This document shows positions 1 through 64,000 of a stretch of DNA of 64,000 nt, piece by piece (the stretch's first letter is position 1; each line of letters begins with the position of its first letter). The translations under genes and the position numbers were made by a program. This stretch comes from Blastocatellia bacterium (GTDB taxonomy: Bacteria > Acidobacteriota > Blastocatellia > Pyrinomonadales > Pyrinomonadaceae). The stretch lies in contig PMSM01000011.1 in the NCBI GenBank assembly GCA_003168335.1, positions 144,590 through 208,589 of the forward strand, written 5' to 3'. The notes beneath the pieces were generated by a model. That model did not search any database and had not been told where the DNA came from. It saw only the letters and a list, made by a program, of their open reading frames with translations.

Positions 1-533
1 GAAATCCAGCGAGTGGGACCGTAGCCGAGAAAGAGCCATTCCCCGAGCAAGGTTGGCCATTTTGGAATGATGGCGCCGAAGAAAATATAGAGCGCCTCGC
101 CGCCAATCCATGCCTGAATCCCAAACCAGCCGCAGGCAACAATTGCTCGCATCAGCGCCGGAAGATTCGATCCGTAGGTGCCGTAGGCAGCGCGCGCAAA
201 AACCGGGAAGGGAATTCCATACTTTGTTCCCGGATGAGAGTTGAGCAGGATCGGAATGAGCACGATCATGTTGCCCAACAGAATTGTGATTAGCGCCTGC
301 CACCAGTTCATCCCGGCGCTGATCAGCCCTGACGAGAGCATGTAAGTCGGAATGCAGTGCGCCATGCTGATCCACAGCGCCGCATAGTTATAGGTAGTCC
401 AGTTGCGATCGGAAACCTTGACCGGCGCGAGGTCGGGATTAAAGAGCGGGCTACGGCTGATCTCTGCGAACGCGTCGTGCTTGAGCTCGACGCGGCCGTC
501 GGGGTACTGCGTGGTCTCTCCTGGGTTTGCCAT
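1..533 (-). CDS. NCS1-family nucleobase/hydantoin:cation symporter (N-terminal part, cut by window edge)
   Basis: Inner-membrane secondary transporter of the nucleobase:cation symporter-1 family (Mhp1, PucI, allantoin permease type). The visible 177 residues start MANPGETTQY and include the helix-1 stretch WTTYNYAALWISMAHCIPTY, an NSHPGTKYGIPFPVFARA segment, and CGWFGIQAWIGG at about residues 134-145. In that last segment Trp136 and Gln140 have the spacing of the Mhp1 substrate-stacking Trp117 and Gln121. The rest of the protein lies beyond base 1. The start ATG at 533 has only a weak ribosome-binding site. The dihydropyrimidinase, aminotransferase and aldehyde dehydrogenase further along the same strand fit uptake of a pyrimidine or hydantoin. 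The exact substrate is inferred. Confidence 0.85.
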   Translation of the reverse strand, partial: MANPGETTQYPDGRVELKHDAFAEISRSPLFNPDLAPVKVSDRNWTTYNYAALWISMAHCIPTYMLSSGLISAGMNWWQALITILLGNMIVLIPILLNSHPGTKYGIPFPVFARAAYGTYGSNLPALMRAIVACGWFGIQAWIGGEALYIFFGAIIPKWPTLLGEWLFLGYGPTRWI

Positions 534-557
534 CTCTTGTTCCGAAGGTTTGATTCA

Positions 558-1295
558 CTACTGCATAAGTCTGAACCTTACGGTTACTTGCGCAGTCACC
601 GAAATAGAGCCGGGCGCGATTGCGCTCTCGGACTCGCGATCCCGGCTGGCGGCGATGCCGGCCACGCTATTCTGTGTAAAATTGCTGTTGGAATAGTCCG
701 CAGGCGCCACTTCGGTAATCGAGTAAGCCGGGCCGATCGATTGTCCGATTTCACGGGCCAGCAGAGTGGCTTTCTCCTGCGCTGCTCGCATGGCCATCGC
801 GCGGGCCTGATCCTTATGCTTGCGATTCTGCGAATCCTGGAACGCAACGTTGCTCACGCGGGTAACGCCGGCCTTGAGCACGTCCGATAGCAAATTATCA
901 AACCGCGAGATGTCGTGGAGGATTACGGCAACCATCTTCGATACTTCGTAGCCGACAAATTCACGCTTGGCGGCGCGCCGAGCTTCATATTCCATGTCGT
1001 CGGTGTTGTACTTTGGCTGCACGCTTATGTAACTGGTCTGAACGTCTTCGGGCTTGACGCCGCTCTTACGCGCTATTGCAAGCACGTCTCTGACGCCTTC
1101 GTCCGTCTTGTTCTTGGCGGCCAGCATGTCCTTGTTCACCGATTCGATCGCGAGGGTGAATACCACTTCGTCGGGAGGAACGCGCACTTCTGCCTGGCCG
1201 GTTACGGTAACCAGCGGTGGTTCGATCGCACTTTGCGCAAACGCGTGTGCGGAGAATATTAACCCGGCAGCAACCAGCAGTAATAACTCTTTCAT
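558..1295 (-). CDS. Secreted SIMPL-domain (DUF541) protein
   Basis: Predicted periplasmic or outer-membrane-associated protein of the SIMPL/DUF541 (BP26/OMP28) family, whose biochemical role is poorly defined. A signal peptide (KELLLLVAAGLIFSAHAFAQ) is followed by the typical opening VTVTGQAEVRVPPDEVVFTL, a long helical middle, and a conserved end ISVTAQVTVRFRL. The start at 1295 is chosen because AAGGAG sits just upstream and the signal peptide begins there. A longer reading frame to 1373 runs through a dispersed repeat (1320-1352) and is rejected. It lies between the S10 peptidase and the NCS1 permease on the same strand. No operon evidence beyond orientation. Confidence 0.85.
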   Translation of the reverse strand: MKELLLLVAAGLIFSAHAFAQSAIEPPLVTVTGQAEVRVPPDEVVFTLAIESVNKDMLAAKNKTDEGVRDVLAIARKSGVKPEDVQTSYISVQPKYNTDDMEYEARRAAKREFVGYEVSKMVAVILHDISRFDNLLSDVLKAGVTRVSNVAFQDSQNRKHKDQARAMAMRAAQEKATLLAREIGQSIGPAYSITEVAPADYSNSNFTQNSVAGIAASRDRESESAIAPGSISVTAQVTVRFRLMQ

Positions 1296-1319
1296 ACAAC
1301 TCCTTAGTGTGAGCGGGCG

Positions 1320-1352
1320 AACCCGGTCGCTACCGCTCCCGGTACTGACCTC
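1320..1352. repeat. 33-nt repeat, inverted copy at 5125-5157
   Basis: These 33 bases are the exact reverse complement of 5125-5157; the core is CCGGGAGCGGTAGCGACCGG. A related palindrome lies at 24573-24645. It is one of several dispersed palindromic families in the window and lies just upstream of the SIMPL gene. Confidence 0.75.
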
Positions 1353-1369
1353 GTGGTGCCACAACCGGA

Positions 1370-2956
1370 TCACTTCCGTTGCGACTCATCGATGAACTTT
1401 CCGACATCGGCGCGCAGACGGCCCAATTGCTTCTCGTCGATGTACATCATGTGCCCGGCCTCGTAATAGCCGGTTGAGATATTTTTCAGCAGCGCCGGAT
1501 CGAGACTGATGTGATGCAGCGTGTACTGCACCGCAAAGTACGGCGTCGCCATATCGTAGTAACCCATGGCGACGTAGATCTTGAGATAGGGATTCTGCGC
1601 GAGCGCGGTGCGCAGGGCGACGCTCGTGTCCACATAGCCGTTATTGGTGTTCCAGTTCCATGGACTCGTGATGCCGCCGCCGAGAATGTAGTACTCGAGG
1701 TCGCTCTTGTAGCCAAGCTCGGCGCGAACATAGTTGTTAAAGGTCGAAGTGTACGGCGGACGAATCGCGGCCTCGCTGGCGTCGAAGTCGGGGCCCGCCG
1801 AGACGTAGCTTGAGTCATAACCTTTGAACCGAGCGTCGAGACGTCCAATCGATCGCTTTTCGTCACGCAGCAATTCTTTGCGGAAGAAGTTCAGCGACAC
1901 GCGCAGGTTGGCATTGTCGATGAACTGTGAAGAGAGTCCCGTGTAGCGGGACAATTTGGCAATTGTGTCCTGCCGCTCCTGCGACGTTAAGCGGTCGCCT
2001 TTCTCCAGTGCCAGGGTGTAATCCGCAGCGGCCCATTTTTCAGCTTCCGCGACCACATGTTGCACCGATTTCGACTGGAGATCGGGAGGCAGTTTCTTGT
2101 GATACCACGCCGTCGCCGCGTATGAGGGCAGGAACATCACGTAAGGCAAATCATTTCCGGCCGCGAAGTCCGTCGTCTCGAAATTCATGATCGTCGAAAT
2201 AAGCACAATGCCGTTGAAGGCGATGCCACGACCGATCAGGTACCCCGACAACGCCGAAGCGCGCGTCGTCCCATAGCTTTCGCCGGCCAGAAACAGCGGC
2301 GAGGTCCAGCGTTCGTAACGCGTCAGATACATCCTGATGAACTCGCCGACTGATTCAATATCGCCGGTCAGACCGAAGTACCTGGCCGCGAGGTCAGGCC
2401 TTGCCGCGCGACTGTAACCGGTGCCGACTGGATCGATGAAGACCAAATCGGTCTGATCAAGCCAGGTGTATTGATTGTCAACCAGAGCGTATGGCGGCGG
2501 CGGCATGGTGCCATCGGGATTCATGGGCACGCGCCTGGGTCCGATCGCGCCGAGATGCAGCCACACGGAAGCCGAACCCGGCCCGCCGTTGAAAGAAAAT
2601 GTAACCGGGCGGCGCCCGCGGGCGCCTGCGTCATCCAGCGTGTAGGCCATGAAAAATATGCGCGCTTCAGTTTCGCCCTCACGGTTCTTGAGCGGCATCA
2701 TGCCCACCGTGGCGGTGTACTTGAGAGTCTTTCCGCCAACACTGATCTCGTGATGAGTGACGACTGGTGGCGGCTCTTCGGCCGGCGGGCTGGGCCGTTC
2801 TTGCGGTCCTCGCTGTTGTCCTGAACCGGAAGGCGCAGCCGTCGTTTGTGGCGCAGGTGTTGGTTGTTGAGCGGGGGCTTGTTGTTGCCGGCGTCCCTGA
2901 CCTTCTTGTTGTCCGAAAGACAATAACGCAAAGCAAAGCAGAGTAGCTGCGAGCAT
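1370..2956 (-). CDS. Secreted serine carboxypeptidase-like protein (peptidase family S10)
   Basis: Alpha/beta-hydrolase of peptidase family S10, expected to remove C-terminal residues from peptides outside the cytoplasm. A hydrophobic N-terminus (MLAATLLCFALLSFG) precedes a Q/P-rich linker at about 20-65. The oxyanion segment NGGPGSAS lies near 123-130, the nucleophile is Ser227 in GESYG, and the rest of the triad is Asp near 468 (GYYDMATPY) and His near 502 (EAGHMMY). VFIDPVGTGYSRA is also typical. Length 528 aa suits bacterial S10 members. The stop is 75 bp before the SIMPL gene on the same strand. Substrate unknown. Confidence 0.9.
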   Translation of the reverse strand: MLAATLLCFALLSFGQQEGQGRRQQQAPAQQPTPAPQTTAAPSGSGQQRGPQERPSPPAEEPPPVVTHHEISVGGKTLKYTATVGMMPLKNREGETEARIFFMAYTLDDAGARGRRPVTFSFNGGPGSASVWLHLGAIGPRRVPMNPDGTMPPPPYALVDNQYTWLDQTDLVFIDPVGTGYSRAARPDLAARYFGLTGDIESVGEFIRMYLTRYERWTSPLFLAGESYGTTRASALSGYLIGRGIAFNGIVLISTIMNFETTDFAAGNDLPYVMFLPSYAATAWYHKKLPPDLQSKSVQHVVAEAEKWAAADYTLALEKGDRLTSQERQDTIAKLSRYTGLSSQFIDNANLRVSLNFFRKELLRDEKRSIGRLDARFKGYDSSYVSAGPDFDASEAAIRPPYTSTFNNYVRAELGYKSDLEYYILGGGITSPWNWNTNNGYVDTSVALRTALAQNPYLKIYVAMGYYDMATPYFAVQYTLHHISLDPALLKNISTGYYEAGHMMYIDEKQLGRLRADVGKFIDESQRK

Positions 2957-3057
2957 CGTTGGTTAACCTTTCCGCAAGGGTAGTATCGAAGGCAATTGCA
3001 AGGCGGTCATAGTAAGACAAACCGAAGTTAGGCTACAAGTGTTTTTGACACGCCTTC

Positions 3058-3522
3058 TTATTTCTGCACCGGAATGAATCTGGGCCGGCCACCCTTGATC
3101 CGGCGATACGTGCCCCTGGCCATCACGTTATGGCCGAACCCGCAGTCAACGTCAGTGCCTTCCTGGTTAACTTCCATCCGGTTCGTCAAAAACGTCATCG
3201 TGATCTTGCACTTGGTCGTATCTCCGGGAATGAACGTGGCGACGTTACCTTCGATAGTCGCTTCGCCCATGGCCTCGCCGAGGTTTGGGTAGCCTCCGCT
3301 CGTCATCCATTCGAGATTGAATTGCACCTTTAGCTTGTGTTGACCGAGGGCCAGGATGCGGATTTCACTGTCGCGATAGCGATAAAGGCCGTTGACCTGG
3401 TCGGCAGTGACTGCTCGGCGAGTTGGTTTCGGTCCGCTCGGATTTGTGACGACGGGATCCTGCGCGTTTGTCGGTAGATCAAGCGCAGCGAGGCAGAGCA
3501 GAACGAGGAAGACTTTCTTCAT
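3058..3522 (-). CDS. Small secreted protein, paralogue of 3634..4101
   Basis: Function not recognised. A signal peptide (MKKVFLVLLCLAALDLPTNAQ) precedes a domain of about 130 residues with VNGLYRYRDSEIRILALG, KLKVQFNLEW, GEATIEGNVATFIPGDTTKC, and a C-terminal ADCGFGHNV-like motif (VDCGFGHNVMARGTYR). The protein at 3634..4101 shares the same motifs in the same order, so the two are tandem duplicates. The fold looks all-beta. Start ATG 3522 has AGGAGA upstream; an in-frame ATG at 3558 is less likely. The two conserved Cys suggest a disulfide in the periplasm (inference). Confidence 0.8.
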   Translation of the reverse strand: MKKVFLVLLCLAALDLPTNAQDPVVTNPSGPKPTRRAVTADQVNGLYRYRDSEIRILALGQHKLKVQFNLEWMTSGGYPNLGEAMGEATIEGNVATFIPGDTTKCKITMTFLTNRMEVNQEGTDVDCGFGHNVMARGTYRRIKGGRPRFIPVQK

Positions 3523-3633
3523 CGGATTCTCCTGATCCGGCAGTTGGCAGTGTCTCAACTTCGCCGGTGTTTAGGATCCCCAACTCTGGTTGAACTCTAT
3601 CTTTAAAGGAAAGCCCGACTGAAGTCGGTACTC

Positions 3634-4101
3634 TTAACGCCCTTCAGGCGACTCGAATTTAGGTTTACCGGATCTGATCTTACGATACGTTCCGGTGGCA
3701 TTGACGTTATGACCGAAACCGCAATCCGCGTCGGACCCGTCCTGGGTGACTTTCATTTTGCCGGGAAGAAACACCAGCGTGATCTTGCACTGTTCAAAGT
3801 CGGGGGGCTTAAACGTCGCGACGTTGCCGTCGATTGTAGCTTCGCCCATGGCATAGCCCATGTTGGGCGTTTTCATCACCGTCATGTAGATGCCGTCGAA
3901 TTGCACCTTCAATTTATTGTGACCCAGGGCGAGAATGCGAAATTCGCTTTGGTAGTAGCGATACACGCCGTTCGCCTGGGCGGCCGTAACAATCTGATGT
4001 TTCTGCGGAGGTTTGGGCGGAGTAGGGGCCTGGGGGCCTTGCGCAACAGTTGAAAGGCCGCAGGTCACCACGAACACCATTAGAGCGACTGTTCTTTTCA
4101 T
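3634..4101 (-). CDS. Small secreted protein, paralogue of 3058..3522
   Basis: Second copy of the duplicated secreted family. It has a signal peptide (MKRTVALMVFVVTCGLSTVAQ), then ANGVYRYYQSEFRILALGHN, KLKVQFDGIYM, GEATIDGNVATFKPPDFEQC, and DADCGFGHNVNATGTYRKI near the C-terminus. The Cys pair is kept in both copies, and signal and linker regions diverge most. A GAGGTGA ribosome-binding site precedes ATG 4101; an alternative ATG at 4119 lacks one. Role unknown; the duplication suggests related extracytoplasmic functions. Confidence 0.8.
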   Translation of the reverse strand: MKRTVALMVFVVTCGLSTVAQGPQAPTPPKPPQKHQIVTAAQANGVYRYYQSEFRILALGHNKLKVQFDGIYMTVMKTPNMGYAMGEATIDGNVATFKPPDFEQCKITLVFLPGKMKVTQDGSDADCGFGHNVNATGTYRKIRSGKPKFESPEGR

Positions 4102-4192
4102 CAATTTCACCTCAAGCAATTATCGGCGACGCCAAAATACCTTAGAAGAATCCCGAAGAAAAGCTCTGGCTGCCTTAGTTTAGTTTCGTGTC

Positions 4193-4291
4193 TTTCCCGC
4201 TCGGACAAGAACGATCCACGAATCACACGAAATCGCGCTAACAAAAGTTCCTGTTCGTGTATTTTCGTGGATCGCTTTACCTGGCGAGTGG
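4193..4291. repeat. Dispersed imperfect palindrome, CGATCCACGAA family, copy 1
   Basis: Arms CGATCCACGAATCACACGAA (4212-4231) and its near complement TTCGTGTATTTTCGTGGATC (from 4254) flank a short loop; similarity to the copy at 13484-13583 extends outward on both sides (TTTCCCGC on the left, CTTTACC on the right). Rearranged copies or single arms occur at 5057-5078 and 35391-35450. It sits between converging minus-strand genes. Confidence 0.75.
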
Positions 4292-4319
4292 CAAATTTCC
4301 AAATAGGACACCACCCCCA

Positions 4320-5027
4320 TCAGAAGCAATCGGACTGTCCGTCGGTTCCGCACTGAAACATGTATGGAAAGCTCGCTCTGGTGAGTTTCTCGGTCGCGTC
4401 CCAGACCCGCGTCTGGTGGTACCGGTCTGCCGTCCATCCTATCCGTCGCTTGTTGCGCCAGGTGGATGCAAGTGCCGCGTCCTCTCCATCGCCCATCAAG
4501 TGACAAGACTCGTGCAGCAGTACCGCGGCGCGCTCTTTATCGTCAACCGGAACGCTGAAGAAGTCCGGGTAGAGCGTTACTACCTCGAACGGAAAGTTAG
4601 TGGCGGCGTAAGCGTCGCGATGACCAATGTACTTATTCCACCAGTTGTCCGTGCGGCGGAAAACTGTTAGATGCTTGAGGATGAAAGCTTCACGATTGAA
4701 GCCTTGCTGTTGCAACACTGCAATCGCATTCTGGACCTTCTCTCGTTGGTCGGGCTGAAGTCCATCAGAACTTATCAAGAGGGAAGCGTAACAAATCATC
4801 AAAGCAATCAAGGTAGCTCCGAGTATCCACCCCACCCGCTTGAGAAAACCTCTTTTCTTTGCGGTCGCACCTGCTACTGGCTCTGCCGGCCCGGATTCCA
4901 CTCGCTCCTCGCCAGCCATTGGAGTTCCGCACCGCCGGCACAGTTCGTCGGAGCCGGCGTTGACTAGTCCGCATTGAACGCATTTGCGTCGTGATTGGTG
5001 AGGTTGTTGAGTTGGGTCCGGAGTCAT
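4320..5027 (-). CDS. Membrane-anchored zinc-ribbon protein with an HExxH metalloprotease-like motif
   Basis: Putative membrane metallopeptidase-like protein, not matched to a named family. A zinc ribbon lies at residues 16-33 (Cys16, Cys19, Cys30, Cys33). A transmembrane helix follows at about 65-86 (VGWILGATLIALMICYASLL), then a soluble domain with HESCH (His172, Glu173, His176). DAALASTWRNKRRIGWT follows at about 183-199 and could supply further ligands. HExxH after hydrophobic AAVLL is what a zincin active site looks like, but no third ligand can be proved. Start ATG 5027. It could instead be a non-catalytic relative. Confidence 0.7.
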   Translation of the reverse strand: MTPDPTQQPHQSRRKCVQCGLVNAGSDELCRRCGTPMAGEERVESGPAEPVAGATAKKRGFLKRVGWILGATLIALMICYASLLISSDGLQPDQREKVQNAIAVLQQQGFNREAFILKHLTVFRRTDNWWNKYIGHRDAYAATNFPFEVVTLYPDFFSVPVDDKERAAVLLHESCHLMGDGEDAALASTWRNKRRIGWTADRYHQTRVWDATEKLTRASFPYMFQCGTDGQSDCF

Positions 5028-5056
5028 CGAGATGGCACGGCCGACCTCTTGTGCAC

Positions 5057-5270
5057 TTCGTGTGATTTTCGTGGATCGAGTTCTGACCGACGGAGCGCGA
5101 GCGACGAATCAAACAGATGGGGATGAGGTCAGTACCGGGAGCGGTAGCGACCGGGTTACGGTCTCGGCCATCTCGCCCGTCGCGTGGATCGAGACCCGGT
5201 CGCATCCGCCACCCCACGCGGGCTGCCCGCGCGGGGACCCCGGTCCGCTCCCGCTACCGACTCCATCATC
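5057..5270. repeat. Intergenic repeat cluster between the HExxH gene and hydA
   Basis: Contains one arm of the CGATCCACGAA family (TTCGTGTGATTTTCGTGGAT, from 5057), the 33-nt repeat shared with 1320-1352 (5125-5157), and its partial complement near 5240-5268, so that 5125-5268 can fold back. No gene seen. Confidence 0.6.
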
Positions 5271-5280
5271 GACATCGAAG

Positions 5281-6657
5281 CTAGATGGCCACGCACTCGC
5301 CGCGCTTCAGAAAGCGGCCGTTGCCTGCCTTACCTTTGAACTCACCTTTATCAATCACGACGTGGCCGCGCGACAGGACGGTATCCACTGCGCCTTTTAT
5401 TGTCCGGCCTTCGTAAGCACTATAGTCGACGTTCATGTGATGAGTTTTCACGCTGATCGTCTGTTCCTGATTAGCATCGAAGATCACGATGTCCGCGTCC
5501 GAACCAATCGCGATCGTACCTTTCTTCGGGAACAGCCCGAACATTTTTGCGGCGGCGGTTGACGTAAGCTCGACAAAACGATTAAGCGAGATGCGATTCT
5601 CAACTACGCCGGTATAGATCAGCGAGACGCGGTGCTCGACGCCCGGCGCGCCATTCGGAATCTTGGTAAAGTCGTCGCGGCCCAACTCTTTCTGCTCTTT
5701 CATGCAGAACGGACAATGGTCGGTCGAGATGACTTGGAGATCATCCATCTTCAAACCCTTCCACAGCTCCGCTTGATTGGCTTTCTCGCGCAGCGGCGGC
5801 GTCATTACATATTTCGCGCCGTCAAAGTCTTCACCGTAGTCATCGATTGAGAGGAAGAGATACTGCGGACAGGTTTCGGCGAAAGCAGGAATGCCACGGT
5901 CGCGCGCCTGGCGCACCTGATTGAGCGCGTCCGCGCATGAGAGATGGACGATGTAGACCGGCGCCTCAGCCATCTCAGCGATCGCGATGGCCCGATGCAC
6001 GCCTTCGGCTTCGGCCAGAGTCGGGCGCGTCAGCGCGTGATACTTAGGCGCCGTGTGACCTTTGGCCAGTGCGTGTTTGATGATCTCGTTAATGACGATG
6101 CCGTTTTCGGCGTGCATGCAAATCAAGCCGCCGCGCGAGCCTGCGGCCAACATCGCGCGAAAGATCGTCGCATCGTCGACCAGAAAGACGCCGGGATAAG
6201 CCATGAACATCTTGAAGCTGGTCACGCCTTCATCCATAACCGCGTACATCTCTTCGATCTGGCGGTCTTCGAGCTCGGTAGTGATCAGGTGAAAGCCGTA
6301 ATCGATCGCGCATTTGCCTTCGGCTTTCTTGTGCCAGTTATCGATGCCTTGCAATAGCGACTCGCCCTTGTACTGGACGGCAAAGTCGATGATCGTCGTC
6401 GTCCCGCCATGAGCGGCGGCGATTGTGCCGGTGCGAAAATCGTCGGCCGCCGTGGTACCGCCAAAAGGCAACTCCATGTGCGTGTGCGGATCGATGCCAC
6501 CGGGAATAACGAGTTTCCCGCCGGCGTCGATGGTTACGTCAGCTTCCATGTCGAGCCTGGCGCCAATGACAGAGATGACTTCGTCCTCGATCAGGATGTC
6601 GGCTTTGTAATCGTCAACAGCGGTGATGATGCGACCATTACGGATTAGAGTTTTCAT
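5281..6657 (-). CDS. hydA: Dihydropyrimidinase / D-hydantoinase
   Basis: Cyclic amidohydrolase opening 5,6-dihydropyrimidines or 5-substituted hydantoins, the second step of reductive pyrimidine catabolism, in the cytoplasm. All binuclear zinc ligands of the family are present: His58 and His60 (DPHTHME), the carboxylated Lys148 (SFKMFMAYPG), His181 (CMHAENG), His237 (VHLSC) and Asp312 (STDHCPF). About 458 aa from ATG 6657, the usual size; the upstream extension to 6768 runs through a repeat and is rejected. No strong ribosome-binding site. The NCS1 permease, aminotransferase and aldehyde dehydrogenase on the same strand could be pathway partners, but dihydropyrimidine dehydrogenase and beta-ureidopropionase are not in the window. 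Confidence 0.93.
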   Translation of the reverse strand: MKTLIRNGRIITAVDDYKADILIEDEVISVIGARLDMEADVTIDAGGKLVIPGGIDPHTHMELPFGGTTAADDFRTGTIAAAHGGTTTIIDFAVQYKGESLLQGIDNWHKKAEGKCAIDYGFHLITTELEDRQIEEMYAVMDEGVTSFKMFMAYPGVFLVDDATIFRAMLAAGSRGGLICMHAENGIVINEIIKHALAKGHTAPKYHALTRPTLAEAEGVHRAIAIAEMAEAPVYIVHLSCADALNQVRQARDRGIPAFAETCPQYLFLSIDDYGEDFDGAKYVMTPPLREKANQAELWKGLKMDDLQVISTDHCPFCMKEQKELGRDDFTKIPNGAPGVEHRVSLIYTGVVENRISLNRFVELTSTAAAKMFGLFPKKGTIAIGSDADIVIFDANQEQTISVKTHHMNVDYSAYEGRTIKGAVDTVLSRGHVVIDKGEFKGKAGNGRFLKRGECVAI

Positions 6658-6868
6658 AAGTTCAATACCGGAAAATTCAATCGCGGCTTTGCCGCCTGAT
6701 GTGCGGAAAGGCTGTTTTCGCTCCGTTAGGAGCGAGATGTTTATAGAACCGAGGCAGAAATAAATCAACCGAGCTCCGTCAGGAGCGAAATGTGAAAGAC
6801 CACGTCAAAGACGCGGCGAAATCAACTACTTACTCTGAAATTGCGATTTTTCGGCCAATTTCGTGCGA
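6658..6868. other. Intergenic stretch with GCTCCGT(T/C)AGGAGCG-type short palindromes
   Basis: No gene seen. It contains two related palindromes, GCTCCGTTAGGAGCGAGATG near 6720 and GCTCCGTCAGGAGCGAAATG near 6774. Related wording (CGAAATGTTAATAG, GCCGCTACGCGGCT) recurs at 45870-46010, so this is another dispersed repeat family. Confidence 0.55.
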
Positions 6869-7119
6869 GTTAGTCGGAACGGATGAGCCGTTCCGACTAA
6901 CGGATGATCCGTTCCCAAGCCCGGATCAGCAGTTCCGAGGAACACATCACAGGTGCCTTTCAACGGATCGCCTGCGCCAAAGCACGGAATGCTCGTACCC
7001 GGGCACATGTGGCACGTGCTTGGGAACGCGCCAGCATTAGTCGGCACGGCGCGTCCGGGCCAAAGCACAGCTCACCTGTTCCAAGGCACGGCTCGCCTGT
7101 GCCCAGGTCACGGTCGAAC
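6869..7119. repeat. Degenerate 21-bp tandem repeat (about 12 units)
   Basis: Units begin at 6869, 6890, 6911, 6932, 6953, 6974, 6995, 7016, 7037, 7058 (20 bp), 7078 and 7099. A rough unit is GTTCC-N4-CACGGATCGCCT. Every unit is diverged but the 21-bp phase holds over about 250 bp. Because 21 is a multiple of 3, both strands can be read as a seven-residue repeat (xxPxxGT on minus), but no start signal or conserved protein is evident. It lies between the S9 peptidase stop and hydA. Confidence 0.75.
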
Positions 7120-7264
7120 GTTGGAGCTATTACTTGGCGGAAGGAACCGCGCGTGGCTTCCTTGTGGTTGCTCCGAAATGTCGTTGGCGCACGTACTATA
7201 GATATCTCGTCCCTAACGGGACGAACGGGCCGAACAGGACGAAATCAAAACTCTCTAAAACTCT

Positions 7265-9985
7265 CTAAGGAATCAACTCCGACGTCAGCAGCGCCCCACC
7301 CAAACTCGGCAGCGTCGCGCTGATCTTGACGACCTTATGCGAATCTTTCGCGATCCAGATGGTTTGTTTGTCCGCGTCGTTATCCGCGTCTACCACCTCG
7401 ACCTTGTAGGCATCAAAGGTGCCGGCAGGGACTGTGACGCTTTCCGTCGAAAGCACCTTCAGGTTCTTGATCTGCACCTTCTGTTTTTGCACGTCAAAAT
7501 TGCGGAAGGTGGTGCTGTAGTTTGCCGCCAACGGCAGCCTTGCCAGCACGTCGAAGGCGCCGCCGCCGTCAGCGAATACAATCCCGCCGAGATCCACGTC
7601 AATCGGCTTCGCCTGACCACTGGTGGTCATTGTTCCCGTGACCTTGTTGCCTTTGAAATCAAGTTCGACCACAGCCGGATCCTGGGTAATCGAACGATGC
7701 TTTAGAATCAGGGTGCCCTTCTCGATCGTGGCCACGTCAATGGTCTTGCCAAACGGAGTATCGGCGATTTCGGTGACTATCCATGAGCCGCCGACCTCCT
7801 TAATTTCGGTGGTGGTGGTCAGCGGGATGGTCTGTGGTCCGGCGACGATGGTGGCTTTATAGCTAAATTTTCCGGCGCTGAGATCGACGGCAGGTTTTGG
7901 AGCACCCGCTGTTGCATCAACCTTCTTTGGCAGTGTCACCGTTTTTACGTCGACGGTAATTTCTTTTTGCCGGCTGGCGACCTCGGGTTTCATGTCTTCC
8001 TGATAACGGCCGTTCAGATACTTGGCAAAGAACTTTTCGGCAGTTGCGAACATGGCCATGTTGTTGACCGGCCGGTGAAAGCCGTGTCCTTCATCAGGAG
8101 CGACGATATACTCAACCGGAAAACCTCGATCGCGAAGCGCGATCACGATCTGATCCGCTTCACGTTTGTTCACCCGCGGATCGTTGGCGCCCTGCACGAC
8201 CAGAAGTGGCGTCTTGATCTTCGTCGCCGAGTTCAAAGGTGACTGTCGATCAAGCTGCGCTTTTCCTTCCGGCGTAGACGGATCGCCCATGCGTTGATAG
8301 AAGAGCTGGCGACCTGCTTCCCAGTACGGTGGAATTGTTTCCAACAGCGTGTTCAGATTTGAAGGGCCAACATAGTCGACGGCCGCCGCATATAGATCAG
8401 GTGTAAACGTGACCCCGGCCAGGGTCGCGTAGCCGCCATACGATCCGCCCATGATGCCGACTCGTTTTGGATCGGCGATGCCCTGCGCAACCAGATACTT
8501 GACGCCCCAGGTGATGTCGTCCTGCATCTTGTCGCCCCACTGTTTGTTACCGGCGTCGATGAACTTTTTGCCATAGCCGGTTGAACCGCGGAAGTTCGGC
8601 TGCAAAACCGCATAGCCGCGATTGGCCCAGAACTGCGCGAAGGGATCATAGCCCCACGAATCGCGCGCCCATGGTCCGCCATGGGGGAAAATAACCATGG
8701 GCAGATTTTTTGCCGTGACGCCTTTCGGCAATGTCAGGTAAGCCGGTATCTCCAGACCGTCGGACGATTTGTATCTGACAGCCTGCATTGGCGCGAGTTG
8801 ATCCCGATTGAGCTTTTCGCGAATGCGATACTCCGAGGTCAGTTTCTTCGTGTTGCGATCAAAGAGGTAGGTCTCGCCCGGATCAGTGTCACTGAACACT
8901 GCCACCAGAGACACACGCTCGTCTTTCGTCAAAGATGAAAAAGCAATCTCTTTGCCGGGAAACTGCTTTTGCAGCAACTTGTAATCAGCTTCGTAAGACT
9001 TGTCCTTGAAATAGATCCGTTCCCGATCGTCCTGGTAAACAGTGGCGATCAGATCATCGGTCACCTCCGAAAATGAGACGTCGGTAATGTCGACGCGACT
9101 AAGCGGATCGGACTCGACAATTTCTTCTTTCCCCGTCGCCGGGTCGAACAGCTCCAGCTTAACCAGATCGATGCCCGCACCCTTGTTTGTTTCAAAGTAA
9201 ACCCGCCGGCCGTCTTTGTGATAACGCACCGGCCCGCAGTTTTCGAATACATTGCACGAATAAACTTTCGTGAAGCCTTTGTCGTCCACGCGCATGACTT
9301 CGGTGTCGCCATTGTCAGCGACGCGGACAGCGAGGCGCAGTTGATCTTTTAGATCGAAGCTCCAGCCCGCGATGCGTTCGGTATTCTGCCGGACCAGCGT
9401 CCGTTCGCCGGTCGAGATCTTAACCTTGTAGAGATCGTGCCAGGCCTTATCGCGATCATTTAGCCCGACATAGATGGCATCGGGCTCACTGCGAGGCACG
9501 GCGTAGATTTCAGCGCGCACGCCCTTTACGTCGGTCAGATTGCGCGCTGCCGGCACATCCTGACCCGCCGCCGGACTGTCGGCCGGATTGACTGCATAGA
9601 CGAGATAGTTCTCATCACCCGCCTTGTCCTGCACGAACAGAATGTACTTGCCATCGCGACTCCAGAAATATTCCGGAATGGGACGAGTCGTATCAGCCGT
9701 GAGCGGCTTCGCAGAGTCAAAAGGCGCTTCAGTGTGTTTGACCCAGACGTTGCGCGTGCCTTTGAACGGTTTGATGAAAGCGATGAAGTTGCCATCGGGC
9801 GAGATCTGGGCGCCGGAGATTTCCGGATCGCCAAAGAACAATTCCCGATCGATTAGCGGTGGCGGGCCTTTGGGTTGGGCTGTCGCGCCCAGCGGCAAAA
9901 CGGCGAGCACGAGCGCCGCGAAGAAAGCAGCCGCGAACAGCCGAAAGAACCTGGAGCGCAGTTGGGATGAAACTGTAGATTTCAT
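7265..9985 (-). CDS. Secreted S9 prolyl-oligopeptidase-family peptidase with extra C-terminal DUF3108-like domain
   Basis: Extracytoplasmic serine peptidase of family S9 (acylaminoacyl-peptidase/DPP-like). Signal peptide at 1-37 (LVLAVLPLGATAQ), beta-propeller at about 45-400, alpha/beta-hydrolase domain at about 405-660 with Ser515 (GGSYGGYA), Asp602 (GANDPRVN) and His634 (DEGHGF). Family members usually stop there. This protein adds about 230 residues (680-906), beta-rich with VPAGTFDAYKVEVVDADN and WIAKDSHKVVKI, resembling DUF3108 proteins such as the one at 20752..22296. The extension may bind substrate or envelope partners (inference). ATG 9985 is the only plausible start giving a signal peptide. 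Confidence 0.92.
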   Translation of the reverse strand: MKSTVSSQLRSRFFRLFAAAFFAALVLAVLPLGATAQPKGPPPLIDRELFFGDPEISGAQISPDGNFIAFIKPFKGTRNVWVKHTEAPFDSAKPLTADTTRPIPEYFWSRDGKYILFVQDKAGDENYLVYAVNPADSPAAGQDVPAARNLTDVKGVRAEIYAVPRSEPDAIYVGLNDRDKAWHDLYKVKISTGERTLVRQNTERIAGWSFDLKDQLRLAVRVADNGDTEVMRVDDKGFTKVYSCNVFENCGPVRYHKDGRRVYFETNKGAGIDLVKLELFDPATGKEEIVESDPLSRVDITDVSFSEVTDDLIATVYQDDRERIYFKDKSYEADYKLLQKQFPGKEIAFSSLTKDERVSLVAVFSDTDPGETYLFDRNTKKLTSEYRIREKLNRDQLAPMQAVRYKSSDGLEIPAYLTLPKGVTAKNLPMVIFPHGGPWARDSWGYDPFAQFWANRGYAVLQPNFRGSTGYGKKFIDAGNKQWGDKMQDDITWGVKYLVAQGIADPKRVGIMGGSYGGYATLAGVTFTPDLYAAAVDYVGPSNLNTLLETIPPYWEAGRQLFYQRMGDPSTPEGKAQLDRQSPLNSATKIKTPLLVVQGANDPRVNKREADQIVIALRDRGFPVEYIVAPDEGHGFHRPVNNMAMFATAEKFFAKYLNGRYQEDMKPEVASRQKEITVDVKTVTLPKKVDATAGAPKPAVDLSAGKFSYKATIVAGPQTIPLTTTTEIKEVGGSWIVTEIADTPFGKTIDVATIEKGTLILKHRSITQDPAVVELDFKGNKVTGTMTTSGQAKPIDVDLGGIVFADGGGAFDVLARLPLAANYSTTFRNFDVQKQKVQIKNLKVLSTESVTVPAGTFDAYKVEVVDADNDADKQTIWIAKDSHKVVKISATLPSLGGALLTSELIP

Positions 9986-10167
9986 AGAACCTCTTTCATT
10001 CGATTTGAAGGGAATTCAGTCGTCAGCCAAGAGTGATTGTACGTGTGCAGGAGACGACAAGTTTCGATTGGCGCAGGTCGGTTACGACCTGTACCAGATT
10101 TTCGAGGCGTCTTGGCTCTGATTGAAGACGGATAAGGAACAGAAAGCATTAACGATTAAGCCAAGAG

Positions 10168-10273
10168 AATCCGCAGATGACATAGATTTCACAGGCTGAA
10201 AAATGAGACGGTCGAGGTCTCAATTTGGCCCACCAATGCTTCGAGCCTGTGTAATCCGCGTCATCTGCGGATT
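10168..10273. repeat. Fold-back intergenic repeat
   Basis: Left arm from AATCCGCAGATGAC (10168) through TTCACAGGCT and right arm AGCCTGTGTAATCCGC... ending TCATCTGCGGATT (10273) are about 30-nt imperfect complements around a central region with its own small hairpin (GAGAC/GTCTC). It lies between the S9 peptidase start and the aminotransferase stop and could act as a hairpin at the 3' end of the aminotransferase transcript. Confidence 0.75.
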
Positions 10274-10276
10274 GAT

Positions 10277-11590
10277 CTAGTTCACCGACGCGGCGGCAAA
10301 ACTCGCATCCAGCGCTTCGATTAGCTCATCCACGTGGTCCTTCGTTGAATTGAGCATCATGCCGGTACGGATCACGTTGCCATACAGCCCGCCTTTGCCA
10401 ACCAGAACGTGGCGCTTCTTGGTCTCCTCAAAAACTTTCGCTACCGACTGGGGATCGGGTTCTTTGGTTTCGCGATCTTTGACCAACTCAACCGCCTGCA
10501 TCAGGCCCATGCCACGCACGTCGCCGATGACCGGATACTTGTCTTTCAGCCCTTCCAGACGCTGACGGAAGTAACCACCCACGACAGCCGAATTCGTTTT
10601 CAGATCATCGTCTTCGATGACCTTGAGTACTGCCAACGCGGCCGCACATGAAACCGGATTGCCGCCGAAGGTTGAAAAAGTCAGACCGGGAAACTTGTCC
10701 GCGACTTCCGGCGTGGCGACGGTGATGCCGATCGGGGCTCCGTTGCCCAGGCCTTTCGCCGAAGTGATTATGTCCGGCTCGACGTTCCAGTTTTCGATTC
10801 CAAACCACTTCTCACCAGTGCGGCCCCAGGCAGTCTGGACTTCGTCGGCAATGAAGAGGCCGCCGTGCTTGCGCGCGATTTCGGCCGCGCGTTCAAAGTA
10901 TCCCGGCGGCGGCACGATGAATCCGCCCACACCGAGAATCGGCTCGGCCATGAAGGCGGCAATCTCGCCGGTCGTCGTGGTCATGATCAGTTCTTCGATG
11001 TCGTTGGCGCACGCCAGTCCGCATTCCGGATAAGTGAGTTTGAAAGGACATCGATAACAATACGGCGCGGGCGCATGAACAAACCCGGACACCTGCGGCG
11101 GCAGTGGCCGCCAGTTCGAGTGGCCCATAGCAGATAGCGAAGTCGCCGACCTGCCGCTGTAAGCATGACGCAGAACCACAATCTCATGCCTGCCCGTGGC
11201 GAGTTTGGCGGCATGCACCGCCGTGTCGTCGGCCTCGGTGCCGCTGTTCGTAAAGAAAGATTTCTGCAAGCGGCCCGGCGTAATCTGCGCCAGCTTCTCA
11301 GCCAGATCGGACTGCGGTTTGTTGCAGTAGAGCGTCGAAGTATGCGAGATGCTTTTGACCTGATTGATGATCGCTTCATTGACGACCGGGTTTGCGTGGC
11401 CGACGCTGACCGTCAACACGCCGCCGAAGCAATCGAGGTATTTGTCTCCGCGATCGTCCCAGACGTGAAAGCCTTCGCCGCGTACCAGGGCCAGCGGCTC
11501 CTGGTAGTAAGTGGTGACGGCCGGAAAGAGAAACTCTTTGTGTTTGCGAACGGTTTCGGATGGTGTGGTTTTTGGTTCTGGTGCGCTCAT
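10277..11590 (-). CDS. Class III PLP-dependent aminotransferase (AGXT2-like)
   Basis: Fold-type I, class III omega-aminotransferase, cytoplasmic, transferring amino groups from alanine, beta-alanine or beta-aminoisobutyrate-like donors to a keto acid. FFTNSGTEADDTAVHAAKLA holds the phosphate-binding loop, FIADEVQTAWGRTG is the class III core, and Lys279 in SAKGLGNGAPIG is the expected Schiff-base lysine. About 437 aa from ATG 11590; an ATG 36 nt upstream adds an unconserved stretch. CYRCPFKLTYPECGLAC (about residues 178-194) is a Cys-rich insertion seen in the AGXT2-like subgroup. With hydA and the aldehyde dehydrogenase it could handle beta-alanine from pyrimidine breakdown (inference). Confidence 0.9.
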   Translation of the reverse strand: MSAPEPKTTPSETVRKHKEFLFPAVTTYYQEPLALVRGEGFHVWDDRGDKYLDCFGGVLTVSVGHANPVVNEAIINQVKSISHTSTLYCNKPQSDLAEKLAQITPGRLQKSFFTNSGTEADDTAVHAAKLATGRHEIVVLRHAYSGRSATSLSAMGHSNWRPLPPQVSGFVHAPAPYCYRCPFKLTYPECGLACANDIEELIMTTTTGEIAAFMAEPILGVGGFIVPPPGYFERAAEIARKHGGLFIADEVQTAWGRTGEKWFGIENWNVEPDIITSAKGLGNGAPIGITVATPEVADKFPGLTFSTFGGNPVSCAAALAVLKVIEDDDLKTNSAVVGGYFRQRLEGLKDKYPVIGDVRGMGLMQAVELVKDRETKEPDPQSVAKVFEETKKRHVLVGKGGLYGNVIRTGMMLNSTKDHVDELIEALDASFAAASVN

Positions 11591-11626
11591 TGTTTCTGTC
11601 TCGTTTCTTTGCGGGACGGTTCCCAC

Positions 11627-11782
11627 CTACCAAATAATAGACTCAATGTCGGTCAGCAAGTCTTTAAGATTTTCCACCAACTCATCTTTCGAATAGGCTT
11701 GCGTATGATAGTCGGGATAGTCGTTCAAATAGCCCCGGAAGAACTCGCCGTCCTGCCAGAACGTGTATTTCAGTGTCCGCAT
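11627..11782 (-). CDS. Short HicB-like (UPF0150) protein, no HicA partner
   Basis: 51-residue protein reading MRTLKYTFWQDGEFFRGYLN, then DYPDYHTQAYSKDELVENLK and ending ESIIW. The strand-turn-strand plus the (Y/H)TQAYSKDELVENLKDLL helix matches the small partial-RNase-H fold of HicB/UPF0150 proteins. AAGGAG followed by AGGG lies just before ATG 11782, a strong ribosome-binding site. It is squeezed between the aldehyde dehydrogenase (17 bp upstream) and the aminotransferase (36 bp downstream), all on minus, so probably co-transcribed. No HicA toxin is next to it, so it is unlikely to be a classical toxin-antitoxin pair. Confidence 0.75.
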   Translation of the reverse strand: MRTLKYTFWQDGEFFRGYLNDYPDYHTQAYSKDELVENLKDLLTDIESIIW

Positions 11783-11798
11783 CGACCCTCTCCTTACT

Positions 11799-13277
11799 CT
11801 AGTACAAATTTCCCTCGCGCTTGCGACCCGTATAGTCCACGTAAACTACTTTCAATTCGGTATAGAAGTCCAGTGCAGTCGATCCCTGCTCGCGGTCGCC
11901 GATGCCGGTGCCTTTGATCCCGCCAAACGGAATGTGCGCTTCACCGCCGGTCGTGGGCGAGTTGATATGCGTCATGCCGGTTTCGATCTCATCGACAAAG
12001 CGAAAGATCCGCGCCGCGTCGTTGGTGAAAATCGCAGACGACAGGCCGTATTCGGTGTCGTTGGCGACAGCCATCGCCTCGTCGAAATCCTTGACCCGCA
12101 AAACCGAGAGCACCGGTCCGAATATCTCTTCCCGCGCAATGCGCATATCGGGCGTGACGTGATCGAACACAGTGGGACGGACAAAGTAGCCTTTGTCGAG
12201 GCCATCCCCGGTCGCGCGTTCGCCGCCGCAGACAAGCCTCGCGCCATCTTCACGACCGATGTTCAGGTAATCCAGAACGGTTTTGAACTGGCTTTCATCA
12301 ACGCTCGGACCCATTTCAGTTTTCGCGTCGCTGCCATCGCCAATCCGCATTGATTCGGCCCGCTGCACAATCCGCTTGACGAATTCATCGGCCACTTCGT
12401 TAACTACGATGGCCCGGCTGGTCGCCGTGCAGCGCTGCCCGGACGATCCGAACGCGCCCTGCGCGGTTGATTCAACCGTGAGATCCATGTCGGCGTCTTC
12501 CAGGATCACGACCGGATTCTTGCCGCCCATCTCGCACTGGCATTTGGCGCCGCGGCGAGAGACCTGTTCGTACAGGCGAATGCCAACTGAATTCGATCCG
12601 GTAAAAGAAACCGCTTTGACCGCCGGATGATTAATGATTTCCTCGCCGGCGTCTGATCCCGACCCCAAAATCAAATTCAAAACACCCGGTGGTATCCCTG
12701 CCTGTTCAAAGATTTCAACGATGCGGACGGCAGTTGCCGGCGTCAGCGTTGCCGGTTTGAAAACCACGGTATTGCCGGCGACCAGTGCCGGCGCGATCTT
12801 CCACACCGGAATAGCCACCGGAAAATTCCACGGCGTCACGCATGCTACCACCCCGAGCGGCTGCTTTATTGTATAAGCAAAGTTCGAGGGCAATTCCGAA
12901 AGAATAGTCTCGCCGTTCATGCGGCGTGATTCGCCGGCGCAGAATTCGGCGACGTTAATTGAGCGCTGCAATTCGCCCCGCGATTCAGAAATAGTTTTGC
13001 CTTCTTCGCGCGTGAGAATCTGCGCCAGCTCTTCTTTCGCTTCTTCCATCAACCGCGCGGCCTTTGCGACGATCCGGCCGCGTGAAGGCGCCGGCGTCTT
13101 CCGCCAACCGTGAAAGGCCTCGCTCGCCGCTTCGACTGCGGCGAGCGCTTCCTCACGGGTGGCCTGTCTGATTGTTCCCAGGACGTCGTCGGTATTTGCC
13201 GGGTTGATGTTGTTAACGGTCCTGGGCGAACTGGATTCAATCCATTTGCCGCCGATAAAATTTCGATAGGTATCCAT
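11799..13277 (-). CDS. NAD(P)-dependent aldehyde dehydrogenase
   Basis: Aldehyde dehydrogenase superfamily member oxidising a (semi)aldehyde in the cytoplasm. Asn151 (TPWNFPVAIP), FTGSNSVG at 225-232, general-base Glu249 (CEMGGKNP) and nucleophile Cys283 (GSSGQRCTATSR) are all present. 492 aa from ATG 13277. CQCEMGGKNPVVILEDADMD resembles 2-oxoglutarate-semialdehyde dehydrogenases more than CoA-acylating methylmalonate-semialdehyde dehydrogenases (judged by eye). The gene context (aminotransferase, hydA) also allows a malonate-semialdehyde-type substrate. A frame extending to 13367 is rejected because the family N-terminus (DTYRNFIGGKW) begins at 13277. Confidence 0.9.
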   Translation of the reverse strand: MDTYRNFIGGKWIESSSPRTVNNINPANTDDVLGTIRQATREEALAAVEAASEAFHGWRKTPAPSRGRIVAKAARLMEEAKEELAQILTREEGKTISESRGELQRSINVAEFCAGESRRMNGETILSELPSNFAYTIKQPLGVVACVTPWNFPVAIPVWKIAPALVAGNTVVFKPATLTPATAVRIVEIFEQAGIPPGVLNLILGSGSDAGEEIINHPAVKAVSFTGSNSVGIRLYEQVSRRGAKCQCEMGGKNPVVILEDADMDLTVESTAQGAFGSSGQRCTATSRAIVVNEVADEFVKRIVQRAESMRIGDGSDAKTEMGPSVDESQFKTVLDYLNIGREDGARLVCGGERATGDGLDKGYFVRPTVFDHVTPDMRIAREEIFGPVLSVLRVKDFDEAMAVANDTEYGLSSAIFTNDAARIFRFVDEIETGMTHINSPTTGGEAHIPFGGIKGTGIGDREQGSTALDFYTELKVVYVDYTGRKREGNLY

Positions 13278-13457
13278 ATTCTTTTTCTTTGATCGAGATC
13301 TCAATTGATTTCGTTCTTGACCGGGACTTGTCCCACGTGCCGATGAGCCTCGGGCGGACCAGTCCACCCTCTAAACTAGTGTCTGCTCAGGTGTCCTTGT
13401 CTGGTCGGCTGAATATATCACGAACACTGCTATGGAATCAGTTCTGCTCAGAGGGGG

Positions 13458-13583
13458 GTAGTGCCCTGATTTATTTTGGTGCTTTCTTTCCCGCCTGGGC
13501 AAATGCGATCCACGAAATCACACGAACAAGAAACGTGGTTACGCTTCGTGTGTTTTCGTGGATTGCTTTATCCGGCCGGAAAT
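13458..13583. repeat. CGATCCACGAA-family palindrome, copy 2, preceded by a MITE-end-like sequence
   Basis: CGATCCACGAAATCACACGA (from 13506) and TTCGTGTGTTTTCGTGGATT (from 13545) form the arms, with flanks shared with copy 1 (4193-4291). At 13458 GGTAGTGCCCTGATT matches 14 of 15 bases of the terminal repeat of the MITEs at 14508 and 25134, but no matching right end follows. This is the main content of the gap between the outer-membrane protein and the aldehyde dehydrogenase. Confidence 0.65.
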
Positions 13584-13598
13584 CTCTCGAACGGGATA

Positions 13599-14492
13599 TC
13601 ACTCGGGCGACGATTCGGATGGCTGGGAATGTTTCTGGCCGAATGTGAAGCGACGGCCAATGATCATCTTCAGGATGAGGTGATCGGTGCTCCGGGTCAG
13701 GCCGATGCCCACGCCAAAGTTGAATTCCCACTTTGGCGAGACATTGAGGTCGATGGCTGGAAAAATCTGATGCTGCTGATCGCGCTTCGGATCAAAACCG
13801 CTGAGCGGGCCGAGCGCGCCATAGTATTCAATTCCGCCATCAACCTTTTTGGTAATCGAGTAGGCAAATTTGAAATTTGGTGAGAACTGGAAACCGCGCT
13901 TACTGCCCGGTCCCTTGAGCGAGCGCTCGAGGGCGGGATTAAAAGAGAAGTACCAGCGCTTAATCTGCTTGTCGATGATGGGACGAATCTCCCAACTCCA
14001 GGTGTCCTCGGAAAATTTGCGCCGCACATAGCCGACCTCTTGCGAGAGACTGACGCCCACGGGCCAGTGCCATTTTGGCGGGACGCGAAAACGCGGGCGA
14101 ATGTGCGTGCCGACGAAGTCCAAACCGCTGCCATCGCGGGCGCTGGTGAAAATATAGAACCCGGTTTCGAACCAGTCGTTGAAGCCGTGTGTTATCTCAA
14201 TGGTCTCGTGCCAGGCGTGATTGGTGGGCAACGTACCGTCATCGGTCTTCTTCGACCCTTTGGCAGTGAAGTTGTTGTGGAGCTCAACCATCGTGACCCC
14301 GCGAGGGATCGTTTCAGATCCGTAAACCTGGATCTCGTAGTTATCCTGGGCGTGAGCAAGGGCGGCAAACAGACAGATGACTGCGAAGGCGAAAACTATT
14401 CGGGATGCGGTTCTGATTGTCAGCGCGGTCGTCTCGTCAAGGGCATTGAAAAAGCGTTCGCATTCTACAACAGCCCGGGAGGGCAACGGCAA
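13599..14492 (-). CDS. Predicted outer-membrane beta-barrel protein
   Basis: No named family recognised. A hydrophobic leader (IVFAFAVICLFAALAHAQ) precedes about 245 residues of alternating aromatic strands with turns (HETIEITHGFNDWFETGFYI, GTHIRPRFRVPPKWHWPVGV, KRWYFSFNPALE, FNFGVGIGL) and a terminal strand MIIGRRFTF, which looks like an outer-membrane barrel of roughly 12 strands. The start is uncertain: ATG 14492 gives a 47-residue N-terminus before the likely cleavage site, and no better start is in frame. A MITE ends 16 bp upstream (14508), so the promoter must lie within or beyond it, or the gene has lost its original one. Confidence 0.7.
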   Translation of the reverse strand: MPLPSRAVVECERFFNALDETTALTIRTASRIVFAFAVICLFAALAHAQDNYEIQVYGSETIPRGVTMVELHNNFTAKGSKKTDDGTLPTNHAWHETIEITHGFNDWFETGFYIFTSARDGSGLDFVGTHIRPRFRVPPKWHWPVGVSLSQEVGYVRRKFSEDTWSWEIRPIIDKQIKRWYFSFNPALERSLKGPGSKRGFQFSPNFKFAYSITKKVDGGIEYYGALGPLSGFDPKRDQQHQIFPAIDLNVSPKWEFNFGVGIGLTRSTDHLILKMIIGRRFTFGQKHSQPSESSPE

Positions 14493-14507
14493 GAAGTGTC
14501 CGACAAA

Positions 14508-14627
14508 GGTAGTGCCCTAATTCAAGTCGTTCTCTGCGGTTAATTGCCCAAGCCAAAGACATTAACCGCAGAGAGCCCAGAGGTTGGCGCAGAGGGCCGC
14601 AGAGAAAACTGAAATTAGGGCAGCACC
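14508..14627. mobile_element. MITE-like fold-back element, short copy (120 bp), with 8-bp target duplication
   Basis: Ends are GGTAGTGCCCTAATT and, read inward from the right, GGTGCTGCCCTAATT (14 of 15 match). CCGACAAA is repeated directly at 14500-14507 and 14628-14635. Removing the element and one duplicate restores a perfect palindrome with arms AGTGTCCGACAAACT and AGTTTGTCGGACACT, direct evidence of insertion. Inside, CTCTGCGGTTAAT and ATTAACCGCAGAG form a perfect hairpin. The copy at 25134 is nearly identical apart from 32 bp, absent here and bounded there by direct TTCTCTGCG repeats. No transposase; the mobilising enzyme is unknown. Confidence 0.9.
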
Positions 14628-14701
14628 CCGACAAACTGAAGTTTGTCGGACACTGAACTCTTCGCTTTGACGGGGCACTCCAAGTTTATATACTGCCAAC
14701 G

Positions 14702-16246
14702 ATGAACAGCGAAGCGATTAACCCGGAAGAAACTGCGATTAATCTGTGTGGGCTACTGGAATCGCGAGCCAGGTCGACGCCTGAAAAAGTATTTCTGTTT
14801 TCTGAGCCCGACGGCCGGCAGTTCGCTTATGCCGAGTTTGACCTGGCGGTGAAGCGAGTAGCGTCATTGCTGGCTGCGCGTGGAGTCGGTAAAGGCGACG
14901 TGGTCACCCTGCTGATGCCGAATAGCGCTGAGTACATCATCGCCTATTTTGCCTGTTGGAAACTGGGTGCGCTGGCAGGGCCAGTGAACTCTCTCTTGAA
15001 AGAACACGAGACGGCTTTTGTGATGAACAACTCTGAGGCCAAGGCGATTCTGGTTCATTCCGATTTCCTGGAGCGCATTGAAAGTATTCGGAACGATCTT
15101 TCTTACCTGCAGTCTGTCATCATATTCGACGACGAGGCGCAAGCGACAAGCGAATTCAAAGACGATGGACTTTCCAACGTGGAAATCGGAGAGGACGACG
15201 ATGCGATCATCATCTACACCTCGGGCACCACTGGAAAACCAAAAGGCTGCCTTTTAACTCACGGCAACGTAATCGCTAACGCGCGACAGATAAGCGAGTG
15301 GCTACACTTCACCAACAATGATCGGTTATTGACGATCATGCCGCTATTCCACATGAACGCAGTTTCAGTGACGACAATGTCGGCACTGTATGCCGGCGGC
15401 TCGACAGTGATTAGTCCGAAGTTTTCGGCTTCTCAGTTCTGGCAGATCATTTCCGATTACCAGGTAACGTCGTTCGGTTCAGTGGCGACGATGTTATCGA
15501 TTCTTCTGAACACGTACCCGGATGGAGTGCCGAATGGATTGAAGACCGCACAGCTTCGCTTTGCCATGTGCGGCTCAGCGCCGGTGCCGGCCGAAGTAAT
15601 GAAGAAGTTTGAAGAGACTTTCAACTGCCCGGTAGTCGAAGGTTATGGTCTTTCTGAATCGACTTGCCGCTCCACGTTCAATCCGCCGGACGAGCGAAGG
15701 CGTCCCGGCTCATGCGGTTTGCCGATCGGAAATGAAATGAAAGTTTTCGACGATAACGACAGGGAAGTTGCGGACGGTGAGCTGGGCGAAATTGTTTTGC
15801 GCGGCGAGAACGTTCTGAAGGGTTATTACAAGAACCCGGAAGCTACTGCGGACGCTTTTCGCAACGGCTGGTTCCACACCAATGATGTCGGCTATCGCGA
15901 CCAGGATGGTTACTTCTTCATAGTCGATCGCAAATCAGACATGATCATCCGCGGTGGCGAGAACATTTATCCACGCGAAATAGACGAAGTCCTTTATCAA
16001 CATCCGGCGATTGCAGCCGCAGCGACGATCGGCATTCCAGATCAGCTTTACGGTGAAGAAGTCGCGGCGTTCGTGGTGCTGAAAGAGGGGACGAAGGTAA
16101 GCGAAGAGGAACTGATCAGTTATTGCGAAGAGCAACTTGCTGATTACAAATGTCCCAAGTCGATCCGCATTGTCAAAGACATTCCCAAAGGTCCCACCGG
16201 CAAACTTCTCAAACGAGAGCTTGCCAGGCTTTATGCAACCGAGTGA
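14702..16246 (+). CDS. Acyl-CoA synthetase / AMP-dependent ligase (ANL superfamily)
   Basis: Adenylate-forming enzyme activating a carboxylic acid, probably a fatty acid, to its CoA thioester. Phosphate loop IIYTSGTTGKPKGCLLTHGN, adenine motif VEGYGLSEST, hinge region GWFHTNDVGYRDQDGYFFIV DRKSD (Asp and Arg ligands), IIRGGENIYPREIDEVL, and the C-terminal catalytic Lys in GPTGKLLKRE are all present. 514 aa, normal for medium/long-chain acyl-CoA ligases. ATG 14702 lacks a good ribosome-binding site but aligns with family starts. Stand-alone plus-strand gene. Substrate cannot be read from sequence. Confidence 0.9.
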   Translation: MNSEAINPEETAINLCGLLESRARSTPEKVFLFSEPDGRQFAYAEFDLAVKRVASLLAARGVGKGDVVTLLMPNSAEYIIAYFACWKLGALAGPVNSLLKEHETAFVMNNSEAKAILVHSDFLERIESIRNDLSYLQSVIIFDDEAQATSEFKDDGLSNVEIGEDDDAIIIYTSGTTGKPKGCLLTHGNVIANARQISEWLHFTNNDRLLTIMPLFHMNAVSVTTMSALYAGGSTVISPKFSASQFWQIISDYQVTSFGSVATMLSILLNTYPDGVPNGLKTAQLRFAMCGSAPVPAEVMKKFEETFNCPVVEGYGLSESTCRSTFNPPDERRRPGSCGLPIGNEMKVFDDNDREVADGELGEIVLRGENVLKGYYKNPEATADAFRNGWFHTNDVGYRDQDGYFFIVDRKSDMIIRGGENIYPREIDEVLYQHPAIAAAATIGIPDQLYGEEVAAFVVLKEGTKVSEEELISYCEEQLADYKCPKSIRIVKDIPKGPTGKLLKRELARLYATE

Positions 16247-16502
16247 TTCGGTATTTTCACGCGGTCCTGAGCGGATTCACTCAGTGAGTTCGCAATTATT
16301 TCGCTAAGGCATCTCTGTCAAAACCAAAAAGTAATGCTTAAGACAAAGGCACGGACTTGGCTCTGTCCTCCGTCACCAACTTAAGCTGCGCTCGATGCTG
16401 GAATCCGAGCCTGCTTGAGAGTATCTATCGTTTGCAGTCTTAGTTTAAGAACAGCTCAGCGCGGCGAGAAATTGCTTTTGTCAGGCACGGCGCGCTCGCA
16501 CG

Positions 16503-16763
16503 TTGACGCAGGTCAACTGGCGCTGTAGAGTACGCCCGCTCTTAGTATTTGTTATATCCACCGGCGGTTGGGTGCGGACAACCCGACGGTGCCGTGTGGT
16601 GTTAGAAGCCCTAAGCCCCCAAGCCCGTTTCTCTTGTTCGCTTACCGCTTCCCCGAAAGACACCCGCGAAAACTTCGGTCTGGAGTTCTCTGGCGTTGAA
16701 GTGTCTTCGCCGGTTACTGGTCGGTTGTTATGACGACCACCCACTTACGAAAAGGAGAAATCA
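16503..16763 (+). promoter_or_regulatory. Promoter and long 5' leader, copy A of a duplicated candidate structured RNA
   Basis: TTGACG (16503-16508), a 17-bp spacer and TAGAGT (16526-16531) form a sigma-70-type promoter. About 230 nt then separate it from ATG 16764. From TAGAGT on, the sequence aligns with 18117-18377 in front of the next gene, with conserved blocks in the same order: GGGTGCGGAC (16570), CCCGACGG (16582), TAAGCCCCC (16612), ACACCCGCGA (16670), CTCTGGCGTTGAAGT (16688). GTTGGG can pair with CCCGAC around a loop containing TGCGGAC, inside an outer CCACCGGC/GCCGTGTGG stem. A strong site AAAGGAGA precedes the start. No known riboswitch class recognised. Confidence 0.7.
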
Positions 16764-18029
16764 ATGAATTCAAAGAAAATAGGAGTTGTTTTATCGGTGT
16801 TTGCCCTGGCTATGGTGCTGGGTTTTGTCATGTTTAGTGGAAACAAGACACGGGCAGCCGCCACGTGCTCGGTTCCTTCCATTGCCTACCCATCAATTCA
16901 AGCTGCAGCCAACGATGCCACTTGCACCGAGATCGACGTGGCGGCCGGAAGTTATTTCGAGAATGTCGTCGTCGATAATCCAACCACGATTAAAGGCGCG
17001 CAAGCGGGAACTGATGCACGTGGTCGAGTTGGTCTCGAATCGACGGTAAATGGCGCAAATCCTATCGGTGCCAACCCAGTATTTAAGATCAGGGCAGCGG
17101 GTGTCACCATCGACGGTTTCACCGTGAAAAACTCGATCACAACTGGAGCTGCGGTTGGAATCGATATTAAGAGCACAGCTACCGGCGCTGTGATTACTAA
17201 CAATATTATCGACGGTGTGACCACGACGGACACCGGCGGCAACGGTACTGGGCAAGGTGTCTATCTGGAAGCCGGACCCGACAACGTCACCATCTTCCAA
17301 AACGACATCAAGAACGTTTCCGGCGCCTTTTCTACGAAGGGCGTTCACATCGGCGATGGGAGTTCGACAGACTCAAGCGTCAACGTCGTGATTAACGCAA
17401 ATTCTATTTCGAATATCACGAGCACGACTCGCGGTTCATACGGCGTTTCAATCAACAACGGAAATGGTCACACATCGAACACGGGCTTGGTAATCACCAA
17501 TAACACCATCAGTAACTTAACTGGCGGTGGTTGGTTGCACGCGATTGGTTTGGAGGCTAAAACGCCCGGTGTTGTAGTTACGGGTAACACCATCAGCAAT
17601 CTGACGGGTCCTGCGACGGGTACCTTCGGTGTCTGGTTCGAAAGTGAAGAAGGTTCGTCCTTCGCTACGGCTCTTGTTAACGAGAACAATTTCAATTTGA
17701 CCCCGACCCAGTTCGGAATCATTGTCGATCCGGCTTTGAGCACAGCGTTTCCGGCGCTCTTTGTCGATGGCACCTGCAATTGGTGGAACAGCCCGAGCGG
17801 ACCTACGGCTGCGAGTAATCCAAGCGGAACTGGCGCGCGAGTTACTCCGAATGTCACCTACAAACCTTGGCTTATCTCGCCAGCGCCGGGTGGAGATTGC
17901 ATCGGCGGCAACGTGCCCACCAACAAGGATCAGTGCAAAGACGGTGGATGGAAGACGCAAGTCCGCGCTGATGGCAGCACTTTCAAGAACCAAGGCGACT
18001 GCATTCAGTATGTGAATACTGGCAAGTAA
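16764..18029 (+). CDS. Secreted right-handed parallel beta-helix protein
   Basis: Exported protein of 421 aa with a signal peptide (VVLSVFALAMVLGFVMFSG) and a solenoid of beta-helix coils such as GVTIDGFTVKNSITTGAAVG, TGAVITNNIIDGV, DNVTIFQNDIKNVSG, NVVINANSISNI, GLVITNNTISNL and GVVVTGNTISNL, a pectate-lyase/NosD-like fold used in polysaccharide binding or surface roles. The C-terminus carries a small Cys module (KDQCKDGGWKTQ, FKNQGDCIQYV) that recurs in many secreted bacterial proteins of unknown function. AAAGGAGA ribosome-binding site. Leader and terminator flank it as a single-gene unit. No catalytic residues identified. Confidence 0.88.
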   Translation: MNSKKIGVVLSVFALAMVLGFVMFSGNKTRAAATCSVPSIAYPSIQAAANDATCTEIDVAAGSYFENVVVDNPTTIKGAQAGTDARGRVGLESTVNGANPIGANPVFKIRAAGVTIDGFTVKNSITTGAAVGIDIKSTATGAVITNNIIDGVTTTDTGGNGTGQGVYLEAGPDNVTIFQNDIKNVSGAFSTKGVHIGDGSSTDSSVNVVINANSISNITSTTRGSYGVSINNGNGHTSNTGLVITNNTISNLTGGGWLHAIGLEAKTPGVVVTGNTISNLTGPATGTFGVWFESEEGSSFATALVNENNFNLTPTQFGIIVDPALSTAFPALFVDGTCNWWNSPSGPTAASNPSGTGARVTPNVTYKPWLISPAPGGDCIGGNVPTNKDQCKDGGWKTQVRADGSTFKNQGDCIQYVNTGK

Positions 18030-18041
18030 TCGCAATTACGG

Positions 18042-18073
18042 AAAAGGCGGTCAGAACAGTTGACCGCCTTTTT
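18042..18073 (+). terminator. Rho-independent terminator of the beta-helix gene
   Basis: AAGGCGGTCA pairs with TGACCGCCTT around a 6-nt loop and is followed by TTTCTTT. It begins 13 bp after the stop codon. Confidence 0.9.
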
Positions 18074-18116
18074 CTTTACCGGCGTCTGGCCGCTTTTATT
18101 TCTTAACATTACCGCA

Positions 18117-18377
18117 TAGAGTACGCACGCTCTTAGCTAGTAATGCACACCGCCGGATGGGTGCGGACGCCCGACGGAAGCGTGTGGTGTTTGAAGCATA
18201 AGCCCCCGAGTCGCTTCTCGTGCCCCGCTTGCCGCTTCCCGAAAAAACACCCGCGATAGTTTCAGCTCTTATGAACCACTCTGGCGTTGAAGTTAGTCTT
18301 GCCAGGTTCCGGTCGATTGTGCGGAACGACCTACCATTACTTTACAGGGAATCTCGAATTCCCAGGAGGAAATAGCT
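18117..18377 (+). promoter_or_regulatory. 5' leader, copy B of the duplicated candidate structured RNA
   Basis: Starts with the same TAGAGTACGC (-10 box, 18117) as copy A; the -35 region is weaker. Conserved blocks: GGGTGCGGAC (18159), CCCGACGG (18170), TAAGCCCCC (18199), ACACCCGCGA (18247), CTCTGGCGTTGAAGT (18279). The outer stem changes sequence (CACACCGC/GCGTGTGG, with a bulge) but can still form, as expected for a conserved RNA structure. A ribosome-binding site CAGGAGGAAA lies before ATG 18378. Homology stops near the ribosome-binding site, and the downstream proteins are unrelated, so the leader and not the gene was duplicated or retained. Confidence 0.7.
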
Positions 18378-19109
18378 ATGAAGAGAAAAAATATCCTGGT
18401 TTTATTAGTAGCGTCTATGTTTGTGATGGCGATCGGAATATCTTCGATCGCAACCATGCCTGCATCTGCTCAGGGGAAGAGCCAGGACCTTGGGAAGAAC
18501 TGGAGGGTCTTCAACGTTAAGCCGGATACCAGCTCGTTCTGGGACATCAACAAGGCAGCGGATCTTCCCGGTGGCGTTGTGCAGTTTCCAATCCAGCCGT
18601 TCCTGACAAAAACTACCGGCTCATTCGCGGTGTATCTGCTCAACAACTACAACGTTGATATGACAGGAAAGACCTTCAATATGAATGCCACTTGGACGCC
18701 CGGGTCTTACGAGACTCGTTCGACAAGTTTTCCCGGTGCTTATGTGCGGTTTGAATTTCAGGACGTAACATCTGGCCCGTACGACGCGAATGATTACTGG
18801 TGGTCAACCGGCGGCAACAGCCTCGACCTCAACGCGGCCACGGGAGGTACGCTAACGGTTTCTTTGAACGATCCTTCGAAGTGGAGCAATTTGTGCGGAA
18901 GGTCTGCAACCGACACTACAGCGCCATACACGGATTGCATAACTGGAAATCAGATCGACGTGTCGCCAGCCGCCGGATTTGCCAATGCTGTCAAGAAAGT
19001 GAAGCTGGCGGGAATCGCATTCGGAAGCTCAGGTTCTTACGCGAGTGGCGTTGCGATCGACGGTACGAACGCCGGAAACTTCCAGGTGTGGAACTTCACG
19101 ATTCAGTAA
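18378..19109 (+). CDS. Secreted protein of unknown function
   Basis: 243 aa with a signal peptide (ILVLLVASMFVMAIGISSIA, cleavage after PASAQ). The mature part is beta-rich and aromatic (RVFNVKPDTSSFWDINKAAD, GSFAVYLLNNYNVDMTGKTF, GAYVRFEFQDV, DYWWSTGGNSLDL, and near the end AGIAFGSSGSYASGVAI) and resembles a carbohydrate-binding-type jelly roll, but no family is recognised. Two Cys (LCGRS, DCITG) may form a disulfide. Strong AGGAGGAAA ribosome-binding site. Expressed from the same kind of leader as the beta-helix gene upstream, so the two secreted proteins are probably co-regulated. Confidence 0.8.
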   Translation: MKRKNILVLLVASMFVMAIGISSIATMPASAQGKSQDLGKNWRVFNVKPDTSSFWDINKAADLPGGVVQFPIQPFLTKTTGSFAVYLLNNYNVDMTGKTFNMNATWTPGSYETRSTSFPGAYVRFEFQDVTSGPYDANDYWWSTGGNSLDLNAATGGTLTVSLNDPSKWSNLCGRSATDTTAPYTDCITGNQIDVSPAAGFANAVKKVKLAGIAFGSSGSYASGVAIDGTNAGNFQVWNFTIQ

Positions 19110-19140
19110 ATGCAGTTAGTCGCATTGCTTAAACTGAATA

Positions 19141-19238
19141 CGAGCAGCCCATCGATAAATTTCGGTGGGCTGCTCGACTCTTGGGCTGGACAGGCCTAAA
19201 CAGGAAGGGCTCGCATCTTGAACGGATGCGAGCCCTTT
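19141..19238. terminator. Double hairpin, bidirectional terminator region
   Basis: CGAGCAGCCC/GGGCTGCTCG (19141-19176) is a perfect 10-bp stem without a T-tract. AAGGGCTCGCATC/GATGCGAGCCCTT (19205-19237) is a perfect 13-bp stem ending in T residues on plus and in a matching A/T run on minus. The hairpins lie between two converging genes and can serve both. Confidence 0.75.
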
Positions 19239-19264
19239 CACGTTATCTAACTTAAGACTGTTGA

Positions 19265-20104
19265 CTATCTACTGCTCTGCAACTTCGGTCCATGGTTTCG
19301 CGACGTCAGGCCACGATCAACGAGCCACGCGCCGACCAACCATGCCGCACACACACCAACCATCACCACCGAAAACCATTGACCATACAATCCTTCAGGT
19401 GAAAATTTTTCCGTGGCCGCGTGCAGCGCTTCGCTGTTGGGCAAGACACCAGCTTCGGCAAACTCATGAAAAGTGAAGATGGCGACCTGCGTCATGAATA
19501 ACAGCAGGAATATTCCGGTCACCTGGAAGAATCGTTTGACGTTAATCAAGTGTCCGAACTGTCCCCAGGCCCAGGCCATTGCGATCGCAGCTCCCAGCCC
19601 GAGCAGGGCGCCCGAAATCAGTCGGGGACTGCGTACCTGCAAGAGCATCAGGGCCGTTTCCATGCCTTCCCGGCTGATTGTCAGAACCGTAAAGAGAAAA
19701 ACTCCGAGGTAGGCTGTCCAACCAGAGCGTCGTATGGAAACTTCGCCCAGACGCTCTTCCATCTTCTCCTTCAGCTTCGGTCCGGTACGCCACATATAAA
19801 TAACCAGCGACGCCACCATCACGATCGCTATCACGCCAAGAATCGCTTCGCGCAGGGCTTCATTGCCAAGAAATCCGGCGAGCGTGTGGCCGAGATACTT
19901 TTCGATCCAATCGCTGTGGCCGGTCTGCATCTGGAAGAGCAGGTAACCCAGTCCGCCGCTAACGGCCAGCGCGGCGGCGATGGCCCAGTAGACGGCGGGC
20001 GCGAGTTGTCGCTGCCCGGATTTGCGCAGGTAAGAAAAAATGACGGCCACGAGCAGGAAGGACTCGAATCCTTCGCGTAGCAAGATGATGAAAGACTGAA
20101 GCAT
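19265..20104 (-). CDS. FTR1-family iron permease
   Basis: Inner-membrane high-affinity iron permease of the FTR1/EfeU group. The first iron-binding REGxE motif is at residues 10-14 (LLREGFESFLLV) and the second is SREGMETALMLLQV in the middle of the protein. About seven hydrophobic helices. 279 aa, typical. No EfeO, EfeB or multicopper oxidase is adjacent. A Fur-box-like site lies about 75 bp upstream (20179-20197), consistent with induction under iron limitation. Confidence 0.9.
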   Translation of the reverse strand: MLQSFIILLREGFESFLLVAVIFSYLRKSGQRQLAPAVYWAIAAALAVSGGLGYLLFQMQTGHSDWIEKYLGHTLAGFLGNEALREAILGVIAIVMVASLVIYMWRTGPKLKEKMEERLGEVSIRRSGWTAYLGVFLFTVLTISREGMETALMLLQVRSPRLISGALLGLGAAIAMAWAWGQFGHLINVKRFFQVTGIFLLLFMTQVAIFTFHEFAEAGVLPNSEALHAATEKFSPEGLYGQWFSVVMVGVCAAWLVGAWLVDRGLTSRNHGPKLQSSR

Positions 20105-20178
20105 GACAAGAAGCCGATCCTGGAGTCCCGAAGAGTCGGGCGCACTTTAACCAGCCGCTTTGCAGTATGCCTCAAATT

Positions 20179-20197
20179 GAAAATGATTGTCAATTTC
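20179..20197 (-). promoter_or_regulatory. Fur-box-like operator upstream of the iron permease
   Basis: GAAAATGATTGTCAATTTC matches the 19-bp Fur consensus at 14 of 19 positions and is itself an imperfect palindrome (AAATTGA/TCAATTT). Position about 75 bp before ATG 20104 fits a promoter overlap. Confidence 0.65.
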
Positions 20198-20248
20198 GGA
20201 TAGAGCGGCAGGAACGGGTTCAGTTTCAGAACCAAGAGGCTCGATGGC

Positions 20249-20413
20249 GCTGGGAGCGCGGACGTCCCGTCCGCACTGAGCGCGCGGCGCGAAAAGCGTT
20301 TGTCAGCTTATGACTGATATCGCTCAAAGAACATGAGCGAACTTCGTTCGCTGTGCGGACGGGTCGAGCACCCCAGCGAGGCTGCGGGGACCCCGCACGT
20401 CCGCGCTCCCAGC
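20249..20413. repeat. Large intergenic palindrome
   Basis: Perfect 17-bp arms GCTGGGAGCGCGGACGT (20249-20265) and ACGTCCGCGCTCCCAGC (20397-20413), with an inner pair CCCGTCCGCA/TGCGGACGGG. Occupies most of the 328-bp gap between the iron permease and the next small gene. No gene seen. Confidence 0.8.
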
Positions 20414-20432
20414 AATTGGTTGAGTCCAGGGA

Positions 20433-20651
20433 CTATTCCGAAGGCCGGTCAAAGACCGAGTTGATGACGTAGAAGGCGATCATGCCGCTGCCAATGACGG
20501 CACACGTGGCCACGGTCCGCCACAGAACATCGGTCCCGGCAAAATTCCAAATGGCGAGCAGGCAGGCGACGACCGCCACGAGAATGCACGCGCTCGTAGT
20601 CCAGAAGGAAATCTTCGTGACTATGCGCGGATTGAGGAAGCCTCTTTTCAC
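20433..20651 (-). CDS. Small two-helix membrane protein
   Basis: 72 aa with two hydrophobic helices (WTTSACILVAVVACLLAIW and VLWRTVATCAVIGSGMIAFY) and a basic N-terminus (KRGFLNPRIVTKISF). GTG start at 20651 with AGGACAAG upstream. No family recognised. It stands alone between the large palindrome and the DUF3108 gene. Confidence 0.65.
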   Translation of the reverse strand: MKRGFLNPRIVTKISFWTTSACILVAVVACLLAIWNFAGTDVLWRTVATCAVIGSGMIAFYVINSVFDRPSE

Positions 20652-20751
20652 CTTGTCCTGACCTCACCAGACGGTTCGGGGAGATGACTGCACGAGAGCT
20701 GAAATTGAAGATCTTGTGCCCGACAATACCATAGAACCCGGGATGCGGCAT

Positions 20752-22296
20752 TCACTGCGCCGGGGCAATTACGAGATCGGCGCGGACTGCCCCGAGCCGG
20801 GTCACGGCTGCGATCCGCAAAGGGAGATGGCGGGCATCGTCACCGATCCACATTCGTATCTGCATTCGATCACTTTGAGGATCGTCGGTCGTCAGCGTCA
20901 CCAGAATGGCGCTGATCTTTTGACTCCCAAGTTCAATGGTTTCGCGGCGCTGGGATTCTACGAACAGCGTGCGCGGTTGGGTTGTCGCCATGATCGATAT
21001 CGCGTTCCGCTTTTTCGGCCATAAGTCGAAAGTACGGAGGGCGTAAACCGCGGAGATCAAATCGTGTGTACCGACGGGGATCTCAATCCGCTCCTTGCTA
21101 TCGGCCACCGCGGCGCCGCGATTCTGATCGAGATTGTAACTACGAGTACTGTGGTACTTGCCTTCTGACAAGGTTAATTCGGTGCGAAAAGGAAGCAGGG
21201 TGGTCGGATCCACATACGAATTGATCTGATCGTTGACCGGGTATACCCGTGCCCCCGCGCCGGTGGTCTGGGCGGTGACGGAAAACAGTAATCCATCGCG
21301 ATTGAAATAGCGTCCGCGCGCCTTCAAGGTGAACGTTATTGTGCCAGCCGGTTGCGGCGTAGCAGCCAGGTAGACCTGGTAAGTAAGTTGCTCGCCGATT
21401 TTGAAAGGAACGTCTCTCAGCGGCAGGTCTGCAGAGGTTTCTGAGGTCGTGGTCTTAACCGTAGATTTCTGGAGCCCCGTCTTGATTGGCTGAGTGGGGC
21501 TGCTCTTCGGACCCGATTCTGGAACAGTCAGTTCGGAACTTGTCAGCTCGGCCCGGATCTCTCCCGACGGATGCTGGGCGATGATGAGCACCGGAACATG
21601 CCGCTCGTCATCGCTGAAATAAACTCGCAGATTATAGTCGCGTGAGCCCTTAACATTCACGCGGGTAACGATCGTATTGAACGAGCCGATATTCGTCTTA
21701 ATCAATTGTCGTCCGGTAACTTTAACTTCCGCGCGATACTGGTCGCCTTCGTGCTCGGTCGCAATGGAATAAGAAGAGCCGTCAGCCAATGGCATGGCCC
21801 GGACTCGGTAGAGCGCGGATAGTAAATCATATGTGCCGGGAGACTCTCCGGTCCTTAGCTTTGATGGAATCGCATCGGTCCCGGCCGGCTGGTTGTAATC
21901 GCGCTCGGCTTCAGAAGTGCGACCGGCTTCGCGCACGACCTGTTGGGCGCGATACGGCAAACCGGTCTGGGGGTCGACGTAAGTTGTGTAGTCGTTATTG
22001 ATCGAGAGCAGCGCCACGTTTACTATCCCTACTGTCTCCACGTGGGCGCGCAATTGAATGCCCTTGCGATTGAAGAAGGTTCCGCGCCCCACAACAAACA
22101 GTTCGACGTACGCCGCGCTGACAAAATGCGAGAAATCAACATTGTAAGTAAGGCGTTCACCGACCCGATAAGCTGCCTCGTTGAATGGAGCCTGGGTCGC
22201 TTCGTTCTTTTGCTGAGCTGCAATTGCGCAGGTGAGTGAAACCAGCAGGGCCATCAATTGCGCGAGTTTTAGTGAGAACTTCAGCTTTGGGTGCAC
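20752..22296 (-). CDS. Secreted protein with two DUF3108 domains
   Basis: About 514 aa. After a signal peptide (LKLAQLMALLVSLTCAIAAQ) come two homologous halves of about 210 residues. Each opens with (Y/F)(R/K)(V/I)GE(R/Q)LTY and continues with an (R/G)RGTFFNRKG or RGRYFNRDG strand, a (D/N)YTTYVDPQTGLPYR or NSYVDPTTLLPFRTEL strand, and a (S/G)TYDLLSALYRVR or VGTHDLISAVYALR helix. DUF3108 proteins are envelope proteins, possibly ligand-binding; the role here is unknown. The start is unsure: GTG 22296 is preferred, TTG 22335 and an internal ATG are alternatives. Confidence 0.85.
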   Translation of the reverse strand: MHPKLKFSLKLAQLMALLVSLTCAIAAQQKNEATQAPFNEAAYRVGERLTYNVDFSHFVSAAYVELFVVGRGTFFNRKGIQLRAHVETVGIVNVALLSINNDYTTYVDPQTGLPYRAQQVVREAGRTSEAERDYNQPAGTDAIPSKLRTGESPGTYDLLSALYRVRAMPLADGSSYSIATEHEGDQYRAEVKVTGRQLIKTNIGSFNTIVTRVNVKGSRDYNLRVYFSDDERHVPVLIIAQHPSGEIRAELTSSELTVPESGPKSSPTQPIKTGLQKSTVKTTTSETSADLPLRDVPFKIGEQLTYQVYLAATPQPAGTITFTLKARGRYFNRDGLLFSVTAQTTGAGARVYPVNDQINSYVDPTTLLPFRTELTLSEGKYHSTRSYNLDQNRGAAVADSKERIEIPVGTHDLISAVYALRTFDLWPKKRNAISIMATTQPRTLFVESQRRETIELGSQKISAILVTLTTDDPQSDRMQIRMWIGDDARHLPLRIAAVTRLGAVRADLVIAPAQ

Positions 22297-22380
22297 CTTC
22301 GAATGATAATGGTAAGTCGCTGCGCGGCGCAACAACCCATTCCAACTGAACGCTTTGGCCTTCCCTTTGTTCCAGTGATC

Positions 22381-23127
22381 TCAGGAACGCTGATTAAGTA
22401 GTAACAGAGCGTCTTCGATCTCTGCGGAAATTCTTTTGGCCGCGTCGACGGGATCATCAGCATTCAAGATTGGACGACCCACGACCAGATAGTCAGCGCC
22501 GGCCCTGATCGCTTCCGCGGCAGTGAGCGTGCGTCGCTGATCGTCAGTCGCCTCGTTGCCGGACCGAATGCCAGGTGTGACGATTAGGAATTCCGGACTT
22601 GAGACTGTCTGCCGGATAAAGTCAATCTCGTGTGGTGAAGCGACTACGCCATCGAGTCCGCAATCCGCCGCCGAACGCGCCAACCTGGTTACCACGGAAC
22701 GCGGTTCGTCATTGATGCCGATCTGCTCCAGACTCGTTTGATCAAGGCTTGTCAAGAGTGTTACCGCGATCACTTTTGGTCTAGCGAGCGCCTCTCGAGT
22801 AGCGATCTCAGCGACGGCTTCAGCGGTGCGCGTCATCATCTCAGCGCCACCGGATGCGTGCACATTGAAGATCGAAACGCCGAGGCGTGTCGCTTCAATT
22901 CCAGCCGCGGCCACTGTGTTCGGAATGTCGTGAAATTTTAAATCAAGAAAGACGCGGCCACCTCTGGCAATTATCTGCCTAACCATTTCGGGACCGGCTG
23001 CGGTAAAGAGTTGCGAGCCTATCTTGAACATGCCCACGGTTTCGCGTAACGCATCGAACAGATCGAGAGCGCGATGGGCAGAGTCAACGTCGAGGGCGAC
23101 GATAAGTTTGTCTCTTGCGGCGTCCAT
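22381..23127 (-). CDS. pyrF: Orotidine-5'-phosphate decarboxylase
   Basis: Last step of de novo UMP synthesis. The active-site charged network is intact in LDLKFHDIPNT (Asp62, Lys64, Asp67), and the KLIVALDVD opening strand, KIGSQLFTAAGP and the C-terminal TPGIRSG...DDQRR phosphate loop are typical. 248 aa, subfamily 1 size. It lies 138 bp downstream of pyrD on the same strand; the pyrR-pyrB-pyrC group faces the other way, so the pathway is split into two divergent units. Confidence 0.95.
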   Translation of the reverse strand: MDAARDKLIVALDVDSAHRALDLFDALRETVGMFKIGSQLFTAAGPEMVRQIIARGGRVFLDLKFHDIPNTVAAAGIEATRLGVSIFNVHASGGAEMMTRTAEAVAEIATREALARPKVIAVTLLTSLDQTSLEQIGINDEPRSVVTRLARSAADCGLDGVVASPHEIDFIRQTVSSPEFLIVTPGIRSGNEATDDQRRTLTAAEAIRAGADYLVVGRPILNADDPVDAAKRISAEIEDALLLLNQRS

Positions 23128-23265
23128 CTCAGTTCAGGATACCTAAGGAAGCTCTGAAGAAGTTTATGCGGGCTCTATGCAAACCCTTCATTAACCTGTT
23201 CGGATCTCCCTTTGTCTTGAAGACAGTTTCTAAATGATGCGGTTAATCTCCCGGCTCGCTGTTCG

Positions 23266-24369
23266 TTACTTCACCCGACATCCTACCGCTTCATCAAGCG
23301 AACCAAAACCTTCGCGCTTTAAGATCTCGGCGAGCCCTTCATTGATTCGTCGCGCCACGCCGGGACCTTCATAAATGAAACCAGTGTAAAGTTGTATCAA
23401 ACTCGCTCCAGCGCAAATTTTCCCCCAGGCGTCTTCGGCGGTGAACACTCCGCCTACCCCAATAATCGGCAGGCCGCCGCGCGTCAGTCGATGGATCAGC
23501 GCGATAACTTCATTGGAACGGTGGCGCAAAGGCGCGCCGCTCAGTCCACCTTCGCCATAAGCTCCGACCTCAGCAGGCGATGTTTGCAAGTCTGCGCGGC
23601 TAACCGTCGTATTGGTCGCAATCAGTCCGGCGATTTGCAAGCGGGTCGCGACCTCGACGATTGATTCAATTTCAGACTCAGATAAGTCCGGCGCAATTTT
23701 CAGCAGCAGGGGTTTCCGCTGCTGGCGCGAACTACGGCGCGCGAGTTCATCATTGCGTTGCTGCAGACTCTTGAGCAATTCGGCGAGCATTTCGGGCCGT
23801 TGCAGTTCGCGCAGTTTGGGCGTGTTCGGAGAGCTGACATTAATCGCGATGTAATCTGCGATGTCGTAAACGGCTGCGAAGCTTTCAAGATAATCAGGAA
23901 TCGCATCTTCGATCGCGATGTGGCGCGACTTGCCGATGTTCACGCCGAGCAAGCATTCAGGTCGATGTCGTCTGATATTTTCCGCCAGTTGCGCGGCGCC
24001 GCAGTTATTGAAACCTGCGCGATTAATCAGGGCGCGGTCGCGCGGCAGACGAAACAGGCGCGGGCGCGGATTCCCGGGTTGCGGGTGGCTGGTGACCGAA
24101 CCAACCTCAATAAAGCCGAAGCCAAGCGCTGCCAGCGCCTGGGCGGTCGTTCCGTTCTTATCAAAGCCCGCCGCCAGTCCCACAGGGTTAGCGAACGTCA
24201 AACCAAACCGCTCGAGTCTGCCAAAAGGCGAGAGCGTGGTGCGCCTGGTAATAAACTTTCTCGCTGTCTGCGAGCCCAGAAAAAACCGAAGTGAATGTAA
24301 CGCCAGTTCGTGAATCGTCTCTGGGGGCAGACGAAAAAGTATCGGGCGCAGCAGTGAGCGGTAGATCAT
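23266..24369 (-). CDS. pyrD: Dihydroorotate dehydrogenase (quinone), class 2
   Basis: Membrane-associated flavoenzyme oxidising dihydroorotate with quinone. The N-terminal extension (LLRPILFRLPPETIHELALH) is the membrane-contacting domain of class 2 enzymes. NPVGLAAGFDKNG, RLINRAGFNN-like ALINRAGFNNCG, and the catalytic-Ser motif NVSSPNTPKLRELQ identify class 2. GGLSGAPL and IGVGGVFTAEDA bind FMN phosphate. 367 aa, normal length. First gene of the minus-strand pyrD-pyrF pair. No convincing ribosome-binding site. Confidence 0.95.
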   Translation of the reverse strand: MIYRSLLRPILFRLPPETIHELALHSLRFFLGSQTARKFITRRTTLSPFGRLERFGLTFANPVGLAAGFDKNGTTAQALAALGFGFIEVGSVTSHPQPGNPRPRLFRLPRDRALINRAGFNNCGAAQLAENIRRHRPECLLGVNIGKSRHIAIEDAIPDYLESFAAVYDIADYIAINVSSPNTPKLRELQRPEMLAELLKSLQQRNDELARRSSRQQRKPLLLKIAPDLSESEIESIVEVATRLQIAGLIATNTTVSRADLQTSPAEVGAYGEGGLSGAPLRHRSNEVIALIHRLTRGGLPIIGVGGVFTAEDAWGKICAGASLIQLYTGFIYEGPGVARRINEGLAEILKREGFGSLDEAVGCRVK

Positions 24370-24572
24370 GAAGGGCTGACGATCGTTTTGGGCTTTGAAC
24401 GTGCGAGACTAACAGAGCATCTATGAGGTGACAAGCACTTGACGAAATAATTTGCCAAGCCAATTTCATTGGCATAGAGTATGCGGCCAGGAAAGAGCTA
24501 TCCATAGACTGAGAAGGCCAAAGAGTTTTGCAGGCTTCTCCAAATGACAACCTGTTTTCTGACTGGGATGAG

Positions 24573-24645
24573 GTCAGAATCGCCTGCGGTAGCGGGCGGT
24601 TTAACCCGCAACGATCAACCACCCGCTACTGCAGGTGGTTCTGAC
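24573..24645. repeat. Intergenic palindrome
   Basis: GTCAGAATCGCCTGCGGTAG and the facing CTACTGCAGGTGGTTCTGAC are arms of a 29-nt imperfect inverted repeat (about 25 of 29 paired). The left edge (GATGAGGTCAG) is like that of the repeat at 5125. It lies 22 bp before the DUF2541 gene. Confidence 0.75.
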
Positions 24646-24666
24646 AAACGATAAGGAGCGACGCGT

Positions 24667-25068
24667 ATGAACACGAAAAAGACTTTGCCGGTCTTTGCGG
24701 TGCTGCTGCTGGTCTTCGGTTTCAATCAGGCGCTCAATGCACAGAGAGGCCGTTGGATTCATCTCGGCGACAAGCACGTCGATGGACATTCCGACCATGA
24801 CAAGATTTCAATCGGCGGTTCCGAAGGAAGATTTCGTCAACTCCAGATTCGGGTCCGAGAGGCCGACGTCGATTTTCAGCGAGTCGTAGTTCATTTCGGC
24901 AATGGCGAAGATGAAGAACTGCGGTTTCGCGAAGTAATCAGAGCCGGTGGCCAGACACAGCCGCTGGATCTGCGCGGATATGATCGGGTAATAAAGAGCG
25001 TCGAGTTCTGGTACGAGAAAGCTCATTGGGGCGAGCGCCGTCCGACGGTGGAGTTGTATGGGAGGTGA
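24667..25068 (+). CDS. Secreted DUF2541-like protein
   Basis: 133 aa with a signal peptide (LPVFAVLLLVFGFNQALNAQ). The mature part has the pattern of DUF2541: WIHLGDKHVDGHSDHDKISI, RQLQIRVREADVDFQRVVVH, FGNGEDEELRFREVIRAGG, then DLRGYDRVIKSVEFWYE. This is a small all-beta envelope domain of unknown function. AAGGAG precedes ATG 24667. It stands alone; the MITE begins 65 bp after the stop. Confidence 0.75.
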   Translation: MNTKKTLPVFAVLLLVFGFNQALNAQRGRWIHLGDKHVDGHSDHDKISIGGSEGRFRQLQIRVREADVDFQRVVVHFGNGEDEELRFREVIRAGGQTQPLDLRGYDRVIKSVEFWYEKAHWGERRPTVELYGR

Positions 25069-25133
25069 GAAGAAAACTACTGAAAGTGGTAGTAAGCTTG
25101 AGCACTTTTGACGGCGAGATATTCGATGCGGTC

Positions 25134-25285
25134 GGTAGTGCCCTAATTCAAGTTGTTCTCTGCGTCCTCTGCGAAGACCTCTGATTCTTCTCTGCGGTTA
25201 ATTGCCCAAGCCAAAGACATTAACCGCAGAGAGCCCAGAGGTTGGCGCAGAGGGCCGCAGAGAAAACTGAAATTAAGGCAGCACC
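25134..25285. mobile_element. MITE-like fold-back element, long copy (152 bp), just upstream of pyrR
   Basis: Same element as 14508-14627, with ends GGTAGTGCCCTAATT and (inverted) GGTGCTGCCTTAATT. Flanks ATGCGGTC (25126-25133) and ATGCGGTT (25286-25293) are an 8-bp target duplication with one change. This copy keeps 32 bp lost in the other, so that nearly the whole element folds on itself (CTCTGCGTCCTCTGCG region against CGCAGAGGGCCGCAGAG). It ends about 54 bp before the likely pyrR start, so it must contribute to or displace the pyr promoter region. Confidence 0.9.
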
Positions 25286-25338
25286 ATGCGGTTAGCTTAC
25301 TTGTCACTCGACGTGGTTCTTGTTACTATTTCGCGCCA

Positions 25339-25908
25339 GTGGAGTTCACTGAAAAGGCTCGGATAATGGATGGCGCGCGAATCAATCGCGCGCTGGCACG
25401 GCTGGCCTCCGAGATCGTAGAAGAAAACCACGGCTTGACTGATCTGGTTCTGGTTGGCATTCGCCGTCGCGGCGTCCCTCTGGCCAATCGTATCGCTGAC
25501 AAAATCGCGGACCTCGAAGGCAAGCGCCCGCCAGTAGGCATTCTTGACATAACTTTGTATCGTGACGATCTTTCGACGGTCGGCGCCAAGCCGATTGTCA
25601 GCGGCACGGAATTACCCGGCGATGTCGAAGGGCGCTGTATCGTCCTGATTGACGATGTGCTTTACACGGGTCGCACGGTGCGCGCGGCGCTGGACCAACT
25701 GATTGATTTCGGCCGGCCGCGGCGCGTTCAGCTCGCGGTACTAATCGATCGAGGCAACGAACATCGCGAGCTGCCCATCCAGGCGGATTACATTGGCAAG
25801 CTGGTGCCCACGAAAAAGAGCGAGATCATAAAAGTCATGCTAACTGAATTTGATGAAGACGAAGGGGTCGTGATCGTAGAGCGACCGGCAGCAGAAGCTG
25901 CAGCGTGA
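25339..25908 (+). CDS. pyrR: Bifunctional pyr operon regulator / uracil phosphoribosyltransferase
   Basis: PyrR binds pyr mRNA leaders in response to UMP and also has uracil phosphoribosyltransferase activity. [28 protein letters not shown], the PRPP motif [18 protein letters not shown], and [19 protein letters not shown] align along the Bacillus PyrR pattern. GTG 25339 is chosen because [18 protein letters not shown] lines up with the family N-terminus; ATG 25366 has a better ribosome-binding site (AAAAGG) but would lose nine residues. First gene of pyrR-pyrB-pyrC. Directly followed by a terminator-like hairpin. Confidence 0.92.
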
Positions 25909-25933
25909 AGCGGCCCCGATGGCCGCTTTTTTT
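25909..25933 (+). terminator. Rho-independent terminator between pyrR and pyrB (possible attenuator)
   Basis: AGCGGCC/GGCCGCT with a 5-nt loop, followed by seven T. It begins right after the pyrR stop and about 75 bp before pyrB. In Bacillus, PyrR-controlled attenuators lie at equivalent intergenic positions, but no PyrR-binding-loop consensus was found here, so control by PyrR is only a hypothesis. Confidence 0.75.
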
Positions 25934-25937
25934 ATGG

Positions 25938-26000
25938 GTGGCACAGACTTCAGTCTGTGTTGCTGCGTGCAGGAAAATCACAGACTGAAGTCTGTGCCAC
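25938..26000. repeat. Perfect inverted repeat abutting the pyrB start
   Basis: Arms of 22 bp each: GTGGCACAGACTTCAGTCTG... (25938-25959) and its exact complement (25979-26000), each arm itself nearly palindromic around ACTTCAGT. The right arm ends one base before ATG 26002, so no ribosome-binding site other than within the arm is possible. Confidence 0.85.
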
Positions 26001-26001
26001 G

Positions 26002-27024
26002 ATGTTAATGAGCACTAACTTCAAGCTTAAACACCTGCTCGGCATACGGGAACTGTCAGCCGATCAGATCACTCATTTGCTCGACACGGCTGAGACGTTC
26101 CTCGACATCTCCAAGCGCGAAATAAAGAAGGTGCCCGCCCTGCGTGGCCGCACGGTAATCAATCTTTTCTTTGAAGCTTCGACGCGCACGCGCACGTCGT
26201 TTGAAATCGCGGCCAAGCGTCTCTCAGCCGACGCCGTCAACATTAGCGTGTCTACGTCGAGTGTCTCAAAGGGCGAGACCCTGCTCGACACCGCGCGCAA
26301 CCTGGAAGCAATGGCGCCGGACTGCATTGTCATTCGGCACTCAGCGGCCGGAGCCCCGGGGCACCTGGCGCGCGTGTGTAATGCCGCGATTGTGAATGCC
26401 GGCGACGGCGCGCACGAACATCCTACCCAGGCCCTGCTCGACGCGCTTACGATTCGTGAACACAAGGGTCATCTCGACGGATTGAAAGTCGCACTCATCG
26501 GCGACATCCTGCATTCGCGCGTGGCCCGGTCGAATGTGTACTTGCTTTCAAAGCTTGGTGCGACCGTCAGCGTCGCGGGTCCGGGTACCCTGGTGCCACC
26601 CGAATTTGCCGGCTTGATTGAACAAGGCGTGCGCGTCGAACGAAAGCTCGAAGACGCGATCGTCGACGCCGATGTAGTCATGATCCTGCGCGTTCAGAGA
26701 GAGCGGCAGACCGAAGCGTTCTTCCCGTCAATGCGCGAATACGCCGTGCATTATGGATTGCACCTGAGCCATCTGAGCCTGGCCGCGCCCAACGCCATCG
26801 TGATGCATCCTGGCCCGATGAATCGCGGAATTGAGGTTTCTTCAGAGATTGCCGACGGCGGACGTTCGCTGATTCTGGATCAAGTGACCAACGGCGTGGC
26901 GGTGCGAATGGCCGTTCTTTACTTGTTAGCAGGTGCCGGCAAACAGAACGGAACAAAGCGAACCCCCGCCGGCAAGAACGGTGCGCAAGAAAAGAAGGAA
27001 CGAAGCGGGAAGTTGTTTGCCTAG
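26002..27024 (+). CDS. pyrB: Aspartate carbamoyltransferase, catalytic chain
   Basis: Forms N-carbamoyl-aspartate from carbamoyl phosphate and aspartate. Motifs [17 protein letters not shown] (carbamoyl phosphate), [48 protein letters not shown] and [11 protein letters not shown] are intact. Start ATG 26002 or ATG 26008 ([13 protein letters not shown]); neither has a Shine-Dalgarno because a palindrome abuts it. The C-terminal tail is rich in Lys and Gly (about 25 residues after LLAGAG) and unlike the compact family end. pyrC follows after 10 bp; no pyrI is present. Confidence 0.95.
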
Positions 27025-27034
27025 TGGAAACAAG

Positions 27035-28369
27035 ATGCGCTTACTTATCGCCAACGGTTACGTGATCGATCCCGCGCAGGGAACTAACACCGGCAAGAAT
27101 CTGCTGATCGAGGATGGCCGACTGGTCGGCCTCTCAAGCCACAGCGATGGCGTGCCCGAAGGCGCCGAAGTCTTTGATGCCACCGGGTTGGTGGTGGCGC
27201 CCGGCTTCATAGACATGCACGTGCACCTGCGCGAACCGGGACACGAATACAAAGAAACGATCGCCAGCGGGGCTGCGGCCGCGGTCGCCGGCGGATTCAC
27301 CACCGTTTGCGCGATGCCGAACACTGATCCCATAAACGACAATGCCGCGGTAACCAGGTTTGTGATCGAACAGGCTGCGCGCGCCGGCCTCGCCAGCGTC
27401 TTCCCGATTGGCGCGATCACCAAGAATTCCGACGGGACTGAGTTGGCGGAAATGGGCGAGATGAAAGACGCCGGCATCGTCGCGGTTTCCGACGACGGCC
27501 GCCCGGTGCCGACGGCAGGTATGATGCGTCGCGCGATGGAGTACGCGCGCGGGTTTGACTTGCCCGTCATCGATCACTGCGAAGATAAATCGCTCGCGCG
27601 TGGCGGCATGATGCACGAAGGTCACTGGTCGCTGGTGCTGGGGTTGCGAGGCGTGCCGGCCGCCGCCGAAGAAGTCGATGCGGAACGTAATTGTTTGCTC
27701 GCAGAGTTGACCGGTGCGCGCGTGCATCTCGCTCACGTCTCCACTCGCGGTGCGATCGAGGCAGTGCGGCGGGCGAAAGAGAAAGGATTGCCGGTGACTT
27801 GCGAAGTCGCTCCGCATCACTGGACGCTGACTGATGAAGCAGTTTCTGACTATGACACGAACACCAAGATGAGTCCGCCTTTGCGCAGTCAGGATCATAT
27901 CGACGCGCTTCTCGAAGGCTTGCGGGATGGTACCGTCGACGCGATCGCTACTGACCACGCTCCGCATCATGCGGATGAGAAGGAACTCGAATACGATCAG
28001 GCGCCCTTCGGCATTGTTGGTTTAGAGACGGCCGTGGGCCTGGCGATGGAGCGCCTGGTTAACCAGGGCGTGATTTCGCTCGAGCGGCTGGTCGAACTAT
28101 GCTCGACGAATCCGGCGCGGATTCTCAATCTGGAAGAGCGAGGCACGTTGCGCGCAGGCGCGCGAGCCGACTTAACAATTCTGGATCCGGAACTTGCCTG
28201 GACGTTCGAAGTGTCGCGATCGAAATCAAAAAGCCGCAACACGCCCTTCGATGGCTTTACCTTCCGTGGTGCTGCAGTCGCGACCCTCGTCGGCGGGCGC
28301 ATCGTTTATCTCCACCCTGACTACACTCGGGTCATTGAATCCCACCGCGCGGGAACGTTCGTAAGTTAA
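27035..28369 (+). CDS. pyrC: Dihydroorotase (class I, PyrC/allantoinase type)
   Basis: Cyclises N-carbamoyl-aspartate to dihydroorotate. Zinc motif [16 protein letters not shown] (His62, His64), [51 protein letters not shown] and ATDHAPH (catalytic Asp) match class I dihydroorotases. 445 aa from ATG 27035; an in-frame ATG inside pyrB (26933) would add an unconserved tail. Class I enzymes often work in complex with aspartate carbamoyltransferase, in keeping with the tight pyrB-pyrC spacing. Confidence 0.93.
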
Positions 28370-28469
28370 GGCTTGCCGGGTGATTTCTCTCAGACGAATT
28401 GCGCCCAAGAGCACCCTGATATGTGATTGGGATTCCCGAAATACGTCGTCGATTATTAGCGCTAACCGA

Positions 28470-30062
28470 TCAGGGATAGCTCGCTTTCTTCGCCTGCTTC
28501 AATAGATCCGCCATCCTAAAGTTGGCGCCTTTTTTCACCAATTTTTCGGACGGATGGAACAGCGGATTCTGTCGCAGGAAAGAATAGCTATCGGCCATCA
28601 TTAGCCCGACAAAAACTTCGCCGACGATGCGTCCGCCGACGGGCCCAAGGTGGATCGGCGTATCGTTTTTCACAAACTGCTGCTGGGCTTCGGCGAGGAT
28701 GTAATACCAAAGAGGCGCATTGCCGGCAAACGCGGGATCCACGTCGGTCAGCTTCTTGTTTGTCTTTACGCCGTCTTCGTTAGCTTTGCCGACCCTCAGC
28801 TTCTCATCATCAATGGGCTGAATACCCATTGCTCGCGATACGGTCTGGCCTGAAGGCAATTGCATGCGCAAACCACGAATCAAGTTCCGTTCAGCCAGCG
28901 AGGGATGATCCCCACCGATAGCCTTCGGCAGGTCGCCGAGCGGATTCACCAGCGATGTATCGATTTTGTAAGCAGGTTGCACCCGCTTTTTGCCGGCCCG
29001 TGGCGGATTGTTCCCCATATCGAAGAAGAGGCGCCAATCAATCGCCAGCTTGGAAGGAAACGCGCGGAACCCCGCCAGGCTTTCTTTTTTCTTATTGGCC
29101 GAAAAGATCGGCAATCGATCGTTCTTTGCGTTGAGGCGATAAACCGGCCGGATCATTGAATGTCCAAAACGATAAGCGGCAACGGAAAACTCGATCGGCA
29201 TGTAAGGATCCTTTCCCTTAACCTTATAGAACTTGAGCCGGGGCGGATCGTCAACTACGTTAGTTCCCTTTTTTACGTGGGGAAGAATTTCATGCCACGC
29301 CTCTGCTCCGATTATGGTCGGCAGAAAGTCGTGCAAGACCACCCACTGATAATGCCAGCGGACGATTCGCTGCGCCTCAGCAAATGTCTCGGGCTTAAAA
29401 ACATCAACCACGCGGTTGTGAAAGCGGAGCATTGCCGACTGTAATTGGCTGATAATCACGTTCTCGTCATTACGAGGATCGCCAATTAGAGCCCGGGACG
29501 GCTCCTTGCCGACCGGTGGGTTCCGCGGTAGGCCACGCGCATTTGGATCGTCATCGTTGCCGGTCAATTGCTTGCCCAGGAGCATACGCATGCCGCCATC
29601 GCGATACAGATATGGTTGGTCGTCCGGGCCGCGACCATAGACGCAATCCAGATCGAACCGCGGCGTTCGATAATCCACCAACCCGTCCGGATCATTATCT
29701 CGCTCCAGACTACTAGCCGGATCAAACGTCAGGTCATGATCGATGAACTGTCCGAGATACGTATAGCCGGCGCTAATCCCGGGATGAAGTTTGGTGCCGA
29801 TGTTCTCTTCGTCATCCGGTGGGTCTGCATCCTCAGGAGTAGGGCCACCCGGTTCTTTTTCAGCCGTCATTTCTTTACCGAGTGTTATCAACATCTCTTC
29901 GTCAAATCTGCCCGGCGGCAGCGTCCGAAACATGCGGCCGAAGCGGCCCTCGAACTGCGAGGAGCGCCGGCTCAAGTTGATGCCGCGAACTTCCCCGTGA
30001 CTGCCGCTCGCGACTCGCACGGTTGCAGCGCCTGACGGATTTGTGGCCGGTTTATTATTCAT
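28470..30062 (-). CDS. Animal-type haem peroxidase (peroxinectin-like)
   Basis: Member of the animal haem peroxidase superfamily (peroxidase-cyclooxygenase), rare in bacteria compared with other peroxidases. The distal-His region is GYTYLGQFIDHDLTFDP, the proximal His is in AAYRFGHSMIRPVYRL, and DVFKPETFAEAQRIVRWHYQ with FLPTIIG follows the family pattern. 530 aa; no signal peptide (NNKPATNPSGAATVRVASG start), so possibly cytoplasmic or exported by another route. AAGGAG lies upstream of ATG 30062. The adjacent small gene (30138..30536) is on the same strand 75 bp upstream and may be co-transcribed. Confidence 0.88.
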   Translation of the reverse strand: MNNKPATNPSGAATVRVASGSHGEVRGINLSRRSSQFEGRFGRMFRTLPPGRFDEEMLITLGKEMTAEKEPGGPTPEDADPPDDEENIGTKLHPGISAGYTYLGQFIDHDLTFDPASSLERDNDPDGLVDYRTPRFDLDCVYGRGPDDQPYLYRDGGMRMLLGKQLTGNDDDPNARGLPRNPPVGKEPSRALIGDPRNDENVIISQLQSAMLRFHNRVVDVFKPETFAEAQRIVRWHYQWVVLHDFLPTIIGAEAWHEILPHVKKGTNVVDDPPRLKFYKVKGKDPYMPIEFSVAAYRFGHSMIRPVYRLNAKNDRLPIFSANKKKESLAGFRAFPSKLAIDWRLFFDMGNNPPRAGKKRVQPAYKIDTSLVNPLGDLPKAIGGDHPSLAERNLIRGLRMQLPSGQTVSRAMGIQPIDDEKLRVGKANEDGVKTNKKLTDVDPAFAGNAPLWYYILAEAQQQFVKNDTPIHLGPVGGRIVGEVFVGLMMADSYSFLRQNPLFHPSEKLVKKGANFRMADLLKQAKKASYP

Positions 30063-30137
30063 GAGCTTCTCCTTCGTGGTGATGAGCGGCGCTTACGCGC
30101 GCGATCGACATTCTCCGCGATCAGGTTTCTTTCAGGA

Positions 30138-30536
30138 CTAGTTCCAGAAAATGCGTCTGGTGAATTCGTTGGCAAAGTTTTGCTGTGAATCGTGCTGTCT
30201 CGCGAGTTCGAGAAAGCGCGCAAAGTGTTTCTCGTGTAGCTTCGCCAGATCTTCTTTGTGCAACAGTTGGCAAAACTTTCCGAGGTGCGGGCGCGCGCCG
30301 ACTTGCTTAATTAGCTCTTCGGCCTTCTCGTAGTACTCTTCAAAGCCATGCGAATCATTGCAGACCAAATCAATCCAGGTGGATTTACGTTCGCGTCCGG
30401 CGCCAATCAACGTCGAGTCATGCCCGGCTGGAGTGAATCGGACCTTGCACGGGGCGTAAGGCAGCCCCGGGTCGTACATCTTTTCATAGAGTTCGACAAA
30501 ACGGCGGCACTCTCGAATGTGTCCTCGATATTTCAT
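30138..30536 (-). CDS. Stand-alone domain like the C-terminus of sugar-lactone (ALO-type) oxidases
   Basis: 132 aa from ATG 30536 with a GGAAAGGAAG ribosome-binding site. The C-terminal half (VGARPHLGKFCQLLHKEDLA, HFARFLELARQHDSQQNFAN, EFTRRIFW) resembles the last part of D-arabinono-1,4-lactone oxidase-type FAD enzymes (ARPHWGK...F.NPYLRRLF). The FAD-binding domain is missing and there is no coding remnant of it upstream, so this is either a trimmed but maintained gene or the end of a lost oxidase. Intact reading frame and ribosome-binding site favour the first. Lies upstream of the haem peroxidase on the same strand. Confidence 0.65.
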   Translation of the reverse strand: MKYRGHIRECRRFVELYEKMYDPGLPYAPCKVRFTPAGHDSTLIGAGRERKSTWIDLVCNDSHGFEEYYEKAEELIKQVGARPHLGKFCQLLHKEDLAKLHEKHFARFLELARQHDSQQNFANEFTRRIFWN

Positions 30537-30822
30537 CGCTCTTCCTTTCCGCGCCGGCGCGGAAATCAAAGAGAACTTACGCCTGTTCCCAGGTTACCAG
30601 GGCGAGAAAAGAGATGTGGGATAGGCACGGGAAGTTCCTCGGGTTGATTGGGACTGTACCGGGCTAACTGCCGAGTATGCGAGAGCCGCAGCTAGCTTCG
30701 ATTTCGTTTCGGGCGAACTCTAGTTTAGATTCGCGCAGAAAGTCAATAAAGTTTTGGCAACAAATGGGGAGCGTTGACTAGCCGGCAAGGGCGGACAAAA
30801 CCGATTTCTAATTAGCCGCGGT

Positions 30823-31434
30823 CTACGCGGTCACGGAAACTGCAGGTCGAAAATATCGGAATAGTTTCCAGCCGAGAATGATCGCCACGATAAAAGCAAG
30901 AATTGCCCAGGCGAGATTGCCCAGAATCTCAGAGATGTATTGGACGCGGTCACTGAAGACATAGCCCAACATCACATACAGCACCACCCAGAGCACTTCT
31001 CCGAGCACGTCCCAAATAATAAATCGCCGCCAGGGATAGCCCGCGATTCCGCTCGTGACATTAAGCCAGGGCCCGAGTTCCGTAACCAGCCAACGGCTAA
31101 AGAAGATTCCGAAGCCGCCCCATTTGTTTGACAGTGCTTCGGCTTTCTTGATTTTGTGTTCGCCACCTATGCGACGGCTGATGCGCACAACCAGACGGCG
31201 CCCGCCCCAACGAGACAGACCATAACCGATCTGATCACCGAGTATGGCCGCCAGGCTCGCGGCCACGATGACCGGCAACAAACTCAGCTCGCCTTGCCTG
31301 GCGAATGAACCGGCCGCCACCAGCGTCAAGGTCACGGGGAAAGGCACGCCCACCGACGAGATCGTAATCACGGCAACGAGGAGCGGCACACCATGGGTCA
31401 CGAGTGCAGCCAGCAGTTGATCCGTAATACTCAT
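30823..31434 (-). CDS. DedA-family membrane protein
   Basis: 203-aa inner-membrane protein of the DedA/SNARE-associated superfamily (members act in lipid scrambling or undecaprenyl-phosphate recycling). GDQIGYGLSRWGGRRLV and FSRWLVTELGPWLNVTSGIA match the two family signature regions, ending with WDVLGEVLWVVLYVMLGYVF. Start ATG 31434 overlaps the stop of the upstream gene by 4 bp, so translation is coupled. Last gene of the DUF486, response regulator, small membrane protein, DedA run. Confidence 0.88.
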   Translation of the reverse strand: MSITDQLLAALVTHGVPLLVAVITISSVGVPFPVTLTLVAAGSFARQGELSLLPVIVAASLAAILGDQIGYGLSRWGGRRLVVRISRRIGGEHKIKKAEALSNKWGGFGIFFSRWLVTELGPWLNVTSGIAGYPWRRFIIWDVLGEVLWVVLYVMLGYVFSDRVQYISEILGNLAWAILAFIVAIILGWKLFRYFRPAVSVTA

Positions 31435-31802
31435 GGTGAACTCCCGGGATCAGGTGGAGGCGGAGGTGGTGGAGGGTAAGGCGGACGCGCATGAACTATT
31501 GCGTCCAGCAACAAGCTTCGGATTTCGTCCATCGACCGATTTTGCGCTTTGGCAATCTCGCGGAGAGGTCGTTTGTCGGGCGGCTTATGTGGTAAGGCCA
31601 GGGCCAGATAGAGAACGTGCGGCGGCACGTGATAAGAGTGAGCAACATAGCCGATGTTCATCCAGCCGCGGATCGGTTCATCCTGATGGTAATGCCAGTA
31701 AATTATCGGCCGCACCGCGCGCACCACAAAAAATATCGCTACCGACAGAGACACGAGAAACGCCAGTGCCACCACCCATTGTTTCCAGCCGAACTTTTTC
31801 AT
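31431..31802 (-). CDS. Single-pass membrane protein with proline-rich tail
   Basis: 123 aa: one transmembrane helix (VVALAFLVSLSVAIFFVV), then GWMNIGYVAHSYHVPPHVLY and RPLREIAKAQNRSMDEIRSL, a helical part resembling a small DNA-binding-like or helical hairpin domain, and a C-terminal run of prolines (YPPPPPPPPDPGSSP). Not recognised. It starts 16 bp after the response regulator stop and overlaps dedA by 4 bp, so it belongs to that operon. Confidence 0.7.
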   Translation of the reverse strand: MKKFGWKQWVVALAFLVSLSVAIFFVVRAVRPIIYWHYHQDEPIRGWMNIGYVAHSYHVPPHVLYLALALPHKPPDKRPLREIAKAQNRSMDEIRSLLLDAIVHARPPYPPPPPPPPDPGSSP

Positions 31803-31818
31803 CCGATGCCCACAATGA

Positions 31819-33225
31819 TCATTGGATCTTATGTTCTTCCAGCTTGGAATAAAGGAGACGCCGGTTGATGCCGAGACGCCGGGCCGCTTCGGCTCGATTG
31901 CCCCCTGATGCTTCCAGGGCCCGGCGGATCAACTCGCGCTCCAGCGCCGCCACCGCTTCTTTGAAAGGCAGAGCTAGAAACGCCCGGTTCGCGCGCGCCT
32001 CATTGCTGATTGCCGCAGCACCTTCACCGAACAGATGCGCGGGCGAAAGAACTTCGACCGCCGCGCCCGCGGTAATTACCGCCCGCTCGATCATGTTTTC
32101 CAACTCCCGCACATTGCCGGGAAAGTCATAAGCCAGCAGACGACGCATCGCTTCGTCTGAAAGAACTTTAAGTGCCAGCCCATGCCGCGTGGCCGTACGC
32201 TCGAGAAAATACTCAGCAAGTTGCGGCACGTCGCCCAACCGCGCGCGCAACGGCGGCAAGCGTATCTCGATCACGCTCAAACGATAAAACAAATCTTCGC
32301 GAAAGCGCTTTTCATTGACTGCCTGTTTTAAGTCTTGATTGGACGCCGCGATGACGCGGACGTCCACCATTACTGTCTCTGTGCCACCGACTCGTTCGAA
32401 CCGCCGTTCCTGCAATGCACGCAAGAGTTTCACTTGCGCGGGCGGCGTCAACTCGCCCACTTCGTCGAGGAAGAGCGTGCCCATGTGGGCCAGTTCAAAG
32501 CGACCCTTCTTCTGGCGTTCAGCGCCGGTAAACGCGCCGCGCTCGTGACCAAACAATTCCGCTTCGATCAGATTTTCCGGCAGGGCTCCACAGTTGACCG
32601 CCACGAATGGCTTGCCAGAGCGCGCTGAATGATTGTGAACCGCACGCGCCACCAATTCCTTGCCGGTTCCTGACTCGCCGGTAATCAGCACGGTAGCATC
32701 CGTAGCCGCGAGTCTCCCGATCTGTTTGAAAATATCGCGCATCGCGCGGCTGGTGCCGAGCATCTCGAAGCGTTTGGGTTCCGGCGCATCCGCTTCGGCG
32801 GCTTCTTTCGGGGGCCGTGCTGCCTCCGCTGCCAGGCTCAAACGCCTTTGCTCGGTGGCGCGGTGCAGAGTCGCGATTATTTCATCCAGATCCAGCGGCT
32901 TGGTGATGTAGTCATAAGCGCCCAGCCGCATTGCCTCGATCATCTTTGAGCTGTCGCCGAAAGCGCTGATCACGATCACCGGCGCACTCGTCAGCTTCTC
33001 TTTCTGAATCACGCGAAGGACATCAAGACCGTCCATTTTGGGCATCCGCACATCAAGAAAGATAACATCCGGTTTCACGCCGCCGCGGCGCAACAACTCA
33101 ACGGCCTCTGTGCCGTCGCCGGCTTGCGCCGTACGAAAGCCCTCGCCGGCAATTAACTCCACGAGGCTCTCGCGCAGATTGATTTCGTCATCAATGACTA
33201 GTGCCTGTCCCAACTCTGTTTTCAT
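31819..33225 (-). CDS. NtrC-type sigma-54-dependent response regulator
   Basis: 468-aa transcriptional activator. Receiver domain at about 1-120 with the phospho-acceptor in VIFLDVRMPKMDG. AAA+ domain at about 150-390 with Walker A GESGTGKELVARA, the sigma-54 loop GAFTGA, Walker B TLFLDEVGEL and a DFPGNVRELENMIERA segment. C-terminal Fis-type helix-turn-helix (GGNRAEAARRLGINRRLLYS). Start ATG 33225, five bases after the DUF486 stop; a frame reaching 33354 overlaps DUF486 and is rejected. Cognate kinase is probably the one at 33688..35280. It implies sigma-54 promoters elsewhere in the genome. Confidence 0.93.
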   Translation of the reverse strand: MKTELGQALVIDDEINLRESLVELIAGEGFRTAQAGDGTEAVELLRRGGVKPDVIFLDVRMPKMDGLDVLRVIQKEKLTSAPVIVISAFGDSSKMIEAMRLGAYDYITKPLDLDEIIATLHRATEQRRLSLAAEAARPPKEAAEADAPEPKRFEMLGTSRAMRDIFKQIGRLAATDATVLITGESGTGKELVARAVHNHSARSGKPFVAVNCGALPENLIEAELFGHERGAFTGAERQKKGRFELAHMGTLFLDEVGELTPPAQVKLLRALQERRFERVGGTETVMVDVRVIAASNQDLKQAVNEKRFREDLFYRLSVIEIRLPPLRARLGDVPQLAEYFLERTATRHGLALKVLSDEAMRRLLAYDFPGNVRELENMIERAVITAGAAVEVLSPAHLFGEGAAAISNEARANRAFLALPFKEAVAALERELIRRALEASGGNRAEAARRLGINRRLLYSKLEEHKIQ

Positions 33226-33230
33226 GGAGG

Positions 33231-33557
33231 TCAAAATCCAAACGAGAAGAAAACAGCCCCGACGATCAGCGCGCAGGAAACCAGGTTGTTCCACTTCAAG
33301 GTCTCGCCGAACATCAAATAGGCAATCACCATAAAGACGACCAGTGTGATGCACTCCTGCATGATCTTCAACTGCGTCACGGTGAACGTTTGCGAGCCCA
33401 GTCGGTTTGCGGGGACTTGAAAGATGTATTCAAAAAGCGCAATCGCCCAACTAATCATGATCACCCACACTAATGGTTTGCTCTTGTACTTCAGGTGCCC
33501 ATACCACGCCAGAGTCATGAATATGTTCGAGATGACCAGTAAGATAACCGTCTTCAT
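33231..33557 (-). CDS. DUF486 (DMT-superfamily) membrane protein
   Basis: 108 aa, four predicted helices: VILLVISNIFMTLAWYGHLK, PLVWVIMISWAIALFEYIFQ, QECITLVVFMVIAYLMFGET and NLVSCALIVGAVFFSF. It matches the DUF486 family of small drug/metabolite-transporter-like proteins. Strong GGAGGAGCA ribosome-binding site before ATG 33557. Sits between the sensor kinase and the response regulator and is probably part of the same operon. Substrate unknown. Confidence 0.88.
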   Translation of the reverse strand: MKTVILLVISNIFMTLAWYGHLKYKSKPLVWVIMISWAIALFEYIFQVPANRLGSQTFTVTQLKIMQECITLVVFMVIAYLMFGETLKWNNLVSCALIVGAVFFSFGF

Positions 33558-33584
33558 TGCTCCTCCGAATGTAACAATGTCCGC

Positions 33585-33670
33585 CGAACTTTAGTTTGTC
33601 GATCTCACGTTACCTAACTGCTTAGTTTGTAACGAGCACTGCGCGAAACTCATCGACAAACTAAAGTTCG
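33585..33670. repeat. Palindrome, CGACAAACT family
   Basis: Perfect 19-bp arms CGAACTTTAGTTTGTCGAT (33585-33603) and ATCGACAAACTAAAGTTCG (33652-33670). Same family as the palindrome into which the MITE at 14508 inserted. It lies between the kinase stop and the DUF486 gene and could act as a transcript hairpin. Confidence 0.8.
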
Positions 33671-33687
33671 TCGAACATCAGAGCGGC

Positions 33688-35280
33688 TTACGAAAGCGGA
33701 AGCTCAATCACAAACGAAGCCCCGCTGCCGTCATGACTGACAAAACTGAGGCGTCCGCCATGTTCCTCAATGATCGCCCGCGCGATTGCTAACCCGAGGC
33801 CCGTTCCAGTGTCGCGGCCCGTATGAAACGGCTCAAAAATATGTTCCTGATCGGCCTGCCGGATGCCGTGTCCCGTATCCTCAAATCTCAGACGGGCGGA
33901 CGCAGAGCCATCTTCCGCCTTAAAAGTACTGCAAGTGATTGTCAGCCTACCGCCGTCAGGCATCGCGTCCAGTGCGTTCTGAATGATGTTATCCAACACT
34001 TGCGCCAGACGGTTTCCATCGCCTTCGACGACGATGCTCTGCGACGGCGTGCTGGCTGCGATCACGACGCCGGCGCGGGTAGCCAAATCAGCGAAGAAAG
34101 CCGCGCGGCGAGAAACGAGTTCGACAAGATCAACCGTGCCGTGTTCGAGTCTCTGCTGACCGCCGAGTTCAAGCAACCGGCGGACGAGTGTATCGAGCCG
34201 TTCGATCTCCGCTGAGATCACGCTGAAAGTCTCGTCCAGCTTCTCAGGCGCATATGACGAGCGGCGGGCCATCTGGACTTTAAGCTTGATCGCCGCCAGC
34301 GGATTGCGGACTTCGTGCGCTACACCCGCGACGACACGACCAAGAGCAGAGAGCCGCTCGCGTTGGGCGAGCTCCTGTTCCAGTTCAGTCCGACGCGCGA
34401 TGTTGGCGCGCAGAGTGGCGGCGAGTTCATTGATCGCCGTGGCGATGCGAGCAAGTTCCTCGGTGTCCGGCGACGATACCTGGCGGTTGAGATCCGTCGT
34501 CAAGCCGGCAAGCCCGGCTTCGATACCAGTCACACCAGAACGAAGGTCTCTGACAGTAATCAGAGCTAGTCCGCTCACCGCGAGAATGCTCAGCGCCAGC
34601 GCCACGAGTGCAGCCACATTGGGCCAATCAGAAACGCCCGACAAATGCGACAGCCGCTGCATGGCCCAGGCTGTCGGCATGCCGTCATTTTGCGTGGGGT
34701 AAGCAACCAGCAGGATGCGGTCACTTCCGATTTGACTCGAGCGCGAAGTGGGCGCTCCGGTTTGGGCCGCCTGACTTGCAAGCGCGCGGATCACCTCGAC
34801 AAGATCCGAAGGAGCGTTTCCGGCAGAACTTGTAGTGCGGTCTTTGGAAAGGGCGTATCCAACAATCGCTCCGTCCGCGGGCCGATAGAAGCCTCCTTCA
34901 ACGTCAGGGAAGCGATGAAGCGTGATCGCTGTGAGACGAACGAGCGGATCGGAGTAGGTCCCAAAGATCGTTTCAACGTGCGGCGGTACCCGGCGCGGCC
35001 GCTCGTCTGGCGCCCGTGGACCTTTATCACGCGGCCGGTTCGGTGGAGCCGGCATCGCCTGTTCAATGGTTTGATAGCCATCGGGATTCGCCTGAAGTTC
35101 GCGCGCCAAATCACGCGCCGCGGCGTGCACCGAAGAATCCGCCTGGCGCAAAGCGAATGTCTCAGTCGCGCGCGCCAGTCGCCACGCAACAAACAAAGCG
35201 ACAACCAGAGCCACTATTGCGAACGCGGCCAGCAAGGCCAGCCGCGTGCGCAAACTCACTTTTCGGATTGTCTTCAGCAT
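33688..35280 (-). CDS. Membrane-bound sensor histidine kinase
   Basis: 530 aa. Helix 1 (TRLALLAAFAIVALVVALFV) and a second helix near residue 230 (VAALVALALSILAVSGLALI) enclose a periplasmic sensor of about 180 residues rich in Pro/Arg at its start. A HAMP-like linker follows (DLRSGVTGIEAGLAGL), then HisKA with the phospho-His in AGVAHEVRNPLAAIKLK and HATPase with N box IIQNALDAMPDGG, G1 FEDTGHGI and G2 GTGLGLAIARAIIEEHGG. Architecture (HPK4-like H box) matches NtrB/AtoS-type partners of sigma-54 regulators, and the regulator gene is two genes downstream. Signal unknown. Confidence 0.92.
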   Translation of the reverse strand: MLKTIRKVSLRTRLALLAAFAIVALVVALFVAWRLARATETFALRQADSSVHAAARDLARELQANPDGYQTIEQAMPAPPNRPRDKGPRAPDERPRRVPPHVETIFGTYSDPLVRLTAITLHRFPDVEGGFYRPADGAIVGYALSKDRTTSSAGNAPSDLVEVIRALASQAAQTGAPTSRSSQIGSDRILLVAYPTQNDGMPTAWAMQRLSHLSGVSDWPNVAALVALALSILAVSGLALITVRDLRSGVTGIEAGLAGLTTDLNRQVSSPDTEELARIATAINELAATLRANIARRTELEQELAQRERLSALGRVVAGVAHEVRNPLAAIKLKVQMARRSSYAPEKLDETFSVISAEIERLDTLVRRLLELGGQQRLEHGTVDLVELVSRRAAFFADLATRAGVVIAASTPSQSIVVEGDGNRLAQVLDNIIQNALDAMPDGGRLTITCSTFKAEDGSASARLRFEDTGHGIRQADQEHIFEPFHTGRDTGTGLGLAIARAIIEEHGGRLSFVSHDGSGASFVIELPLS

Positions 35281-35390
35281 TATCGGTTACCGGCGGTGTT
35301 TCTATGCTCCGCCTGCCAACTTACGCCTGTCAATGCACCACGCCGAGAAGGAGGCATCCGGCGTGATGTTGGTCGGCAGGATTCTCTTAT

Positions 35391-35450
35391 TTCGTGTGAG
35401 TTCGTGGATCGACCTTTACGCCAACCGAAAAGCGATCCACGAATCAACAC
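35391..35450. repeat. CGATCCACGAA-family element, arms in reversed order
   Basis: TTCGTGTGAGTTCGTGGATC (from 35391) precedes CGATCCACGAATCAACAC (35433-35450), so the arms face the opposite way round from copies at 4193 and 13484. It fills the gap upstream of the kinase and downstream of 35466..36326. Confidence 0.65.
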
Positions 35451-35465
35451 CAACCACGTGGACCA

Positions 35466-36326
35466 TCAGCGTCCCAGCGCGATCGTCTTGTCGCCCACCG
35501 TAATCTGCGTCGGACGGATTACTGTTCCGCGTTCGTTATGCACGCCGTTGCCCTCGATACTGACCTGTGTGGTCGCGCCCTGCTCGGCGGCAACTACAAG
35601 TGCCCCCACCCGCGGCGACAATCGCACCTGCTCGCCGCTGGATAAGATTAGCCCATCCACGTCGCCATGACCGTTGACCAGGTGTGTGCTAACGGTGCCG
35701 GTGGCTTTGAATATTTCCGGCGACAATGCAGGTGAGGAGGCTGGCGACGGCGCCGGCGTCGGAACCGCCTTCGCCGTTTGCCTGGTGGTCGGATCATTTG
35801 CCGAAACGCGACTTGGCTCAGTTGGCGTGGCCTCTGCTCCGACGGACTTTCCAACGGGCAGCGGTTGTGTTCCAGCTTGTGCGGACGCATCGGGCGGACC
35901 TCGTCGGTCGGGGCGACCTTCCCGATCTCGGGGCCCGCGTTTGTCGTGTGGCCCATCCGGACGCGGAGGTCCAGCCTCGGCCTCGACGATCGTGCGTCCG
36001 TTAGCCGAGATTTGTTCGACGCGAACTTCGCGACCGTATTTTGATTGCGAACCGGGGTGGCCGCTGGCTGTTACTTCATCACCAACTTTGATCTGTGACG
36101 CTACGACCGCGCCCGTTTGGGGGCCGAAGTGTAATTGGTCACCGCTCGCCAGCAGCAGGCCGTTAACCTCGCCTCGATCGTCGAGCAGATAGGCAGTCAC
36201 CTGACTTTTGATGGAGGTACTGCGTCTCATGAACCTTCGCACTCCCCAGATCGCACCGCAAGCGCCGACGCCGATCACAAAGATTGCAATTCCAACTAAT
36301 AGATTACGTTTACTGAATACAGACAT
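35466..36326 (-). CDS. Membrane-anchored protein with two OB-like (DUF5666-type) repeats
   Basis: 286 aa from ATG 36326 (GAAGGGAGA ribosome-binding site). One N-terminal helix (LLVGIAIFVIGVGACGAIWG) anchors two related segments of about 65 residues, TAYLLDDRGEVNGLLLASGD...GDEVTASGHPG and STHLVNGHGDVDGLILSSGE...TQVSIEGNG, joined by a long Pro/Arg/Glu-rich linker (about 125-200) likely to be disordered. The segments have the small beta-barrel pattern seen in DUF5666-type proteins. Role unknown. Upstream of the sensor kinase on the same strand, about 185 bp away. Confidence 0.7.
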   Translation of the reverse strand: MSVFSKRNLLVGIAIFVIGVGACGAIWGVRRFMRRSTSIKSQVTAYLLDDRGEVNGLLLASGDQLHFGPQTGAVVASQIKVGDEVTASGHPGSQSKYGREVRVEQISANGRTIVEAEAGPPRPDGPHDKRGPRDREGRPDRRGPPDASAQAGTQPLPVGKSVGAEATPTEPSRVSANDPTTRQTAKAVPTPAPSPASSPALSPEIFKATGTVSTHLVNGHGDVDGLILSSGEQVRLSPRVGALVVAAEQGATTQVSIEGNGVHNERGTVIRPTQITVGDKTIALGR

Positions 36327-36493
36327 GACTAATCTCCCTTCCAAATTGCGGAGCACCTAATGCATCCGGCAGACAACAGTCATTTACTATGGATGACGTG
36401 CTGCCCACCTCTCTAGTGCAATGGATGTGCCCGGCGGTGAATGCCAACGAAAGACAGTTAATTGTTCAGAAGAAGGGAACCGAAGGCTGGAAT

Positions 36494-36536
36494 ATGTGAG
36501 AAGACAGCACATCTGAACTGTGCGCTCTTCTCACAT
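36494..36536 (-). terminator. Hairpin downstream of the DUF302 gene
   Basis: Perfect 11-bp outer arms ATGTGAGAAGA/TCTTCTCACAT and inner GCACA/TGTGC. No strong T-tract on minus, so a processing or stabilising hairpin is as likely as a terminator. Confidence 0.5.
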
Positions 36537-36604
36537 CTTTGCCGATACTTGGGATGTCCGGGAAAGCGAACAACGCACGCGAGTTGTCGCCCAACGTTCT
36601 TTGG

Positions 36605-37021
36605 CTAAAGCTCAGCAACTACCCGCTGGAGCTTTTCATTTACCTCCGCAGCTACTGCATCGAGAGTCGCATTGTCTCCTACCACCGACAGCATCATCCT
36701 GGCGTCTATCGCCGCAACTACAGATTTGCCCGCTTCGTCAGCCTCATAGACGATGACATTGCAGGGAAGGAGCAGTCCGATGTTGATCTCTTGTTGCAGG
36801 GTCTTGTATGCGAGAGGCGGATTGCACGCGCCGAGAATCACATAGCGGCGGAAATCCACGCCGAGTTTCTCTTTAAGTTTTTCCTTGATATCGATCTCGG
36901 AGAGCACGCCGAAGCCTTCTTCCTTGAGCGCGGCCCGGGTCTTTTCGACAGCCTCTTCGTAAGGAACATCAATGGTCTTGCTGAATCCGTATTTTGAATG
37001 TTGTGGTTGCTGAGCACTCAT
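36605..37021 (-). CDS. DUF302-domain protein
   Basis: 138-aa cytoplasmic protein of the DUF302 family: [78 protein letters not shown] and the helix [16 protein letters not shown]302 proteins commonly accompany heavy-metal and sulfur-transfer genes; the molecular role is not established. The CoA-disulfide-reductase/rhodanese gene and CusA system nearby fit that pattern. Single-gene unit with a 3' hairpin. Confidence 0.88.
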
Positions 37022-37200
37022 CTTCTTTTTCCTTTTACCAAGTCGCAGAAGGGCACGGTTGCTGCCACCATGCTGGCCTGTTAGTGTGAGTTACGCTTAC
37101 GTTCCAAATCACGTGAACCTGTTGCGTCTTCAGTTGCTGCTGTGTGCCTATTGTCCTTTACTGTACCCGGTCGAGACTCGACACGGCACGAGTTAGCCAT

Positions 37201-37290
37201 TCAAGTCGGGACCCCGAGACGCGGCAGCACCCACCGCATCAGCACGATGTAAGCCGCAAAAAACAGTACCGGCCAAAACCATTCAGCCAT
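37201..37290 (-). CDS. 29-residue single-helix membrane protein
   Basis: MAEWFWPVLFFAAYIVLMRW continues to a VLPRLGVPT end. One hydrophobic helix with a Trp-rich start and a short basic/Pro tail. GGAG lies about 10 nt before ATG 37290. It starts 5 bp after the stop of the CoA-disulfide-reductase fusion on the same strand, so it is probably co-translated. Short membrane proteins of this kind occur in metal-resistance clusters; function unknown. Confidence 0.6.
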   Translation of the reverse strand: MAEWFWPVLFFAAYIVLMRWVLPRLGVPT

Positions 37291-37295
37291 TGTTC

Positions 37296-38981
37296 TTAAC
37301 TCCTAACCCCTGTTGCCTCAGTGGCGGTTTTCCAAGTGCGATACGATCCTGTCAGGTTGCGCACGCGGAAGCCGTGTTGGCTCAGGATGCGTGCTGCGTT
37401 GTAGGAGCGTTGGCCGCTCTGACAATAGGCGATGATTTCGCGATCGCGCGGTAACTCACTCAGTCGCTCGCGCAGCTCATCCAGGGGAATATGGGTCGAA
37501 CCTGGGATGAACCCTCGCGCGCGTTCGTCGGGACGGCGGACATCCAACAGCAGCGTCGTGCTGGGATCAAGCGCAGCAACTTCGTTCCACTGCGCGAGCG
37601 TCACGTCACGTGCGAGCACGTTTTGCGCGGCCATCCCGGCAAGGTTGACGGGGTCTTTCGCCGATCCGTATGGCGGCGCGTAGGCTAGTTCAAGTTCGGC
37701 CAGATCGTGAACGGTCATGCCGCCCTTGAGTGCGGTGGCCAGCACGTCAATGCGTTTGTCCACGCCATCATGGCCGATTGCTTGCGCACCGAGGAGGCGG
37801 CCGGTGTCGGGCGAGAACAGGAGTTTCAGCGCGATCGGTTCGGCGCCGGGGTAATAGCCGGCGTGCGAGCCAGGGTGAAGATGAATCGCCTGAAATGGAA
37901 TGCCTGCACGACGAAGGGATTTCTCATTTGCACCTGTGCAACCGGCGGTGAGATTGAACAACCGCAGGATGGCGGTGCCCCAGGTGTGTTCGTATCGGGA
38001 CGGACGGCCCATGATATTGTCGGCGGCAATGCGACCCTGGCGATTCGCCGGGCCAGCCAGCGGAATCAGCGCCCACTGATCCGTGACTCCATCCCGCACC
38101 TCAATTGCATCACCCACTGCCCAGATGTGCGGGTCATGGGTTTGGAGGTATTCGTTGACGCGGATGCCTCCCAGTTTGCCGATTTCCAAACCAGCATCTT
38201 TCGCCAGCCCTATTTCAGGTTTTACTCCCAACCCGAGCACGACAGAATCGGCGGGCAATCGTTGACCGCTTTTCAGCACCACGATGGAAGCGCGGGCGGG
38301 CTCGTCCTCTGAGGGCGCTTCGAACGAGGCAACGGCATCGTTCAGATGCAGGGTGACGCCATTGTCACGCAACTCCGCGTGTAGCCACGCAGCCATTTCC
38401 GGATCGAGCGGCGCCATGACCTGAGGCAGGGCTTCCACCACCGTCACCTCGAACCCGCGGCGCCGCAGTTGCTCAGCCATTTCGAGTCCGACGTAACCGC
38501 CACCGACTACGACGGCGCGACAACGCTCGCAATCTTTTGACCAGGCCATGATTTTTTCCACGTCGCGGATGTTTCGCACCACAAAGTGGTTTTGGCAATC
38601 GATGCCGGGGATGGGTGGTTTTAGTGGCGATGCGCCGGTAGAAAGTATCAGTGCATCGTAGGCTTCTTCGTATTCGCGACCGGTTTCTCGCTCGCGCACC
38701 CGAATGCGCCGGGCCGAGCGATCGATGCGGATGACCTCGGTATTGATGCGCACGTCCAGATTGAAGCGCGCCTTCAGGCTGGCGGGCGTTTGCACCAAAA
38801 GGCTGTCTTGCTCGGCGATTTCACCACCGACAAAATACGGCAGTCCGCAGTTGGCAAACGACACGTGCGGGCCGCGCTCGAACATGATGATCTCGCAGGC
38901 CTCGCACAGCCGTCGCGCGCGGGCTGCCGCGCTGGCGCCACCGGCGACGCCACCCACGATGACCAGGCGTTTGTTGCTCAT
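37296..38981 (-). CDS. CoA-disulfide reductase-like flavoprotein fused to a rhodanese domain
   Basis: About 561 aa. N-terminal pyridine-nucleotide-disulfide oxidoreductase: FAD site VIVGGVAGGASAAARARR, single active Cys45 in SFANCGLPYF (the CoADR hallmark), NAD(P) site VVVGGGYVGLEMAEQLRRRG and WAVGDAIEV. A linker leads to a C-terminal rhodanese domain with active Cys in IAYCQSGQRSYNAA. Such CoADR-rhodanese fusions (CoADR-RHD) reduce CoA disulfides or persulfides. Start ATG 38981 is chosen at the family N-terminus (MSNKRLVIVGG); ATGs at 38990 and 39008 are possible. With DUF302 and the Cus genes it suggests sulfur/metal detoxification (inference). Confidence 0.9.
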   Translation of the reverse strand: MSNKRLVIVGGVAGGASAAARARRLCEACEIIMFERGPHVSFANCGLPYFVGGEIAEQDSLLVQTPASLKARFNLDVRINTEVIRIDRSARRIRVRERETGREYEEAYDALILSTGASPLKPPIPGIDCQNHFVVRNIRDVEKIMAWSKDCERCRAVVVGGGYVGLEMAEQLRRRGFEVTVVEALPQVMAPLDPEMAAWLHAELRDNGVTLHLNDAVASFEAPSEDEPARASIVVLKSGQRLPADSVVLGLGVKPEIGLAKDAGLEIGKLGGIRVNEYLQTHDPHIWAVGDAIEVRDGVTDQWALIPLAGPANRQGRIAADNIMGRPSRYEHTWGTAILRLFNLTAGCTGANEKSLRRAGIPFQAIHLHPGSHAGYYPGAEPIALKLLFSPDTGRLLGAQAIGHDGVDKRIDVLATALKGGMTVHDLAELELAYAPPYGSAKDPVNLAGMAAQNVLARDVTLAQWNEVAALDPSTTLLLDVRRPDERARGFIPGSTHIPLDELRERLSELPRDREIIAYCQSGQRSYNAARILSQHGFRVRNLTGSYRTWKTATEATGVRS

Positions 38982-39112
38982 GCTTTCCATTTGCAGATCA
39001 TGGTTCATTGGTTGGCGGTCGCGCCGGCTAGTCGCCCTCGCACCGCTCACCTGGTTCCTCTTACCCGGCGTATCGATTCACGGAGGCACACACTGCGCGG
39101 CGATACGCTTGT

Positions 39113-39361
39113 TCACTTCTTTCCGAAGATCAACCAACCAAGTAGGACACCGAGAGCGAGGGTAAGTAACGTAGGAATCCACATCCAACTGAACCCGCCA
39201 GCTATCCATCCTTGTCCCATCCTGTACCCGCCCCATCCGTGTCCCATCATCCCACCACCCATCATTGACCCGGTCATTGCCCCGCCGCCGAAGATCAGAA
39301 AAAGCACGACTACGGCGACCAACGCGATGATTAGGGGTGTCTTGCGGCTCGATTCGTTCAT
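39113..39361 (-). CDS. Small Gly/Met-rich membrane protein
   Basis: 82 aa with two helices (IIALVAVVVLFLIFGGGAMT and IPTLLTLALGVLLGWLIF) separated by a short Gly/Met/His/Trp-rich loop (GSMMGGGMMGHGWGGYRMGQ). Met and His in the loop could bind copper-like metals. AGGAGATTAATC precedes ATG 39361. It faces the same way as the CoADR gene downstream and away from the Cus genes. No family name recognised. Confidence 0.7.
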   Translation of the reverse strand: MNESSRKTPLIIALVAVVVLFLIFGGGAMTGSMMGGGMMGHGWGGYRMGQGWIAGGFSWMWIPTLLTLALGVLLGWLIFGKK

Positions 39362-40042
39362 ACGATTAATCTCCTGTGTGTCCGTGATGGTTGTGTTGCT
39401 GGTTGTGGGGGGGGGAGTTGATTTGCTCCTACCCTGGCGCAGCGCAAGAATCGCACCCGGAACGCTTTGTGCGCTCAACGGCAAGACTGGCATTGGGGCT
39501 GGGACCTTACATCTTCATTTCCGGCTTCTTCGTCATCTCCATCTTCTTCTTCATCCCCAAACCCTCGATTCTCGCCCGCTGCGGTTTTGGTGTCTGTGCT
39601 CTAACCTGCCGAGCAAGGTTCGTGCCCTCAACATGCCTTTGTATTATCCTTTGTGTTCTTGAGGACAGGCATTGTTGATTGGGTGCGCTTGCGAAAATCT
39701 CCGCAGCCCATAGCGGCAGAATTCGCAAGACAAGACGACGAATCAGCAAAGAATCGAAGCTTTGCCTTGCGGCACCAGGGTTGCTGCCAGCGAAAGGACG
39801 AATTCTCGGTACACATTGACGTGGGCCGAGTCCGTATGTTGTTGTTTACGATGATGAAGTGGCTTACCGCCGGAGAAAGGCAGGCCTATGTGGGTTAGGG
39901 CACATACACGGCCGTCGCACTTGGTTTATTCTGTCGCGGCTTAGTGATAATGATGCCGCAACCACTAAAAATGCCGGCATTGGTGCTTTACTTCAAGCAG
40001 GATCGAGCGTTCGACTGCACTACTCTAAGGGTTTACTTAGCG
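39362..40042. other. 681-bp divergent intergenic region
   Basis: Contains the start region of two divergent units, a run of G near 39409-39418, and one copy of the palindromic site described below (39887-39911). A minus-strand open frame at 39507-39749 ends in a Met/Lys repeat (KKKMEMTKKPEMKM) but has no convincing start. No gene called. Confidence 0.4.
39887..39911 (+). promoter_or_regulatory. Candidate operator, copy 1 of the TGTG-N3-TAG-N-GCACA family
   Basis: TATGTGGGTTAGGGCACATA followed by CACGG. One of seven copies in the window (also at 53022, 58842, 61942, 62028, 62572, 62853). About 130 bp before the Cys/Met/His-rich secreted protein gene at 40043. Confidence 0.6.
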
Positions 40043-40435
40043 ATGCTGAAACGGTTTTCATCTCTGATTCTGGCGCTAATGATTGGTGGCAGCGTTCTGG
40101 CCGGTACGGCTCGGCTCCACGATGAACATGTCTGCCAGATGGCAGGTATGGAAGCGATGCCGGGCATGGAATGCTGTAAGACGGATGAGACTCGATCCGT
40201 TGTCAGTGAGCCCGTCTCTTCGGAACAATGTTGTGTCACCATTCCGCAAGAGACTGGTTCAAACGGAAGAGCGTTTAATCTGCGTGCCCCTTCCTTCAGT
40301 ATCGCTGTTATTCACCCGGCAGTCGTGCTGTCTCCTCTGGCTGCGCCTAAGCCAACGGAGTGTTCCTACTCGCCGCAAGTCTTTTTACCCAACCTCCAGG
40401 CTAGTTACATTCGCAATCTTTCCCTTCTGATCTAA
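40043..40435 (+). CDS. Small secreted Cys/Met/His-rich protein, putative metal binder
   Basis: 130 aa with signal peptide (LKRFSSLILALMIGGSVLAG). The N-terminal mature part has HDEHVCQMAGMEAMPGMECC and SSEQCCVTIPQ, a Cys/Met/His arrangement expected to bind copper or silver. The rest is hydrophobic and Pro-rich. Start ATG 40043; an upstream frame to 39944 would bury the signal peptide. Preceded by a candidate operator (39887). Just upstream of the YtkA-like lipoprotein and CusA on the same strand, so probably the first gene of the resistance operon. Confidence 0.7.
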   Translation: MLKRFSSLILALMIGGSVLAGTARLHDEHVCQMAGMEAMPGMECCKTDETRSVVSEPVSSEQCCVTIPQETGSNGRAFNLRAPSFSIAVIHPAVVLSPLAAPKPTECSYSPQVFLPNLQASYIRNLSLLI

Positions 40436-40556
40436 CTCACAGCAGGTCGTAGTGTGTCTTCTTGCGGCTTCTTTGAAGCTGCAGGCGTGCTTGCGCATTC
40501 GTGTGCTCTGCGCGCCATGAAACCAAATCTCTTCGACTCATTTGGAGGTTAGAGGC

Positions 40557-40994
40557 ATGAAGAAATCTGAAATCCTTCTCGCAATCGCACTGGGTGTGGT
40601 TGTCGTTATCGCGGCAGCGTGTGGTTCAAAGACGGGACCTGATGGAAGCGTTCCCACGGGCAAAGTCATCAAGGCCGTACCCGTGGAAAATCTGACCGCC
40701 ACGCTCTCGAATGACAGCGGCGTGCTCAAGCGCGGCAATCAGGAGCTAATGCTCGCGTTCACCGACTCGTCCGGCAAGCCGGTTGATGTCGGTGCCGTAT
40801 CGCTCAACTTTCACATGCCGCAGATGGGCAGCATGGCTGCCATGACTGACTCGGTGACATTCACAACCACCAGGACCTCAGGGGTCTATCGCGGCAAAGT
40901 GAATATCGAAAGCGGCGGCGAATGGCAAGCGCAACTGGCGTATGAAGGCCAGGCGGGAAAAGGACAGACGACGTTTAGTGTGACGGCACAATGA
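40557..40994 (+). CDS. YtkA/FixH-like lipoprotein
   Basis: 145 aa from ATG 40557 (GGAGG upstream). Signal peptide with a lipobox ending IAAACGS, then a single beta-sandwich domain: [80 protein letters not shown]. This matches the YtkA-like domain that accompanies copper-trafficking and RND genes. The [11 protein letters not shown] stretch has Met/His residues well placed for copper(I). It starts 562 bp before... CusA by only 5 bp (stop 40994, CusA start 40999), so both are one operon. Confidence 0.8.
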
Positions 40995-40998
40995 TTCA

Positions 40999-43900
40999 AT
41001 GATTAATCGATTAATCGAACTCAGCCTGCGCAATCGCGGCCTGGTGATCGCGATCTATCTTGGTCTCGCGGCCTGGGGCTACTGGGCCTTGCTGCGTACT
41101 CCGGTCGACGCGATCCCCGATCTCTCTGAGAACCAGGTGATCGTGTTTACGGATTGGACTGGACGCTCGCCTCAGGAGGTCGAAGATCAAGTCACATATC
41201 CGCTCGTGACGAGTCTGCAAGGGCTGCCGGGCGTGCGCGTGGTGCGCGCTAGTTCGGCGTTTAGTTTCTCGATGATCAATGTCATCTTCGAAGATAACGT
41301 CGATCTTTATTGGGCCCGAACTCGCGTGCTGGAACGCTTGAATCTAGTCGGCAAGCAGTTGCCGGAAGGCGTCGTACCGACGCTCGGACCTGACGCGACC
41401 GGGGTGGGCCAGATCTTCTGGTACACGCTCGAAAGCGATCAGATGAGCCTGCGCGATCTGCGCACACTGCAGGACTGGTTCGTTCGTTACCAACTCAATT
41501 CAGTGCCTGGCGTCGCCGAAGTCGCCAGCGTGGGTGGTTACGTGCAGCAGTATCAGATCGATGTCGATCCAAACAAGCTGCGTTCTTATTCGCTGCCACT
41601 GTCGCTGGTTGTCGAAGCAGTTGCGCGGTCAAACAACAACGTCGGCGGGAACGTCGTCGAGCAGGCCGGACAATGGTCGGTCGTGCGCGGCGTCGGATTG
41701 ATTCAGTCGGTGGCTGACGTCGAGAATATCGTTCTCAGCGCGCCGAACGGCGTCCCGATATATGTGAAGAACGTCGCGGACGTGAAGCTTGGCGACGCGT
41801 TTCGCACCGGCGCGCTCGACAAAAACGGCAAGGAAGCGGTGGGCGGTGTCGTGATCGCGCGCTACGGCGTGAACACGCTCGAAGTGATCGATGCCGTCAA
41901 ACAGAAAATAAATGCGCTGCAAGCGGGGCTGCCAAATGGCGTGCACGTCGTGTCCTTTTACGATCGCACGCAACTGATTCAACGCGCCACGCACACTCTG
42001 AAACGCGCGCTCATCGAAGAGCTGATCCTGGTCACGCTGGCGCACATCCTCTTTCTCGCGCATTTCAGGTCCATTCTAGTCGTGACGATTCCGTTGCCAC
42101 TCGCGGTGCTACTGGCATTTCTCTTCATGTACTACATGGGCATCAGCTCTAACCTGATGTCACTGGCGGGAATCGCCATCGCCATCGGTGTCCTGGTCGA
42201 TGCGGGAATCGTGGTCACTGAAAACGCCTTTCGATTCCTCGAACAGCGAAAAGTCGATCCGAAGGACCGGGCCCTGGTCTGGCAGACAGTACTCGAATCG
42301 ACGCGCCTCGTCGGGCGGCCGATCTTCTTTTCCATGGCGGTCATCGTCCTGGCGTTCATTCCGGTCTTCGCGCTCACTGGCGAAGAAGGAAAACTGTTCC
42401 ACCCGCTCGCTTTCACCAAGACGTTCGCCATGGTCGGGGCCACCATCATCGCGGTCACGCTCGTGCCGGTGCTTTGCACGCTGCTGCTGCGTGGCAAGTT
42501 TCATGCGGAGCAGGCTAACCCGGTGATGCGGGGATTGCACTTTATCTACCGGCCTGTACTTCGATTTGCGCTGAATCATCGCTTATTAACGGTATCGGCC
42601 GCGGCGCTGCTTTTTGCGGGCGCGATCTTTCTGGCGGCCGGCATCGGCAAAGAATTCATGCCGCCATTAAATGAAGGCGACCTGATGTACATGCCCGTGA
42701 CCGATCCGGCGATCTCGATCGATCAAGCGCGCGCCATCATGAGTAAGGAAGATGAGATCCTCAAGAGCTTTCCCGAGGTCGAGTGGGCCGTCGGTAAGGC
42801 GGGGCGCGCGGAGAGTTCTACCGATCCCGCGCCAGTGAATATGAACGAGACCATCGTTCACTTGAGACCACCGGAGCAATGGCGTGCTGGTCTGACCCGT
42901 GAATCACTCATCGCTGAGATGGACGAGAAGCTGCGTTTTCCCGGCGTGACCAACATCTGGACGCAGCCGATCAAGAACCGCATTGACATGCTTTCGACGG
43001 GTGTGCGTTCGCAAATAGGAATCAAAATCTTTGGCAACGATCTGAAAACTTTGGAAGAGCTTTCACGCCACATCGCCGAGACCGTGCTCAGCGTGCCGGG
43101 CGCAAAGGACGTCTATGCCGAACAGATTAGCGGCGCGCCTTACATCGACATTCATATCAATCGCATCGCCGCGGCGCGTTATGGCATCGACCCAAAAGTG
43201 ATCGAGGACACTATCGAGAAAGGAATCGGCGAAACGAATCTTTCCGTCACGATCGAAGGCCGCCGGCGATTTCCAGTGCGCGTGCGTTACGCGCCGCAGT
43301 TTCGCGGCAGTCCGCAGGCCCTGGGACAGATTCCAATCACGTCGCCGGCTGGCGCGCCGATTCCTTTAGGGCAGCTTGCCGACATCAGTGAAGTGCAAGG
43401 CCCGACCATGATCTCCAGTGAGAACGGTTTGCTGCGTGGCACGGTGCTGCTGAATGTGCGCGGACGTGATGTAGGCAGCTTTGTTGACGAAGCGAAGAAT
43501 GCCATCGCGCGGCAGCCGCAACTGCCCGCCGGTTACTACATTGAGTGGAGCGGCGAGTACGAGAACCAGCAGCGAGCGCGTAGTCGCATGCTCATCGTCG
43601 TGCCGATCGTGCTCCTGATTATCTTCGGGCTGCTCTACCTCACCTATCACTCGGCGCTGGAAGCGGCGCATGTGCTGCTCGCAGTTCCTTTCGCGCTTAC
43701 CGGAGGTATCTATCTGCTGTGGCTTATGAAGTACAACTTCTCGGTCGCGGTATGGGTTGGGTTCATTGCCTTGTTCGGCACAGCCGTGCAAACAGCAGTC
43801 GTGATGGTCATCTATCTGGAAGAAGCCGTAGCGCGCAAGCGCCGCGAGGTTGGGAAGCTAACTCGCGCTTCGCTAATGGAAGCAGTCACCGAGGGCGCTT

Positions 43901-44175
43901 TACTGCGATTGCGACCAAAGGTGATGACAGTCTCGACGGTTGTGGCTTCATTGCTGCCGATCATGTGGACCACAAGCGCCGGCGCGGAAGTAATGAAGCC
44001 GCTGGCAACGCCTGTCCTCGGCGGCATGGTATCGAGCCTGTTGCATGTGCTGATCGTAACGCCGGTGATCTTCTTCTGGCTGCGCGAGCGGGAATTGAAG
44101 AAGGGAAACGGCGTTGACAGATCTGATTTGAGATTTCCAGATCAAGAGCAATTGGAGATCGATGCGCAGAACTAA
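40999..44175 (+). CDS. cusA: CusA/CzcA-family heavy-metal RND efflux pump
   Basis: 1058-aa inner-membrane proton-driven efflux pump. Heavy-metal RND features: [40 protein letters not shown] (proton-relay region), [15 protein letters not shown] and [19 protein letters not shown] with Met residues at the CusA methionine-cluster positions, and [11 protein letters not shown] at the end. The Met pattern points to Cu(I)/Ag(I) and not to Zn/Co/Cd, judged by eye. Together with the CusC-like and CusB-like genes downstream it forms a tripartite system; the order CusA-CusC-CusB is unusual versus E. coli CusCFBA. Stop overlaps the next gene by 14 bp. Confidence 0.92.
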
Positions 44176-45805
44176 GCACAAGAGGAGTTGTATTTCTCAG
44201 CGAGCCCGCGTAGCAGGTGGCATATTAGTAGCCCCGGGCGTGAGGCCGGGGATCCAGTCTGTTCTTGTCTTCGAGCCCTCGAAGAGGGCGGCGGAAGTTC
44301 TTAATCACGCGCCGACATCCGGGATTAATACCAACCACGAGCTGGTCTGTCGCCCCTTCGGGGCTCATTTCAATAGTTGCGTCGGTTACCCCCAGCTTGC
44401 GCCCGGGGCTACACTCTGCCGCCTGCTTCGCAGGCTGGTTGTCGCGGTCCTTGTCGGAACCCTCTTTGCGCAGTTGACTGGAACTCTGCCGGGACAGACC
44501 CGAGAGGCTCCAAATCGTTCGGAGGCTTCGGCAAACGCTACTCCGCTTCCACAAACGTCGGCGCCTTCACGTTATTTCGATCAGATCAACGGGGTGACGG
44601 CAAGCGACGCCGTTACGTACGCACTCGCGCACAACGGTGAGCTCGAAGCCGCGCGCAAGGAAATCGACGCGGCTCGCGCGCTGGCGAAGCAAGCGCGCCT
44701 GCGGGCAAATCCGAAGCTCGACATTGACGGCGCCCGTCAGATTAATGGCAAGGACAATACTCTCGGAGCGAGCGCGATGTTGCCGCTGGAGTTGGGTGGT
44801 CGCCGAGCGGCGCGTGTTGCGGTTGCTGAACGAGAACTCCAAGTCCGAGAACGCGAAGTCGCCAATCGCGAGCGGTTGCTGGCTGCTGAAGTCCGCGCGA
44901 AGTTTGGCGAGGGGCTGGCCCAGGCACTCAAACTCTCATTTACTGATGAACTCGTCGCAGCCAACCAGCAGAGTTTCAATCTCATCGCTGCACGCGTTAG
45001 GGAAGGCGCCACCCCGCCACTTGAACAGAACATGGCCCTGGTCGAACTTAATCGGTTGCGTTCGATGCGTGAGACTGCGGAAGGAAAACTCGAAGTGCTG
45101 ATGTTTGAGCTGAAAAATCTGATCGGCATGACACCGGAAGAACTATTGCGTCTGCGTGGCGACTTCAGCAATTTGATCGATCAATTGCCGCCGGTTGCGG
45201 ACGCAAGCGAGCACGCCCTGCGTGAGCGGCCCGATTTACAGGCGTTTCATGCGGCGGAAAATCTGGCAACGGCGCGTATCGAACAAGCTCGCGCTGGAGG
45301 CCGGCTCGACGCCAGTGTTTCGGCGGGCTACGAGCGTATGAATTCCAGCTTCTCGGTTTTCGGAGTGAACGAGCAGGGACAGTTACAACCGGTCCAGGAT
45401 GTATTTCACTTCTTGAAGTTTGGTATCTCTTTGGATCTGCCGGTACGGAACAAGAATCAGGGTGCGATCGAGGCTGCTGTCGCGGAATCTGAGGCCGCCA
45501 GAAAACGGCGTGAATTCGCCGAGCTGACCGTGCGTCGTGAGGTCGCTGCCGCTTATGCGCAATACGATCGCGCCGTCCGGGCGGAGGAGATCTTTCGTGT
45601 TGGGGTGCGTGATCCGGCAAAGGCGAATCTGGATGTCGTCAGGCAAACGTACGAGTTGGGTTCGAAGACTCTGATCGACTATATCGGCGAGCAACGGCGA
45701 TTCATTGAATTGGAAAATGATTTCATTGATGCGCAGCTGGCGCTCTACAACGCGCGCGTCGACATCGCGCGAGCTGCTTTTTCACCGGAGTTGATGAAGC
45801 GATGA
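44162..45805 (+). CDS. TolC/CusC-family outer-membrane factor with a repeat-derived N-terminal stretch
   Basis: Outer-membrane channel partner of CusA. The mature part (from about residue 130) shows the family pattern: [60 protein letters not shown] and [12 protein letters not shown]-like [40 protein letters not shown] 44162 overlaps the cusA stop and has GGAG eight bases upstream, so translation is coupled. Residues about 20-85 are encoded by a dispersed repeat (44230-44410) and are unlike a signal peptide; a hydrophobic core ([16 protein letters not shown]) follows. So the repeat may have inserted in the N-terminus, or the true start is an unusual codon near 44420. Confidence 0.85.
44230..44410. 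repeat. Dispersed palindromic repeat inside the 5' end of the TolC-family gene
   Basis: Arms AGCCCCGGGCG (44230-44240) and CGCCCGGGGCT (44400-44410) enclose further hairpins such as GCCCCTTCGGGGC (44352-44364) and GCCCTCGAAGAGGGC. The style is that of an intergenic repeat, but the reading frame stays open across it. Confidence 0.7.
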
Positions 45806-46032
45806 AAGTCACAGAACCGTGAGCGACCGAGCGAGTGGACTAATCACAGTTGGCAAGAGTGGCGGAGGCACGAAATGTTAATAGTTTCCGTCTCCATTTC
45901 AATCTCATTAGCCCATTTATGGGCGGCAGAATATTCCGCGCCTGACGGAGCTAACCGCTTTTCTATGGGCATTTGTTCCATAAACATTTCGCCGCTACGC
46001 GGCTGACGCCAGGAGAATGAGGGGCCAAAAGC
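45806..46032. other. Intergenic region with short palindromes
   Basis: No gene seen. Contains GCGCCTGACGGAGC and CGCCGCTACGCGGCT next to AAACATTTC and CGAAATGTTAATAG, related to the repeats at 6710-6790. A GAGGGG sequence eight bases before the CusB-like start serves as its ribosome-binding site. Confidence 0.5.
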
Positions 46033-47370
46033 ATGAACCAGAAACCTGACGATACGACTCAAGGCGAGATGAATGGAGATCATGTCGCGCCAATGGCCGG
46101 AGTTAACGCGCGCGGAAAAGCTGGGGCGGACCCGAGATCATCGCGGCCGCGATTGGCGATCATCATCGCTGCAATCGCTCTCGTTTTGATCGTAGGCGCC
46201 GCGGCGTGGCTCCTTTGGCCAAGGCAAGCTGGCAAGCCTGTCCCCGCACCTCGTCCGGTCTCGTTCGCAGAGACATCAAACCAGCCAACTGCACCGGCCG
46301 GCGAACAAAAGCTGACCCTGGCGACTGGGCAAGTGCAGCGGGCGGGCTTGAAGATCGAACCAGTTGGAGAACAGCCTGCTGGCCAGGCTGCTGGTCTAAT
46401 AACCACGGGAACCGTGCAGGCGAACACCTACAAAGAGACGCCGGTGATTTCGCTGGTAGGCGGGATTGTGCGCAGTGTCAACGGCGAACTTGGTCAAAAT
46501 GTCAGACGCGGGCAGAGGGTCGCGGTGGTTTTCAGCAATGAGTTGGCTGACGCCCTATCGCGCTATCTTGCGGCGGTGGCAGCTCTCGATGAACACCATC
46601 GTCATCACCTGCGGACGATGAAGCTGGTTGAGATCGGCGCCGCTAGCCGGCAGGATCTTGAGACGGCAACCACGCAATACCGCGAGGCTGAAACTAATGT
46701 AGCCAATTTACGCCAGAAGCTCTTACTGCTTGGTCTGTCACCGCAGCGGATCGATTCTCTCAATTCGACCTCGCAAGTCAGTTCTGAGGTGACTGTGACA
46801 GCGCCGTCCTCGGGCACGGTGACAAGTCGCTCCGTGAATCCTGGTGAAGTGATCGGAGCAAACAAAGAATTGATGAGGGTCACAGATCTGTCGAGCGTTT
46901 GGGTTGTCGGTCAGGTTTATGAAAAAGACCTGGCGACGATTCGCGTGGGCAGCGGTGCCAACGTCACTTCGGATGCTTACCCGGATCGAGTCTTTCGCGG
47001 TCGCGTCTCTTATGTAGATCCCAAAATCGACACGGCCACTCGTACAGCGCAAGTGCGTATCGAACTGGCAAATCCGGGACAGATGTTCAAGATTGGCATG
47101 TACGTCAATGTGGCTTTTGCCGCTCTGGGCGCGGCTGAAAAGACGATGCCCGTCGTTCCCAAGAACGCGGTGCAAACCATTGGCAATCAGCAATTCGTGT
47201 TTGTCGTAACTGACAGACCGAATGAATTCGCTCTCCGACCGATCCGACTTGGCCCGGAGACTAATGGTTTCTATCCAGTGTTGGAAGGTGTCAGCGTTGG
47301 CGATCGGATAGTCACTGAAGGAAGCTTTCTAATACGTGCCGAGTGGCTCAAGCAACACCCCGGTCAGTAA
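46033..47370 (+). CDS. cusB: CusB/HlyD-family membrane-fusion protein
   Basis: 445-aa periplasmic adaptor linking CusA to the outer-membrane factor. A membrane anchor (LAIIIAAIALVLIVGAAAWL) is followed by a P/A-rich linker, a lipoyl/barrel-sandwich half (SLVGGIVRSVNGELGQNVRRGQ), an alpha-hairpin with coiled coil (VAALDEHHRHHLRTMKLVEI, QDLETATTQYREAETNVANL), the second lipoyl half (VTAPSSGTVTSRSVNPGEVI) and beta-barrel domains (SSVWVVGQVYEKDLATIRVG). Standard CusB N-terminal metal-site Met residues are not evident, and the His-rich EHHRHHLR in the hairpin is unusual. Third gene of the pump cluster, 227 bp after the TolC-family gene. Confidence 0.9.
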   Translation: MNQKPDDTTQGEMNGDHVAPMAGVNARGKAGADPRSSRPRLAIIIAAIALVLIVGAAAWLLWPRQAGKPVPAPRPVSFAETSNQPTAPAGEQKLTLATGQVQRAGLKIEPVGEQPAGQAAGLITTGTVQANTYKETPVISLVGGIVRSVNGELGQNVRRGQRVAVVFSNELADALSRYLAAVAALDEHHRHHLRTMKLVEIGAASRQDLETATTQYREAETNVANLRQKLLLLGLSPQRIDSLNSTSQVSSEVTVTAPSSGTVTSRSVNPGEVIGANKELMRVTDLSSVWVVGQVYEKDLATIRVGSGANVTSDAYPDRVFRGRVSYVDPKIDTATRTAQVRIELANPGQMFKIGMYVNVAFAALGAAEKTMPVVPKNAVQTIGNQQFVFVVTDRPNEFALRPIRLGPETNGFYPVLEGVSVGDRIVTEGSFLIRAEWLKQHPGQ

Positions 47371-47532
47371 TGGTCCGCCCTGGTCGCGTCTGCTGCATGG
47401 TTGGGGATATCGACAACAGCGCTGTGGCAAGTTTGTCGCAAACGAAAAGCGAACCTGCCGCAAGTCAATGAACGCAGTAGTGAGTCTCGAGCCCTCCGAC
47501 TCGCTGATTCAAAGCGCGGCAAGCCGATAGGA

Positions 47533-47754
47533 TCAGAAACTGTGCGCGTCGGCAATTAAGCTGGGAAGGTTCACGTCGAGCGGATAGGTGCTGAGAGCAA
47601 TTAAGCCGTCTGCTTTCATCAGCTTTACTATGTCGGACCAGTTTTGACGGTCGTCGGGCAAGAAGCCCTCCCACAACACGCGATGAGCCCGGAGCCAGCG
47701 GACCTTGGCCACCCGGCTGGAGACGGCCGTCCTATGGTCCATCATATAACGCAT
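47533..47754 (-). CDS. Hypothetical protein (weakly supported)
   Basis: 73 aa from ATG 47754: MRYMMDHRTAVSSRVAKVRW, then LRAHRVLWEGFLPDDRQNWS and DIVKLMKADGLIALSTYPLD. It reads like a soluble basic N-terminal helix plus a folded tail, but no family is recognised and the ribosome-binding site (GAAAAG) is poor. A frame reaching 47826 exists. It lies downstream of the CusB-like gene on the opposite strand, so the two converge. Confidence 0.35.
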   Translation of the reverse strand: MRYMMDHRTAVSSRVAKVRWLRAHRVLWEGFLPDDRQNWSDIVKLMKADGLIALSTYPLDVNLPSLIADAHSF

Positions 47755-47848
47755 CTTTTCGCGTGGTCCTAATTGAGGGTTTTGCAGACTTGAATGAGCT
47801 TGGGCCCACGGGCAGCCCAAGCTCATTACCAGCTAACTTCAGCCGCCA

Positions 47849-48109
47849 CTAATAGCGATTTTCGCGTGGCTTGGCCTCGTTGACTTTCAACGCGCGCCCG
47901 CCTACTTCCTGGCCGTTGAATTTCTCGATAGCCGCGGCGCCTTCTTCCTTTGATGACATCTCGATGAAACCAAAGCCGCGTGAGCGACCGGTTTCGCGAT
48001 CTTCAATCAAGGATACGCTTTCGACTGTGCCCGTTTGCGCGAACAATGTTTGTAGGTCATTGCTCGACGTGTCAAACGAGAGATTACCGACATAAAGTTT
48101 CATAGTCAT
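47849..48109 (-). CDS. RRM-domain RNA-binding protein
   Basis: 86 aa, a single RNA-recognition motif. RNP2 is LYVGNLSF near the N-terminus and RNP1 is GRSRGFGFIEM; strand beta-1 to beta-4 and helices (SSNDLQTLFAQTGTVESVSL, KEEGAAAIEKFNGQEVGGRA) fit the canonical fold. Bacterial RRM proteins of this size (Rbp family) bind RNA and are often linked to cold or stress responses. Start ATG 48109 or 48103. Stands alone on minus, just downstream of groEL. Confidence 0.92.
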   Translation of the reverse strand: MTMKLYVGNLSFDTSSNDLQTLFAQTGTVESVSLIEDRETGRSRGFGFIEMSSKEEGAAAIEKFNGQEVGGRALKVNEAKPRENRY

Positions 48110-48176
48110 AAGTTTCTTGCCTTTTCCCCCCTGTGGGGTTTCTCACCCGGAAGACTTCTCCTTTGGCGAGTCAACA

Positions 48177-48203
48177 GAAGCCCCATGCTGAACATGAGGC
48201 TTC
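48177..48203 (-). terminator. Hairpin downstream of groEL
   Basis: GAAGCC/GGCTTC with inner CATG/CATG, immediately after the groEL stop, followed on minus by a short T-rich stretch (TTCTGTT). Weak as a terminator but well placed. Confidence 0.5.
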
Positions 48204-48219
48204 CCAATTTGCCAAGGAA

Positions 48220-49887
<1,668 letters not shown>

Positions 49888-49974
49888 TCAAAATTGTTCG
49901 TGATGTCCCTCGTTGTCCTTTTGAGGTGACTAAGCGCGGTCAGTTCCGCTTTCCAGGCAGAGGCTGCGCCCGCG

Positions 49975-50313
49975 CTACTTCCTGCTCTTGTGGCCGCCGC
50001 CCGAACCAGCAGCCGCACCCGCGCGCTTGATGATTCCAAGAATCTCGTCCTCGCGCATGATCAACAGTTCTTCACCGTCGACCTTGATCTCTGAACTGCT
50101 GTACTTGCCAAACAAAACGCGGTCGCCTGCCTTGACATCCAATGCCTGGCGCGAGCCGTCTTCCTTATATTTACCAAGGCCTGCGGCGATCACTTCGCCC
50201 TCTTGTGGTTTCTCTTTCGCCGTGTCGGGAATAATAATGCCGCCGCGAACTTGCTCGCCTTCAGCAATGCGTTTCACAATCACGCGGTCGTGCAGTGGTT
50301 GGATATTCGTCAT
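49975..50313 (-). CDS. groES: Co-chaperonin GroES with an extended C-terminus
   Basis: 112 aa, longer than the usual 95-97. The core is standard: [20 protein letters not shown], the mobile loop [20 protein letters not shown], and [20 protein letters not shown] through DEILGIIKR. About 15 residues follow ([15 protein letters not shown]), a Gly/Ser linker with a basic end that is not part of normal GroES. First gene of the groESL operon. No CIRCE or obvious HrcA site in the 300 bp upstream. Confidence 0.95.
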
Positions 50314-50613
50314 AACTTATTTTCGATCTCCTTTTCGGTTCTCTACCAAAAGTTCCACGCCCGAGAAATGGAACCTGCCGGGCCATTCTCTAATAAACGA
50401 AGGTAAACCTTGGTATCTTGGGTAATTGAGCTGTTAGATTTCAGACGATCTGGAAGATCCCAGAGGAGCTGAGAATGGAGTTAGCTGGTCTCGGTTCTAA
50501 ACAACCCTACGCTTCGCGGAAATATATGTCAAGTAGAGAATATAGTCCATAAGCAATATATAGCGTATGTGCTAAATAGGAGAGCGCGGAAAGTAGCGTG
50601 ACCGTCGCTATTG
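50314..50613. other. Intergenic region between groES and the XRE regulator
   Basis: No gene seen. The left part must hold the groESL promoter, but no CIRCE (TTAGCACTC-N9-GAGTGCTAA) is present. The right part is AT-rich and carries ATATATGTCAAGT (50522-50534), which recurs inverted at 50962-50974 upstream of the XRE gene. Confidence 0.5.
50522..50534 (+). repeat. 13-nt ATATATGTCAAGT repeat flanking the XRE gene (second copy 50962-50974, inverted)
   Basis: The identical 13-mer occurs on both sides of the XRE regulator in opposite orientations, and similarity continues a few bases (AATATA after it). It could be a binding site for the regulator or the edge of an imported segment. The 50920-50980 stretch is strongly AT-rich compared with its surroundings. 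Confidence 0.55.
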
Positions 50614-50892
50614 TCACACACGGGGAGTCAATGGCCGCTTCAGACGGGTTACCTCACTGACCGTCCTCTGGCGCTTCGCCCTTCTAACAATCTTCTTGCC
50701 ATTAGTAAGCGAGAGCACGTCGCCGGGTTGGCACTTCAGCGCCTGGCATAGCTTCTCCAGGGTATCGAAATTGATTCCGAACGCTTTGCCCTTCTTAAGG
50801 CGCCACAGCGTGGTGTGGCTGATGCTAGTCTGTTTGGCCAGCCAATAGAACGTCCGCCCGTTCAACAGCTCATTCACTCGAATCTCAATCAT
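50614..50892 (-). CDS. XRE-family helix-turn-helix regulator
   Basis: 92 aa. The XRE/Cro-CI helix-turn-helix at about residues 13-62 reads FYWLAKQTSISHTTLWRLKK then AFGINFDTLEKLCQALKCQP and GDVLSLTNG, as in small antitoxin-like or repressor proteins. The C-terminal 25 residues are basic (KKIVRRAKRQRTV). ATG 50892 has GAGG upstream; the longer frame to 50970 runs through the promoter and is rejected. A promoter lies at 50916-50944. No toxin or prophage gene adjacent. Confidence 0.85.
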   Translation of the reverse strand: MIEIRVNELLNGRTFYWLAKQTSISHTTLWRLKKGKAFGINFDTLEKLCQALKCQPGDVLSLTNGKKIVRRAKRQRTVSEVTRLKRPLTPRV

Positions 50893-50915
50893 GATGCGCC
50901 TCTTTCGTGTTGAGA

Positions 50916-50944
50916 TATATATCACACACGAAAAATATTGTCCA
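50916..50944 (-). promoter_or_regulatory. Promoter of the XRE regulator
   Basis: On minus, TGGACA (50939-50944) and TATATA (50916-50921) are separated by exactly 17 bp, giving a start about 17 nt before ATG 50892. Flanking ATATATC/GATATAT palindromes could be autoregulatory sites. Confidence 0.65.
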
Positions 50945-51093
50945 TACGAGATATATTGTACACTTGACATATATCAGAGGTTTAACGCGGGGTCGGCGGG
51001 AATTGAGTCTGCTTACTCCTTTCTCGGCCCCTCTGGAATTATCCGGACTATCGGAAGTTCACAGCTTGATAACTCAATGCGAGGAGAACCAAC

Positions 51094-51503
51094 ATGAGCA
51101 ATTGTAATATCCAGGAGCGTCGAATCGGCGACGTGACCGTCCTGGACATGGACGGCAACATAAAAATCGGCGGGAGCAATGTCGCGCTGAAAAAGGCGAT
51201 CCTCAATTTGGTTGCGGAAGGTCGAAATCAGATCGTCCTGAACCTCGCGCGAGTCGTTACATCGATTCGAGCGGCTGGGGCGACCTCATTGCCGGCCAGG
51301 TCACTTTGAATAACAAGGGCGGGCGGATCAAGCTGCTCAATCTCACCCAAAGACTCCAGGAACTGATGACGATCGCAAAGCTTCTGACAATGTTTGAGGT
51401 CTACGAGGATGAGTCAAGAGCCATCAACAGTTTCAAAACACACGTAGCGATCGCAGTGCCGGCTGTGCCAGGAATGGCCAGCGCTCCCATGAGCAATAGC
51501 TGA
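51094..51503 (+). pseudogene. STAS anti-sigma-factor-antagonist gene broken by one-base frameshift
   Basis: Good ribosome-binding site (GAGGAGAACC) and N-terminus MSNCNIQERRIGDVTVLDMD with LKKAILNLVAEGRNQIVLNL. At 51247-51255 one base is missing. In the shifted frame the protein continues RYIDSSGWGDLIAGQVTLNN, KGGRIKLLNLTQRLQELMTI and AKLLTMFEVYEDE, with the phospho-Ser motif DSSG of SpoIIAA-type antagonists. Repair would give about 136 aa. Either a real pseudogene or a sequencing error. A functional version would act in a partner-switching stress pathway, which suits the genes at 53-64 kb. Confidence 0.8.
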
Positions 51504-51641
51504 GTTAGGTTGTGCGGACGGGATCACTAACATTCCAACTACCCGAGCAGCACCCCCCCCCGGAATTGTCCACAACGATGAAGTGTACGTTAGCGATGGA
51601 AAGCGACTTGACTGAGGATGTATGGACGCTGAAGGACTTGC

Positions 51642-51938
51642 TTACGGCGTGAGGCTAGGCGCTCCAACCCAACGGGCCGCTAATTCTTTTGTGCGATCCA
51701 ATACGGCGGCTCGAACCACTTCTTTGAAGGGTGGTCCGCCATCTGTCCAGGAAAACCTAATCGAATGTATTCGGCTATCATAAAAAGGTACTTCGTATTC
51801 CCCCAGACCATCCGCGTTCACTTGATGGGCAGTCAGCTCAAAAGGAATCAGGCGTTCATTAAAAAGTTCGTCAACCGTCTCCTGTACTCTTAATTTCATG
51901 TTTTCTATGCCTAGGTTCACATTCATAGCATAGTGCAT
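51642..51938 (-). CDS. Hypothetical protein
   Basis: 98 aa starting MHYAMNVNLGIENMKLRVQE, with TVDELFNERLIPFELTAHQV, GLGEYEVPFYDSRIHSIRFS, WTDGGPPFKEVVRAAVLDRT. It looks like a compact alpha/beta protein. No family recognised. Start codon uncertain (ATG 51938, 51926 or 51899). Alone between the STAS pseudogene and the Crp-type regulator. Confidence 0.45.
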   Translation of the reverse strand: MHYAMNVNLGIENMKLRVQETVDELFNERLIPFELTAHQVNADGLGEYEVPFYDSRIHSIRFSWTDGGPPFKEVVRAAVLDRTKELAARWVGAPSLTP

Positions 51939-52174
51939 CCGACTAGACCATGGGGTTGCGACCTCATTGCAGCCGGTTGCGAATGGGTTGCCGCGCTGTG
52001 TCGGGCGTCAATCTGACCGGCAAATACCCACTAAAGGACGTCTATCTCAACACTTCCACTGCCACGGCAACACAGTTACCTCTTGAAGCCAATTCCCACA
52101 TCGGGTAAACTCCGGATTGTCTTCCCTACGAATTGTTCGTGAGTCTAAAGTTTACCTAAGCATAGAGATCACTG

Positions 52175-52888
52175 ATGCCCGCTATCGCAAGACCGACCGA
52201 GCCCGCTGAAAATCGGCTGCTCGCCTTGCTTCCGAGTGACGAGTATGAACGCCTGCTTCCAAAATTGCAGCAGGTCTCGTTTTCTCTCGGTGAAGTCGTT
52301 TACGAATTCGGCGGGCACCTGGATTATGTCTTCTTCCCTACCAACTCAATCGTCTCTTTGCTGTACACCATGGAAAACGGCACGAGCGCTGAGATGGGTT
52401 TGACAGGTAATGACGGTGTAGTCGGAATTGCCCTTTTCATGGGAGGCGGCACGATGCCCAACCGGGCCGTCGTACAGAGCGCCGGCGGTGCCCTGAGGAT
52501 GAAGGCAAAGGTGCTGCAAGATGAATTCGCGCAGGGTGGAAAATTTCAATACTTGTTGCTGCGCTATACGCAGGCATTGATTACTCAGATCTCACAGACG
52601 GCGGTTTGCAATCGTCTGCACTCGGTAGAGCAGCAACTTTGCCGCTGGCTCTTGTTAAGCCACGACCGGGTGAAGGCCGACGAGTTGATTATGACCCAGG
52701 AACTGATTGCCGATATGTTGGGCGTACGCCGCGAAGGCGTTACCGTGGCTGCCGGTCGGCTGCAAGATGCCGGAGCGATTAGTTACGTTCGCGGTCACGT
52801 CAAGATCCTCGACCGCCACAAGTTGGAACAGACTGTCTGCGAGTGTTACCGGGTGGTCAAAGACGAGTTCGATCGGTTGCTTGGATAA
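52175..52888 (+). CDS. Crp/Fnr-family transcriptional regulator
   Basis: 237 aa. N-terminal cyclic-nucleotide-type beta-barrel at about 10-130 (LGEVVYEFGGHLDYVFFPTN, GLTGNDGVVGIALFMGGG), dimer helix at about 130-160, and a C-terminal winged helix with LIMTQELIADMLGVRREGVT as the helix-turn-helix. The canonical Crp cAMP residues are not all present and there is no Fnr Cys set, so the ligand is unknown. This 'FFPTNSIVSL' subgroup is widespread in soil bacteria. Start ATG 52175; the 275 bp after its stop contain a palindromic operator candidate. Confidence 0.88.
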   Translation: MPAIARPTEPAENRLLALLPSDEYERLLPKLQQVSFSLGEVVYEFGGHLDYVFFPTNSIVSLLYTMENGTSAEMGLTGNDGVVGIALFMGGGTMPNRAVVQSAGGALRMKAKVLQDEFAQGGKFQYLLLRYTQALITQISQTAVCNRLHSVEQQLCRWLLLSHDRVKADELIMTQELIADMLGVRREGVTVAAGRLQDAGAISYVRGHVKILDRHKLEQTVCECYRVVKDEFDRLLG

Positions 52889-53021
52889 CAGCTATTTACT
52901 TCTTTGTCACAGCCTGCTCATTCTAAACTCTAAAACTTAAGTTAACGTTTAGATGCCCGAGTTGTTCGGCAGCAACAAACTCGGCGGACAAGTTCCGCGT
53001 CTAAGCAGGTCGACTAATTAA

Positions 53022-53044
53022 TATGTGTGCTAGCGCACGGACGG
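53022..53044 (+). promoter_or_regulatory. Candidate operator, copy 2 of the TGTG-N3-TAG-N-GCACA family
   Basis: TATGTGTGCTAGCGCACGG followed by ACGG; GTGTGCTAGCGCAC is one mismatch from a perfect palindrome. About 120 bp before the Thivi_2564-type gene at 53164, which heads a small stress-type cluster. Confidence 0.65.
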
Positions 53045-53163
53045 TCTTAGCTGCCGATGATAGTGTTTCCTTCGTTGTTCTTTAGACAAGCCACCATTCG
53101 ACATCGGATCGGGCCAATGACCAACTTCTTGTGCCGAGTGTTGTTTTTCAGAGAGGGGGAGCT

Positions 53164-53355
53164 ATGCCGTTAATTCAGTTAGTTGTTGTTCTCATTGTGG
53201 TCGGCGTGTTGCTTTGGTTAGTCAATAACTACATTCCGATGGATCGAAAGATCAAGAGCATTCTGAACATAGTAGTTGTCATTGCGGTAGTGCTGTGGCT
53301 CCTGAGTGTGTTTGGACTTTTTAGCTCGCTGTCGAACATCCATGTTGGCAGATGA
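53164..53355 (+). CDS. Thivi_2564-family small membrane protein
   Basis: 63 aa: MPLIQLVVVLIVVGVLLWLV, NNYIPMDRKIKSILNIVVVI, AVVLWLLSVFGLFSSL, two helices around a short NNYIPMDRKIKSI loop, as in the Thivi_2564 family of small membrane proteins found next to stress genes. AGAGGGGGAG ribosome-binding site before ATG 53164. 30 bp before the CsbD-type gene. Operator candidate about 120 bp upstream. Confidence 0.85.
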   Translation: MPLIQLVVVLIVVGVLLWLVNNYIPMDRKIKSILNIVVVIAVVLWLLSVFGLFSSLSNIHVGR

Positions 53356-53385
53356 GTAACTGACTATAGGAAGGGAAGGGAATTT

Positions 53386-53598
53386 ATGGGAATGCCTAAC
53401 AAGGACGAAGTAAAGGGTAAATACGAAGCAGCCGTGGGCGCGGTTAAGGAAAAGGTGGGTCACGTGATTGACGACAAAGAGATGGAACGTCAGGGTGCCG
53501 CCGAACACGACGCCGGTGACGTTCGCCACCAGGTCGGGAAGATCAAGCGCAAGGTCGGCGAGGCAATCGAGGACGTTGGAAAGTTCGTGCGCAAGTAA
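53386..53598 (+). CDS. CsbD-family stress-response protein
   Basis: 70 aa, soluble helical: NKDEVKGKYEAAVGAVKEKV and VGKIKRKVGEAIEDVGKFVR are the CsbD-type repeats. CsbD proteins are general-stress proteins whose role is unclear. AAGGAAGGG precedes ATG 53386. A related fragment exists at 58003-58083 on minus. Confidence 0.9.
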   Translation: MGMPNKDEVKGKYEAAVGAVKEKVGHVIDDKEMERQGAAEHDAGDVRHQVGKIKRKVGEAIEDVGKFVRK

Positions 53599-53635
53599 AC
53601 ATGGTCATCAAGCCTTGAAGCGTGAGCAGCAGGGA

Positions 53636-54151
53636 ATGAATAAGCAGAGCACTCGCAGCGCATGGAAGGGACTAGCGGCCGGCGTTGTTGGAGGTGTAGT
53701 TGCATCCTGGGCCATGGACCGATTTCAGTACTGGTGGTTGTCCTTTGGCGGAGGCGATGAGCTACAGCTCCAGCAAGCAACAGGTGACCCCCGGGAGGAA
53801 CCGGCGACCGTGAAAACTGCTTCCGCAATCTCGGAAGGGGTCTTTCGTCACAGTCTTACTGATCGAGAAAGAGAGATCGCAGCTCCTTTTGTTCATTATG
53901 CGGTGGGCACGACCGCCGGCGCGGTGTACGGGCTGGCGGCGGAGTACGAACCCGACGTGACAACCTTCGCGGGAATTCCGTTTGGCGCGGCGTTCTGCAT
54001 GGTCGTGGACGAAGGAGCCTTGCCATTGCTTGGGCTCGCAAAAGGCCCAACCGCCTATCCGATCTCAACGCACGCGTACGCATTCGCGTCACATCTGGTG
54101 TTTGGATTAACGGCGGAAGTCGTGCGCAGGGCAGTGCGTCGAGCCCTTTGA
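53636..54151 (+). CDS. YagU/DUF1440-family membrane protein
   Basis: 171 aa from ATG 53636 with AGGGA just upstream. Three or four membrane segments (GLAAGVVGGVVASWAMDRFQ, PFVHYAVGTTAGAVYGLAAE, GIPFGAAFCMVVDEGALPLL, THAYAFASHLVFGLTAEVVR) as in DUF1440/YagU, inner-membrane proteins linked to acid tolerance in enteric bacteria. Part of the 53 kb small-protein cluster, 37 bp after the CsbD-type gene. Confidence 0.82.
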   Translation: MNKQSTRSAWKGLAAGVVGGVVASWAMDRFQYWWLSFGGGDELQLQQATGDPREEPATVKTASAISEGVFRHSLTDREREIAAPFVHYAVGTTAGAVYGLAAEYEPDVTTFAGIPFGAAFCMVVDEGALPLLGLAKGPTAYPISTHAYAFASHLVFGLTAEVVRRAVRRAL

Positions 54152-54214
54152 TTCGCCGGAAATTACCATCGTAGAATACGTCTTCGAATCCGCTCCGAAT
54201 CTACTGCGTTTGCG

Positions 54215-55528
54215 GTGAAGCCGAGACAACAATCCTTTTCTGACAATCAGCTTGAGACGCTTCAGCGTCTTACCTTTGATTATTTCCTGAAAGAAACGAA
54301 TCCCGAGAATGGCCTGGTGCCGGACAGCACCCGCCAGGGAGCGCCGTGCAGCATCACTGCCACCGGATTTGCCCTCTCCGTTTATCCCGTCGGCGTCGCG
54401 CGTGGATTTATCACGCGCCAGGACGCAATCAAGCGAACCCTCACGACCCTGCGCTTCTTTTTCAATAGCCGGCAGGGTAGGGAACCAGACGCGACTGGAT
54501 ACAAGGGTTTCTACTATCACTTTCTCGACATGAAGACCGGGTGCCGGACGTGGAATTGCGAACTGTCAACCATCGATTCGACTTTCTTGATCGCGGGAGC
54601 ATTAACCGCCGCGGAGTATTTTAGTCGCGACACTGCAGATGAGCGCGAAATTCGCGCGCTTGCCGCCGCCATCTACGCCAGGGCGGATTGGCAATGGGCG
54701 CAGAACCGCGGAGTCACTGTCACGCATGGCTGGAAACCCGAAAGCGGATTCATCAAGCATCGTTGGCAGGGTTACAACGAAGCCCTGATTCTTTACATCC
54801 TCGGTCTCGCCTCGCCGACGCACCCGTTGCCCACCAAGAGCTACGCGGCCTGGACCAGGACTTATAAGTGGAAGAAGCTTTACGGTCACGAGTTTCTCTA
54901 CGCCGCGCCGCTCTTCATCCATCAGCTCTCGCACATGTGGATCGATTTTCGCGGCATTCAGGACGAGTACATGCGCCGCAAAGCGAGCGATTATTTCGAG
55001 AACAGCCGCCGCGCCACGTATATTCAGCAGCAATACGCGATTCGAAATCCAAGAGGTTTCAAAGGCTATGGGGAATACATTTGGGGTCTCACCGCGAGCG
55101 ATGGTCCAGGACCAGCAAGCAAGAAGATCGAAGGGAAGTTGCGCAGGTTCTACGACTATAGCGCGCGCGGTGTGCCAAACGGACCGGATGACGGCACCCT
55201 GGCCCCGTGGGCCGTGGTTGCTTCACTTCCGTTTGCGCCCGAGATTGTTCTGCCATCGATCCAGTATTTCGATGAGACTTTTCCTGAGATGACTAGCCAC
55301 TACGGATACAAGTGCAGTTTCAATCCAACATTTTCGACGGCTGCAAGCAAGGAATGGATCTCAAAGGGCTACTATGGCCTGGATCAGGGCCCAATAATTT
55401 TGATGATTGAGAACTACAGGTCGGGATTTCTCTGGCGGCTCATGCGCCGCTGCCCCTACATAATCGACGGGCTTCGCCGCGCAGGATTTGCGGGTGGCTG
55501 GCTGCGCGACGGCGTTGCAACTGTATGA
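54215..55528 (+). CDS. Glycoamylase-like / GH144-type putative carbohydrate-active enzyme
   Basis: 437 aa, no signal peptide. The (alpha/alpha)6-barrel glycoamylase-like (PF10091) pattern is visible: TFDYFLKETNPENGLVPDST, SITATGFALSVYPVGVARGF, GFYYHFLDMKTGCRTWNCEL, STIDSTFLIAGALTAAEYFS, GFIKHRWQGYNEALILYIL, SHMWIDFRGIQDEYMRRKAS and GYGEYIWGLTASDGPGP. Related enzymes are endo-beta-1,2-glucanases; substrate here is not certain. GTG start at 54215. Stop overlaps the NRAMP-like start by 4 bp, so the two are translationally coupled. Confidence 0.82.
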   Translation: MKPRQQSFSDNQLETLQRLTFDYFLKETNPENGLVPDSTRQGAPCSITATGFALSVYPVGVARGFITRQDAIKRTLTTLRFFFNSRQGREPDATGYKGFYYHFLDMKTGCRTWNCELSTIDSTFLIAGALTAAEYFSRDTADEREIRALAAAIYARADWQWAQNRGVTVTHGWKPESGFIKHRWQGYNEALILYILGLASPTHPLPTKSYAAWTRTYKWKKLYGHEFLYAAPLFIHQLSHMWIDFRGIQDEYMRRKASDYFENSRRATYIQQQYAIRNPRGFKGYGEYIWGLTASDGPGPASKKIEGKLRRFYDYSARGVPNGPDDGTLAPWAVVASLPFAPEIVLPSIQYFDETFPEMTSHYGYKCSFNPTFSTAASKEWISKGYYGLDQGPIILMIENYRSGFLWRLMRRCPYIIDGLRRAGFAGGWLRDGVATV

Positions 55529-56817
55529 CAAAGAAAAGGAAGAAAAGCAAACTCGACGGCGTCACGCCCCGTGGCGTTGGACGCTTCTTCGCCGACTTGG
55601 GACCGGGCTTGATCACCGGCGCGGCTGATGACGACCCCTCCGGCATTTCGACTTATTCAGTGACGGGCGCTGCGTTTGGATACGCGCCGCTCTGGACGGC
55701 GCTCTTTTCATTTCCTTTGATGGCCGCAGTGCAGATGATGTGCGCGCGCCTGGGCATGGTCACCGGTCGGGGCCTCGCCTCAAACTTGCGGCGCAATTAT
55801 CCACGCGGCATCGTGTGGGCCGCCTGCGCTTTGTTAATTGTCGCGAACGTGGTCAACATCGGCGCCGATCTTGGCGGAATGGCCGAAGCCACCGGGATGA
55901 TGACCGGCATTAGTCAATACATCTGGACACCGATTTACGCGGCCGTGATTATCTCGTTGCTTTTCTGGACCTCTTATAGTCGCATTGCCAAAGTTTTCAA
56001 ATGGCTCACGCTGATCTTGTTCGCTTACATCATCGCGGCGTTTCTGGCACATCCTGACTGGGGAGCCGTGTTGCGCTCGACGTTTGTGCCGCATGTTCAG
56101 TGGTCGAGTAATTATCTCGCCGCGTTCGTCGGGATTTTGGGAACTACGATTTCTCCTTACCTTTTCTTCTGGCAGGCCTCGCAGGAGGTGGAAGAGGACA
56201 GAGAGAAAGGACGCCGCACAGTTCGCGAGCGTGAAGGCGCGACCAATGATGAGCTTCGCAAATCGAGAACAGACGTGCTCACGGGAATGTTCTTCTCGAA
56301 CCTCGTGATGTATTTCATCATTCTCACGACCGCCGCAACTTTGCACGCTCAAGGCAAGACCAGCATTGATACGGCGCAGCAGGCAGCCGAAGCCCTCAAG
56401 CCCCTCGCCGGCAACTTCGCTTACCTGCTTTTTACCCTGGGATTGATCGGCACGGGGATGCTGGGCGTGCCGGTGCTCGCGGGCGCGGCAGCTTACGCCA
56501 TTGCCGAAGCGCGCGTGTGGCGCGGCACGCTCGAAGACAAGCCGCGGATGGCAAAGAAATTTTATGCAGTTGTGGCTGTCTCGATGCTGGTGGGTTTGTT
56601 GCTAAACTTTGTCGGCATCCATGCGGTGAGGATGTTGTTCCTGGCGGCGGTATTAAACGGAGTTCTCGCCCCGCCATTGATCGTTCTGGTCGTGCTCCTG
56701 ACCAGCAACAAGAAGGTGATGGGTAAGCGAGTCAATCCTCCCGTGCTCAAGTGGCTGGGCTGGGCCACGGCGGCGATCATGGCGGCGGCGGCAATAGGAA
56801 TGTTTGCGACGATGTGA
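55525..56817 (+). CDS. NRAMP-like divalent metal transporter with altered metal-site motifs
   Basis: 430 aa, about 11 helices. TM1 is PGLITGAADDDPSGISTYSV, where canonical NRAMP has DPGN, and the TM6 segment is GTTISPYLFFWQASQEVEED where canonical NRAMP has a Met-Pro-His. The conserved metal-binding Met is thus missing, as in NRAMP-related groups that transport other ions (for example Mg2+). Substrate is unknown; Mn2+ transport should not be assumed. Coupled to the glycoamylase-like gene, so the two may be co-expressed. Confidence 0.85.
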   Translation: MTKKRKKSKLDGVTPRGVGRFFADLGPGLITGAADDDPSGISTYSVTGAAFGYAPLWTALFSFPLMAAVQMMCARLGMVTGRGLASNLRRNYPRGIVWAACALLIVANVVNIGADLGGMAEATGMMTGISQYIWTPIYAAVIISLLFWTSYSRIAKVFKWLTLILFAYIIAAFLAHPDWGAVLRSTFVPHVQWSSNYLAAFVGILGTTISPYLFFWQASQEVEEDREKGRRTVREREGATNDELRKSRTDVLTGMFFSNLVMYFIILTTAATLHAQGKTSIDTAQQAAEALKPLAGNFAYLLFTLGLIGTGMLGVPVLAGAAAYAIAEARVWRGTLEDKPRMAKKFYAVVAVSMLVGLLLNFVGIHAVRMLFLAAVLNGVLAPPLIVLVVLLTSNKKVMGKRVNPPVLKWLGWATAAIMAAAAIGMFATM

Positions 56818-56851
56818 CGACGGGTTCGGCGCTGATTAGCTGAAGCCGAAC

Positions 56852-56893
56852 AGGATTCGAACCTCGCGGCCATTGGTTAGAGTTTAAGTCTAA
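56852..56893 (-). other. tRNA 3'-half-like remnant overlapping the topoisomerase IB stop
   Basis: On minus, TTAGA-CTTAAAC-TCTAA forms an anticodon-type arm (5-bp stem, 7-nt loop), followed by CCAATGGCCGCGAGG TTCGAATCC, which has the variable region and T-arm sequence typical of bacterial tRNA. The T-stem pairs only partly and there is no 5' half or acceptor stem. It could be a leftover att site or a decayed tRNA. Not a functional tRNA. Confidence 0.4.
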
Positions 56894-57921
56894 GTCCGAC
56901 TGTTACCGTTATTCTTTCGCTTGAGCAGACGGAGCAGCGCTCGCTCTGCCTGGTGTAGATGCCTGCCGCGATAATTGACTAACTCCTCCACGGTTTCAAA
57001 GTAGCGCTCGATCACCTTGCCTCTCTCGAAACTGTCCAGGACGTCCGGGCAAATATAAGCCGAGCGACAAACCGCCGGGGTGTTGCCAAGGGTTTCGGCG
57101 GTCTCCTTGATGGCTGCCACGATCTTCTTTTTCTTGACCGTCTTAGTGTCTGCCAAATCAATCCCTGCGCGGGCCAAAGCGCACGCGCAAACGAGCGTGC
57201 CGGCCCAGGTGCGAAAATCTTTCGCGCTGAAACCGTCGCCCATCACTTCTTTGATGTAGTCATTGATATGAGGTCGTTTGATATTGACGAAGTCACCATC
57301 CCCGCTCTCATACTTGAAAACTTCCTTCGCCGGGTGCTTGAGCAGTTCACGCACAACTCTGGCGACCTGGCGATTTTTCAACTCTTGATGCTGCTGGACC
57401 TGGCTCTTGCCTCTGAAATCAAAGGCGACCAGATCACCTTTAAGGGTCACGTGTTTGGGCCGGAGAGTGGCAATTCCATAACTGCCATTCTCGGTGGCAT
57501 AGACCTCGCTGCCGGGTCTGATGAGGCAGGTGGATAAGATGCGCAGGATGCAGGCCATTACTCGTTCGCGTCCGAGTCCGGGTTTTCTCAGCTCGCGGGC
57601 GACAGCCTTGCGCATGTTTGGCAAGGCTTGCGCAAACTTCAACAGCCGATCAAATTTCTTCCGCTCGCCTCGGGCGATGTGGTTCTGGTGATAGAGATAC
57701 TGCCATCGGCCGGCAGCGTCCATGCCGACGGCCTGAAGCAAACCGCCCGGAGATCGATTGATGGCGACATCGGTCCAGGCTGGGGGAATTCGCAGAGTAT
57801 TGATCCGGGCCCGATCCTCGCGACCGGCTTTTGCGTCGTTGGAGGCAGCGTACCGAAAGCCTCGCCCAGACGTTCTGAGTCGACGAATGCCTTGCTTTTG
57901 CAGTCTTTCAAGTTGCGTCAT
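56890..57921 (-). CDS. Type IB DNA topoisomerase
   Basis: 343-aa poxvirus/eukaryote-type topoisomerase that relaxes supercoils without ATP. GRGFRYAASNDAKAGREDRA, LYHQNHIARGERKKFDRLLK, LRILSTCLIRPGSEVYATEN and GLATLRPKHVTLKGD-like YGIATLRPKHVTLKGDLVAF are as expected, and AKDFRTWAGTLVCA precedes the catalytic Tyr289 in NTPAVCRSAYICPDV. Spread patchily among bacteria by horizontal transfer. The Cys at YICP (usually His) and CVCAC-like region are slightly unusual. A tRNA-like remnant overlaps its stop codon. Confidence 0.92.
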   Translation of the reverse strand: MTQLERLQKQGIRRLRTSGRGFRYAASNDAKAGREDRARINTLRIPPAWTDVAINRSPGGLLQAVGMDAAGRWQYLYHQNHIARGERKKFDRLLKFAQALPNMRKAVARELRKPGLGRERVMACILRILSTCLIRPGSEVYATENGSYGIATLRPKHVTLKGDLVAFDFRGKSQVQQHQELKNRQVARVVRELLKHPAKEVFKYESGDGDFVNIKRPHINDYIKEVMGDGFSAKDFRTWAGTLVCACALARAGIDLADTKTVKKKKIVAAIKETAETLGNTPAVCRSAYICPDVLDSFERGKVIERYFETVEELVNYRGRHLHQAERALLRLLKRKNNGNSRT

Positions 57922-58002
57922 TCAAATTGCGCCAATCTATGCCACAGTGAAAAAAGGGCACCCCGGTCGCCGCATTCCACTTTCGCCTTATTTTCAAACG
58001 AA

Positions 58003-58195
58003 TTACTTCCCGATCGCTTTACCGATCTTCTCTACTGCTTCTCCGACTTTGCGCTTCGACTTTCCGAGTAATTCCCCAGACAATAATTACCGACAGAGCG
58101 AGGATGAACGCCATTGACGTTCCCGTAGCTTTTGTAGCCTTGAGCGAGAACCGCTCGAGGCTCTGGCTGAGCTTGCTGCTTTTCTTTCGCGCCAT
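58003..58195 (-). pseudogene. Out-of-frame fusion: truncated low-affinity iron permease start joined to a CsbD end
   Basis: From ATG 58195 the frame gives MARKKSSKLSQSLERFSLKA, then TKATGTSMAFILALSVIIVW GIT, the N-terminal helix pattern of low-affinity iron permeases (PF04120), but it then reads RKVEAQSRRSSREDR and stops at 58019 instead of GP(L/I)F...DTW. In the other frame LGKSKRKVGEAVEKIGKAIG (58003-58083) is a CsbD-type C-terminus, similar to the end of the CsbD protein at 53386. A deletion apparently joined two genes out of frame. Confidence 0.55.
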
Positions 58196-58231
58196 AATTG
58201 AATCCGTGAAAATTGTTGTTGTCTTAGGAAA

Positions 58232-58318
58232 TCAGGGCTTTTTCTTTGCCCTCATGACAAGGACAACCACGAAGACCACGAACACCGAGATGAAGACACT
58301 GAGCAATGAGTAGTTCAT
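58232..58318 (-). CDS. 28-residue single-helix membrane protein
   Basis: MNYSLLSVFISVFVVFVVVL continues VMRAKKKP: one transmembrane helix and a basic cytoplasmic tail. GGAAGGAACA lies directly before ATG 58318, a strong ribosome-binding site, and its ATG overlaps the stop of the eRF1-like gene by 4 bp. Translation is therefore coupled. Function unknown. Confidence 0.65.
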   Translation of the reverse strand: MNYSLLSVFISVFVVFVVVLVMRAKKKP

Positions 58319-58743
58319 GTTCCTTCCGGCATTATCTTGGCCGCGCTATCTCGAACTCGCTGCTGGCCCTTTTGGTTAAAATGGCCTCGGACCACGGCCA
58401 CAATCTGCTTGTCCGTCATCTTGTCGGATGTTTCGATACCGACGATGCGTGGGCTGAGGTTGTCTTTCTCGAGACGTTTTCTCAGTTCGCCTTTCGCCTC
58501 GCCGGGACCAAGTATCAAAATAGATTCCGCGTTACGAATGCACGAAACCACCTCGTCATAGAAACTGTTGAGGTGTCCCGTCAACTCTCTCTGACGAACG
58601 TCATCCGCGGGCATGGCCACGCCGGATTGCCGGTGGTGCTCTTCGATATCTGAACTGACCAGCTTTGTTTCCGTGTCCTTGCCGGCGACAAACACGATCA
58701 CAGCCTTCTTATGATCAATCCACAAACCCACTGTCTTCTTCAT
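58315..58743 (-). CDS. eRF1-like (baeRF-type) stress-associated protein
   Basis: 142 aa from ATG 58743 (AGGGAGAAG ribosome-binding site): MKKTVGLWIDHKKAVIVFVA, LTGHLNSFYDEVVSCIRNAE, SILILGPGEAKGELRKRLEK, and a C-terminal helix-strand (TDKQIVAVVRGHFNQ). This resembles the eRF1/Pelota central domain family found in bacteria (baeRF), often called 'translational machinery protein', of unknown function. The GGQ loop typical of active eRF1 is not present; GAKGEL is in its place. An operator candidate (58842-58862) lies about 100 bp upstream. Coupled to the tiny membrane protein at 58232. Confidence 0.75.
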   Translation of the reverse strand: MKKTVGLWIDHKKAVIVFVAGKDTETKLVSSDIEEHHRQSGVAMPADDVRQRELTGHLNSFYDEVVSCIRNAESILILGPGEAKGELRKRLEKDNLSPRIVGIETSDKMTDKQIVAVVRGHFNQKGQQRVRDSAAKIMPEGT

Positions 58744-58841
58744 AAACTTCTCCCTTACAGTCCATTGCTTTCGGCACGCTTCAATCCGTGATGCCTTGAT
58801 AATTTCTAGGGCCCACAAATGTACAGTTCAAGAGTTTTGGT

Positions 58842-58862
58842 GGTCTGTGCGCCAGCACACAA
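58842..58862 (-). promoter_or_regulatory. Candidate operator, copy 3 of the TGTG-N3-TAG-N-GCACA family (minus orientation)
   Basis: On minus, TTGTGTGCTGGCGCACAGAC followed by CACC. About 42 bp around it match the copy at 61942 (including CTCTTGARYTGTA downstream on minus). Located about 100 bp upstream of ATG 58743. Confidence 0.65.
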
Positions 58863-58875
58863 CTGCGCAGCGCCG

Positions 58876-59256
58876 TCAAGCCACGCTGTTGCTAGTAAAG
58901 GAAGACTTGGTCTCGGGTTTCAGTAAGACTACCAGTGCCCATATCCCAATGGGAAAGCCAATGAGGGCCACAAAACCGGACAAGATAGTGATAATTGCGC
59001 TCGTTATGGCAAAGCCATGTTTTCTTCCGTTCATCATTTGAAGCGCGCCATAGATGCTGAAGGCTAATGCAGGAAAAGATAGAATACTCAGTGTTTGCAC
59101 AGCCCTAAGGATAAGGCGCTGCTGCTCAGAGTATATTGGGAAATCTTGCAACACCATCAAACGAAAGAGGGAAACCGCGAGACTAATCCCAGCACTGATC
59201 ATGATTGCTATAGCAGGTGGCTTTAGTTTAGCTCCTACTACGCTCACGTCCGTCAC
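58876..59256 (-). CDS. Predicted four-helix membrane protein
   Basis: 126 aa with about four hydrophobic segments: AIAIMISAGISLAVSLFRLM, SILSFPALAFSIYGALQMMN, GFAITSAIITILSGFVALIG, FPIGIWALVVLLK. No family recognised. GTG start at 59256 with AAGGAGAAAGAAA before it. Its C-terminus lies next to the operator candidate of the neighbouring gene, so the two have separate promoters. Confidence 0.7.
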   Translation of the reverse strand: MTDVSVVGAKLKPPAIAIMISAGISLAVSLFRLMVLQDFPIYSEQQRLILRAVQTLSILSFPALAFSIYGALQMMNGRKHGFAITSAIITILSGFVALIGFPIGIWALVVLLKPETKSSFTSNSVA

Positions 59257-59383
59257 TTTCTTTCTCCTTTTCGATTCTACGCCGATAGGCAGACGCTACT
59301 TCGATCGCTTGAGCGAAGCGAAACTGGCCCTCACCAATTTTCGAAGGCTTTCACTCGTAGTCTTTTCTGCAAGGACCGTCCCT

Positions 59384-59530
59384 TTAAACCGAACGGCGGC
59401 CAGAGATCAGGTTGAATATCAAGATGATCACTGCAACTACCACCAGGATATGAATGAAGGGGCCACCGAAGTGACCGATGAATCCCAGTAACCACAAGAT
59501 CACGAGGATCACGATAATTGTCCACAACAT
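59384..59530 (-). CDS. lmo0937-family small membrane protein
   Basis: 48 aa: MLWTIIVILVILWLLGFIGH, FGGPFIHILVVVAVIILIFN, LISGRRSV. Two close helices with a GHFGG turn, matching lmo0937-type membrane proteins that accompany envelope-stress genes. AAAGGAGAGTG precedes ATG 59530. Member of the 59-61 kb cluster of stress-linked small proteins. Confidence 0.85.
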   Translation of the reverse strand: MLWTIIVILVILWLLGFIGHFGGPFIHILVVVAVIILIFNLISGRRSV

Positions 59531-59651
59531 TATTTCACTCTCCTTTGTTAAGTCCGCGTCATTGTAGGGCTCAGAAATGAACGAGCCCGCTTCGGCGATG
59601 GTTGCACTAAGGTATGCCACCGCGCCATCTATTTTCGATGCGACTTCTTTA

Positions 59652-60233
59652 CTAGCCCGAAACGACAATCTTATTGTCGACTGATTTCACACCTCGAACA
59701 GCCTTTACGATCTGCTCAGCCTTCGCCTTTGTCGCCGCCGAATTGACAGTTCCAGTCAAGACTGCCCGGGCGTCGTTAACAGTCATAACCACTCCAGCCA
59801 TATCCGGATTCTCGTTCAGCCTTTTTGTGGCAATGTCCTGCATGTTCGCGTCATCATTCGCGCTGGTATTTTCTCTCTGGCCTGGCGGGGCAGGTTGCTG
59901 AATAATCACGGGCGCCTGCTGGGCGGGAGCCGGCTGCTGGATGATCACCGGGGCCTGCTGCGCCGGCTGTTGAACTACCGTAGTCGGTGGCGCCTGGCTG
60001 GCCACATCCAGGTTCGCGTTTCGGTTGGCCGATTCATTCGCGTTTCTATTACTAACTATGTAGAGAATCGCAGCGATAGCCGTGATCGCCAGAATCGCGA
60101 TTATGGCTATCGTTCCGGCTGAAGAGCGCGATTCCCGAGGGCCTCTCTCGGTTCTTTCGGTTAGCACCTCGCTGCGCTGGCCGGGGCTATCCACCACGAC
60201 GTGCTTTTGTACTCTTTCTTCGTTGGAATCCAT
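59652..60233 (-). CDS. Membrane-anchored BON-domain protein
   Basis: 193 aa from ATG 60233 (AAGGAGAAG ribosome-binding site). A cytoplasmic basic N-terminus, one helix (AGTIAIIAILAITAIAAILY), an A/P/Q-rich linker with repeats of APVIIQQPAPAQQ, then a C-terminal BON domain (VVMTVNDARAVLTGTVNSAA and AVRGVKSVDNKIVVSG). BON proteins (OsmY/Kbp type) bind membranes or peptidoglycan and respond to osmotic or envelope stress. Same strand as GlsB and the Q-rich gene upstream, separated by about 100 bp. Confidence 0.88.
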   Translation of the reverse strand: MDSNEERVQKHVVVDSPGQRSEVLTERTERGPRESRSSAGTIAIIAILAITAIAAILYIVSNRNANESANRNANLDVASQAPPTTVVQQPAQQAPVIIQQPAPAQQAPVIIQQPAPPGQRENTSANDDANMQDIATKRLNENPDMAGVVMTVNDARAVLTGTVNSAATKAKAEQIVKAVRGVKSVDNKIVVSG

Positions 60234-60337
60234 AAGACTTCTCCTTCTTGATATCAACTGATCATGAAACGCGGCGTTAGATCATCGCGCTTCCATTTGG
60301 CTTCCACCTGCAATCCGCGATTGTTTAGTACCGCACA

Positions 60338-60661
60338 CTACGCGAAACGTCTGCGGCGAAAAATGGCGTGATAGACGATCAAGAACACTACGGCGCCAAT
60401 CACTGCCACGAGTAGGCTGTAGAGATTCAACCCGGTCACGCCCGACGCTCCAAACAGATTGAACAGGTAACCGCCGATCATTGCGCCGACGACTCCTAGC
60501 AGAACGTCGCGGATCAGCCCTTCACCGCTGTGGTTGACCAGTTTGCTGCCGATGAAACCAGCGACCAGTCCGAGCACAATCCAAGCTACAAAAGACATGG
60601 CAGAACCTTGCTGCCGGTTGGTTATAAGCATTCCCAAAGTCGTTAGATCGATGACTAGCAT
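60338..60661 (-). CDS. GlsB/YeaQ/YmgE-family stress membrane protein
   Basis: 107 aa if started at ATG 60661, which has the strong site AAGGAGAGATGCA; the family N-terminus (MSFVAWIVLGLVAGFIGSKL) begins at ATG 60598. The remainder GEGLIRDVLLGVVGAMIGGY and LYSLLVAVIGAVVFLIVYHA contains the three helices of the GlsB/YeaQ/YmgE (transglycosylase-associated) family, linked to general envelope stress. The extra N-terminal 21 residues (MLVIDLTTLGMLITNRQQGS) may or may not be translated. Adjacent to the BON and Q-rich genes. Confidence 0.85.
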   Translation of the reverse strand: MLVIDLTTLGMLITNRQQGSAMSFVAWIVLGLVAGFIGSKLVNHSGEGLIRDVLLGVVGAMIGGYLFNLFGASGVTGLNLYSLLVAVIGAVVFLIVYHAIFRRRRFA

Positions 60662-60689
60662 TGCATCTCTCCTTCTTTTTCCGACTTGT

Positions 60690-61793
60690 CTAGAGCGACC
60701 GCAAATTGAGGAAGGTCAACAAGACGGCATCCAGGATCGAGTAGCTGCCGTTAGAGTAGCTGCCATATTGCGAGCGACTGTTGTAGCCGTCGTCATAGCC
60801 TCGCTGGAAGCCCTGGCGGAAGTAGTAGCTGTACTCGCTCTGGCTTACATAGTAGCCAGTGTAGCCATAGTTCGCGTCCTGGTAAGCATAAGAGCTTTGA
60901 TAGCTGGCGTTGCGCCAGCGGTCTTCCCGGTCTGCCTGCCCTGCCTGGAGCCCCTCTTCATAGCCGTAGCTCACCGCCTGCCGGAGCAGATTCGCACCGT
61001 ATTGATTTGTCTGGTAGTAGGTGCCGCCGCGAGAGTAACGATAGTTTGCCGCCGAATAGAAGTTCGGATCATTGTTGTAGTCATAGGAACTCACGTTCTG
61101 ATCCAGTATCTGTTGACGCCGGCGTTCTATATACCCCAACTGAAAACGATACTGCGCCGCACGCCTTTGTTGTTGTAGCAGTGCCGAACGCTGGATCCAG
61201 AGACGGTCCTGTACTTGCACTTGTTGGCGATACAGCACCAGACGCTGTTGCTGCTGGTTATTAAGTTGCTGACGCTGTTGAGAGAGCCTCTGGTCCTGTT
61301 GTTGTTGCTGCGCACCCTGCTGCTGGACTTGCTGCTGTTGCTGTGCGGCTTGTTGTTGTGCCGGCTGTTGTCGCGCGGCTCGCTGTGCCCGCTGCTGTTG
61401 TTGCTGCGCGCCCTGCTGCTGGACTTGCTGCTGTTGCTGTGCGGCTTGCTGTTGTGCCGGCTGTTGTCGCACTACTCGCTGCGCAGGCTGTTTCTGTTGT
61501 TGTGCCGGCTGCTGTCGCGCGGCTCGCTGTGCCCGCTGCTGTTGCTGCTGCGCGGCCTGCTGTTGCTGTTGTTGCGCGGGCTGCTGTTTTTGTGCCGGCT
61601 GCTGTCGCGCGGCTCGCTGTTGCGGTTGCTGCTTGGCGGGCTGTTGCCCCTTTTGTTGCTTTTCCTGTTTTGGCTTGTCCTTATTGTCTTGCTGTTGCGC
61701 GTTGGTCGGCACGCTCATTCCCAGTGCCGCCACCGCACTGATCACCATGGCGACCAGCATTCGGTTCAAGTTATCAGCTTTCATTCCTGACAT
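60690..61793 (-). CDS. Secreted glutamine-rich repeat protein with Tyr/Gly C-terminal domain (paralogue A)
   Basis: 367 aa, ATG 61793 with AAGGAGAAAAC. Signal peptide (MLVAMVISAVAALGMSVPTN). A Q/A/R-rich region (about 35-200) is built from repeats such as AAQQQQQVQQQGAQQQQQ and RAQRAARQQPAQQQ, so a long coiled coil or disordered segment is likely. A conserved C-terminal domain follows, with NYRYSRGGTYYQTNQYGANL, LRQAVSYGYEEGLQAGQADR and NYGYTGYYVSQSEYSYYFRQ, rich in Tyr and Gly. The protein at 62967 is a close paralogue. Function unknown. An operator candidate (61942) lies about 150 bp upstream. Confidence 0.85.
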   Translation of the reverse strand: MSGMKADNLNRMLVAMVISAVAALGMSVPTNAQQQDNKDKPKQEKQQKGQQPAKQQPQQRAARQQPAQKQQPAQQQQQQAAQQQQQRAQRAARQQPAQQQKQPAQRVVRQQPAQQQAAQQQQQVQQQGAQQQQQRAQRAARQQPAQQQAAQQQQQVQQQGAQQQQQDQRLSQQRQQLNNQQQQRLVLYRQQVQVQDRLWIQRSALLQQQRRAAQYRFQLGYIERRRQQILDQNVSSYDYNNDPNFYSAANYRYSRGGTYYQTNQYGANLLRQAVSYGYEEGLQAGQADREDRWRNASYQSSYAYQDANYGYTGYYVSQSEYSYYFRQGFQRGYDDGYNSRSQYGSYSNGSYSILDAVLLTFLNLRSL

Positions 61794-61941
61794 AGCGTTT
61801 TCTCCTTCTTATTAGCCGTTTTTCGGCCGTCTCTTGGCAAAGCAAGCGGCACAAGAAAGAGGTTGTTGGCCTGGTCTCGGGTGTCGAGAGTGGTTTGTCT
61901 AGAACGACTGCGAATACTTTATACAACTCAAGAGCAATGGC

Positions 61942-61962
61942 GGTCTGTGCGCCAGCACACAA
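61942..61962 (-). promoter_or_regulatory. Candidate operator, copy 4 of the TGTG-N3-TAG-N-GCACA family (minus orientation)
   Basis: On minus, TTGTGTGCTGGCGCACAGAC followed by CGCC. Extends the 42-bp similarity with the copy at 58842. Upstream of the Q-rich paralogue A (ATG 61793). Confidence 0.65.
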
Positions 61963-62027
61963 AGCCGAAACAATTGAGAAGAAATCAAACCGTCTACGAT
62001 CCAGAGGAGTGGGCCGCGGGTCTTTTA

Positions 62028-62050
62028 TATGTGAGTTAGCGCACAGACGG
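62028..62050 (+). promoter_or_regulatory. Candidate operator, copy 5 of the TGTG-N3-TAG-N-GCACA family
   Basis: TATGTGAGTTAGCGCACAGA then CGG. 66 bp before ATG 62116 (receiver protein). With the copy at 61942 it lies in the 322-bp divergent region between the Q-rich gene and the receiver gene. Confidence 0.65.
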
Positions 62051-62115
62051 ATACTTTCACGTGAGCTAGGCTAACGACCGTTCAAACAATTATCCCCCTG
62101 AATGAAGAGGCAATA

Positions 62116-62571
62116 ATGCTATCCAATTTTCGACCCCGAGTTCTCTGCGTAGACGACGATGAGGACTCTCGCGTGATGTTAATCACGCTACTGAGGCTCG
62201 CATTGATTGAAGCCAAAGCAGTCGGAACTGCCGCCCAGGCCTTGTCGTCGATTCAGGCAGAACGCTTCGACCTGTATTTGCTGGACTCGCGATTACCCGA
62301 TCTCGATGGTTTTGAGCTGTGTCGCCGTATGCGCGACTTCGACCCGCACACGCCGATTCTGTTCTTTTCCGGCGCGGCTTATGAAGCTGATAAGAAGCGA
62401 GGGATTGAGGCGGGAGCCAATGCTTACGTGATTAAGCCCGACGTCGACGGTCTGGTCGGAAGTATCAGGCAGCTCGTTTGCGATGCGGGAAATGCCACGG
62501 CTAAGATCATCCCATTTGAACCAAAGACGAGTTTCTCCCCACCTTTCACCTTTGAACCTGCCGCCGCTTGA
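62116..62571 (+). CDS. Stand-alone response-regulator receiver
   Basis: 151 aa, single CheY-type receiver: VLCVDDDEDSRVMLITLLRL, phospho-acceptor in LYLLDSRLPDLDGFELCRRM, then SGAAYEADKKRGIEAGANAY and VIKPDVDGLVGSIRQL. No output domain. About 40 residues at the C-terminus are unconserved. It sits between the two divergent Q-rich paralogues, with an operator candidate in front, and so may be the switch of that region (inference). No kinase is adjacent. Confidence 0.9.
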   Translation: MLSNFRPRVLCVDDDEDSRVMLITLLRLALIEAKAVGTAAQALSSIQAERFDLYLLDSRLPDLDGFELCRRMRDFDPHTPILFFSGAAYEADKKRGIEAGANAYVIKPDVDGLVGSIRQLVCDAGNATAKIIPFEPKTSFSPPFTFEPAAA

Positions 62572-62966
62572 TATGTATGTTAGGGCACATACAAACACGC
62601 TCGGGTAGTTTATGTTAGCCGTCCGGGCAATTTGTTGTGAAAGCATACCGCAGAGTTTTCTGCGCGTCAGGGAAATATCTTGGGCCGGAATGATCTTCAA
62701 TGCCGAGTGGGCCAGCGCCCATGCGTTCGATCTGTCTTGAGAGATTCTCCCGTTGAGGCTGTGTATGTTTGCGCAGCGCGCCCCCATCAACAATGTTTGG
62801 GCCCCAGATAGTAAGGACAAAATAGAGGCATGTTGAAGGGAACGGATCTTGCTCTATGCGATAGCACACATAGGAGAAGCTGGAATATTTTCGCCGCACC
62901 GACAGATGTACTGGAAGACGGCGATCATACTGGCTGTCTTTATAGGGATTATTAGGGAGGTGTGCC
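62572..62966. other. 395-bp region with two operator-family copies before paralogue B
   Basis: TATGTATGTTAGGGCACATA (from 62572) and, at 62853-62873, TCTATGCGATAGCACACATA are copies 6 and 7 of the candidate operator. The second lies about 95 bp before ATG 62967. No gene is convincing here; a minus-strand open frame lacks start signals. Confidence 0.55.
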
Positions 62967-64000
62967 ATGAAAAACAATAAATTGAACGGGATGGTGGTGG
63001 CGCTTGTAGTCAGCGCGATGTTGTTGGTGGGAGTTAGCTTGCCGACTCGCGCGCAGCAACCGACGCCAGAACAAAAACAGCAGAATAAGCGGCAGCGAAC
63101 CGGCGGGCAGCAACAGCAGGTCGGGCAGCAGCAGCAACAGCAGCAGGTCAACCAACGGCGAAAGGTTCAGACGCAACAGCAGCAACAGCAGCAGCAGGTC
63201 AACCAGCGGCGAAGGGTTCAGACGCAACAGCAACAGCAGGCTGCACAGCAGCAACAGCAGCAGGTCAACCAACGGCGAAGGGTCCAGACGCAACAGCAAC
63301 AGCAGGCTGCACAGCAGCAACAGCTGCGGGTCAACCAGCGGCGAAGGGTCCAGACGCAGCAGCAACAGCAGGCCGCGCAGCAGCAACAACAACTGCGGAT
63401 CAACCAACAGCAAAAGGCCCAAAGGCAACAGCGCATTTCACAGGAGCAGCAGCAACAGCGTATTAGTCAGAACCAACAGCGGCTGGCGCGGTACCGTGGA
63501 CAGCTGGATCAGCAGCAGCGTCTCGCAGGGCAGCATTCAGCACAGCTGCAGCAACAGAAGCGTATGGCGCAGTACCGTTTCCAGCAACAGTATCTCCAGC
63601 GCCTCCGTCAGCAGCAATTAAGTCTGCGAAACGCAGCTAACTACAACTATGGTCGTGATCCGTACTTCTACACGCCTTCGAGCTATCGATACTCACGTGG
63701 CGGCAGCTACTACGAGACGAATGAGTACGGCGCAAATTTATTACGGCAGGCCGTGAACTACGGTTATGAGGAGGGCTTCCGCGCCGGACAGGCAGACCGC
63801 CAGGATCGATGGGGCTACAACTATGAAGACTCTTACGCCTATCGCGACGCCAACTACGGCTACAGTGGCTACTACGTAGAGCAGGACGATTACAACTATT
63901 ACTTCCGCGAGGGTTTCCGTCGCGGCTACGAAGATGGCTACTACGGCCGCTATCAATATGGTCGGCTATCGAATGGCAAGTACGTCATCCTGGGCGCCAT
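62967..64000 (+). CDS. Secreted glutamine-rich repeat protein with Tyr/Gly C-terminal domain (paralogue B, cut by window edge)
   Basis: At least 344 residues. GGGAGGTGTGCC gives a strong ribosome-binding site for ATG 62967. Signal peptide (VVALVVSAMLLVGVSLPTRA). The repeat region uses a different unit of about 22 residues, VNQRRRVQTQQQQQAAQQQQ, at least four times, encoded by CAG/CAA-rich 66-bp DNA repeats. The C-terminal domain (SYRYSRGGSYYETNEYGANL, LRQAVNYGYEEGFRAGQADR, NYGYSGYYVEQDDYNYYFRE) is closely related to that of paralogue A, so the domain is conserved while the repeats were expanded independently. The end lies outside the window. Confidence 0.85.
   Translation, partial: MKNNKLNGMVVALVVSAMLLVGVSLPTRAQQPTPEQKQQNKRQRTGGQQQQVGQQQQQQQVNQRRKVQTQQQQQQQQVNQRRRVQTQQQQQAAQQQQQQVNQRRRVQTQQQQQAAQQQQLRVNQRRRVQTQQQQQAAQQQQQLRINQQQKAQRQQRISQEQQQQRISQNQQRLARYRGQLDQQQRLAGQHSAQLQQQKRMAQYRFQQQYLQRLRQQQLSLRNAANYNYGRDPYFYTPSSYRYSRGGSYYETNEYGANLLRQAVNYGYEEGFRAGQADRQDRWGYNYEDSYAYRDANYGYSGYYVEQDDYNYYFREGFRRGYEDGYYGRYQYGRLSNGKYVILGA

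Follow-up and report, generated by a model that had tools for sequence, protein, structure and literature searches.

Structured 5′ untranslated regions of the ompA and aprE type stand before genes for abundant exported proteins and are followed by a good Shine–Dalgarno (SD) sequence; stabilisers of this type need a stem at the 5′ terminus of the RNA or close to it. In the leaders that we describe here, about 20 nt of RNA would precede hairpin 1 if transcription starts about 7 nt after the sequence TAGAGT, and one element serves many genes. The ompA (E. coli) and aprE (B. subtilis) 5′ UTRs are cited as mRNA stabilisers in PMC3997798. Comparative genomics has provided further candidate structured RNAs, among them Acido-1 (RF01686) and Acido-Lenti-1 (RF01687) of Weinberg et al. 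2010 (PMC2864571), which the table of that paper places in Acidobacteria and marks as not cis-regulatory. Like those candidates, the present element has conserved hairpins found by sequence comparison and no assigned function; unlike Acido-1 and Acido-Lenti-1 as tabulated there, its copies are leaders in all 16 cases examined, and no Rfam 15 family was matched. Riboswitches as a class share with it conserved loops, changing stems, and a leader position; however, it matches no known class and has no recognisable expression platform. Among the matches listed in a literature search, which excluded most subscription papers and bioRxiv preprints, no such leader is described.

The two leaders that define the element lie in the window, by which we mean the whole stretch of 64,000 nucleotides that was analysed. 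Leader A (16526–16763) and leader B (18117–18377) are 75.2% identical over 210 nt (E 1.8e-29, local blastn), which bears out the original prediction that one leader is repeated in front of two genes. The five blocks that it listed in the same order—GGGTGCGGAC, CCCGACGG, TAAGCCCCC, ACACCCGCGA and CTCTGGCGTTGAAGT—are all present and collinear in a MAFFT alignment of A and B, its coordinates are correct (position 16503 is that of the −35-like hexamer), and the proteins encoded downstream, said to be unrelated, give no blastp match to one another at E 1e-3. Within the 5.16 Mb genome, A and B are the only two matches in a DNA search at E <= 0.001, and again the only two found with a covariance model up to E 10. 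A check against Rfam had been proposed as well: at the gathering threshold no Rfam 15 family matches anywhere in the 64 kb window, the leaders included, while a permissive search of 16400–18450 gave three sub-threshold matches, none of them on the leaders, and at the locus of the homologue with the highest score a single sub-threshold match was found, lying on the 3′ edge of its core. We consider it likely that A and B are two copies of a structured RNA of the 5′ untranslated region that is specific to this lineage, carried in promoter-to-terminator units that would co-control swappable extracellular proteins. This reading draws on the homology of the leaders, a fold that fits the plus strand, the repetition of the units, the secreted nature of the proteins, and the decoupled descent of leaders and cargo genes; to these it adds a presumed action in cis.

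All features of the two units lie on the + strand. The unit of leader A begins with a promoter-like site at 16503–16531 (TTGACG, 17 bp, TAGAGT; 9 of 12 matches); a promoter scan of the region found two such sites against 1.7 in shuffles, so the support for this promoter is comparative. The structured core of three hairpins occupies 16557–16714 and scores 149.7 bits with covariance model R1 and 144.4 bits with model R2, leader A being a member of both model-building sets. Hairpin 1 (16559–16591), with the conserved loop GCGGAC, comes from consensus folds of the ten same-genus cores; hairpin 2 (16593–16668) is long and interrupted, and its outer stem, CGUGUGGUGU / ACACCCGCG, appears in the consensus folds and in a strand-swap test; hairpin 3 (16690–16713), with the stem CUGGCG...CGCCGG and a loop containing the conserved UUGAAGU and GUCU, has the strongest covariation. 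A possible hairpin 4 (16719–16738, GGUCG...CGACC) was obtained in a separate fold and ends 13 nt 5′ of the SD sequence AAGGAG at 16752–16757. Gene A itself (16764–18029) is a reading frame for a 421-aa secreted beta-helix-like protein, the signal peptide being recognised by eye, and is followed by an intrinsic terminator read from the sequence at 18044–18073 (AAGGCGGTCA...TGACCGCCTTTTT). A terminator scan did not list this last feature, perhaps because its T-run overlaps the stem.

The unit of leader B has a −10-like TAGAGT at 18117–18122, without a TTGAC-type −35. Its structured core spans 18146–18306 (R1 129.6 bits, R2 133.4 bits; leader B, too, is a member of both model-building sets) and contains hairpin 1 at 18150–18177, found in the consensus fold and in the free fold of B, hairpin 2 at 18181–18255, present in the free minimum-energy fold of B too, and hairpin 3 at 18281–18305, which appears in the free fold of B and shows covariation. 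A separate fold gives a possible hairpin 4 at 18311–18331 (GGUCG...CGACC). The SD sequence AGGAGG lies at 18364–18369, and gene B (18378–19109) is a reading frame for a 243-aa secreted protein, again with a signal peptide recognised by eye, to which no family was assigned.

These leaders belong to a larger set. A DNA search of 60 related genomes gave matches at E <= 0.001 that were confined to the window's genus. Model R1, built from ten leaders (that of genome G002 was found later and is absent from it), extended the copies to a second genus of Pyrinomonadaceae; model R2 comprises 15 sequences, and second-genus leaders score higher with it partly because they are now inside the model. The covariance-model search of relatives that had been suggested for these leaders thus ended with 17 accepted copies in 10 of the 119 Pyrinomonadaceae genomes, with one to three copies per locus. 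Every genome of the window's genus carries the element (7/7; G000 has two copies, G001 three, G002, G003 and G004 one each, G005 two, and G006 three), as do 3 of the 16 genomes of the second genus (G128 with two copies, G123 and G121 with one each), the G121 copy being an outlying one at 34.7 bits. Another second-genus genome, G130, has a 16.2-bit model match that is not among the accepted copies, and G006 contains an additional relic copy of 13.7 bits.

Wider searches returned the same leaders. Across 162 genomes of the class (Pyrinomonadaceae fall in class Blastocatellia), R2 at E <= 0.001 found the accepted copies plus one match in G036 (27.1 bits, E 3.4e-4), which we judged to be due to chance, resting as it does on a single palindrome, CTGGCGTTGAAATTTCAACGCCAG; the other model matches in the family and phylum, at 27.1 bits or less and that of G130 apart, were judged in the same way from the sequences of 18 loci and from eight alignments. 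In 396 sampled genomes of the phylum, scores above 24.5 bits occurred only in members of the window's genus, and nothing convincing was added. A GTDB-wide pattern scan yielded 28 stretches, four of which (L071, L075, L078 and L081) the model recognised; these are relatives already found, in records of the uncultured Acidobacteria gp4 AA24, gp4 AA21, Centralia_MAG_6 and Pyrinomonadaceae ES-bin-189. The other 24 were treated as chance, the best of them scoring 23.6 bits at a place away from the pattern match. A pattern for hairpin 3 with up to three mismatches matched in 8 of 119 genomes, with one control match; five of its matches fall outside known leaders, each with three mismatches. Filters were stricter in searches that covered more than 40 genomes, so that weak copies may be missed there, and the genomes surveyed are assemblies, the named ones being MAGs. 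As far as these sequence searches reach, the element is narrow and lineage-specific, confined to two genera among the genomes searched.

Generally, the copies follow one plan. A complete unit opens with a sigma-70-like promoter, running from TTGAC(A/G/T) through 17–18 bp to TAGAGT or a similar hexamer, then through a short spacer to hairpins 1 to 3 and often hairpin 4, an SD sequence such as AAGGAG, and a start codon; the encoded protein begins like a signal peptide, and a terminator closes the unit behind the gene. The leader is about 220–250 nt long, with a folded core of about 160 bases. The position between promoter and start codon is consistent—an SD sequence and a start codon stand 3′ of the leader in 16 of the 16 leaders examined, and 11 of the 17 have TTGAC and, 17–18 bp further on, a −10-like hexamer. 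The remaining six (B, G001_2, G001_3, G006_2, G002 and the truncated G006_3) have no TTGAC-type −35 and no clear promoter. An exact TAGAGT is present in 11 of the 17, and conservation is strong in TAGAGTACGCNCGCTCT, the stretch around the −10. Hairpin 4, of the type GGUC...GACC, was recognised by eye in 10 of 14 leaders, weakly in one of them, and is absent from G001_1, G005_1, G005_2 and G123; of the 13 genes with a visible end, 7 show by eye a downstream hairpin with a run of four or more T residues behind it. Damaged copies occur as well: in G006_3 hairpin 1 and the −10 are gone and the gene is still open, and G004 has an internal deletion in the leader and a gene that runs off a short contig.

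In the window the units are flanked by genes for a CoA ligase and FTR1. Both genes flank the units in 3 of the 10 genomes (G000, G006 and G128), one of them does in two genomes (the ligase in G003, where the contig then ends, and FTR1 in G001), and neither was found in the stretches examined of the other five (G002, G004, G005, G121 and G123); the differing flanks mean that the arrays lie at more than one place. In G006 the interval between the CoA ligase and FTR1 also holds a frame of 1730 codons, in G128 a third gene before FTR1 stands without a leader, and the outlying G121 copy has in its neighbourhood a gene that looks by eye like one for an integrase.

The case for a folded RNA is made at the level of alignments. 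When the ten same-genus cores were aligned by sequence only, RNAalifold gave −70.8 against −51.3 ± 4.9 for column shuffles (z −4.0, 0/200 as low); with 14 cores the signal rises to z −5.35 (0/200 as low), and it stands at z −2.0 (5/200) for the three second-genus cores and z −2.55 (1/200) for a diverse ten. The consensus of the 14 cores draws the 5′ half differently and keeps the inner part of hairpin 2 together with hairpin 3, and that of the diverse ten also draws the 5′ half differently and keeps little of the model. The first RNAalifold consensus, in which the 5′ arm of hairpin 1 paired with the hairpin-3 region, was dropped for local hairpins obtained with the RIBOSUM option, a choice of structure guided by the same data. 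Single full-length leaders fold no better than their shuffles (z 0.38 and −0.11); hairpins 2 and 3 are present in the free folds of both G128 copies, which are outside R1, and hairpin 3 in that of G123.

Further support comes from paired substitutions. Alignment A9, which has 16 rows and was fitted with the model, has 547 of its 601 cells paired (91.0%), and 18 of 39 pairs are changed on both sides, a number that none of 500 shuffles reaches and that sliding brings to nine at most. G.U pairs make up 66 of these 547 cells; such pairs would be A.C mismatches on the opposite strand, so the fold fits the plus strand. Because A9 is fitted to its own structure, a strand-swap test was run on 14 leaders. 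Here hairpin 3 covaries most strongly (a value as low in 1 of 5000 permutations) and the outer stem of hairpin 2 moderately (202/5000), and no covariation was detected in the outer stem of hairpin 1 (2237/5000), the CACCG/CGGUG stem (3452/5000) or the middle of hairpin 2 (2965/5000). In the window's genus alone the signal is modest—four double-change pairs, a number reached by 127 of 500 shuffles, with a covariation score reached by 8 of 500. Certain copies were set aside in these comparisons: G004, with its deletion, from R1, R2, A9 and the fold, SD, tree and swap tests; G006_3 from R1, the sequence-only fold test, the tree and the swap tests; G121 from R2, the tree, the swap tests and the sequence-only fold test except the diverse ten; and the G006 relic from alignments A8 and A9.

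Conserved structure with compensatory changes is thus strong in hairpin 3, moderate in the outer stem of hairpin 2, and absent from hairpin 1, whose sequence is conserved. The prediction that a structured RNA, one unmatched in Rfam, leads these genes for exported proteins is strengthened by the additional copies, the fold at z −4.0 and hairpin 3, and covariation among homologues appears where just described; its own example of a changing stem, CCACCGGC/GCCGTGTGG in A versus CACACCGC/GCGTGTGG in B, can be drawn as the outer stem of hairpin 1, yet falls away as evidence, given the swap-test result for that stem. The recurrence of the units in other genomes, the separate descent of leader and cargo, and the restricted range of the element were not part of that prediction. 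As hairpin 1 lacks covariation, the RNA reading rests on the alignment-level fold, hairpin 3, and the changes between genera. The loops of hairpins 1 and 3 are complementary by eye in 13 of 16 leaders, including G002, where both sides have changed, and G121, where a single side has, the complementarity being broken in G001_2, G006_2 and G006_3; this is no more than suggestive of a contact between the two loops in the leader RNA.

The genes behind the leaders are diverse and share one property: all 15 readable downstream proteins appear by eye to be secreted. By blastp these 15 fall into at least six groups, bearing in mind that G123 runs off its contig and G001_3 is partly masked (the G003 gene leaves its contig after 9 codons and is not among them). 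A beta-helix group holds A, G001_1, G001_2, G128_2, G006_3 and, weakly, G006_2; B pairs with the G002 protein; G006_1, G005_2 and G123 form another group (67–76%); and G005_1, G128_1, G001_3 and G121 stand apart, a C-terminal tail being common to G005_1 and G128_1. The product of gene A has no Pfam match and a weak NosD match far under the family cut-off; it resembles the beta-helix proteins behind other leaders and has a conserved C-terminal tail, NKDQCKDGGW...FKNQGDCIQYVNTGK. The product of gene B has no match in Pfam, NCBIfam or PHROGs, and in the 119 family genomes it matches, at E <= 1e-8, itself and the one G002 protein, both behind a leader. Among these genomes two cargo families occur solely behind leaders (3/3 matches at E <= 1e-10 and 2/2 at E <= 1e-8).

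Leaders and proteins do not share one history. The leader tree of 14 rows has good support on 2 of its 11 inner branches, and it rejects groupings that the proteins demand: G128_2 with G001_2 (p-AU 3e-5; their proteins are 65% identical over 391 aa), G123 with G006_1 and G005_2 (p-AU 8e-5), and B with G002 (p-AU 0.017), the tested groups having been set by protein similarity and the tree already seen before testing. A and B are not a clade in the leader tree (p-AU 0.036 for the two as one clade), and clades of leaders from the same genome are not rejected in G001 (p-AU 0.31), G006 (0.22) or G005 (0.45). Since the leader tree contradicts protein orthology, leaders would have been homogenised within lineages, or genes exchanged behind resident leaders; these appear to be the simplest readings, and sequence comparison does not distinguish the two.

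Several other explanations of the repeated leaders can be weighed against this evidence. Translation of an upstream frame, giving a leader peptide with conserved codons, would make use of the open frames of 27–64 codons that exist in several leaders (e.g., VRVVLEAESPQDVSLARLPLLL); however, the frame ends are not shared among leaders, and in the ten same-genus cores substitutions fall equally on the codon positions (96, 92 and 91) and 36 of 40 indels shift the frame, so that we regard this idea as refuted and give it next to no credence. A coding or mobile origin had been named beforehand as a way in which the alignment might be explained without RNA structure; coding is excluded by these counts, and a phage or plasmid origin is not supported, there being no match of the pattern in viral contigs, of leader A in plasmids, or of leader B in phages. 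Within their own genome the two copies are neighbours and not scattered. These observations also bear on the idea of a mainly DNA-level element, either a slot for cassette-exchange recombination or a set of regulator sites, in which folding is secondary. Its attractions are the patchy cargo (families in 3/119 and 2/119 genomes, always behind a leader), the differing histories of leader and cargo, and the strong conservation of TAGAGTACGCNCGCTCT around the −10; yet covariation and G.U pairs favour RNA, conservation spans the whole transcribed part, and no integrase was recognised at the window's locus, which together with the negative viral, plasmid and phage searches makes such an element improbable. 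A tandem-duplicated unit whose coding part has merely decayed faster than its leader is, in our view, a poor explanation: repeated units, damaged copies and the relationship of A to several beta-helix proteins behind other leaders would all be expected of it, but the A and B proteins are not detectably related, the leader tree rejects orthologous groups that slow vertical decay would retain, and the sequence-only folding signal and hairpin-3 covariation require selection on RNA.

A metabolite-sensing riboswitch controlling extracellular proteins deserves somewhat more attention, for aptamers typically combine constant loops with variable stems, one element precedes several gene families, and GCGUGUGG has two possible pairing partners, CCACCGC upstream and ACACC.CGC downstream, an ambiguity reminiscent of a switch. 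Classical switch parts were nevertheless not found. Across 16 leaders no conserved partner sequesters the SD sequence—in 15 its unpaired probability differs from that of shuffled leaders by no more than about 1.2 sd, the remaining one, G121, has a more open SD sequence than its shuffles, and the pairing partners vary from leader to leader. A scan of the window gave no convincing terminator between hairpin 3 and the SD sequence; the only plus-strand match that it placed inside a leader (16709–16721, 5 pairs) shares positions with the 3′ arm of A's third hairpin, and B has nothing equivalent. The upstream alternative pairing shows no covariation (2237/5000), no Rfam family matches, and the cargo genes point to no metabolite. 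A riboswitch is thereby made less likely, and we hold it to be unlikely.

The preferred reading remains a structured leader that would be transcribed with each gene and act in cis on its mRNA, which would place whatever extracellular protein follows under one regulatory state. How it might do so can be sketched tentatively: a trans factor, probably a protein, may recognise the loops of hairpins 1 and 3 and set mRNA stability or translation, a proposal that we would put somewhat short of an even chance. Copies would stay alike within a lineage through gene conversion, or else cargo genes would be swapped behind a resident leader. Going further, and more speculatively, the arrays could be a recombination-built regulon, in which the leader is kept alike, unrelated genes for secreted proteins are swapped, and the loops perhaps form a recognition surface; there the loops GGAC with GUCU (in G002, GGAU with AUCU) may touch and bind a lineage-specific RNA-binding factor. 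We rate this fuller picture as possible but doubtful.

The element adds to common, little-studied soil bacteria an RNA without a match in Rfam 15 and with a fold that can be tested, and, because leaders and proteins record conflicting histories, the question whether a regulatory RNA has evolved in concert can be put to a direct test. If the proposed action in cis is true, unrelated secreted proteins would be held under one control through a common leader and not through a transcription factor. Should the recombination-built regulon also prove true, a newly captured extracellular protein would at once come under the same RNA-level control.

Conservation at the start of each leader extends beyond the -10 box; the sequence TAGAGTACGCNCGCTCT around the TAGAGT hexamer (window 16526-16545 and 18117-18136) contains an imperfect inverted repeat, AGAG...CTCT, and could be a start-site operator. 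The leader that diverges most is found in the second genus (locus L058 of genome G121, 6391-6527)—it retains the hairpin-1 and hairpin-3 motifs and has a different hairpin 2. A tyrosine-recombinase-like gene, named by eye, lies near this leader.

In G006, a genome of the window's genus, a 53-nt stretch on the minus strand of locus L032 (9832-9884) is similar to hairpin 2 (13.7 bits, E 0.12). The first intact leader is downstream of this stretch, which is perhaps the relic of a lost leader unit. Two intergenic stretches of the window also drew our attention: GC-rich inverted repeats at 20255-20435, seen by eye (GCGGACGTCCCGTCCGC ... GCGGACGGG ... CGTCCGCGC) and resembling an interspersed repeat, and a repeat-like sequence at 14520-14640 (TCTCTGCGGTTAATTG ... 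CCGCAGAGAGCCCAGAGG; repeat D6), 5' of the CoA ligase gene.

By sequence comparison, the gene A protein ends in a tail of about 40 residues, NKDQCKxxGW...FKNQGDCVxYVxNGK (window 17900-18029), which also occurs in proteins of loci L033, L034, and L056. The tail is common to secreted proteins that are otherwise dissimilar—beta-helix, TSP3-repeat, and others—and may serve as an export or surface-attachment module.
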